The notes under the pieces are model-generated. The model saw nothing but the letters and a program-made list of their open reading frames with translations, had not been told where the DNA came from and did not search any database. DNA of 38,760 nt. Source: Terriglobia bacterium. GTDB lineage: Bacteria; Acidobacteriota; Terriglobia; Bryobacterales; Bryobacteraceae. This document shows positions 1 to 38,760 of this stretch, piece by piece (the stretch's first letter is position 1; each line of letters opens with the position of its first letter). The stretch lies in contig JAIQFJ010000007.1 of NCBI GenBank assembly GCA_020073325.1, forward strand, positions 1 to 38,760. Direction: 5' to 3'. Made by a program: the position numbers and the translations under genes.

Positions 1-108
1 TGCGAAACCGTCCCGTGGTCTCAGTTCCGTTACAAGCCCACGAGGAAAGGCGGCCATCCGGCCAGAGTCAATACCGAGGTGGAAGTGCGCTTCGAGGCGC
101 GAAAGTAG
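1..108 (+). CDS. C-terminal end of a TonB-family energy transducer-like protein (partial, runs off the window start)
   Basis: Frame 1 from base 1 reads CETVPWSQFRYKPTRKGGHPARVNTEVEVRFEARK*, resembling TonB C-terminal domains (W-x-F/Y-x-P-x-x-x-x-G-x-P-V...V-x-V-x-F). Confidence 0.5.
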   Translation, partial: CETVPWSQFRYKPTRKGGHPARVNTEVEVRFEARK

Positions 109-285
109 GGTTTCGCTTCCCGCGCTCTGCTCATCTTGTTCCCGAAGATGCACGCGCGGCTTGGGTTCACGATTGGGAGGTTGGTGCCCGTGCAAGGAGC
201 GTTGGAAGCCCCAGTCACGTGAAAAGACTCAGGTCGGCCGCGCGCTATACTGAGGTCAAAGCAGAGTCGTAAGCGGGATTTTCAG

Positions 286-1962
286 TTGTATCCAAATGGT
301 CGTAGCGTTGCAGCAGGAGCAGGCGTGGTTGCCCGCCTTCTTGCCGCGTTGATCTGCGCCGGCCTCGCGATACGACCTCTCGACGCCCAGATGAGCGGCG
401 TCAAAAACGTCTTCGTGATTGTGCTCGAAAATCACGACTGGAGCGCGTTTAAGGGCTCCTCCCGTGCGCCGTATCTGAACCGCACTTTGTTGCCGCAGGC
501 TTCCCATGCCGAGCAATACTACAATCCGCCCGGCATTCATCCGAGCCTGCCAAACTATTTGTGGATCGAGGCGGGGACAAACTTCGGCGTCACGAATGAC
601 AATGATCCGAGCTCGAATCATCAGAGCACCACGTCTCATCTGATCAGCGAACTCGCAAAAGCCGGAGTCTCCTGGAAGACGTACCAGGAAGATATCAGCG
701 GCACGATTTGTCCTCTCACGGGTGTGAACAAGTACGCACCGAAGCACAATCCGTTCATTTACTTCGACGACGTCACGGACGCGAACGATCCAAATTCAGC
801 GGTGTGTATCAACCACGTGCGGCCTTTCGCGGAACTTGCGAACGACCTGAAGACCGGGGCCATCCCTCAATATGCTTTCCTCACTCCCAATTTGTGCAAT
901 GCGGGGCACGACACATGCGCTCCGCAGAACGATCCGGTTGGCCAAAGCGATGACTGGCTTTCGACGATCGTTCCCATGATTCTCAACTCGAAGGCGTATC
1001 AGAACGGCGGCGCGATCTTTATCACGTGGGATGAAGGCGAGCTTGCCGATGGGCCGATCGGCTTGATTCTTCTTTCGCCCTACGCGAAAGGCGGCGGCTA
1101 TTCGAACAGCATTTATTACAACCATGGCTCGTTGCTGCGCACAATCGAGGAGATCTTCGGCGTGGCGCTCCTGCGCGATGCGGCGAACCAGGCGGATCTG
1201 AGCGATCTGTTTGGCTCGGCGCCTGTTCTCACCGCGGGATCTGCGGCGAATGGCGCGACTTATCTTCCCGGAGGATTGGTTCCCGGTTCCTGGGCGGTGG
1301 TCAAAGGCGCAAATCTCAGCAATACGACCCGGATCTGGGCTGCGTCCGATTTCTCCGGCCTTGGTGATCGCCTGCCGGTGAATCTGGGCGGAGTCGAAGT
1401 GAACGTGAACAATCTCCCGGCTGCGGTCTATTACATCAGTGCGGCGCAGATCAATTTTCAGGTGCCTGCGGGGATTTCGGGAACGGCTTCGATGCAGGTT
1501 TTTGTCAATGGCGTGGCGAGTAACACCATAACGGGCGAGACGGCGAACAGTGCTCCGGGCATTTTCCCCGTGGTTGTCAATGGCACGAATTATCCCGCGG
1601 CAGTATTTCTGGACGGCACGTACGTGGGAGATCCATCGATCGGGCCGTCGTTCCGGAATGCGAGACCAGGCGAGGTTGTGGTGTTGTTCGCGACAGGCTT
1701 GGCGCCTTCTCCCGCGGGCGTTCTCTCCAGCGTCATCGGTGTCAGTGGAGTGACCGTGGCGATTGGGAATGTGACGACAGCCGCCGATTTCGCCGGTCTG
1801 GTTGCGCCCGGAGAATTTCAGATCAACTTCACGGTGCCACAGCAATTCGCCAGCATGGCGGCGGGGCCCTATCCCATCTCGATTCAAGTCAACGGCGTAT
1901 CGTCGCCTGCTTCGATCAATACGATCCCGCCCGGTCCGATTGTGATTCCCATCCAGCCCTGA
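286..1962 (+). CDS. Secreted phosphoesterase (phospholipase C/acid phosphatase family) with TIGR03437-like C-terminal domain
   Basis: 558 aa, TTG start, signal-like N-terminus; VFVIVLENHDWSAF, SLPNYLWIEAG, ITWDEGE, NHGSLLRTIEEIFGV motifs; tail with VLFATGLAPSPAG and QINFTVPQ. Confidence 0.85.
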   Translation: MYPNGRSVAAGAGVVARLLAALICAGLAIRPLDAQMSGVKNVFVIVLENHDWSAFKGSSRAPYLNRTLLPQASHAEQYYNPPGIHPSLPNYLWIEAGTNFGVTNDNDPSSNHQSTTSHLISELAKAGVSWKTYQEDISGTICPLTGVNKYAPKHNPFIYFDDVTDANDPNSAVCINHVRPFAELANDLKTGAIPQYAFLTPNLCNAGHDTCAPQNDPVGQSDDWLSTIVPMILNSKAYQNGGAIFITWDEGELADGPIGLILLSPYAKGGGYSNSIYYNHGSLLRTIEEIFGVALLRDAANQADLSDLFGSAPVLTAGSAANGATYLPGGLVPGSWAVVKGANLSNTTRIWAASDFSGLGDRLPVNLGGVEVNVNNLPAAVYYISAAQINFQVPAGISGTASMQVFVNGVASNTITGETANSAPGIFPVVVNGTNYPAAVFLDGTYVGDPSIGPSFRNARPGEVVVLFATGLAPSPAGVLSSVIGVSGVTVAIGNVTTAADFAGLVAPGEFQINFTVPQQFASMAAGPYPISIQVNGVSSPASINTIPPGPIVIPIQP

Positions 1963-1966
1963 CGAA

Positions 1967-3892
1967 TCACTCCGGAGGGAATTGCCAGGAAGTACTTTCT
2001 CCGGATTGCACCAACGTAAAGCCGAGAGCGGTGGCATTCGGAGGAAGATCGTCCGGCAGCAATGCATTGACCTGATACAAACCGATGCAGCCTGGAACGA
2101 GTCCCGAAAACGCGACGGCGGCCGGAAAGTTTCCGATCGAAACCTGTGGCGCCGCCGATGTGAGCGCGAGTGGATCCACGGGAGCCGGCGCGTCGATCGG
2201 CACGTTCGCATCCGGCGCGCCGAGACCCACGGCGTAGATCACCAGCGTCTCCGCGGGTTTCGGCGGGTTGGCGGCCGAAACATTCGTGCCGTCGACGTGG
2301 ACGACGGCCGCAATCGCCGGGGTCGCGTGGCGGACCGGCACGATTGCTGGCACAGTCAGGGCGCCGTCGTTGCAAATCACCACGCTGGCGTTGCCGACGG
2401 CAAGATCGTTTGGAACCAGGATCTGAGCCGACTCCGGAGAAACTCCGCACAGCGGTACGCGGACGCCGTCAACAGCGGCGAATGTGCTGCCGAGAATGCG
2501 CGGTAGCGGCAGCGCGGTGGCCGTTGCCTCCTGGCCGAACCCACTTCCGGAGATGACTGCGACCGCGCCGGGCGAAAGCGCCCGCATGCCGCCCCACACC
2601 ATCACGCCGCCCTCAGAAATCACGGGGCCGGTGGATGGCGCGAGGTATCCGTACGCGGCGAGTTGAGACAGCACGCTTGCGTATCTCATCGAAAGAAACG
2701 AGTGCAGCCAGCTCGCATTCGCTTCGAACTCCGCGGCTCCGCACGGAATCAGGCTGCTATCGGGACTCTCGCACTGTTTATTCGGATCGTTCAGCGCGGC
2801 ATCGTGAATCAATGCGTATTGGCGGTTCAGTTCGTTATCCGCCCAGCCGCCCGCGCCGCCAAGAACACTCATCGCGCGCGCGACGTCGTCGAAATAGATG
2901 TTTCTGTATTCGGGGATGCCCGCCAGACGCTGGGCGAGCAGGTTGATGTGCGTCCCGTTCGTGATCCCAAACAGGATATCGGTGTTCGGGTCGCTGAACG
3001 CAAGATCCTTATCCCAGGGAATGAGCTGATACAGCGTCTGGTTCTGGAATTGATAGAGATCGAAATTATTCATTCCCACGACGCCGCCGCAGATCCCGTC
3101 TGCTTCATGCAAGGCCGCCTCGATGGCGATGTGCATCAGGAAAAGGCCCGGGTTCAGATACCCTGACAGCGCTTTGATGAACTGCTGATCCGTGAAGCCT
3201 GTAGTGGGAGGACGATTGATGACCTGAACCAGATTCATGAAATTCTGCGGATTGCCCGAGCTCTGGTGCGTCTCCAGATTTAACAAGGGAAGATAGGCCG
3301 ACGGGTCGGTGCCGAGATCTTCGAATTCATAGGAGCCATTGTTTTTGAACTCGTACAGGTAGCCGCCGTTCTCGCCGAAGTTCCGCTGGAGAAACGTTTC
3401 ATCCAGATGCTCGACAATGGTGTAATAGCCCAGCAGTTCGCTGTTCAGATAAATCTGCGCGGGTGCTTCACGTGGAGCGGGCAGGCCCATTCTCCGGAAA
3501 AGCTTCATGGCCATCCATTCGCGCAGATTGGAGGCGTCCTCGTTATTCGCTTTAATCAGCACCCACGGCAATCCCAAAAAAGTTTGCGACCGATTGTATC
3601 TGCCGAAATCGAGGTCCAGGTTCGGCTTCAGCGGGCTCCGGCTTCCGCTGCCGTGCGAACGGATTCCGATATTGTCGACCGTGAGGCCGTTCCACGTAAA
3701 CACGGCCGGATAATACGTGTTCTCGAGATAGTGCTGCTGGAGGGTCGCCCAATCCACGGGATCCATCGTGAGTTGGATCACTTGCACCTTCGAATCGTCG
3801 AGGAAGTTGTTGGCCAGTGTTTGGGACCAGGAAGGCGTTGCAGCGGCGAGCAACACCGTGAAGACAACAGCGTCAGGACGTAGCATGGCCAC
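1967..3892 (-). CDS. Secreted CotH-kinase-family protein with TIGR03437-like C-terminal domain
   Basis: 641 aa; SHGSGSRSPLKPNLDLDF...WVLIKANNEDASNLREWMAMKLFRRMG, GYYTIVEHLDETFLQRNFG, LIPWDKDLAF typical of CotH; tail VIYAVGLGAPD...YQVNALLPDDLP. Confidence 0.85.
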   Translation of the reverse strand: MAMLRPDAVVFTVLLAAATPSWSQTLANNFLDDSKVQVIQLTMDPVDWATLQQHYLENTYYPAVFTWNGLTVDNIGIRSHGSGSRSPLKPNLDLDFGRYNRSQTFLGLPWVLIKANNEDASNLREWMAMKLFRRMGLPAPREAPAQIYLNSELLGYYTIVEHLDETFLQRNFGENGGYLYEFKNNGSYEFEDLGTDPSAYLPLLNLETHQSSGNPQNFMNLVQVINRPPTTGFTDQQFIKALSGYLNPGLFLMHIAIEAALHEADGICGGVVGMNNFDLYQFQNQTLYQLIPWDKDLAFSDPNTDILFGITNGTHINLLAQRLAGIPEYRNIYFDDVARAMSVLGGAGGWADNELNRQYALIHDAALNDPNKQCESPDSSLIPCGAAEFEANASWLHSFLSMRYASVLSQLAAYGYLAPSTGPVISEGGVMVWGGMRALSPGAVAVISGSGFGQEATATALPLPRILGSTFAAVDGVRVPLCGVSPESAQILVPNDLAVGNASVVICNDGALTVPAIVPVRHATPAIAAVVHVDGTNVSAANPPKPAETLVIYAVGLGAPDANVPIDAPAPVDPLALTSAAPQVSIGNFPAAVAFSGLVPGCIGLYQVNALLPDDLPPNATALGFTLVQSGESTSWQFPPE

Positions 3893-4076
3893 GGCGCTAC
3901 TCCTTTCCTGATTGGTAGCGCACGCTTCGGACCAAATTCATCGTGCGCGAAGCAAACCTGTCTTCGCGTGAACCTGAGCATCTTCACGCAAGAATTGCGC
4001 GGGATACCGCAAAATAGCACTCCGGGAAGGGAAGGTTAGTTGCAGCAATCATCCCGGCCGATCAGAAGGATCTCTT

Positions 4077-6272
4077 ATGCGAACGGTCTTCCAGTTCAGT
4101 ACGATGCTTTGCACCATTTCATGCGCCTTAGTCGCGCAGTCCAATTCCCCAGTATTCACGCCCGGCAATCTCGTCGTGACACGCAGCGTCTACACAGGCG
4201 ACGCGACCACTGTCAGTGCCGGCCAGTATCTGCCGCCGGTTTGTCCCGCGACCGCTGCCTGCGGGCCCATCAAAGCTTCGGATAACGGAGCGTATCCGGT
4301 TCCGGGCACTGCCAACAATGTTTGGAACAACACCAAGGCAGATGGCAGTTTCAGCGTCACCACACCGATTTTTTTGGATCAGATGACTCCGGCGGGCGCG
4401 CTCGTCAACACGCTGGCCGTTCCGCCGAACCTTTTGATCACCAGCTTCGCTTCCAAGTCCGAGCTCGCCGTCAACTTGTCCGACGACGGAACGGCGCTCA
4501 CGCTGGTGGGATACGTCGCGCCCCTGAACAGCCTGGATGTTTCGAACTCGAACACGCCCGGCATTTACGATCCGACGAATCCCGCGGGCGGCAGTTACTA
4601 TCGAGCGGTTGCGCAGATTGGCGCAAATGGCGCGATCCAGGTGACGCGAATCAGCGCATATAGCGGCAACCAGGGCCGCGCCGCGATTCTCGCCGGTGGC
4701 GCCTATTATATGGCGGGCAATTCGAACAACGGCACGGGCACGCCCGCGAATCTGGTCGCTGCGACAGGCATTCAGGCGGCTGTTCCGGGACAACTCGCCG
4801 CGACGGCTCCGGTGGAAGTCGGCAATTTTTCGATCGAGCAGGCGACGAATCCCGATACCGGCAAACCCTATCCGCCGGATAAACCAGGCAAGGATAACAA
4901 TTACCGGGGCCTGACCCTCTTCAATAACACGCTGTATGCGACGAAGGGCAGCGGGAGCAATGGGGTGAACACGGTCTATCAAGTCGGCACTGCGGGAACG
5001 CTCCCGGCGCTCGCCACCGCGGCGAACACGCCGATCACGATCCTTCCCGGATTTCCCACGACGCTCGCGAAAGCGGCGGGCGCGCTGAATCCTTTCGGGG
5101 TCTGGTTCGCCGACGCGAAGACGCTCTATGTCGCCGACGAGGGCGACGGCACCGCGGCCAACGCTGCCATCAGCCAAGCCGCGGGGCTGCAGAAATGGAG
5201 CCTGGTGAACGGCGTCTGGCAGTTCGATTACGTTTTGCAGAATGGATTGAATCTCGGCCAGCCGTACAGCGTGGCGAATTATCCCGCGGCGCTGAATCCA
5301 TCCACGGATGGACTGCGCAACATCACCGGTCGCGTCAATACCGACGGCACGGTTAGCATTTGGGCGATCACATCCACGATCAGCGCGAATGGCGACCAGG
5401 GGGCGGATCCGAACAAGCTGGTGATGATCACGGACGTGCCCGTGAATATGAGCGCAACCGCGGCGGCGAATGAGCAATTCGTCGTCGTGAGATCCGCCAA
5501 CGCGGGCGAGGTTCTCCGCGGCGTGTCGTTCGCCCCGAAGAGCGGCGCCGCACCGATGTCGAATGTGCCGCTTGTCATTTCAGCCGCGAATCCCGGAGCA
5601 TCGGCCATCGCGCCCGGATCGCTGACGTTCGCCTTCGGACAGGATCTGGCTACGGGAACACCGGGGGAGATTCTGGGGATTCTCCCGACGAAGTTCGCCG
5701 GTACTTCGGTGACGGTGGTAGACTCTGCCGGCGTCGCGACGCTCGCGCCGCTTCTGTTCGTCTCTTCAGCGCAGGTCACGTTCCTGGTGCCTTCGACGGC
5801 CGCAACCGGGCCTGCACAAGTCGTCGTGACCACTGGCTTCGGCAGCCAAACGGCTTCAAACATCCAGATCGCTTCCCTGGCCCCGGCATTATTCACGATC
5901 AATAACGCGGGTGTGCCCGCGGGATATGTGATCCGCGTCGCCGCCGACGGAACGCAAACGTATCAGCAGATCTATGCGATCGACAGTGCCGGCTCAATTG
6001 TCGCGAGTCCCATCGACATGGGATCGGCCACGGACAAAAACTACCTTGTGCTGTTCGGGACGGGCCTGCAATCCGCCTCCGCCGCGACCGCCCAAGCGAG
6101 CGTTGCGGGAATCCAGGCTCAGGTTCTCTATGCCGGTCCTCAACGAAGCTATCCGGGGTTGGATCAGGTCAACCTTACGCTACCGCAGTCGATCGCTGGG
6201 AAAGGAAACATCAACGTCCAACTCTCGGCGGCGGGGATCGTTTCGAATCCGGTGCAGATCGTCGTTCATTAG
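4077..6272 (+). CDS. Large secreted protein, beta-propeller-like N-terminal region plus TIGR03437-like C-terminal domain
   Basis: 731 aa; signal-like N-terminus; ...NPFGVWFADAKTLYVADEGDG...; tail VLFGTGLQSAS...YPGLDQVNLTLPQSIAGKG. Confidence 0.7.
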   Translation: MRTVFQFSTMLCTISCALVAQSNSPVFTPGNLVVTRSVYTGDATTVSAGQYLPPVCPATAACGPIKASDNGAYPVPGTANNVWNNTKADGSFSVTTPIFLDQMTPAGALVNTLAVPPNLLITSFASKSELAVNLSDDGTALTLVGYVAPLNSLDVSNSNTPGIYDPTNPAGGSYYRAVAQIGANGAIQVTRISAYSGNQGRAAILAGGAYYMAGNSNNGTGTPANLVAATGIQAAVPGQLAATAPVEVGNFSIEQATNPDTGKPYPPDKPGKDNNYRGLTLFNNTLYATKGSGSNGVNTVYQVGTAGTLPALATAANTPITILPGFPTTLAKAAGALNPFGVWFADAKTLYVADEGDGTAANAAISQAAGLQKWSLVNGVWQFDYVLQNGLNLGQPYSVANYPAALNPSTDGLRNITGRVNTDGTVSIWAITSTISANGDQGADPNKLVMITDVPVNMSATAAANEQFVVVRSANAGEVLRGVSFAPKSGAAPMSNVPLVISAANPGASAIAPGSLTFAFGQDLATGTPGEILGILPTKFAGTSVTVVDSAGVATLAPLLFVSSAQVTFLVPSTAATGPAQVVVTTGFGSQTASNIQIASLAPALFTINNAGVPAGYVIRVAADGTQTYQQIYAIDSAGSIVASPIDMGSATDKNYLVLFGTGLQSASAATAQASVAGIQAQVLYAGPQRSYPGLDQVNLTLPQSIAGKGNINVQLSAAGIVSNPVQIVVH

Positions 6273-6720
6273 TCTGAGCGCGCTAGGAAAATTTTGGTGG
6301 TGACGGAGGCACTTCCACTAGGTGAACTCACGCGCGTATTGAAAGCGTGGCGCGTCGGCGCTGGAACGGTTGTACCTCCTTGGTCTTGTGTGCCGAAAGG
6401 TCGGCCCGTCTTCACGTCCAGGCCTGCATACAACGACAGGATGCGGTGCCGACGGTATTCGAAGCCGCGAGGCTATTCGGTCGATCTTCGCCCCGATACC
6501 GTCAGTCCCGGGCAATTCATCATGGGAACGTTCGAAGCGGGTTCGTTTCGGTGGGATCTGCTGACCTCTTTTGAACCGCTCCAGAGGACTGTGGATCTGC
6601 GACCTACGCAGACAGCCACAACCGGGGGACTACTCCAGTGGTCTTATGGCGTCGAATACGGCGTTCCTGCACTCATCGGCTGTAATGTTTCCGCTGCGGC
6701 TCCCACCCGCGCGGGCGTTT

Positions 6721-6752
6721 TGTCCCATATAGTCCCGGAGGCTATTGGGACA
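6721..6752. repeat. 32-bp near-perfect inverted repeat TGTCCCATATAG-tcccggagg-CTATTGGGACA
   Basis: Read directly; arms complementary except a 1-nt bulge; abuts the end of ParB-like homology. Confidence 0.8.
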
Positions 6753-6887
6753 CGACGAGGCAACCTTCTCGACCGCGGACGCCGGAATCACGCGTGCATT
6801 GTTCGGATACGGCGTGACCCGGCCAATCGGCCACCACTCGACGGCGAACGCCAGGGGCTTGGGTTTGGCCTGCCTGGGGGAACTCAT
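6753..6887 (-). pseudogene. Truncated N-terminus of a ParB/Spo0J-like nuclease domain protein (prophage/plasmid type)
   Basis: ORF 6630..6887 starts MSSPRQAKPKPLAFAVEWWPIGRVTPYPNNARVIPASAVEKVASS, matching ParB-like starts (VEMWPIDRVIPYPRNARKI...AVxKVAASI); recognisable similarity stops at the inverted repeat. Confidence 0.6.
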
Positions 6888-6934
6888 GTGATTAGGAGGG
6901 TGACCACCCTGGGTGACAACCTGCTTAAGTCGCT

Positions 6935-7412
6935 CTAACTAGCGTCGAGGACAACCAGCACGTGGCGGGCCCGGCTCGCGGCGAGCGGCTTGAGAATCTG
7001 CTCCCACGCCAATCCGGTAGACAATTGTGTGGGATCAGAGTCAGATGCGAACAAAACTGATCCTGATCCGTCGCTAGCTCCATGGCCAGCGAAGTAGAGC
7101 ATCAACGTATCCTCGTCACGCAGGGCAGCGGCAGCGTGCAGTATCTCGTGAAGGATTACCGCCCTCGTGGCGGCTTGATCCGTCAGCAACCTCTCGCCAT
7201 ATCCATGGCCAGAGAGCGTATTGCCAACGTCGGCGGCGTTGCGAGCCGCATAACGTAGGCCCGTGACTCGGCTGCTGGAATAATTTGAAACGCCAACGAC
7301 AATCGCCCTTCCCCTGGCGGATTGGGGCGAAGGCGGCGGTGAACCTGATTGAACCTTCAGGCCGGAGTTGCGAACGGGAGAACTGGCGCGAAGCGGCGTG
7401 AGTAGACTCGAA
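6935..7412 (-). pseudogene. Caspase-like (peptidase C14) p20 domain fragment, truncated at both ends
   Basis: Minus frame reads ...ARGRAIVVGVSNYSSSRVTGLRYAARNAADVGNTLSGHGYGERLLTDQAATRAVILHEILHAAAALRDEDTLMLYFAGHGASDGSGSVLFASDSDPTQLSTGLAWEQILKPLAASRARHVLVVLDAS*. YFAGHG catalytic-His motif present; stop falls at the expected catalytic-Cys position (DAC). Upstream end is the IS21 terminus. Confidence 0.75.
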
Positions 7413-7513
7413 TGTCAGCGCCGGTGTAAAAATCCCCATATAGCCGTTTGAAAATTCCCCACCCTCGGACGAGGGTATGAAGCCGGCCGATCCTCGGTGG
7501 AGGAGGGCCGCCA

Positions 7514-8764
7514 TTGCTAAGGGGATCAGACGTGCAACAGCTTATGGAGATGAAGCGAGAGGGCCTCAGCACCCAGGCCATCAGCAAGCTGACGGGTTAC
7601 GACAGAAAGACGGTGCGGAAGTATCTGCTGAAGCCGGAGACGGTTCCGCGCTATGGGCCGCGCATGGCGCGGCCGAGCAAGCTGGACGCGCACAAGCCGT
7701 ACTTGCAAGATCGGATGAAAGCCGGCGTGTGGAACGCCCAGGTGTTGTTGCGGGAGCTTCGGAAGCTCGGCTACCAGGGCGGCTACACGATTTTAAAAGA
7801 CTGGCTGCAGCCGCAGCGAGCCGCCGGGATGGCGACCGCCGTTCGCCGGTTCGAAACGCCGCCCGGCAAACAGGCACAGGTGGACTGGGGACATCTGGGC
7901 TACCTGGAAACCGGCGGCGAGCAGTGCCGGGTGTGGGGCTTCACGATCACGCTGGGCTACAGCCGGCGGATTTGGGCGCAAGCGGCGCTGGATCAGAAAC
8001 TGGGAACGCTGCTGCGGATGCACGAGGCCGCCTTCCGGGAGTGGGGTTCGGTTCCCGAAGAGATTCTGTACGACCGCATGAAAACCGTGTGGCTGGGCAG
8101 CGACGAACGTGGCGAGATCGTCTGGCACCCTGTGTTTCTGGACTTCGCGCGGTACTGGGGTTTCCGGCCGCGGCTGTGCCGGCCGTACCGGGCGCAGACC
8201 AAAGGCAAGATCGAGTCGGGCGTGAAGTACGTGCGGCGCAACTTCGTGTGCGGGCTGCTGGGCCGCGAGCCATCCTGCCTGATGGATTTCAATACCGAGC
8301 TGCGCCAATGGGTGGACGGCGTCGCCAACCAGCGGGTGCACGGGACCACGCGCGAACTGGTGCTGGCGCGATGGGACATGGATCAGTTCAGTATGCCGTT
8401 GCTGAATGGCCGGTCGCCCTATCCCTACTCGGACGACGAACTGCGCAAGGTGGCGCGGGATGCCTATGTGAGCTGGCAAGCCAGCCGCTATTCGGTGCCG
8501 TGGCAGTACGTGGGCAAGGAAGTTTGGGTACGCGAGCGGGGAGTCGATGTGGAAGTGCATTACGGCGGACAGCGCATCGCGGTGCATGCCCGCGCCGAGC
8601 GCCGCCACCAGATCATCACCCATCGTCCGCATCACCAGGGCATTCCGCTCGGGGGCGAAAAAGGCGGCGGCAAGATTCTGATCCAGATGCGGGAGACCGC
8701 GCCGTCGGTGGAAGTGCGACCACTGGCCGCCTACGAGAGCGTGGCGATGGGAGGTGTCCGATGA
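7514..8764 (+). CDS. istA: IS21-family transposase IstA
   Basis: 416 aa; MKREGLSTQAISKLTGYDRKTVRKYL HTH; QAQVDWGHLGYLE, YRAQTKGKIESGVKYVRRNFV DDE-type core. Confidence 0.95.
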   Translation: MLRGSDVQQLMEMKREGLSTQAISKLTGYDRKTVRKYLLKPETVPRYGPRMARPSKLDAHKPYLQDRMKAGVWNAQVLLRELRKLGYQGGYTILKDWLQPQRAAGMATAVRRFETPPGKQAQVDWGHLGYLETGGEQCRVWGFTITLGYSRRIWAQAALDQKLGTLLRMHEAAFREWGSVPEEILYDRMKTVWLGSDERGEIVWHPVFLDFARYWGFRPRLCRPYRAQTKGKIESGVKYVRRNFVCGLLGREPSCLMDFNTELRQWVDGVANQRVHGTTRELVLARWDMDQFSMPLLNGRSPYPYSDDELRKVARDAYVSWQASRYSVPWQYVGKEVWVRERGVDVEVHYGGQRIAVHARAERRHQIITHRPHHQGIPLGGEKGGGKILIQMRETAPSVEVRPLAAYESVAMGGVR

Positions 8765-9651
8765 CTCCCATCGAACGGCTGCAAACTTCGCTCACCAGCC
8801 TGGGGCTGAAAGCAGTCGAGGCTCGCCTGGAGAACCTGTTGGAACAGGCCGCCAAGAAGGCTCCCGGCTATGCCGAGTTCTTGGATCAGCTGCTGGGCTG
8901 CGAAGTGGATGCGCGCCGCACGCGCTACTTGCGGGCGCGATTGCAACTGGCGCATCTGCCCTTCGTGAAAACCTTCGACCAGTTCGACTTCGGCTTTCAA
9001 CCCTCGATCGACGAGAAGCAGATCCGCGAGTTGCGGAGCCTGCGCTTCCTGCACGAAGCCAGCAACGTGATTCTGCTGGGACCGCCCGGCGTGGGCAAAA
9101 CGCACTTGAGCGTGGCCTTGGCCGAAGCCACCATCCAGTCTGGATTCGGAGCGTACTTCATCACCGCGCACGATCTGGTGGCCGACCTCGGCCGAGCTTA
9201 TCGAGAAGGACGACTGGACCGGCGCATGCGAGTCTACCTGGCGCCGAAAGTTCTGATCATCGATGAAATGGGTTACCTGCCTTTGGACGAGCTGGGCGCA
9301 ACGATCTTTTTCCAGCTGGTCAGCGCGCGCTACGAACGTGGCAGCATCATTCTGACTTCCAACAAGAGTTACGGCGACTGGGGCTCGATCTTCGGAGATC
9401 CGATCATCGCCACGGCGATCCTCGACCGCCTGCTGCACCATTCGACGACCATCAACATCCGCGGCGAAAGTTATCGCTTGAAGGACCGGCGGAAGGCCGG
9501 TCTGTTCCCGCGATCCGAGGAGGAAACCAGGCCAGCCCCCTTTCCCTCCTCAGAGATGTCGCAGAACGGTCCTCGCCGTCAAGGGTCCGCGGCGCCGCGC
9601 AAAACCAGCGCGCCCTTGACCGCTCCGGGCCGTTCTGACGGCACTTCCTAA
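8761..9651 (+). CDS. istB: IS21-family helper ATPase IstB
   Basis: ATGA overlap with istA; VILLGPPGVGKTHLSVALAEA Walker A, VLIIDEMGYLP Walker B, IILTSNKSYGDWGSIFGD; part of ORF 7477..9651. Confidence 0.95.
   Translation: MTPIERLQTSLTSLGLKAVEARLENLLEQAAKKAPGYAEFLDQLLGCEVDARRTRYLRARLQLAHLPFVKTFDQFDFGFQPSIDEKQIRELRSLRFLHEASNVILLGPPGVGKTHLSVALAEATIQSGFGAYFITAHDLVADLGRAYREGRLDRRMRVYLAPKVLIIDEMGYLPLDELGATIFFQLVSARYERGSIILTSNKSYGDWGSIFGDPIIATAILDRLLHHSTTINIRGESYRLKDRRKAGLFPRSEEETRPAPFPSSEMSQNGPRRQGSAAPRKTSAPLTAPGRSDGTS
9562..9637. repeat. Nested inverted repeat near the 3' end of istB
   Basis: CAGAACGG(9562-9569)/CCGTTCTG(9630-9637), GTCAAGGG(9578-9585)/CCCTTGAC(9613-9620), GCGC(9597-9600)/GCGC(9608-9611). 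Confidence 0.85.
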
Positions 9652-9761
9652 TATGAGGGAAAGGGCGCAGAGTAGAAATGCGGCTCTCGGCACTGGCCGG
9701 GAGCTTTGGGGTGGGGATTTTTCAACCGGCGAAGTGAGGAATTTTCATCCGGCGTTGACAG

Positions 9762-10803
9762 GAACTCATCACGTCGGCTTTTAATGTCGAAATGGTTATA
9801 GAAATGCACAATGCGGATGCATTTCATAATGAGGTGGACGCGTATCCAGCGATCACCATAATTCGCCGCCAAGTGCAAGGGTCAGCTATAGTCGCCAGTG
9901 CTGCACCGGAGGCCGGGAACGTCGGATCGCGGCAACTTCGAGAGGCGCTACTGGCATGCGCACGAAACACCACGCGGGAGTTAGTGACGGGAATACGAAC
10001 TGCAGTTGTTAAGAGCTGGTTTAAAGGTGCAGACCCTTGGCCGTGCCATTCCCCCGACCAACTTGCGCTCTTACGGAGACTGGAGGACCAATTTCCGACT
10101 CTCGAATCGAACGCTAGAGTGGGCATCGGCGTCGCGACAGGGAACGATCAGGTTTTCATTACGAAGGACGCGCGATTAGTCGAGCCCTCCCGACTGCTAA
10201 AACTAGCACTGGTGAAAGACTTATGCCAAGGTGCTTTGAACTGGTCCGGGCATTATCTTGTTGACCCATGGGACACCGACGGGCTCGTCGATCTCAACCA
10301 ATTCCCAAAACTTCGCGGGTATTTCGAGAAACACTCGGTCGCCCTGAAGAAGCGCCATACCGCCACGAAGAATGCGCACGGGTGGTTTAGAACGATCGAT
10401 CGTGTCACACACTCGCTTATACGACGCCCCAAGCTCTACATCGCGGATATCAAGAATGTACTCGATCCTGTTCTCGACGCGGGCGAGACATATCCGCACC
10501 ACAATCTTTATTACGTTCAATCGGATGACTGGGACCTCGAAGTCCTGGGCGGGCTGCTTATGTCGGCTGTTGGGCAGTTTTTTGTTGAATCCTACGGTGT
10601 CCGAATGCGGGGTGGCTACCTCCGATTTCAGGCCCAATACTTACGTCGGATTCGGGTCCCCGACCCAAAGACGATTACGCGAGCTCAGTCCGATGCTCTG
10701 AGAGACGCCTTTCGCAAGCGGGACCGACAGCGAGTTGACGCGGATTGCGCTGAAAATCTACAAGGTTGCGCAACAGGAGATGGAGACTGCCCTTGGACAT
10801 TGA
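9762..10803 (+). pseudogene. C-terminal remnant of a PaeR7I/XhoI-type N6-adenine DNA methyltransferase, truncated at the IS21 boundary and frameshifted
   Basis: Open frame begins at the IS edge: ELITSAFNVEMVIEMHNADAFHNEVDAYPAITIIRR...; VGIGVATGNDQVFI, LSVDPWDT-like region; catalytic N-terminus (NPPY domain) absent; tail resumes in another frame as RDDSELTRIALKIYKVAQQEMETALGH* if the extra C near 10724-10725 is removed. Confidence 0.8.
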
Positions 10804-11511
10804 AAAGCGCCTGCGAGACGCCGTTCAGAAGTACTGGAACGCACGAGCGAAAAACAAGGAAAAGCAGATCGAAGGTGGCAAAATCGACGCCGGCACGCGC
10901 GGCGAAGTCACCGGTGGCGCGCAGATGGGTGCTATGGAGATCCTCGTCGCGGACATTCTCTGCGATGCTGGCCTGGACAAGCCAGACGTGCGGACCCGCA
11001 CCGCGCTCGAGCTACCGGGATACTATCGCGCTGAAAAGAAGCGGGACCTTATCGTTGTGTCCGACGGCCAGCTTGTGACGGCAACGGAATTCAAATCGCA
11101 GGTTGGCCCCTCGTTCGGCGACAATTTCAACAATCGATCCGAGGAGGCGATCGCAGCGCAACGGACATCTGGATCGCGTACCGCGAAGGCCGCTTTGGCA
11201 AGGCCCCAGTCCCATTCTTAGGTTACTTTTTTCTACTCGAAGATCGCGATCGCGTGCGGACGCCCGTTCGGAACAAGAAACCGTATTTTCACGTCGATCC
11301 CGCTTTCAATAAAGCCTCTTACAGCAAACGCTACGAACTCCTCTGCCGACGCCTTGTGCTTGAGCGTGTCTACTCCTCCGCGTGCTTGGTGATGGCGACC
11401 AATTCACCGAGAACACATCTCACACAACCCGCAAAGGATTTGAGCTTCGCCCGTTTCGTTGCGGCACTGCGAGGCCATGTAGTGACCTTCTTGGAAAGTA
11501 GGGGGAGATAA
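10793..11511 (+). pseudogene. PaeR7I/XhoI-type type II restriction endonuclease, one-base frameshift near 11154
   Basis: LDIEKRLRDAVQKYWNARAKNKEKQIEGGKIDAGTRGEVTGGAQMG...GYYRAEKKRDLIVVSDGQLVTATEFKSQVGPSFGDNFNNRSEEAI, then in the next frame SATDIWIAYREGRFGKAPVPFLGYFFLLED...ASYSKRYELLCRRLVLERVYSSACLVMA. Confidence 0.85.
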
Positions 11512-11664
11512 ACTTGCCGGTAAAAACGAAACCCGGGCAAGACGTGGACGGATTCTAGCTCCCGTCAGACCACTCCGTGCCTACGAGAATTGTTCTCCTG
11601 AAGGGATCCTATCCTGGATGTGAATAGCGATGGCGACATGTTCCGAGTTGGTGGGTAATGTTTC

Positions 11665-12582
11665 TCAACTTGCGACTCTCAACCGGATCGCGTCATTCGG
11701 CGCGTGAAGAAGATCTTGCTTCGTCCCGAGGTATCGCTCCGTCGTCTGAACTGATGCGTGGCCGAGGAGCAGTTGAATCTGCTCCAACTCGCCGCCGGCG
11801 GCTCGACACAGCTTCGCACACGTGCGGCGCAGATCGTGAGGTGCGAGGCCGGGGATGCCAATTCCGGCGGCGTACTCCCGGAGCATCTGCCACACGACCT
11901 TCTCGCCCAGTCGGTCGCCAGAAACTCGCTCCCGGATAACGGGGCGGAAAACGTGCCCCGCGTCAACACCCGACGCGGTCCACGCGTCGATCGCGACCTT
12001 CACCCAATTCGGCATTGGTGTCGTCCGAACACGACCGTGCTTGCCGACGAGATCCACGATGCACCACCGGCCATCACGTTGCTGGATGTGCGCGAACGTG
12101 AGCGCGGCGACTTCGGATCGCCGTAATCCACACCCTAGAAGGACCGCGAGAATCGCGCGATCGCGCAAGCCACGAATCGTGGTCACGTCTGGCGCGTTGA
12201 GCAGCGCTTGGGCCTGCCGCGCCGAAAGCCAATTACCGGTGCGGACGCCGACACATTTCGTGCTCTTCACGCGGGCGATACCGGCGGCTAACTCCGGTGC
12301 GAGCATCCCGTTGTCGGCAGCCTCTGCCGCAAGTTTGCGGATCGCAGACATTCTAATAATGATGGACGACGAGCCCAGCCTGCGCTCCTCCAGCGATACC
12401 CGCCACGCGCTCACGGTGGCTTTGGTGAAACCCGGCTGCGGCGCCTGCCGGAACCAAGCCAAGAACTCTTCCAGCGCCATGTTGTACACGCGCTTCGTAA
12501 TCGGCGACGACACGGAATCGAGCACCATCGCCTTCAATCTGTCCCAGTTTGCGGGCGTTTCCGCCACGGTCAAATCGTTCAT
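11665..12582 (-). CDS. Tyrosine recombinase/integrase (XerC/D-like)
   Basis: 305 aa; GCGLRRSEVAALT, HDLRRTCAKLCR, LLGHASVQTTERYLG catalytic motifs (R...HxxR...H...Y). Confidence 0.93.
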   Translation of the reverse strand: MNDLTVAETPANWDRLKAMVLDSVSSPITKRVYNMALEEFLAWFRQAPQPGFTKATVSAWRVSLEERRLGSSSIIIRMSAIRKLAAEAADNGMLAPELAAGIARVKSTKCVGVRTGNWLSARQAQALLNAPDVTTIRGLRDRAILAVLLGCGLRRSEVAALTFAHIQQRDGRWCIVDLVGKHGRVRTTPMPNWVKVAIDAWTASGVDAGHVFRPVIRERVSGDRLGEKVVWQMLREYAAGIGIPGLAPHDLRRTCAKLCRAAGGELEQIQLLLGHASVQTTERYLGTKQDLLHAPNDAIRLRVAS

Positions 12583-12827
12583 TTGGGGTCCCTTTAATGG
12601 GCAATATCGGTAACTGCGTCATGTGGACATTACCTCCAAATTCGAGAGCACATCAAGTGGCAAAAACACGGATGGAAACGGCTTTTTCCGGGAGTAAGTG
12701 GGCAACGACCCATCAGGGAAGTTCATTTCAGCGGCTTGGGCGTGCACCTCAAGTTGGCGGCCAGAAGGGTTTCCTCTGAATCGAACGGCGCTTTTCGCCG
12801 CGTGCGATCTAGGGACGCTCGCTGTCG

Positions 12828-13571
12828 CTACTTCCTCGTAAGCACGTCCGCCAGAAACCGGAGTTCGGACTCCACTTGGGCGGGATCGGCCACGGTATCC
12901 GCAATTTCCTGGCGAAAGAGGTCGCGATAGCGCTTGCGTAGCCGGTGAATGGCAACTTTGAGCGCTCCCTCTGAGGTTTTCATTTCGCGAGCCAGCGCCG
13001 CATACGGTGCATCGGACTTCCCGAGAAGAAACACCTTCAACCGTTCAAAATGCTCCGGGCGACCGTGCTGCACGAACTCGTCGCGTAATTTCTCCACGAC
13101 TCGATCGAGCACCGAAAGGGCCCAGCGTCGTTCGAAAATCCGCTCGGGAGTCTCATCGTGCACGGGCTCTCGCCGGTAGCGGTCCTCGCCCGATGAGAAT
13201 TCAAGTGGCAGAAGCGCCCCACCGCCGCGTTTGTGCGCGCGCTGGCGGTCTTCTTCATCGGCAACAAAAAATTTCAAGGAGGTCAACAGAAAGGATCGGA
13301 ACCTGCCCTTTTCCGGGGCGGCGCGATCGAGGTATCGCCCTTCCAGCACGCGGATGAAGAACTCCTGAGTCAGATCCTGCGCCTGATCCACGGGATAGCC
13401 GCGCCGGCGCAGATAGGCGTACAGCGGATACCAGTAGTTTTCGCACAGAGAAATCAGAGCTGCCCGAGCCTCTTTCCGTTGGGGATCCGCTGCGGCGATT
13501 ACCAGCGTCCAACGTGTGGTCGGAAACTGGGACGGTCCCGTAAGCGTGTGCATGGTCTGGCCGTTCGTCAT
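12828..13571 (-). CDS. ECF-like sigma-70 family RNA polymerase sigma factor
   Basis: FPTTRWTLVIAA...DQAQDLTQEFFIRVLEGRYLDRAAPEKGRFRSFLLTSLKFFVADE (sigma2) and YAALAREMKTSEGALKVAIHRLRKRYRDLFRQEIA (sigma4); start placed at MTNGQTMHTL because the longer ORF would include the promoter-like element. Confidence 0.85.
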   Translation of the reverse strand: MTNGQTMHTLTGPSQFPTTRWTLVIAAADPQRKEARAALISLCENYWYPLYAYLRRRGYPVDQAQDLTQEFFIRVLEGRYLDRAAPEKGRFRSFLLTSLKFFVADEEDRQRAHKRGGGALLPLEFSSGEDRYRREPVHDETPERIFERRWALSVLDRVVEKLRDEFVQHGRPEHFERLKVFLLGKSDAPYAALAREMKTSEGALKVAIHRLRKRYRDLFRQEIADTVADPAQVESELRFLADVLTRK

Positions 13572-13602
13572 GGTCTCATCCTCAGCGGCATCCCGCCAAA
13601 CA

Positions 13603-13631
13603 GAATAAGGAATCCGCCGAGAAAAGTTACA
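13603..13631 (-). promoter_or_regulatory. Promoter-like element copy D: TGTAAC-N11-GATTCCTTATTC
   Basis: Reverse complement reads TGTAACTTTTCTCGGCGGATTCCTTATTC between the kinase stop and the sigma start, followed by GCGG-GATG-CCGC. Confidence 0.6.
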
Positions 13632-13640
13632 GCGCAATCA

Positions 13641-16600
13641 CTACAGCCTGCCGTACTCTGCTTTGGCGGTCCTGAGGATCTGGACGTCGGGATCTGCGTC
13701 TTTCCAGAGTGCGAGAAAAGCCTCGTACGCAGCTTTCGCCTTGGCCTTCTCTCCCAACAGAGCGAACACTCTACCAAGTTGCAAGTGGGCGAGCGCGCCG
13801 ATTGGGTCCGCGCCTACGATACCGCGATGATCGAGAATCTTCTGAAACTCAGCCGCGGCTTCCGCATTGTGGTGCTCAGCCACCAAAGCTTCGCCGCGCA
13901 CATAGGCCGAGTGCAAACCGCCAAGATAAAAGTGGTCGTGGTCGAGGCCATTCGCCGCCAGCTCATATTGCTTAGCGCTTTCCAGCCGCTCCACGCTTTC
14001 TGCCGGCTTGCCCCGTGCCAGCGCGGCTATCGCGCGAAGAACCGGCGCGTAAGTAAATCTCACAAAGGTATCTTCCGGGAAGCGCTTCTCTAAATCGCCG
14101 GCGAGTTCCTCTGATCGAGATGTGTCGCCCGAAAAAGCCAGGGCAAGGCCGATGGCGTATTGGACGTCCCGGCCCCTGGAAAGCTCGAGCGCCGCCGTGG
14201 CGCTCCTTTTTCCCTCGGTGCCATTCCCGTAAACGGCTTCCCACACTGCTCGGGCGGCCCGGTAACTCGCTGCCTCCTCGCGTCCCCCCTCTTGCAGGGC
14301 TAGATCCACCGCTCGGTTCGATAACCGCTCGGCGACCTGTAAGCGGCCGGAACGAGCCAGGGCAAGAGCATTTGCGTGAGCCAACCGGTGTTCTGCTCCC
14401 TGCTTGTCCTTGGCTAGAGCCATTACCCGATCCATCTCGTCCTTGTCCCCCTTGATCACCGCGATATTGTATCGGAGCACCAGATGATTAGCGTTCCCAA
14501 CCTTGTGTTCGGAAGCTCGCTGAAGAATCGTCTCGGCTTCGGGGAAGCGGTCCAGGAAGAGATAGTCGAACGCAAGACCGCCATAGGCGAAGGAAATGTC
14601 GGGATGGACCGCGATCTCTTTTTGCGCCATCTCGATCGCTCTTTCAAACCGGCCTGTCCCCTGTGTGGAAATGCCTCCTAAAAAACCTTGGGCAGTGGGC
14701 AGGTCCCCGCCGCGAGGATAGGTCTGATACCACGATTCGAGGGTTTGGTACGCCTTTTCCAGGTTTCCCGTCACATTCCGATCATAGAGGAAGTCGATTG
14801 AATACTTCTCGCGATCGCTGACTCGATCTCGCAGTTGCCAGGCTTTTGTCGTGCTCTCGGCTGACAAAAGGGACTCTCCAATAGCGCTATACTGCTGCCC
14901 CAACATGGCGTACGCCATCGCGAATTTGGGGTCGATTTCGACGGCTCGGCGGAAAAAGGGTATGCCCGCCTGTTGCCCGCCAGAGTAGTGCACTTTCATG
15001 CCGGTGCCGTAAGCCTTGAGCGCGTCCAGTGACGCCGTCGTAGCGTCGGCGAGCGGTGTCGAATGCCTCTCCACTTGAACGAACGATTCGCCAACCCGGG
15101 TACGGAATTTGCGGGCGATCTGGCTGAGAGAGTTCAAGACTTCTTCTCGCCTGGCCGCCTGAATCTGCTCTTGATCCAAAACAGTGCCGGTATTACAGTT
15201 CTTTGCGCGCAGGCCCAGCACATATTGGCTGCCAAGGCCTGTGATGGAGCCTTCCAGAATCGCGGCGCTGCCCGTTCGCTCGCAGACTTGCTGCGCGATT
15301 TCAGGAGTCAGCCGTGCATCTTTCGGCTGTCCCATGAGACCTAGCGTCTGCTGGAGTTGCTGGTCCGAAATAATTTCAAGGAACGGCGATTGTTGAAGCT
15401 CCACGGATAACCCCTGGCGTAGCGTGTCGTCGAACACCGGATCGCCGGTCTTGTTATCGAAATCGGCAAGGACAATCGTATCCTTGTCGGTCAATTTGGG
15501 TCGCGGCGCGAAATCGCGATGTGAAAGCGACCAGGCCGTTACCCCGATCAACACGAGGACTACGGCTCCCGCGACTGTCGCGAGGGCGGCCAGCCTGTGC
15601 CTGCGCAGAAACTTGCGCACTCGATATAGCCGGCCCGGAGGCGAGGCCAGCACCGGCCGGTTTTCCATGTGCCTTTGGATATCACCCGCCAACTCAGCCA
15701 CCGAAGCATAGCGCCGCTCGCGCGTCTTCTCCAGTGCCTTCATGGCAATCGAGTTCAGGTCGCCGTCGACGAGGCGGCGCAGGGACGCCGGATCGGTTTG
15801 GCGGCGCGCGGCGATATCGCTCGCTACCGCGCCCATTGAGGTCAGCTTTCGCGGTAGCGACGGCGCTTCGTCTTCGCGGATCATTCGCAGCATTTCCGCT
15901 AGACCGGCGTTGCGCAGGGTGGCGGTGTCGAACGGCACAGCTCCGATCAGCAACTCGTACAAAAGCACACCGAGCGAATAGACATCCGAGGCCTGATCGA
16001 TATCTCCCGTCATCGTGTCGGCCTGCTCAGGGCTGGCGTACTCCGGTGTCCCGACGATCTGCCCGAACTGCGTCAGCAGCGTGTTCTCTACGGCCCACTT
16101 GTCGGTGGCCTTCGCGATGCCGAAATCGATCACCTTGGGAACCGGAGCGCCGTCCTGCTCGGTCACAAGCACATTCGACGGCTTTAGATCGCGGTGGATC
16201 ACGCCCTTCTGGTGCGCATGTTGGACCGCGCGGCAGACTGCGAGGAATAACGCGAGCCGCTCCCTGGTAGTCATCCGCTTGGTATCGCAGTACTGCGTGA
16301 TGGGCGCGCCCTCGATGTACTCCATGACGAAGTACGGCCGCCCCTTCGTAGTCGCACCGGCGTCGAAGATTTGGGCGATGTTCGGGTGGTCCATCATCGC
16401 CAGCGCCTGGCGCTCGTTGTTGAAGCGGGCCAGCACCTGGGCAGTATCCATGCCGAGCTTCACAACTTTAAGAGCCACGCGTCTGCGAAGGGGCTCAATC
16501 TGTTCGGCTAGATAAACAGTGCCCATACCGCCTTCGCCTAGAGGTCGAAGGACGCGGTATCGGCCGAAATCCTCATCACCGTCCAGCGCTGTCGCTGCAT

Positions 16601-16772
16601 CGAGGGTATGTGTTTCGAATTCGTCCGCGCCGACGGAACTCTCGAAAGCGGCAGCGATCAGACACTTCGGGCACAACCCGGCGGGATCACCGGAACCCAA
16701 TTGTTCTCCGCACTCAGGGCAGTTGGGCATTTTGATCGAATTCGCCGTGCCCATTGTAGTCTCTTTGGTCAA
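13641..16772 (-). CDS. Ser/Thr protein kinase (zinc-ribbon N-terminus, Pkn2-like kinase domain, TM, extracytoplasmic TPR-like region)
   Basis: MPNCPECGEQLGSGDPAGLCPKC; GRYRVLRPLGEGGMGTVYLAEQ, VIHRDLKPSNVLV, DFGIA, GTPEYASPEQ; LAALATVAGAVVLVLIGVTAW TM; TPR-like repeats. Start may be as late as 16730. Confidence 0.93.
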   Translation of the reverse strand: MTKETTMGTANSIKMPNCPECGEQLGSGDPAGLCPKCLIAAAFESSVGADEFETHTLDAATALDGDEDFGRYRVLRPLGEGGMGTVYLAEQIEPLRRRVALKVVKLGMDTAQVLARFNNERQALAMMDHPNIAQIFDAGATTKGRPYFVMEYIEGAPITQYCDTKRMTTRERLALFLAVCRAVQHAHQKGVIHRDLKPSNVLVTEQDGAPVPKVIDFGIAKATDKWAVENTLLTQFGQIVGTPEYASPEQADTMTGDIDQASDVYSLGVLLYELLIGAVPFDTATLRNAGLAEMLRMIREDEAPSLPRKLTSMGAVASDIAARRQTDPASLRRLVDGDLNSIAMKALEKTRERRYASVAELAGDIQRHMENRPVLASPPGRLYRVRKFLRRHRLAALATVAGAVVLVLIGVTAWSLSHRDFAPRPKLTDKDTIVLADFDNKTGDPVFDDTLRQGLSVELQQSPFLEIISDQQLQQTLGLMGQPKDARLTPEIAQQVCERTGSAAILEGSITGLGSQYVLGLRAKNCNTGTVLDQEQIQAARREEVLNSLSQIARKFRTRVGESFVQVERHSTPLADATTASLDALKAYGTGMKVHYSGGQQAGIPFFRRAVEIDPKFAMAYAMLGQQYSAIGESLLSAESTTKAWQLRDRVSDREKYSIDFLYDRNVTGNLEKAYQTLESWYQTYPRGGDLPTAQGFLGGISTQGTGRFERAIEMAQKEIAVHPDISFAYGGLAFDYLFLDRFPEAETILQRASEHKVGNANHLVLRYNIAVIKGDKDEMDRVMALAKDKQGAEHRLAHANALALARSGRLQVAERLSNRAVDLALQEGGREEAASYRAARAVWEAVYGNGTEGKRSATAALELSRGRDVQYAIGLALAFSGDTSRSEELAGDLEKRFPEDTFVRFTYAPVLRAIAALARGKPAESVERLESAKQYELAANGLDHDHFYLGGLHSAYVRGEALVAEHHNAEAAAEFQKILDHRGIVGADPIGALAHLQLGRVFALLGEKAKAKAAYEAFLALWKDADPDVQILRTAKAEYGRL

Positions 16773-16777
16773 GCTCC

Positions 16778-16807
16778 TGTAACTTTTCGTCCCGCGATTC
16801 CTTATTC
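16778..16807 (+). promoter_or_regulatory. Promoter-like element copy A: TGTAAC-N12-GATTCCTTATTC
   Basis: TGTAACTTTTCGTCCCGCGATTCCTTATTC between the divergent kinase and the 16882 gene; hairpin CAGGTGAGCCGG/CCGGTCGCCTG at 16812-16841. Confidence 0.65.
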
Positions 16808-16881
16808 GGGACAGGTGAGCCGGATTCGGACCGGTCGCCTGATCGCAGACCCCGAAAGGAAATTCACTTCAAGGAGCGCAT

Positions 16882-17952
16882 ATGAAAAACACAACGAGAC
16901 CTAACACCCTGCCAAGAGCGCGGAACATGCTACGGCGGCATTGGAAAACAGCGCTTGCGACGGCTCTCTACGCCGCCGCGTGCTGTCAACTGGGCCTGGC
17001 GCAAGTCGCGCCGCCTTCGATTCTGCAGATCGACGTCGCAAACAATGTTCTGTATGATGAAGACGCCTCCGACGTTTCCAAGTTTGCGACTGCTCCCAAT
17101 GCTATCCCCGATTCCCACGCTGGGAAAAACTTCAACCGGGCGGTGGGCGTCGCCGACATTGTGGCCGTCGATGGCCAGCCCGTGACGGGGACTCATATGC
17201 GCTCCGCGGTGAACGTTGGTCTCAGGACGGCCCCCGTCCCCGGCCAGGCCATCGCTGACACTGTGCGGGTTGGTCTGGCCATATTCACGTTCGAAATCTT
17301 GAAAAGTGACGGTACGCCGATCGGGACCATCATGACGGAAGGATTCGCTGGTGGCACTGCGCCACCCGGGGCTCCCTTGACTGCGACGGCAGGAGGTAAC
17401 TTCGTGATTACAGGTGGCACGGGAGCATTTCTCGGCGCTCGCGGGCAAATGGAGATGGTGGCAAATCCGCCAGGAGTGGCTTCTCAACGGGGAGCCTCCA
17501 TAACAGAGGACCCCGCGAACCGCCGCCTTAATGGAGGCGGGACACAACGGTATGTAGTCCATTTAATCCCGATGTCCGCCCCGCAAGTTGTGATCACTGC
17601 CGGCGGCCCGGCCGTCACCCATTCCAGCGACTTCTCTCTGGTTACTGCGTCTAAGCCGGCCGCGCCGGGCGAGGTCTTGTCTCTGTTTGCTACAGGGCTT
17701 GGTCCGACGGTGCCCGCAGTCGATCCAGGGCAGTCCTTTCCGTCCAGTCCTTTGGCCACCGTCAATTCGCCCATCGAGGTGAAGGTGAATGGGAATTCCG
17801 CCGAGGTGCTCGGAGCAGCCGGCTTGCCCGGTTCGCTAGGAGGTTACCAGGTGAACTTTCGGATGCCTTCGGATGCGGCAAGAGGAGTGGCCACCATTCA
17901 GGTGAGCGCAGCCTGGATCACCGGCGCGCCTGTCAGCATCACGGTGCAGTGA
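16882..17952 (+). CDS. Secreted protein, allene-oxide-cyclase/dirigent-barrel-like N-terminal domain plus TIGR03437-like C-terminal domain
   Basis: Signal-like N-terminus; GNFVITGGTGAFLGARGQMEMV; tail VLSLFATGLGPTVPAVDPG...GGYQVNFRMPSD. Confidence 0.75.
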   Translation: MKNTTRPNTLPRARNMLRRHWKTALATALYAAACCQLGLAQVAPPSILQIDVANNVLYDEDASDVSKFATAPNAIPDSHAGKNFNRAVGVADIVAVDGQPVTGTHMRSAVNVGLRTAPVPGQAIADTVRVGLAIFTFEILKSDGTPIGTIMTEGFAGGTAPPGAPLTATAGGNFVITGGTGAFLGARGQMEMVANPPGVASQRGASITEDPANRRLNGGGTQRYVVHLIPMSAPQVVITAGGPAVTHSSDFSLVTASKPAAPGEVLSLFATGLGPTVPAVDPGQSFPSSPLATVNSPIEVKVNGNSAEVLGAAGLPGSLGGYQVNFRMPSDAARGVATIQVSAAWITGAPVSITVQ

Positions 17953-18155
17953 AGCGTCAAATCGGAGGCAACATGTCGTTGTTCCCGTGTCATGAGCTTG
18001 TTGTTGGCGGGTCGGCGCTGCCCTCGCCAGTCGTTTCCCGGCAGTACGTCATTTCGATCTGCGCGGGTGGTGCGGCGCCGGCTTGCGGCCTGATGTGCAG
18101 CATTATCGGAAAGTGATCATTGGCCGTGTGAGAAACAACGGGATACTGGAAACGG

Positions 18156-18509
18156 CTACTCTCCTTTATTGGATGCGGTTTTGATATGGCACTTGCCATT
18201 GGTGCAGTTCGCTTTCGTTGCGAAGGCGGTCCCACCCGTTCGGTGGCAAGAGCCACATGAGGCTTTCTGATCCTCTTCTTTTGAGTGAGGCGGCTTGAAC
18301 GCCAGAGGGGCCTTGGAGTCCTCAGCGAAGAGCCCGGGATGGCACACTCTGCAATTCCCGTTTTCGCGCTTTACGTGCGTGGCGTGATCAAACGCCACAT
18401 TTCCTAACTTCACAGTAAAGGTCAGTTTCTCGGGAACCTTTTTGTCTTGCGCTTGCAATGTCGCAAGACCGAAAACCATCAGAAGAATACCGATAGCACT
18501 TTTGCGCAT
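18156..18509 (-). CDS. Small periplasmic c7/c3-type multihaem cytochrome c
   Basis: Signal peptide; three haem motifs CRVCH, CGSCH, CTNGKCH (CX4CH); VAFDHATHV with candidate axial His. Confidence 0.8.
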   Translation of the reverse strand: MRKSAIGILLMVFGLATLQAQDKKVPEKLTFTVKLGNVAFDHATHVKRENGNCRVCHPGLFAEDSKAPLAFKPPHSKEEDQKASCGSCHRTGGTAFATKANCTNGKCHIKTASNKGE

Positions 18510-18573
18510 AGTCCTTCTCGATCCATTGCCCGGCTGCGGTAGGTTCACTCCACTGCAGGCCGAGGATTGTCAC

Positions 18574-19491
18574 CTATTCGTCGTCCACCACTTTCCACGT
18601 CTTGTCCGGATTGAAGCGCCTCACCGCACGTGCCAGAGTTGGCGTCGCAGGGCCGAGGTCCTTTTGATAGATCACGCCGTGATGACTCACCAGGAACGTC
18701 TTGATGCCGGAGACGCCGTATTCGGCGGGCCACGCCACCAACGCGAACCCACCGATCATTTCCCCGTTGACCACATAGTCCATGGCTCCGCCAGGAGCAT
18801 CAGGCCCCTGCGCTCGCAAAATGTGGAAATAGTAGCCGTGATAAGGGACCGGCTTCTTGCCCTGCGCTTCCAACCTTGCGGCTGCGGCCTCGGCGAACGA
18901 TTTCGGGACCAGGTTGTTCTGTTCGCCTTCCTGGTAGAGTCCGTCTTTCTTGCCGGGTGAGTTGATGATGTGCTGCGCGTATTTCAGAATTCCATGAGAA
19001 TCGCGATCGTGCGACGCGTACTCCATCTGAGCTTCCACGTATCCGCGGCACACATCGATTGCGATCATTTCATGGCGCCCAATGCGGCGCGCGCGAATTT
19101 CGAGCTTGCCCTGCGCCGCATCGAAATACCATCGACCACCCTTGCGAACGAGCGGCACAGGAAACGGCCAATCGTTCTCACCGGCGACGACTGTCGCCCG
19201 ATCAGGGTTGCCAGGCTCGGATTCGATGCGCATGCTCGTATGCGCGCGCGCGACAAAGTTCTCGCGCATGTGCTGTTCTCCGGTTGCGTCACGGGAATCA
19301 ACGATCTCTTTACCGGCCGCTCCGAACAGATTCAACATGGCCGCGCTGTCGTTTCGTGATGCCGCGTCGATGAGTGCCTGGGCAGCTTCTTGCGGAGTCG
19401 CGAAGCTTCGCGGCTGCGTAGGCTGCGGAGCGGCTGCGATCCATCGAACGGCGGCCGTCAAAACGAATACCGCAAATGTGAGTTTCTTCAT
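18574..19491 (-). CDS. DUF2950 family secreted protein
   Basis: 305 aa; FATPQEAAQALIDAASRND...FPVPLVRKGGRWYFDAAQGKLEIRARRIGRHEMIAI...YHGYYFHILRAQGPDAPGGAMDYVVNGEMIGGFALVAWPAEYGVSGI. Confidence 0.9.
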   Translation of the reverse strand: MKKLTFAVFVLTAAVRWIAAAPQPTQPRSFATPQEAAQALIDAASRNDSAAMLNLFGAAGKEIVDSRDATGEQHMRENFVARAHTSMRIESEPGNPDRATVVAGENDWPFPVPLVRKGGRWYFDAAQGKLEIRARRIGRHEMIAIDVCRGYVEAQMEYASHDRDSHGILKYAQHIINSPGKKDGLYQEGEQNNLVPKSFAEAAAARLEAQGKKPVPYHGYYFHILRAQGPDAPGGAMDYVVNGEMIGGFALVAWPAEYGVSGIKTFLVSHHGVIYQKDLGPATPTLARAVRRFNPDKTWKVVDDE

Positions 19492-19529
19492 GATGCCTCC
19501 TCCTTCATGCGCGAATCGCTAGCATTCTC

Positions 19530-20852
19530 TTAGCCCCCTCTTCCTCTTCGCGGGGGAGGCGCAGGTCGCGATTCGGGCGCGGACGGTCTTGATTGGGGAG
19601 CCGCCGGCTTGGCCGTGGGAGCCGTCGGCATACGTGCAGGCGCGCTGCGCGCGGGTCCGATACTCGAAAATCCACGCTCAGATTGCGTCTGCGCCGCGCG
19701 GCCGTTGTCCTGTCCTCCGAACACGCTGCGGTTCTGAGCGGGCGGGGCATTTTGCGGAATCTGGCGATTTCCGAGGCGTTCGCCTTGACCCGGGACCCCC
19801 CCGCGGACCTGCGGCGGGCTTGGTTGAGGTTCAGGGCGCTGCGCTTCGCGAACTGGAGGACGCTCGCCAGGAATCGGTATGGTAACGTGCTGTTGCGGCG
19901 GCGCCGCTTGGGGCGCGCGCGGTTGCAGCGGACGATTCTGCTCAAATCCGCGGTACTGTCGATTCAATTCGGGCCGCGCATACGGAATACCTTGGCGATG
20001 AGTCGAATCGTGAGTCCAAGTCGTTGTTCCGTGGTCGCCCCTCCGGCCGCCGTTGAAATTGTACTCATGGATGAAGCTGTCGTTGACCACTACGTTGTGC
20101 GCTCCCCAACCGGGTTGCCAGCCCCAACCACCCCATCCATGCCAACCGGCTCCGAAGAAGAAGCCTAGATTGATGCCGGTTCCGAAACCGAAACCGAGAC
20201 CACCGTAAATCACGGTTCTTGGAGGCCACCACCAGCGCGGATATGGATACCAGACAGCCGGGCCCCAGATCCATGCAGGATCGTAAACCGGCACATAGAT
20301 GATGTTGGGATTCACTGGCAAGATCTCGATCACTGGCTGACCGTTTTGAAACCCCGCAACGACGTTTTCCTGAGGACTTGAAGCTAGCTTGCCGGCCTGC
20401 TGCGCCAATGCGCGCATCCTTTGGATCGCATCCATGACGTCCTGCTGCTGCGCGAGAAATGCGTTGCCCAGAGTCGTTGTCCAGGTGACGTCGTCGTTCA
20501 GGCGCTTGAGCACGTCGGGGAACATGACCAGCGCCTGAACGCTGGCGTCCCAGTTCTGTTGGGCGGCCGCTTCGGCTAGAGCGGGCCCCTGCAACCCCGG
20601 GTTTCGCTGAGTCCATTGATAGGCCTGAACCACTTCCAGCGGGTACGTCGACGCCACCAGGAGTTGGCTGAGGAGTGGATCGGGATACAGCGCAATTGGA
20701 GCAACCAGATCATTGAGCTGGTTCGGGGATAGGAGTTGATCCGGCGGAGGCAGCATGGGCTGTGCAGATGTGAGGCCGCCGGCAAGAATCACGGAACAAA
20801 CAACCGCTGCCATGAACTTCATGGCTTGGGCGGAAGACAGGTTCTCAGTCAT
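19530..20852 (-). CDS. DUF3300 domain-containing secreted protein
   Basis: LSPNQLNDLVAPIALYPDPLLSQLLVASTYPLEVVQAYQW...DDVTWTTTLGNAFLAQQQDVMDAIQRMRALAQQAGKL; Pro/Arg-rich tail. Confidence 0.9.
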   Translation of the reverse strand: MTENLSSAQAMKFMAAVVCSVILAGGLTSAQPMLPPPDQLLSPNQLNDLVAPIALYPDPLLSQLLVASTYPLEVVQAYQWTQRNPGLQGPALAEAAAQQNWDASVQALVMFPDVLKRLNDDVTWTTTLGNAFLAQQQDVMDAIQRMRALAQQAGKLASSPQENVVAGFQNGQPVIEILPVNPNIIYVPVYDPAWIWGPAVWYPYPRWWWPPRTVIYGGLGFGFGTGINLGFFFGAGWHGWGGWGWQPGWGAHNVVVNDSFIHEYNFNGGRRGDHGTTTWTHDSTHRQGIPYARPELNRQYRGFEQNRPLQPRAPQAAPPQQHVTIPIPGERPPVREAQRPEPQPSPPQVRGGVPGQGERLGNRQIPQNAPPAQNRSVFGGQDNGRAAQTQSERGFSSIGPARSAPARMPTAPTAKPAAPQSRPSAPESRPAPPPRRGRGG

Positions 20853-20882
20853 AAAAACCTCTCAACGCGCAGCCTAGGGCTG

Positions 20883-21257
20883 CTACTTTCGAGCGGGAGA
20901 AATGTTGCTTTCGGTCGGAGGGCCGAGGACAGTGCGCGTGAGCGTCCCGTCTTCAGCGATCGTCTCGATGCTGACCACTCCGTTCGGCCACGCGACGACA
21001 ATATGGTTCCCGCTCACTGCGATGTTAGGCGTCGGGTAGCTTGTCTTCTCCTTTTGTCCGACTAGTTCCTTTGCCGCTGTAAGCGCGCCCAATCCGGCGA
21101 AGCCTTGGTTCCCGGGTAAACCTGGGACATTGATGCCACCAGGGAGCTTCGGCAAGCCCGGGATTTGCGCCATCATGACGCCGTAAACGAGAAGAGACAA
21201 CACAATCACAATCGTCGGCAAAACGAAGCGCAAATTTCTGGAAACGTACGTTCTCAT
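20883..21257 (-). CDS. Small membrane-anchored/secreted protein of unknown function
   Basis: Start set at MRTYVSRNLRFVLPTIVIVLSLLVYG (RBS-like gaggttcg upstream); co-oriented between DUF3300 and MscS genes. Confidence 0.6.
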   Translation of the reverse strand: MRTYVSRNLRFVLPTIVIVLSLLVYGVMMAQIPGLPKLPGGINVPGLPGNQGFAGLGALTAAKELVGQKEKTSYPTPNIAVSGNHIVVAWPNGVVSIETIAEDGTLTRTVLGPPTESNISPARK

Positions 21258-21268
21258 TTCGAACCTCC

Positions 21269-22114
21269 TTAAGCTGCGACAGGTTTCGGCATGCCGGCGG
21301 CGGCAGCGCGTTCGTTGCGGATCGCGTAGTGGTATTCGGGGACCGGCAAGGCAGCCTCCCCAAACGCCTCGCGGATGACGCGATTCGTATCGAAATAGAC
21401 CTGCCAATAGTTGGCGTTGCTGCAGTACGGCCGAACCGCAAGCACCGGACCTGCAAGGTTGAACGTCAGGATCTCGATCTCCGGCGCCGGATCCTTCATT
21501 ACGTTGGGAATGGCCGCAATACGGGTTTTCAGGAGCTGGGTGGCCACGCGGTGATCCGCCCGATGATCCAATTGCGCCGTCAACTCGACACGGCGGAACG
21601 GATTGGCCGAAAAATTTTGAATCGTATCGGAAAAGACTTTGTTGTTGCTAACGATGTGACGCACGTTGTCCAGCGAATTGATGATCGTCACAAATAATCC
21701 GATCTCGTCCACTGTTCCTGTGGCACCACCGGCAGTGACAAAATCTCCGACTTTGAATGGCCGCAAGAGGACAAGAAAAACACCTGCGGCGAAATTCGCG
21801 AGCAATCCGCTCCAGGCCATTCCAATGGCGAGAGCGATGGCGGCGAAGATCGCGGCAAAGGTCGCTGTTTGAACACCGAAGAAACCTAGGATCAGGACGA
21901 TCAGAATCACGTTCAGTGTGGCCGTCAACGAGGAGCGAACATAACCGATCAACGTCTCATCGACTCCACCACGCTGCATCATTCGCGCGAGGAAGCGGAC
22001 CGCGAAGCGGGCGAGCCAACGTCCGATAATCCACAGTGCGATCGCGCCGAGTATCCTGATGCCTGCCTGCGTCGCAAGATTGGCTACGTTTTGGAACCAA
22101 GCATTTGTATCCAT
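21269..22114 (-). CDS. Small-conductance mechanosensitive channel (MscS) family protein
   Basis: AGIRILGAIALWIIGRWLARF...SLTATLNVILIVLILGFFGVQTATFAAIFAAIALAIGMAWSGLLANFAAGVFLVLLRPFKVGDFV...GTVDEIGLFVTIINSLDN. Confidence 0.93.
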   Translation of the reverse strand: MDTNAWFQNVANLATQAGIRILGAIALWIIGRWLARFAVRFLARMMQRGGVDETLIGYVRSSLTATLNVILIVLILGFFGVQTATFAAIFAAIALAIGMAWSGLLANFAAGVFLVLLRPFKVGDFVTAGGATGTVDEIGLFVTIINSLDNVRHIVSNNKVFSDTIQNFSANPFRRVELTAQLDHRADHRVATQLLKTRIAAIPNVMKDPAPEIEILTFNLAGPVLAVRPYCSNANYWQVYFDTNRVIREAFGEAALPVPEYHYAIRNERAAAAGMPKPVAA

Positions 22115-22506
22115 ACAACTCTCCTGGAGAAGCGGGCAACGATGTGCCTCTAGGGCACCAGCCATGCGGCTGGCGTTTTCACTGCTGGAGAGTGTGCAAT
22201 TGAGTAGCCCAGACGGATCGTGGAGATAAGCCAGCAGTCCGGCTTGGTTTTTAGCGATCCGCTGCAAGGCCCGTTGCAAGCAAATAAGCGAAATCACTCA
22301 GGCCAGCCGAGCTCGGCGAAGCGATTCCGCAGAGTTACAGATGCTGCGCAGGACTTCGAATGCACCATGTGGCGCACTCACGACAGTGTTCGGAGGCGGA
22401 GCGTCTACTCAGTTTCACGCTACTCTTTGTGGTACGCCGAGTGTGATCGCAGCACACCATAGCGAAATCACGCCGAAACTGGGGCAATTCGCGCGTCTAA
22501 CAGAAC

Positions 22507-22562
22507 GGTGCACTTTTCTAAGCGAGGAAATAAGCCTCAAAACGTGGACTGCGAAGTGCACC
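22507..22562. repeat. 9-bp perfect inverted repeat GGTGCACTT...AAGTGCACC
   Basis: Arms 22507-22515 and 22554-22562 in the intergenic region upstream of the HhH gene. Confidence 0.7.
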
Positions 22563-22678
22563 TTTTATCAATGCTGAACCGCAAAAGATCGGCTGGTGTG
22601 CCAACGCGAATGAGTACGGCATGTCAGGCGCACGCAGTTCGGTTTGCGAAACGCACTCACGTGATCGAAGGAGGATAT

Positions 22679-23005
22679 ATGAAATGGGCACGACTGATTC
22701 TCGTGCTGGTTACAGCGATTTCGCTCGCGGCCGCGCCACAAGGCACCCCAAAGTCCCAGGCGAAAGAAGCCCAGAAATCGACTGAAAAAGCGATAACCAA
22801 GGCGGCTCCAGCGGCCGAGTTGATCGACATCAACTCCGCAACCGCCGAGCAACTCGACGCACTGCCCGGCCTCGGCAAAGCGTACAGCGAGAAGATCATC
22901 AAGAACCGGCCGTACCGAGCCAAGAATGAATTGGCCGACAAAAAGATAATCCCGGCATCGACCTACGCGAAGATCAAGGACAAGATTATCGCCAAGCAGA
23001 GGTAG
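22679..23005 (+). CDS. Secreted helix-hairpin-helix (ComEA-like) protein
   Basis: ELIDINSATAEQLDALPGLGKAYSEKIIKNRPYRAKNELADKKIIPASTYAKIKDKI; AGGAGG upstream; signal-like N-terminus. Confidence 0.85.
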   Translation: MKWARLILVLVTAISLAAAPQGTPKSQAKEAQKSTEKAITKAAPAAELIDINSATAEQLDALPGLGKAYSEKIIKNRPYRAKNELADKKIIPASTYAKIKDKIIAKQR

Positions 23006-23042
23006 CGCTGCCTCTCCAGGGTTAAACACGGAGGAGAAACAC

Positions 23043-24125
23043 ATGAAGAAATGCATGGGCAAGTCTCTGCCGCTCTTTAAAGGGCGTCTATTCGTCCTAG
23101 TGTTAACTTTCGCAGCAGTCGCCATGGACACTTGGGCTGACCAGGTGGTATTGAAGAACGGCGACCGTGTTACCGGGAGCATTCTTAAGAAGGAGGCCAA
23201 AAGCCTTACGATCAAGACAGATGGGTTCGGCGTCATCACAACGTCGTGGGACCAAGTTGAGTCGATAACAGCTGAAACGCCTGTGACCGTCGTGCTCCAG
23301 GACGGCAGGACAGTCCAAGGCACGCTTGCCACGACAGGCGGGAGAATAGATGTTACCGCGAAGGACGCGAAGTTTATAGTGGCGCTTTCCGACATTGCAG
23401 CGATCCGGAATGCCGACGAACAGAAAAGCTATGAAAGGCTGCAAAAGCCAGGTTGGGGAGACCTGTGGAGCGGAGGCGCCGGCGTCGGATTCGCAGGTAC
23501 GGCCGGCAACGCGCGGACGCTGACCTTCACGACAAACTTCAACGCATCCCGGCTAACGAACACAGACAAGACTTCAGTCTACTTCAACGCCATCAAGGCA
23601 TCAGCTTTTGTGAACGGCAAGAACTCCGATACTGCGCAGGCGCTTAGAGGAGGCTTAGCTTACGATCACAACCTCACTTCGCGACTGTTTCTGGACACCT
23701 TCAACGATTACGAATATGACAAATTCCAGAACTTGGATCTTCGATTTGTCGTCGGCGCAGGCCTCGGTTTCCACGCCGTTAAGACAAAGCGAAATCAACT
23801 GGACCTTCTCGGTGGGGTCGATTTCAACCATTCGAGTTTCAGCACTCCGTTGATACAGGACTCAGCCGAAGCGTTTTGGGGAGACGGCTACAACTACAAA
23901 CTGAGCGCGGCCACGACGTTCTTTCAAAGCTTTCGGATGTTCAATGACCTGTCACACACGGGTGACTACCGGATGAACTCCGACATCGGGGCATCAACGA
24001 AGATATCGAAGTGGCTCAATTGGAATCTCTCGATCAGTGATCGATATCTGAACCACCCGGCACCCGGTCGGAAGACGAACGATTTCCTCTATACCACCGG
24101 CCTGGGATTCACATTTGCGCAGTGA
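23043..24125 (+). CDS. DUF481 family outer-membrane protein with N-terminal SH3-like region
   Basis: DQVVLKNGDRVTGSILKKEAKSLTIKT...; GFAGTAGNARTLTFTTNFNASRLT...; C-terminal LGFTFAQ. Confidence 0.85.
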   Translation: MKKCMGKSLPLFKGRLFVLVLTFAAVAMDTWADQVVLKNGDRVTGSILKKEAKSLTIKTDGFGVITTSWDQVESITAETPVTVVLQDGRTVQGTLATTGGRIDVTAKDAKFIVALSDIAAIRNADEQKSYERLQKPGWGDLWSGGAGVGFAGTAGNARTLTFTTNFNASRLTNTDKTSVYFNAIKASAFVNGKNSDTAQALRGGLAYDHNLTSRLFLDTFNDYEYDKFQNLDLRFVVGAGLGFHAVKTKRNQLDLLGGVDFNHSSFSTPLIQDSAEAFWGDGYNYKLSAATTFFQSFRMFNDLSHTGDYRMNSDIGASTKISKWLNWNLSISDRYLNHPAPGRKTNDFLYTTGLGFTFAQ

Positions 24126-24227
24126 TATGTTCCGCGTGCTTGGTTCTTGGAAGCGCAAGGAGAGGAATGAAACTGAGGTTGACGCCCAAGGTCAATTTCA
24201 TGAAGAAGGTAGAAGTGGAGGCTGAAT

Positions 24228-24479
24228 ATGTCGATTTTTGCATGGATCATCTTGGGGCTGATCGCCGGTTTCATCGGCAGCAAGATCGTTAACAAACAGG
24301 GCGAGGGTCTCATCTTGGACATCATCCTGGGAATTGTCGGCGCTGTAGTGGGGGGATGGTTGTTTCGGATGTTCGGCGGAACGGGCGTGACCGGACTGAA
24401 CATCTACAGCCTGGCTGTTGCCGTTGTTGGCGCTGTCGTTGTCTTAGTCGTGTACCATGCCTTCCGGCGCGCAACATGA
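24228..24479 (+). CDS. GlsB/YeaQ/YmgE family stress-response membrane protein
   Basis: 83 aa; IFAWIILGLIAGFIGSKIVNKQGEGLILDIILGIVGAVVGGWLF. Confidence 0.92.
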   Translation: MSIFAWIILGLIAGFIGSKIVNKQGEGLILDIILGIVGAVVGGWLFRMFGGTGVTGLNIYSLAVAVVGAVVVLVVYHAFRRAT

Positions 24480-24606
24480 GGTGTTCGCGGCGCTAATCCG
24501 CGTACCTCGCTCTCCTGCTGACCTTGCGGGCAGCGAGCGGTCCCAGGGAAAGGCCATTAATTCATCATCGGTAGCGGCCCGGCTGCGATCTAGCTAACCT
24601 TGAGCC

Positions 24607-24810
24607 ATGGATCTTATTAGGATACTCTCCAATCTACGCCAGGAGTTGCAGCAGGTAGATGCGGCCATCATCGTCGTGGAGCGTCTCGCGTTGGGTTCCC
24701 GCAAGCGTCGTGGTCGGCCGCCAGCTTGGATGAAGGGCACGAGTCTCCCAAAAAAGCGGGGAAGACCGCGTGGCAGCAAGAACAAACTCAAAACCGCGCG
24801 CGCTACGTAG
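24607..24810 (+). CDS. Small AT-hook-like DNA-binding protein
   Basis: 67 aa; two AT-hook-like cores KRRGRPPAW and KKRGRPRGSKNK after a short helical N-terminus. Confidence 0.65.
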   Translation: MDLIRILSNLRQELQQVDAAIIVVERLALGSRKRRGRPPAWMKGTSLPKKRGRPRGSKNKLKTARAT

Positions 24811-24896
24811 ACTGCCTGAAGGCAACTGGGCGGGGAAGATCCGACTCCTGACCGCATCCAGGACACAGGCAGTGTTGAAAGGCGCAGAGAGATGGG

Positions 24897-25082
24897 TTAT
24901 TTGAGGTGCTCGCGCATGGCCCGCCGGATGGCTTCGCACTTCTTCTGTACCGTCTCGATGTGCTTTTGTTCGTCCTCGAACTCCTTTCCGAGCAGGCGTC
25001 TAGATCGTTTCACTACGCTGTCCAGCTCCTGAACGGCATCGCGATACTCTCGCATCAACCTGTCCCATTCGGGGCCTAACAT
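24897..25082 (-). CDS. Small charged coiled-coil-like protein
   Basis: 61 aa; heptad-like, highly charged; weak evidence beyond ORF. Confidence 0.35.
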   Translation of the reverse strand: MLGPEWDRLMREYRDAVQELDSVVKRSRRLLGKEFEDEQKHIETVQKKCEAIRRAMREHLK

Positions 25083-25115
25083 GAACGAGCGTTGGCATTC
25101 TGGCTGCCAGTTGTG

Positions 25116-25145
25116 GGTAGCCGGACATTGAGGGGTCCGGCTACC
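25116..25145. repeat. REP-like hairpin GGTAGCCGGAC-attgaggg-GTCCGGCTACC
   Basis: 11-bp perfect inverted arms with an 8-nt loop, no T-tract on either side. Confidence 0.8.
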
Positions 25146-25280
25146 AGCCTTTGGGACGACGACGGAGCCGCACGGCCCAATAGTCGGCGACCCCTACCGT
25201 ATGGTGTTCTCCACCTGCGGCAAGTCTCATATAAATTTTCTTCGGGTGACAAGCCGACTGAGAAAACATAAAGGCTCGCC

Positions 25281-25412
25281 GAACCACGCCAGGAATTCTT
25301 CAAGAGCCATGTTGTACACGCGTTTCGTAATCGGAGACGACACCCTGTCGAGGACCATCTGCTTGAATCTGTCCCACTCCGCGGGCTTTTCCAGCACGGT
25401 CAAATCGTTCAT
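25281..25412 (-). pseudogene. Truncated second copy of the tyrosine recombinase (N-terminal about 44 aa)
   Basis: MNDLTVLEKPAEWDRFKQMVLDRVSSPITKRVYNMALEEFLAWF vs MNDLTVAETPANWDRLKAMVLDSVSSPITKRVYNMALEEFLAWF (38/44 identical); similarity then stops abruptly. Confidence 0.9.
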
Positions 25413-25431
25413 TGTGGGTCCTTTTAATAAC

Positions 25432-25480
25432 CATTACCGGAAGCTTGGACTGCCGCGAGTCCGGATTCATTCCGGTAATG
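25432..25480. repeat. Compound palindrome CATTACCGGAA...GGACT...AGTCC...TTCCGGTAATG just upstream of the truncated recombinase
   Basis: 11-bp perfect outer arms (25432-25442/25470-25480) and 5-bp inner arms. Confidence 0.8.
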
Positions 25481-25622
25481 TGAAATATCTGCCTGTGCAC
25501 GGAGCTGGCAATTGAGTCAGCGCTGTATGTAGTCTCGCGAGACGTAGGCCTCATTGAACAGCAAATTGCGCAGCTTTACTGGGCCGATCAGGCGGCCAGT
25601 TCGAATCCGCCTTACCCGACAC

Positions 25623-25652
25623 GAATAAGGAATCGTGGGGTGGAAGGTTATA
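25623..25652 (-). promoter_or_regulatory. Promoter-like element copy C: TATAAC-N12-GATTCCTTATTC (orphan)
   Basis: Reverse complement TATAACCTTCCACCCCACGATTCCTTATTCG; leader hairpin AGGCGG/CCGCCT at 25590-25612; strongly similar to copy A through CGCCTGATCG. Confidence 0.55.
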
Positions 25653-25795
25653 CCGTGCAGGAGTGAAAGGCGTAGAGCGAAGCTTCCTTGCACCCCACGC
25701 TGGGATAGCATCGCGGGCGAGCGGGCAGATCGCGCCGCCACCCGCGATACGGCATAACCCCCAGCTTGCGGACGCCCGAGTGTGCCTGGAAGCCG

Positions 25796-26269
25796 CTATT
25801 GCCTCCAGTCGCCCACCGGAAACTGCCTCCGCGCCTCGCCGGTGTAGACAATCGCAACGGCGCCCGAGTCGGTGCAAATGTACTTAAATCCGTTCCCGCC
25901 ATCGTCGATTACGAAGGAGTAGTGAGACGAGCGGCCGCTGGAACCCAGGACCGTGATCGTGCCGGTGCAATCAGGATTCACCGTATAGGTGCCCGCTTGG
26001 GTCCCCTGGCCTATGTTGCCGTTTTGGCTGGAGGTGGAAGCGCCTGTAATAGCGCCATTTCCGTCGAAGGTGAACGTGCCGACAACGGCAATCGGGCCGG
26101 CTGCCATGGCGGGCGCGAGAACGGTTCCGGTATCTCTGCGAGAGAAGGTGCCCATCAGGCTGACGTTAGAGCATCCTTTTTCGGCGGCCTTCGCTGCGGG
26201 CGCAATGCCCAGAGCGAGTATGGCGACTGAGGCGATGGCGAAAGCTTTGGCGATGGTGCTGTGTTTCAT
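25796..26269 (-). CDS. Small secreted protein of unknown function
   Basis: 157 aa; clear signal peptide MKHSTIAKAFAIASVAILALGIAPAAKAAE; GTFTFDGNGAITG...GTYTVNPDCTGTITV; AAAGGAG upstream. Confidence 0.8.
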   Translation of the reverse strand: MKHSTIAKAFAIASVAILALGIAPAAKAAEKGCSNVSLMGTFSRRDTGTVLAPAMAAGPIAVVGTFTFDGNGAITGASTSSQNGNIGQGTQAGTYTVNPDCTGTITVLGSSGRSSHYSFVIDDGGNGFKYICTDSGAVAIVYTGEARRQFPVGDWRQ

Positions 26270-26325
26270 GACGAATCTCCTTTAGTTTGGGTCGATCAAG
26301 GTGGCCAATCAGGCTCACCTGCCAC

Positions 26326-26355
26326 GAATAAGGAATCGCGGTGCCGGAGGTTACA
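26326..26355 (-). promoter_or_regulatory. Promoter-like element copy B: TGTAAC-N12-GATTCCTTATTC
   Basis: Reverse complement TGTAACCTCCGGCACCGCGATTCCTTATTCG upstream of the 25796..26269 gene; leader hairpin at 26297-26321. Confidence 0.65.
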
Positions 26356-26401
26356 GCCTCTGGGACGAAAAGGTGTAGACTAGCTGTGCAATCCGGCCGA
26401 A

Positions 26402-26536
26402 ATGCCACAGTGCCCTCAGTGCGAAGCCCAATTGGGTTCGAGTGATCCCGCGGGGCTGTGCCCGAAGTGCCTGATCCTGGGCGCATTCGACAGCTCGGTT
26501 GGCACCGCCGAGTCCGAGACTAGGTTCTACGCGTGA
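26402..26536 (+). pseudogene. Truncated Ser/Thr-kinase-associated zinc-ribbon N-terminus (44 aa)
   Basis: MPQCPQCEAQLGSSDPAGLCPKCLILGAFDSSVGTAESETRFYA*; 27/37 identical to the zinc-ribbon start of the 13641..16772 kinase. Below the ORF-track length cutoff. Confidence 0.8.
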
Positions 26537-27146
26537 GCGCCGTAGGTTCGCGGTTTGTCGGCATAAAGGACCGGCGACGGAGGCTCTGTTGGCAACCGGC
26601 GCGACTTTCAGATTTCGGCCTCTGGCTCGGCCCGAATTCGGATATTCCTGCTTGTCGAGAATCTGGCGGCAGGAGGATGCCCAGTTTCACGCGCAAAGCT
26701 ATCTTGCCGATGACCCATGGCATTCCTTTGCGCTGGGACGCCCAGAGGGTGATGTTCGCGCCGATTACGAGTATGCTCCGCGAGCTACAACAGAGGCCAG
26801 CCTTGCTTTTCGCGAATTTTACGCCCCTCGCGATGCGGTGCACGACTCGTTCCTGGCCGACCCGATTCCGCGCGGAGCGATGCAGAGGATCGGTGATTGC
26901 CACGCAATTGCGATCTCGATCAAACGTCCGTATACCGGCGTTGATGGCATCGTATTCACTCTGAAATTGCCGGTCATTCGCGGACTTGGCCCAGATTTGC
27001 AAGCTGTCCACGACGACTGCCGGACAGGCGTTTTGCACGCCGGATCCCCAGGGAGAGCGGATGAGGCGTTTGAGCTCCGTTCCATCCGCGAGAATCGCAT
27101 AGATCTCGCAATCACCATCATGGTCACTGGTGCGCGCGAAAATCAC
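26520..27146 (-). pseudogene. Possible degraded WD40-like/TolB-type beta-propeller fragment
   Basis: N-terminus FARTSDHDGDCEIYAILADGTELKRL resembles a PD40 repeat; the rest only weakly similar. Confidence 0.3.
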
Positions 27147-27292
27147 TCAGCCCGGCGAAGCTGAACTTCTGCATACCATACCAGGGATCGGCGGTTCGAG
27201 AAGAGATCGAACGCGCCGAAATCTCGACTTCATGAAGCGCGACTTTGCGCGACGGGCCCAGCATCCCACCGTTCCAGCTTCGGCGCGATAGC

Positions 27293-28654
27293 CTATGGGC
27301 GCAGGACAACATTCAACGACTCGGCGCAAACGCCGACCAGTCGATCGATTTCCGTCTCGGTGATCACCAGCGGAGGCGCGAAGTACACAGCGTCGCCGGG
27401 CGCCGGATGCGGACCGCCCGCAACGCGCGTGCGGGTCACGACCGCGCGCTTCATCATCTCCGACTGCAGGCGCGCGGCGATCTTCCGGTCGCCGGGAAAA
27501 TTCTTCTTGCTGGCGCGGTCCTCCACCAGTTCCACCGCCGCCAGCAGACCTTTGCCGCCGCGGATGTCCCCCACGTAAGGATGATCGCCGAAGGCGTCGA
27601 GCAGGGCCGCATGCAGCCGCGTCCCCATGGCCGCCGCGTTCTCGCACAGATGTTCCTGTTCGACGATATCGAGATTCTTCAGGGCAACGGCGCAGCAGGC
27701 CGGGTGGCCCGAGTATGTGTAGGCATGCATCCAGCGTTCTCCCGGAGGCACCGAATCGAGCGCTTCCTTGATGGCCGGGCTCACCATCATGCCGCCCAGC
27801 GGCAGATATCCGGAAGTGACGCCTTTGGCGAAGGTGAGAATGTCCGGCTGAATGGCCCAGTGATCCTTTGCGAACCAGCGGCCGGTGCGGCCGAAGCCGG
27901 TGATCACCTCGTCTCCGATCAGCAGGACCTGGTGACGCGAACAGATCTCGCGGACGCGCGGCCAATAATCGTCGTCGGGATAAATCACGCCGCCCGCTCC
28001 GTGAATCGGCTCGCCGATGAACGCGGCAACAGTGTCCGGGCCCTCGCGCAGGATCGCTTCCTCCAGTTCGCGAGCGGCGGCCTGCCCGATGGTTTCGCCG
28101 GATTGAGCGCCTTCGAAGCGATACGGGTAGCACGTCTGGATATGAACGAAGCCCGGCACGCGCGGCTCGAACATTTTCCAGAAGGCGCCCATCTTGGTGG
28201 CGCTCATCGCCTGCAGCGTCACGCCGTGATACGCTTCGCCGCGGGCGATCACCTTGATTTTTCCGGATTTTCCAGCGGCCTTCCAATAAAAGCGGGCCGT
28301 CTTAAAGGCGCTTTCGTTCGATTCCGCTCCGCCGCAGGTGAAAAATACGGCTTCCATTCCGGATAATTTCGAAAGCCGCCCGGCCAGCGTGATGGCCGGA
28401 ATATTCGACGACCCGGCGTAGGTTGAACAATAGGCCAGCTCTTTCATCTGCGCCGCGGCCGCTTCCGCCAGTTCGGCGCGGCCGTGGCCGACGTTGACGT
28501 TCCAGAGCCCGGACAGACCGTCCATATATTCGCGGCCGTCGGCATCGTAAATTTTGGTGCCGCGCCCGCGAACGTAGATCACCGGCTCAGTGTGATCGTG
28601 AAGCGAATGAATCAAGTGTTCCTGATCGGTTTTGATGAGATCGGCGACCGTCAT
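27293..28654 (-). CDS. Class III pyridoxal-phosphate aminotransferase (omega-transaminase family)
   Basis: 453 aa; EAVFFTCGGAESNESAFKTARFYW, AYHGVTLQAMSATKMG, LLIGDEVITGFGRTGRWFA, DILTFAKGVTSGYLPLGG. Confidence 0.95.
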   Translation of the reverse strand: MTVADLIKTDQEHLIHSLHDHTEPVIYVRGRGTKIYDADGREYMDGLSGLWNVNVGHGRAELAEAAAAQMKELAYCSTYAGSSNIPAITLAGRLSKLSGMEAVFFTCGGAESNESAFKTARFYWKAAGKSGKIKVIARGEAYHGVTLQAMSATKMGAFWKMFEPRVPGFVHIQTCYPYRFEGAQSGETIGQAAARELEEAILREGPDTVAAFIGEPIHGAGGVIYPDDDYWPRVREICSRHQVLLIGDEVITGFGRTGRWFAKDHWAIQPDILTFAKGVTSGYLPLGGMMVSPAIKEALDSVPPGERWMHAYTYSGHPACCAVALKNLDIVEQEHLCENAAAMGTRLHAALLDAFGDHPYVGDIRGGKGLLAAVELVEDRASKKNFPGDRKIAARLQSEMMKRAVVTRTRVAGGPHPAPGDAVYFAPPLVITETEIDRLVGVCAESLNVVLRP

Positions 28655-28704
28655 GATTTCTCCTCTGAATTAAAAATAGCGGTGACCAGGCGTGGATGCC
28701 TGAA

Positions 28705-29625
28705 TCAGAATGTCGGCGGCGTGTTCACCCATACCAGGACCGCTTCCTGTTCGCCGGGAACGCTCCACCGATGCGTCTGGGAGCTCGAAAAATACAGGCT
28801 GTCTCCTTTTTCGATGCGATAGTGCTCCACTTCATCCAGCCAGATTTCGAAGCAGCCGCTGAGGACAAAAATGAACTCTTCACCGTGATGGAAGTAAGCG
28901 CCGCCGCTCGAAGTTCCCGGGGCCAGGCGATAGAGGTGCGGCTCCATCACGTGCGTTCCCATGCTCAGCAGCTCGATGTTCACGCCCGGTTCGTTGGAAA
29001 GCTGGGGGCGGTCCCGGGGACGGACTAATTTACGCGGCTTTTTCGCGCTTCCGAAAAACGACAATACGTTTGTTCCGTAAAACACCGCCAATTTCTGCAA
29101 GGTCGCGAGCGACGCGTTGACCTGGCCGCGTTCCAGACTGCTCAGAAAACTCACCGAGAGGCCGCAGCCCTCGGCGGCTTCGGCAAGCGTCATATTTCTC
29201 GACTGTCGAAGTCGCCGCAGGTGTCGCGCGATCGAGGCGGCCGAGGAGGATTGGAGTACCGAAGTCCGGCGCGGCCCGTCTTTGCCCGCGATCTTCAGCC
29301 GGATAGCTTCGATGCTGAGCTTGTTTTCGTCGCGCAGCCGGCTCACGTACTTGAGGTGTTCCACCTGCGAGGCCGTGTACAGGCGCCGCCCGCCGGGGGT
29401 CCGCTGCGGATCGACCAGGCCCAGGTTCTCCCACATCCGCAGCGTCGAGGCGCTCAGGTCCAGAATCCGGGCGACGTCTGAAATCGAGAAGCGGGGGCCG
29501 ATGTCCGCAACGCGGCGAATCATAGTTCTGGCGCGCATCCTTCGCATTATAAGCCTATGCCCGGCCGGACGCGATTCCTTTTTTGTTACAGAAAAACTGT
29601 AGGAGCACAAGAAAGTTCTTGACAC
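28705..29625 (-). CDS. MerR-HTH + XRE-HTH + cupin fusion transcriptional regulator
   Basis: FSISDVARILDLSASTLRMWENLGLVDPQRTPGGRRLYTASQVEHL (MerR); IARHLRRLRQSRNMTLAEAAEGCGLSVSFLSSLERGQVNASLATLQKLA (XRE); HHGEEFIFVLSGCFEIWLDEVEHYRIEKGDSLYFSSSQTHRW (cupin). Confidence 0.93.
   Translation of the reverse strand: MSRTFLCSYSFSVTKKESRPAGHRLIMRRMRARTMIRRVADIGPRFSISDVARILDLSASTLRMWENLGLVDPQRTPGGRRLYTASQVEHLKYVSRLRDENKLSIEAIRLKIAGKDGPRRTSVLQSSSAASIARHLRRLRQSRNMTLAEAAEGCGLSVSFLSSLERGQVNASLATLQKLAVFYGTNVLSFFGSAKKPRKLVRPRDRPQLSNEPGVNIELLSMGTHVMEPHLYRLAPGTSSGGAYFHHGEEFIFVLSGCFEIWLDEVEHYRIEKGDSLYFSSSQTHRWSVPGEQEAVLVWVNTPPTF
29587..29601. promoter_or_regulatory. Palindromic operator candidate TACAG-AAAAA-CTGTA
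   Basis: Perfect 5-bp arms in the regulator/receptor intergenic region, upstream of a sigma70-like promoter. Confidence 0.45.
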
Positions 29626-29646
29626 CGAATACGGCCCGCGTAGAAT
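29619..29646 (+). promoter_or_regulatory. Sigma70-like promoter TTGACA-N16-TAGAAT for the receptor gene
   Basis: TTGACA at 29619-29624, TAGAAT at 29641-29646; 29726 start downstream. Confidence 0.6.
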
Positions 29647-29725
29647 GGAGACACCCTCGGTCCCTTTTGAGGAACGGACTGTACGACCACGCGTTCAGTC
29701 TAAACAGCAGTGTGGGAGGTGAGCG

Positions 29726-32700
29726 ATGAACAATCCTATGATGCGAGGTATTCTCGTCCTGGTTTTTCTGTCGTCGGCTGGGGCCCAAACCGCGGAGACC
29801 GGGGCGGTCTCGGGGACGGTTCACGATCCCTCGGGCGCCGTGGTTGCAGGCGCTGCCGTCGATGTGACCAATGCCGGGACGCGACTGACCCGCTCGCTGC
29901 GAACCGATAACAGAGGATCCTTTGTCGTCGGGTTGCTTCCGCCGGGCGACTATAGCATCAACGTCACTGCCGACGGCTTTCAAAAAGCCCTGGTCAGCGG
30001 CATTCATGTGCAGGTGACCGAGGTGAGCGTCACCGATATTGCGCTCCAGGTGGGGTCGGTGACCTCTGAAGTCAACGTAAGCACCACCGCGGAGTTGGCG
30101 CAGACGACCACAGCCGCGCTGGGGCGCGTGGCCAATGACCAGGTGATCACCGGACTGCCGCTCGCCAACCGCAACTTCACGCAGATTCTGGGGCTTTCGC
30201 CCGGCGTGTCGGTGGAGCTCTCCGATGCCGGCCAGCTTGGCAAAAACAATCAGAACGTCACCGCCAACGGCGTGCGCCCCACCTTCAATAATTTCCAGTT
30301 CAACGGCATCGACGCGAACAATATCGCCGAAAACTCAGCCACCGGCTTCGGCCCCGAAGTGAGCCTCGCCGTGCCGGCGCCGGACACCATCGCCGAATTC
30401 AAGGTGCAGACCGGACTGTACGATGCGAGCTCGGGCCGCAGCGCCGGAGCCAACGTCGATATCATCAGTAAAACCGGTACCAATCAGCTCCACGGAACCG
30501 CGTGGGAATTTCTGCGCAACGACGATTTCAACGCCAACACGTTTTTTCTGAACCGCAACGGCCAGCCTCGGCCGGTGCTCAAGCAGAATCAGTACGGCTT
30601 CGTTCTCGGCGGCCCGATCCGCAAGGACAAAACGTTCTTCTTCGGCTCCTACCAGGGGACCCAGCAGCGCAACGGATTGTCGACGGCGGGCTCGGCGTCG
30701 GTGTTTTTGCCGGCGCTGACCGATGACCGGTCGGCTGCCGCGCTGGGCGCGCTGTTCGGAGGCAAGGCCGGGCAGCAGGGCGGCGTTGCCGTCGCGCGCG
30801 ACGGATCCAACATCAATCCGATTTCGCTCAAGCTGCTCCAGTTCAAGCTGCCCAGCGGCCAATACCTGATCCCGACGCCGCAGGTGATTCTGCCCAACGG
30901 CACCGGACAATCGTCGTTCTCCTCCCCGGCCAAGTTCACCGAGCACCAGTACACTCTGAATGTCGACCATAACTTCTCGAGCAACGACACCTTGAGCGGA
31001 CGATTCTTCTATTCGACCGATCCGCAATCGGGACCCTTCGCGCAGGGCAACAGCTCGGCCAACGTGCCCGGATTCGGGCTGGTGGAGCGCGACCAGAACC
31101 TGATGGTCGCGCTGATTCAGAACCACACCTTCAGTCCCAGCATGATCAACCAGGTGAGCGCGGGCTACACGCGCTTTGACGGTTATCACATCGTGGACCA
31201 GCCGATCAGCAATTCCGACATCGGGCTGACGCCGCCCACGGGACTTGCCGTGATTCCGACCATCGTCGTGAGCAACTCCTTCATCCTCGGTCCTCCGCTG
31301 CAGGACCTGTTCACTTCCGTCTCCAATACTTTTGTGGCGAAAGATGTGTTCTCCTGGACCAAGGGCCGCCACTACCTTCGTTTCGGATTCGAAGGAGACC
31401 GTCGGCAGGTGAACATGAATTTGCCGTTCGAATCGAACGCGCTGCTGAATTTCCTCAGCTTCCAGGACTTCCTGCTGGGTATGAGCGCGGCGCAGAACGG
31501 AAGCCAGTTCAGCAACCTCTCCTCTTCGGCCGGCGACACCGGAATCACCGATCGCCATTACCGGTACAAAGCGTTTTCGACCTTCGCGCAGGACGATTTC
31601 AAAGTCTCCACGCGGCTGACGATCAACGCGGGATTGCGCTGGGAATATTTCGGTCCGCCCAGCGACACCGAGGGCCGCGTTTCGAACTTCGATCCGAAAC
31701 TGGCGCTGGCCGAGCCTCCCGCCAGCGGAACGCTGACCGGCTACACGGTGCCCTCGGGTTTTCCTGGCACGGTCCCGGATGGCGTCACCCGAACGTCGAT
31801 CAATACGCTGTGGAACTCGCGCTACGGCGACTTCGCGCCCAGGGTCGGCGCGGCGCTGCGCCTTCTCGACAAACACAGCCTGGTGCTGCGCGGCGGCTAC
31901 GGCCTGTATTTCCAGGCCTTATCGAACCAGGTGGCCGATCAGTCGATCCTGGCGCTGCCGCTGGTGGTCCATGCGGCCAATTCGGGAGTTCTCAACGCGT
32001 CGGCGTCTTTCGCACAGCCGTTTGTTCCGGCGCTGCCGCCGAACGAATCGTTCCCGGTCTGGCTTCAGCGCACTCCCACCAGCGCGCAGGCGCCCACCTT
32101 CATTCCAAGCGATCTGCTTGACCCCCACACGCAGACTTACAGCGTCGATCTCCAGTATCAGCCGGCGCAAAGTTTCCTGCTGGATGTGGGCTACGTCGGC
32201 ACCCGGTCGAGCAATCTGCTGGTCTGCCTCGGATTCAATCAGCCGCTGATCGCTTCGGCGTCGAATCCGGTCCACGGGATCACCACAACGAGTTTGTCGA
32301 ACGCGGCCCAACGCGTGCCGATCCTCGGCCTCAGCAGCGGCGCCAGTTCCTGCCGGAACGTCGGCTACGCCAACTACAACGCGCTTCAGGCGAGCCTCAC
32401 GAAGCGCTTCTCCAAGGGCCTTCAATTCCTGGCCAGCTATACCTGGTCGAAGAATCTGGACGTGGCGTCGGGGCAGGGCTCCTCCGAAGACCTGGGCGGA
32501 TTCTCGGGCGACCCGACGTATGTCCCGGGAGCCTACGGTCCGTCCGACTTCGACCGCACGCAGCGGCTGGTCGTCAGCTTCGTGTATGAAGTGCCCGGTC
32601 CGAAGTCGCAATCGGCCCTGCTGCGGAATACGCTGAGCCACTGGTCCTTCAGCGGGATTCTGCTGGCCCAGTCGGGGGTGCCGTTTTCGGTGACCGATTC

Positions 32701-33100
32701 GCGGACCGGCACCATCTTTGCCCGCTCCGGCCGCGCGCAATGCAGCGGACTCGATCCCAATACGTCGGGCTCCATCGAATCGCGCCTGGGCCACTACATC
32801 AATACCGCGGCGTTTCTCGGGCCGCCCGCTTTGTTCGACGGCACCGGCTTCGGAAACTGCGGACGCAACGACATTCGCGGACCCGACCAGAAAAACATGG
32901 ACCTGGCGGTCTCTCGCGCGTTTCCGTTCCACCGCGAAGGCATGGCGATCAATTTCCGCGCCGAAGCTTTCAACCTGACCAACCATCCGAACTTCGGACA
33001 GCCAGGCTCGAATCTCGCTTCCGCGGCCACCTTCGGCGTCATCTCGACCACGGTCAGCAATCCGCGCATCCTGCAGCTTGCGCTCAAATTCATGTACTGA
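29726..33100 (+). CDS. TonB-dependent receptor, Oar-like, with N-terminal carboxypeptidase-regulatory-like domain
   Basis: 1124 aa; GAVSGTVHDPSGAVVAGAAVDVTNAGTRLTRSLRTDNRGSFVVGLLPPGDYSINV; plug VITGLPLANRNFTQILGLSPGV; C-terminal NPRILQLALKFMY. Confidence 0.93.
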   Translation: MNNPMMRGILVLVFLSSAGAQTAETGAVSGTVHDPSGAVVAGAAVDVTNAGTRLTRSLRTDNRGSFVVGLLPPGDYSINVTADGFQKALVSGIHVQVTEVSVTDIALQVGSVTSEVNVSTTAELAQTTTAALGRVANDQVITGLPLANRNFTQILGLSPGVSVELSDAGQLGKNNQNVTANGVRPTFNNFQFNGIDANNIAENSATGFGPEVSLAVPAPDTIAEFKVQTGLYDASSGRSAGANVDIISKTGTNQLHGTAWEFLRNDDFNANTFFLNRNGQPRPVLKQNQYGFVLGGPIRKDKTFFFGSYQGTQQRNGLSTAGSASVFLPALTDDRSAAALGALFGGKAGQQGGVAVARDGSNINPISLKLLQFKLPSGQYLIPTPQVILPNGTGQSSFSSPAKFTEHQYTLNVDHNFSSNDTLSGRFFYSTDPQSGPFAQGNSSANVPGFGLVERDQNLMVALIQNHTFSPSMINQVSAGYTRFDGYHIVDQPISNSDIGLTPPTGLAVIPTIVVSNSFILGPPLQDLFTSVSNTFVAKDVFSWTKGRHYLRFGFEGDRRQVNMNLPFESNALLNFLSFQDFLLGMSAAQNGSQFSNLSSSAGDTGITDRHYRYKAFSTFAQDDFKVSTRLTINAGLRWEYFGPPSDTEGRVSNFDPKLALAEPPASGTLTGYTVPSGFPGTVPDGVTRTSINTLWNSRYGDFAPRVGAALRLLDKHSLVLRGGYGLYFQALSNQVADQSILALPLVVHAANSGVLNASASFAQPFVPALPPNESFPVWLQRTPTSAQAPTFIPSDLLDPHTQTYSVDLQYQPAQSFLLDVGYVGTRSSNLLVCLGFNQPLIASASNPVHGITTTSLSNAAQRVPILGLSSGASSCRNVGYANYNALQASLTKRFSKGLQFLASYTWSKNLDVASGQGSSEDLGGFSGDPTYVPGAYGPSDFDRTQRLVVSFVYEVPGPKSQSALLRNTLSHWSFSGILLAQSGVPFSVTDSRTGTIFARSGRAQCSGLDPNTSGSIESRLGHYINTAAFLGPPALFDGTGFGNCGRNDIRGPDQKNMDLAVSRAFPFHREGMAINFRAEAFNLTNHPNFGQPGSNLASAATFGVISTTVSNPRILQLALKFMY

Positions 33101-33116
33101 GGAGATCCCGCTTCTC

Positions 33117-34880
33117 ATGCGAATCGACAGGCTGGTGGGGAAGCTTCTGGCGCCGACACTGCTTTCGGCAAGTCTCTTATCCGCGCAGAATAACGCGGAC
33201 CTGGTGCTGATTCACGGCAAAATCCTCACCGTCGACGCCAGGGATTCCATCGCCGAGGCGCTCGCGGTGCGCGATGGAAAAATTCTTGCCACCGGAAGCT
33301 CCCAGGCGATGCTCGCGCGTGCCGATGAGCACGCTCGCGTCATCGATCTGCACGGCCTGACGGTCACGCCCGGCCTGATCGATTCGCACGCGCATTTCAC
33401 CGAGACCAATACTCTCTATGAGCTGAATTTCGCCGACTCGCACACCGTCGACGACGTCATCGCGCGCGTCAAGGAAAAGGCCGATTCGCTCAAGCCGGGC
33501 GAATGGATTCGCGGCGAGCAATGGGATGAGAGCAAGCTCAAGGAGCGCCGCTACGTCACCGCCGCCGACCTGGATAAAGCCGCGCCGAACAATCCGGTGT
33601 GGCTCACGCAATCCACCGGTCATTACGGAGTGGCCGACAGCTATGCCTTGAAGCTGGCGCACATCACTCGGGAGACCAAGGATCCGCCGGCCGGAACCAT
33701 CGATCGCGACGCGCAGGGAAACCCGAGCGGAGTCCTCAAAGAAGGCGCCGCCATGGGACTGGTCACGCGCCTGATTCCTCCTTTCACGCGCGACCAGAAT
33801 ATCCAGGGCATTCTGAAAATCATGGCCGATTTCAACCGCGAGGGAATGACGGCCGCCAAGGACCCGGCCATCCGGCAATCCAAGTGGGACCTCTATCAGG
33901 ACCTGTTGCGGGAGAACAAACTCACGGTTCGCGTCTTCACCTTGTGGCTCGGCGGCCGTAGCATGGAATCCGGCCGTCAGACCATGGCCGCGCTCAGCAA
34001 GCTTCCCAAACCTCCGCAGTCGTTCGGCGACGGCATGCTGATCGCAGGCGGAATCAAGATGTATATCGACGGCAGCGGCGGCGGGCGAACCGGGTGGCTC
34101 TATAAAGACTGGAACAAAGAGTCGACCGGCACCGATACCGGCAACGCCGGCTATCCCGTCGTCGAGCCTGACGTCTACCGTCAGATGGTGGAGATGTTCC
34201 ACAACGCCGGGCTGCACGTGGGAACTCACGCGGTGGGCGACCGCGGCATCGACTGGGTGGTCGACACCTATGCCGAAGCGCTGAAAAGGAATCCGATTCA
34301 TGGGCTCCGTCATTCGATCATCCATTCCAATCTGCCGACCGATCACGCCATGGATGTCATGGCCGATCTGCAGAAGCGCTACGACGCGGGCTACCCGGAG
34401 GCGCAAGCCGAGTTCATGTGGTGGATCGGCGATACCTACGCGGGAAACTACGGCCCAGAGCGCGCCGCGCGGCTCCTTCCGTTCAAGACTTTCGTCGCCA
34501 AGGGCATCCAGTGGGGCGGAGGCTCGGATTTTCCCGTGACGCCGCTCGCCGCGCGCTACGGCCTGTGGGCGTCGGTGGTGCGCCAGACGCTCGACGGGGT
34601 GTACGGCTCGCATCCGTTCGGCACTTCGCAATCGATCGACATCCACACCGCGCTGCGCTCCTATACCATCTGGTCCGCCTACCAGCTTTTTATGGAGAAG
34701 CGCATCGGATCGATCGAGGCGGGAAAAGAAGCGGACTTCGCCGTGTGGGATCGCGACATGTACACCATTCCCTCCGACGATTTGCGTAATCTGAAGTGCG
34801 AGATGACCATTCTGCACGGCAAGATCGTGTACCAATCCTCGACCAGCCCGCTCAGTGTCGCGACCAAGCCGGCCAGATGA
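33117..34880 (+). CDS. Amidohydrolase family protein (YtcJ-like)
   Basis: DLVLIHGKILTVDARDSIAEALAVRDGKILATGS; GLTVTPGLIDSHAHFTE; GLHVGTHAVGDRGIDWVVDTY; GSIEAGKEADFAVWDRDMY. Confidence 0.92.
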   Translation: MRIDRLVGKLLAPTLLSASLLSAQNNADLVLIHGKILTVDARDSIAEALAVRDGKILATGSSQAMLARADEHARVIDLHGLTVTPGLIDSHAHFTETNTLYELNFADSHTVDDVIARVKEKADSLKPGEWIRGEQWDESKLKERRYVTAADLDKAAPNNPVWLTQSTGHYGVADSYALKLAHITRETKDPPAGTIDRDAQGNPSGVLKEGAAMGLVTRLIPPFTRDQNIQGILKIMADFNREGMTAAKDPAIRQSKWDLYQDLLRENKLTVRVFTLWLGGRSMESGRQTMAALSKLPKPPQSFGDGMLIAGGIKMYIDGSGGGRTGWLYKDWNKESTGTDTGNAGYPVVEPDVYRQMVEMFHNAGLHVGTHAVGDRGIDWVVDTYAEALKRNPIHGLRHSIIHSNLPTDHAMDVMADLQKRYDAGYPEAQAEFMWWIGDTYAGNYGPERAARLLPFKTFVAKGIQWGGGSDFPVTPLAARYGLWASVVRQTLDGVYGSHPFGTSQSIDIHTALRSYTIWSAYQLFMEKRIGSIEAGKEADFAVWDRDMYTIPSDDLRNLKCEMTILHGKIVYQSSTSPLSVATKPAR

Positions 34881-34894
34881 TCAGGGAGACTGAA

Positions 34895-35836
34895 ATGACG
34901 AAACACGCTGTTCTCGCCGCTGTTTTGCTGGCCACCGGTGTGTGCGCGCGCGCGCAAGAGCGGGATCAGCCGGGCACGCGCTGGAGCGACGATCAATTGC
35001 GCCAGGTGATTGGAGCGGCGCGCGTTGGCCGCAAGCTCACGCCGAAATCCTGGCCCGGAGGCGCGCGCGTCGCCGTGTGCCTGAGCTTCGATGACGACAA
35101 CGAAGCCCCGCTGCTGCGCGACGGCACCACCTCTCCCACCACGCTTTCCGCCTCCGACTTCGGCGCCGAGATCGGTACGCAGCGGATTCTCAAGATTCTG
35201 GACAACTATCAGGTCCCGGCGACGTTTTTCCTCACCGGCGTCGACGCCATGCTGCACCCGGACATGCTCGCGGCCATTATGAAAAGCGGCCGCAACGAGA
35301 TCGGCGTGCACGGATGGATTCACGAGTTTCCTCCGCGCCTCGCGCCGGGGGAGGAAGAGCGCCTGCTCGACAAGGCGATCGACTATCTCACCAAAGTCAC
35401 TGGCAAGCGTCCGGTGGGATATCGCGCGCCGTCCTGGGCCTTCAGCGATCACACACTCGACCTGATTCAGAAAAAAGGATTCGTTTACGACAGCAGCCTG
35501 CAGGCGCTGGACGAGCCGTACGAGATCATGGCGAACGGCAAGGAGACCAGCGTTGTCGAACTGGCGATCGACTGGACGCTGACTGAAACTCCGTATCTGG
35601 GCCGGCAAGGCCACATGCCGTCGCCCAGGTTGTTGTACGAGGTGTACAAGGACGAGTTCGACGGTGCTTATGAAGAAGGAACGATGTTCGTTCTAACTCT
35701 GCACCCTTATCTGAGCGGCCACCGCGCCCCGGCCCGTCATCTGAACGATCTGATTGCCTATATGAAGTCCAAACCCGGCGTCTGGTTCGCAACCGCGGAC
35801 CAGATCGCGGAGTATGTCAAGAAGACAGGTAAGTAG
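34895..35836 (+). CDS. Secreted polysaccharide deacetylase (NodB) family protein
   Basis: VAVCLSFDDDNEAPLL; QVPATFFLTGVDAMLHPDMLAAIMKSGRNEIGVHGWIHE; GKRPVGYRAPSWAFSDHTLDLIQKKGFVYDSSL; FVLTLHPYLSGH. Confidence 0.92.
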   Translation: MTKHAVLAAVLLATGVCARAQERDQPGTRWSDDQLRQVIGAARVGRKLTPKSWPGGARVAVCLSFDDDNEAPLLRDGTTSPTTLSASDFGAEIGTQRILKILDNYQVPATFFLTGVDAMLHPDMLAAIMKSGRNEIGVHGWIHEFPPRLAPGEEERLLDKAIDYLTKVTGKRPVGYRAPSWAFSDHTLDLIQKKGFVYDSSLQALDEPYEIMANGKETSVVELAIDWTLTETPYLGRQGHMPSPRLLYEVYKDEFDGAYEEGTMFVLTLHPYLSGHRAPARHLNDLIAYMKSKPGVWFATADQIAEYVKKTGK

Positions 35837-36453
35837 CGTTCTTGGAAGCGCACGAAGGTCTCGCGCTGGAGGAGTTTCTTCAGCCGAACTTAGCGTCCTC
35901 TGATCGCACCCGAGAGAGCAAGCCCGTCAACCTTCAGCCGGCGATCGGCCCGGACGTTTTCAATGTTTCTGGCTCCAGTTCTGGCGAGCATTGTTTTCCC
36001 AAGAGATCTGTGTCGCAAAATGGCCGGAAATGGCGGAGTTTTTAAAAAGCACTCAGGGGCTGCGGATCCCCATCCAAGTAATTGATTATGAAGATTTTAG
36101 CTGGGTGGGGCATCGGCGGTCCGAACGCCTGCAACAAAGAATCTGACGCGACCAAAATTGTGGCGGATCACTTTTAGGTTCAGAGAGTTATGCACCACTC
36201 GACCCGCGGGCAAGCTGCCTCGTGCGCGCTAGCCTTGTCAGAAAAACCCGACAAAACCGACAAATTACGACCCGATTATGAGCGCTTCCGGCACGATTCT
36301 TGATCCAAACTGATCAGAACGCTGGCTCTGAGATGCAGCACCTTCCGTGGCCGGCCTCCCAGGATGCGGCGCACCAATAACATGTGACGGGCAACATCGA
36401 CGCTGGCTAGAAGACCCCGCTCGGCGAACGCGAGCTCGGGTGGGACGATCCAG

Positions 36454-36690
36454 GTGAATCTCCAGCTCGAGAGCGGAGCGATCTCCCAAAGCTCGCTGAT
36501 GCTTCCCCAGCTAGGGCACGCCGCCTTTGTCCTGCCGGACCAGTTTCCCGCCACGGCCGGCCAGCGCGGCATGGCGGAGTTCTACGTGACAGGCTCGGGG
36601 AGAGAAACCCCGGTCATTTCGATGCTCGGGCTGAGCGGTTCCGTCCTGGTCCTGACGTCCTGGCACGCGTTGCGTGAAGATGGCGTAGGC
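36454..36690 (+). pseudogene. Remnant of an acidobacterial-type secreted protein
   Basis: MNLQLESGAISQSSLMLPQLGHAAFVLPDQFPATAGQRGMAEFYVTGSGRE...ISMLGLSGSVLVLTS resembles a recurrent secreted-protein segment; no intact gene around it. Confidence 0.35.
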
Positions 36691-36952
36691 CACGACTCCG
36701 GCCACCCCCGCTCCCGAGGCGCTCACCTGGGCCCAGCCCGCCGAGGTCGCCGCATCCGCATCCATCGTGTGAAGGAACTTCGTCTGCCCGCCGGTGAGCG
36801 AGACACTCGCGCCGGCCCCCTCCTGGAATGCAAGGTTCCAGCCCGATATTTTCCCCGAACGCGTCGCGACCGATCCCGCGGGAAATGTTTATTTGGATCA
36901 GGATGGCAATTCGCATGGGTCTTACCAGCGGCGAGGCCGAGAGCCGTACGAG

Positions 36953-37372
36953 TCAGCCGATTCGCGCACCCTGCGGAACCCAGGTTCGTTGGCGGGCATC
37001 GTAGCTCCAACCCGACTGTTGCGCCGACTCTGGCGCCGCTCCCCGGCGGTCCGCGACGTGCGCGCGCCCCTGCGCCAGTGCTGCTCGCAACAGGGCTAGG
37101 AATCGCAGTGCCGGATCGCTGCCTTGGTGATAAGCGGATTGGATCTCTGCTACTTGCTGCAAGACTCGCCGGCTTCGTCGCTCCAGATCGGCGCGCTCTC
37201 GGCAGTGGATCGCACCTACCTCGAGCGCAAATTCCAGCCAGATCTCCCATGCGCTGTGCAGATCGGCGAGGATTCCCGGCAAGCGTGCATGGACAGAGTG
37301 CGCAGGCATCTCGTCGCGGAGTTGGCGAGAGCGCGTCGCCGCGTTGATTTTCGAACGCTGATCTTCCGTCAC
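36953..37372 (-). CDS. Small protein, possibly phage/plasmid-associated; start overlaps an upstream short ORF by GTGA
   Basis: VLQQVAEIQSAYHQGSDPALRFLALLRAALAQGRAHVADRRGAAPES...WVPQGARIG resembles a tail seen on mobile-element primase/helicase-like proteins (weak recollection). Confidence 0.35.
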   Translation of the reverse strand: MTEDQRSKINAATRSRQLRDEMPAHSVHARLPGILADLHSAWEIWLEFALEVGAIHCRERADLERRSRRVLQQVAEIQSAYHQGSDPALRFLALLRAALAQGRAHVADRRGAAPESAQQSGWSYDARQRTWVPQGARIG

Positions 37373-37565
37373 CGCGCCCGCCGCTTCACAAACGCCGCCA
37401 CGGCCCTGCGGAGCTTGCGGGTTTGGTGGATGCGGTCGCAGGGGGGGATAGTGGCGCAGGCGTCGATTAGGGCTTTGTAAATCTCAGGCCAAGCGACTTT
37501 TTCGGGTTGCTGCGTTCCGCAGCCTGTTATTAGCCATTATCGTTAGGGTGCGCGGCCGTTCGCGA

Positions 37566-37772
37566 TCAGAACTCACAGCGTAGATGTTCGTCGCCAACGC
37601 GCGAGGCAGAGCGTGGTCCAACCGTCTTCACTACCCAGATCCGTGTGTATTGAGCCATCTCTGCCTGTGACATTCGCCGAGATTCCGAATCTACATAGAG
37701 CACGAGAAAGCGGAGGCGGCGTTCCGGTATGATCCGCTGTTCGAGTCTCGAAATCCGCCGGGAGAGTCTCAT
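37566..37772 (-). CDS. Small protein of an MR-L-x-x-R-(IL)-x-x-LE family
   Basis: MRLSRRISRLEQRIIPERRLRFLVLYVDSES...; ATGA-type overlap with the upstream gene. Confidence 0.5.
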   Translation of the reverse strand: MRLSRRISRLEQRIIPERRLRFLVLYVDSESRRMSQAEMAQYTRIWVVKTVGPRSASRVGDEHLRCEF

Positions 37773-38080
37773 GGCCGGACCGCTTGCGCCAAGCCAATGG
37801 TTTCGCCAATCGGACGCGGGAGATTGCCAAAGCACGGAGTGGCCGATTGGATGCGCTCGATCGGCAGACTCGCGATGAGCGCTTCCATGTCCGCATCGTT
37901 TATTGCGCCGTCGAGAAATACCATTTCCACCAAGGTGCCATCGGGGTGGAGCGTCCGCTTGAAATACGAGTTCGCCAGGTTCGGCTCTCCGCAGACGCTT
38001 TGGAAAATTACACGTATGGGTTCCTTGGCGGCTTTACGTCGCTGCTGCTCGAGCACGCTCAGACGTTTGGCCAATCTCAA
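37769..38080 (-). CDS. Small protein of the same family
   Basis: MRLAKRLSVLEQQRRKAAKEPIRVIFQSVCGEPNLANSYFKRTL...; follows the HTH gene by about 14 nt. Confidence 0.5.
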   Translation of the reverse strand: MRLAKRLSVLEQQRRKAAKEPIRVIFQSVCGEPNLANSYFKRTLHPDGTLVEMVFLDGAINDADMEALIASLPIERIQSATPCFGNLPRPIGETIGLAQAVRP

Positions 38081-38093
38081 GTTCTGCCTCCCG

Positions 38094-38492
38094 TCACTTC
38101 CGCCAGCCGGGTTTCGATTCGTCGGCGCTACGTTCTAACTGTGCGAGACGCTCCTCGATATCTTCCAACTCGATTCCTCGAATCGCGTGCGCGAAAACGC
38201 ATTCTGCGGCTCGAAGGCGAACGGCTGCCGGGACGTTGGGATCGGTCATGAGTTTCAGGACCGTCACCCCCGCGACGCCCGTGGCTTGCTGCAACCGTGC
38301 GATGGCCTGATACACGGCTTGCCGGCGTGCTCTGCGGTACTCATCCCGAAACTCGGGAACTTCTAGCCACCGCAGCAACGTATTCGAATTGACGTTGATC
38401 GCTTTAGCTGCTTCCTCAATGCTGCGATGGGACAGCAAGGCTGCGATCGCTTCCTCCTTCTTGCGCCCGAATTTCGAACCGTGTCCCTTCAT
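38094..38492 (-). CDS. Small HTH protein (terminase-small-subunit/phage-like HTH)
   Basis: MKGHGSKFGRKKEEAIAALLSHRSIEEAAKAINVNSNTLLRWLEVPEFRDEYRRARRQAVYQAIARLQQATG; ATGA overlap with upstream gene. Confidence 0.7.
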   Translation of the reverse strand: MKGHGSKFGRKKEEAIAALLSHRSIEEAAKAINVNSNTLLRWLEVPEFRDEYRRARRQAVYQAIARLQQATGVAGVTVLKLMTDPNVPAAVRLRAAECVFAHAIRGIELEDIEERLAQLERSADESKPGWRK

Positions 38493-38737
38493 CTGGATGG
38501 ATCTGCCCCGATCTGCGGCTGACCGACGTGCTCAGCCTGCATAGGATCAACTGGCCCGCCGTCGTTCCCCTCGACGAGGCGGATGGTAACTACGGAACTG
38601 GTTTCCAGGTCTTCCTGTGTTGGCTGGGGGAAGCTTTCGCTTCCAGGACCCACGAACCGTAGGACCACCTTGCGCGGGCGCTGCGGAGTCAAATGATGCT
38701 CCAATCGTGCGAGCCGGTGGGTGAGATTCCGCATCAC
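38489..38737 (-). CDS. Small protein of the same MR-x-L-x-x-RL-x-x-LE family
   Basis: MRNLTHRLARLEHHLTPQRPRKVVLRFVGPGSESF. Confidence 0.45.
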   Translation of the reverse strand: MMRNLTHRLARLEHHLTPQRPRKVVLRFVGPGSESFPQPTQEDLETSSVVTIRLVEGNDGGPVDPMQAEHVGQPQIGADPSR

Positions 38738-38760
38738 CGACCTCCGGTAGCGCCACTGAC

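Follow-up and report, generated by a model that had tools for sequence, protein, structure and literature searches.

A putative self-contained kinase-ECF sigma factor circuit with promoter-like elements before the sigma gene and a secreted-protein gene in Bryobacterales

In the canonical ECF/anti-sigma circuits of RpoE and SigW, a promoter with an AAC -35 lies before the sigma gene and the sigma factor has a defined regulon. Soil and aquatic phyla contain many kinase-linked ECF sigma factors. Group ECF43 comprises EcfP/PknT of Vibrio parahaemolyticus and EcfK/PknS of Xanthomonas citri, in which the kinase is believed to relay an envelope or external signal to the sigma factor (PMC8999054, PMC13147305). 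Phosphorylation presumably controls those STPK-linked ECF groups that have an acidic motif, and the planctomycetal STPK-linked groups are ECF59, ECF61, ECF62, and ECF217 (review PMC8999054). We found no promoter or target for a kinase-linked ECF sigma factor outside ECF43 in the literature searched, which left out the ECF group classification and promoter predictions.

We analyzed a 38,760-nucleotide stretch of a Terriglobia bacterium genome (contig JAIQFJ010000007.1, assembly GCA_020073325.1; hereafter, the window), for which an earlier note had proposed an autoregulated ECF sigma/kinase regulon defined by a repeated bipartite element. The features are summarized in Table 1. We consider it highly probable that the locus is a self-contained kinase-sigma circuit for envelope signaling, with promoters before the sigma gene and before a secreted output.

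Table 1. Positions of the features in the window, and loci carrying each output family and sensor type.
Feature	Position or loci	Strand	Evidence or remarks
IstB/IS21 helper protein	7477-9651	plus	
Protein with weak TaqI-like C-terminal domain	9792-11078	plus	
Tyrosine recombinase adjoining the cassette	11665..12582	minus	Pfam Phage_integrase 1.3e-22
ECF-type sigma factor gene, 247 aa	12828..13571 (ATG at 13571)	minus	TIGR02937, Pfam Sigma70_r2, orthologues
Putative promoter copy D, TGTAAC-N11-GATTCCTTATTC	13603-13631	minus	Exact pattern match; faces the sigma gene
Transmembrane Ser/Thr kinase	13641..16754	minus	Pfam Pkinase 3.2e-43, TPR families, hydropathy
Putative promoter copy A	16778-16807	plus	Exact pattern match; divergent from the kinase, faces the secreted-protein gene
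Output leader GGTGAGCCGGATT...CCGGC	16809..16844	plus	Conserved in an alignment of 16 leaders; predicted short hairpin
Output 1, secreted protein, ITGGTGxFxGARG segment and Solibacter C-terminal domain	16882..17952	plus	TIGR03437 6.7e-21
Recombinase 5'-end remnant beside copy C	25281-25428	minus	84% over 148 bp
Putative promoter copy C, TATAAC variant	25623-25652	minus	Orphan that retains promoter and leader but has lost its output gene
Output 2, small secreted protein, predicted 8-stranded beta-barrel	25796..26269	minus	AlphaFold2
Putative promoter copy B	26326-26355	minus	Exact pattern match; precedes output 2
Second kinase gene remnant, N-terminal 46 residues	26402..26539	plus	65% identical, one TGA; divergent from copy B
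Output family: GGTG-barrel proteins with or without Solibacter C-terminal domain	window A, L038, L039, L041, L080		
Output family: small beta-barrels	window B, L040, L061, L075, L082, L085, L087		
Output family: HAF-like/DUF3466-like repeats	L037, L043, L086		HAF is our own reading of the repeats; Pfam shows only weak DUF3466 matches
Output family: DUF4394 proteins with PEP-CTERM-like tail	L042, L079		
Sensor type 1	window, L038, L041, L080, L082, L085, L087		
Sensor type 2	L037, L039, L040, L042, L075		
Sensor type 3	L079 alone		

Kinase, sigma factor, and element copies in the window

The kinase consists of an N-terminal CPxC zinc-ribbon-like motif, a Hanks kinase domain, a TM segment at about residues 388-406, with hydropathy peaking at residue 388, and an extracytoplasmic TPR sensor half. 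It carries the Hanks motifs HRDLKPSN and DFG and reads as intact. A query of the whole source genome with the kinase domain gave 48 matches, the nearest of which shared no more than about 46-49% identity with the cassette kinase, indicating that dozens of Ser/Thr kinases are encoded in this genome.

The sigma factor matched TIGR02937 over residues 60-237 (1.3e-8, score below the family cut-off) and Pfam Sigma70_r2 just short of the cut-off (3.9e-5), and its orthologues in other genera were 78-87% identical along the entire protein. On these matches it is assigned, as a divergent member, to the ECF (group 4) factors, which have regions 2 and 4 only. We place its start codon at the ATG, which aligns with the orthologue starts, rather than at the upstream TTG at 13637. 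As that note had remarked, no anti-sigma gene is visible beside the sigma gene, whose neighbors in the window are the kinase and recombinase genes.

The pattern TGTAAC-N11/12-GATTCCTTATTC had three exact matches in the window (copies D, A, and B) and was matched in none of 100 dinucleotide shuffles. Copy C, previously counted as a fourth instance of the same element, has the full GATTCCTTATTC half and one mismatch, TATAAC replacing TGTAAC. Otherwise the analysis reproduced the earlier description, including the coordinates of all four copies, the spacers (N11 in copy D; N12 in copies A, B, and C), and the orphan state of copy C, downstream of which no homologous ORF was found. Copy D lies 31 bp ahead of the sigma ATG. 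A search of all 600 contigs of the genome (6.54 Mb) found no element beyond these four copies; a single extra match with three mismatches does not exceed chance, and nothing was found with the reversed control. Random scatter without enrichment at genes had been named in advance as evidence against a regulon, and the scan found the element confined to the locus.

Copies A and B matched at 73% over 216 bp, a stretch that takes in the 5' end of the kinase gene (26307-26520 against 16612-16826), and copies A and C at 80% over 66 bp including the copy A leader. Copies A, B, and C stem in part from a single duplicated piece and are not independent of each other, so the window alone offers two independent instances of the element, copy D and the A family. 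Copies D and A have only the two motif halves in common. Copies B and C, output 2, the kinase stub, and the recombinase remnant look like a decayed second cassette that kept one promoter-output pair; this second unit and the orphan copy C lie 9-13 kb from the main locus.

The IstB/IS21 helper and the TaqI-like protein upstream indicate that the cassette sits among mobile-element genes. A recombinase 3'-end remnant was also observed beside the cassette in another genus (L041, 14514-14651). The recombinase beside the cassette and its remnants at copy C and in L041 suggest that the circuit may have moved with the recombinase. It was nevertheless rejected as an invariant component of the cassette, being seen only in the window and as the L041 remnant.

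The element in related genomes

We searched 151 related genomes for the sigma gene, with at least 67% identity defining a close orthologue, and independently for the element, using the pattern TGTAACN{12,15}TTCCTTAT. Each of the nine genomes carrying a close sigma orthologue contained the element, as did 3 of the 142 others (Fisher P = 2.5e-12). The three exceptions (G083, G010, and G013) read as fragments or remnants of the same locus. A sigma fragment adjoins the element in G083. The G013 copy consists of a kinase 5' stub, the element, and an output 2 homologue at a contig edge, and the G010 element occupies the same position close to a contig edge; of this pair, only the G013 copy was read. 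The two elements (L061, G013:C47; L062, G010:C75) have an identical offset of 266 from the contig edge, and the G013 contig ends within the kinase gene. A close sigma was found in neither genome, which may reflect an assembly break in a repeat or a real loss of the sigma gene.

Further loci were taken from named records of Bryobacterales and other Acidobacteriota, including isolate KBS 96. Among 19 sigma-proximal and 18 output-proximal copies read from the orthologue group, AAC and CTTA were invariant with a spacer of 16 or 17 between them, and TGTAAC was changed only to TATAAC, in two copies. The position of copy D was kept in 19 loci, in which TGTAAC and CTTA were invariant, and the upstream flanks of the sigma-proximal set carried mostly 0.2-0.6 bit. 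Since AAC and CTTA are fixed, TGTAAC is nearly so, and the spacer is 16 or 17, the element has the pattern of a -35/-10 promoter. All complete loci of the group share the order kinase, element, sigma. In each of them a second element lies ahead of the kinase on the opposite strand and points toward a divergent gene for a secreted protein.

The retention of copies D and A in all complete loci, although they are alike only in the motif halves and most of the sequence around the motif copies is far less conserved, appears largely to refute the view that the repeats are mere debris of local duplication with no common regulatory role. That view draws on the common origin of copies A, B, and C, on the absence of a gene at copy C, and on the kinase stub and recombinase remnant beside the second unit; we leave it a very slight chance overall, and it still holds for copy C.

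With a looser pattern (up to two mismatches) applied to nine genomes, extra matches outside the locus were no commoner than with the reversed control, which indicates that each circuit has a private regulon. An orphan regulon with many scattered targets was rejected on the same comparison. Because the element is confined to the locus, is practically limited to genomes that have the sigma gene, and occupies the same two positions, autoregulation with a divergent secreted output is the best reading; at the sequence level, the sigma gene has its own element before it, as do its putative targets. The earlier proposal of an autoregulated regulon is therefore supported in a narrower form: the element tracks the sigma gene at two fixed positions, and the outputs number one or two, not many. 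Its assignment of the element as a promoter of the neighboring sigma factor is well supported by the genome comparison.

The element could instead be a binding site or operator of another regulator, since the downstream leader GGTGAGCC is conserved too and the link between sigma factor and element is drawn solely from sequence comparison. We regard this as improbable in view of the -35/-10 geometry with an ECF-like AAC, the location 25-80 bp ahead of start codons, and the tracking of the window sigma's orthologues over 151 genomes; moreover, the loci contain no other recurring regulatory gene, and the same -35 half precedes the kinase of the same sigma family in other phyla.

In regard to this wider family, 67 more distant sigma homologues were found in Acidobacteriota, Planctomycetota, and Verrucomicrobiota, with the gene order usually sigma then kinase. 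Of 48 sigma-to-kinase gaps, 26 had TGTAAC no more than 150 nt ahead of the kinase start (mostly at 35-77 nt), against 8 of 170 control ORFs (P = 3e-22), the kinase starts being refined and the control starts unrefined; about half of the wider-family loci are without TGTAAC before the kinase. The motif density around the wider-family sigma gene was 0.75 per kb against 0.098 per kb overall. The consensus is TGTAACCTT, a spacer, and then roughly TTTnCTTAGTAA, and TGTAACCTT is kept ahead of the kinase in the distant homologues from Planctomycetota and Verrucomicrobiota. Extra copies in two distant loci (L117 6502 and L051 8122) precede secreted beta-rich proteins, which suggests that secreted outputs may be general in the family. 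The L117 protein is secreted and has GTVFKxxxDGTGYTVLKSF repeats, and the L051 protein is likewise secreted and beta-rich. The occurrence of the element before the kinase and secreted genes in distant loci indicates that the promoter code belongs to the sigma family. By gene order, the gene that would be fed back is the second of the pair, namely the kinase in the wider family and the sigma gene in the window's group.

Sensors, outputs, and the proposed circuit

The divergent outputs of the orthologue group comprise four unrelated secreted families. Output 1 has orthologues in L041 and L080, and weak AOC_like/Dirigent matches in L039 and L041 give it, through these relatives, a weak resemblance to allene-oxide-cyclase/dirigent barrels; its structure model was too poor to use (pLDDT 35). 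The homologues of output 2 are the other small beta-barrels in Table 1. Its AlphaFold2 model, built with seven homologues, had a mean pLDDT of 78 and 85-95 in most of the core, and its best PDB matches were designed barrels and nitrobindin (E about 1e-4, TM 0.4-0.5). The model supports a calycin-like barrel with no specific ligand indicated.

Within the group, sigma factors were 78-88% and kinase domains mostly 73-88% conserved, and the sensor halves fell into types that were 35-50% identical to each other. The comparison shows sensor and output being exchanged around a constant sigma factor and kinase domain, and the output families do not track the sensor types. In the L082 kinase (2626-5916), the kinase domain is nearer the second sensor set and the sensor half belongs to the first, an indication of recombination (domain exchange). 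The sigma tree (247 aa) was star-like with one well-supported fork and is too shallow for the output and sensor exchanges to be counted. The leader hairpin gave a mean folding z of about -2.0 against mononucleotide shuffles only, on an uncertain alignment, and the claim of a functional RNA was dropped for these reasons. The hairpin would lie near the predicted transcript 5' end and could stabilize the mRNA.

In the circuit that we propose, the membrane Ser/Thr kinase would sense an extracytoplasmic signal through its variable TPR-rich domain and activate the neighboring ECF sigma factor, most likely by phosphorylation. The sigma-RNA polymerase would then initiate at TGTAAC-N16/17-CTTAT promoters, of which the one before the sigma gene would provide positive feedback and the one divergent from the kinase would drive the secreted output. 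The output part would have been duplicated in the source genome, giving the partly decayed second unit with copy B and the orphan copy C. We infer that the sigma factor reads the element and that control runs from the kinase to the sigma factor.

The region 2.2 motif is QAQD in the window sigma and most close orthologues, and DAQD or DAED in the wider family; QAQD keeps one acidic residue of DAED. A phosphosite of the EcfP type was rejected for the window sigma, which has QAQD instead of QTTA and is without the phospho-threonine, so phosphorylation may act elsewhere or via another protein. Candidate conserved phosphosites in the sigma factor are the Thr of DLTQ (63/70), T19, and T141. No third recurring gene besides sigma, kinase, and output was found in the 19 loci of the orthologue group, which indicates that there is no conserved anti-sigma gene.

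The kinase gene adjoins the sigma gene in the window and lies within 1 kb of it in 69 of 80 homologous loci from three phyla, and this adjacency, the intact kinase, and the precedent of EcfP/PknT and EcfK/PknS make phosphorylation of the sigma factor by the kinase likely. The promoter assignment could be right and the kinase nevertheless not phosphorylate the sigma factor, whose own transcription would dominate, or the kinase could target an unlinked anti-sigma factor. Strong autoregulation is evident, and the acidic residue kept in QAQD, like DAED or DAQD in many wider-family members, accords with such a scheme; it has to be set against the same adjacency, the failure to find a conserved anti-sigma gene, and the phosphorylation control presumed for acidic-motif groups (PMC8999054). 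We judge it unlikely, with a minor share of probability, and retain phosphorylation by the kinase as the preferred reading.

We also incline, with some reserve, to a broader reading of the locus as a portable cassette. Its kinase domain, sigma factor, and two promoters would be constant, the sensor (three types) and output (four families) would be exchanged by recombination, and TGTAACCTT plus a CTTA-like -10 would be used across Acidobacteriota, Planctomycetota, and Verrucomicrobiota. A constant core with an exchangeable sensor and output would represent a natural case of modular signaling. A promoter code valid across many genomes would permit direct target assignment, the circuit could be tested in a heterologous host, and many secreted proteins without an assigned function would be tied to one kind of signal path.

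Comparison with known systems

Kinase-linked ECF groups are already known, and the novelty of the circuit is limited accordingly. The window circuit resembles ECF43 in that its ECF sigma gene adjoins the gene for a transmembrane Hanks kinase and has no anti-sigma gene next to it. In ECF43, however, the acidic motif is lost and replaced by STTA/QTTA, which contains the phosphorylatable Thr, whereas the window sigma has QAQD, with Gln at the equivalent position, and falls outside ECF43 by this motif. The ECF43 mechanism therefore does not transfer directly. The regulons also differ: polymyxin resistance or T6SS in ECF43, and one secreted output per locus with putative autoregulation via copy D in the window circuit.

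The window circuit shares with RpoE and SigW the AAC -35 promoter pattern ahead of the sigma gene. It differs from them in having no anti-sigma and a putative regulon of one or two genes adjoining the circuit, and its predicted -10 half, CTTAT, differs from the classical ECF -10.

The planctomycetal groups ECF59, ECF61, ECF62, and ECF217 resemble the window sigma and its relatives in kinase adjacency, in an acidic or near-acidic region 2.2, and in the presence of Planctomycetota in the wider family. The Bryobacterales orthologue group differs from them in its inverted order (kinase, promoter, sigma) and its divergent output gene. For these four groups, the literature searched gave no promoter, target, or function. 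Judged by kinase adjacency, region 2.2, and phyla, the window sigma probably falls within one of them or close to one.
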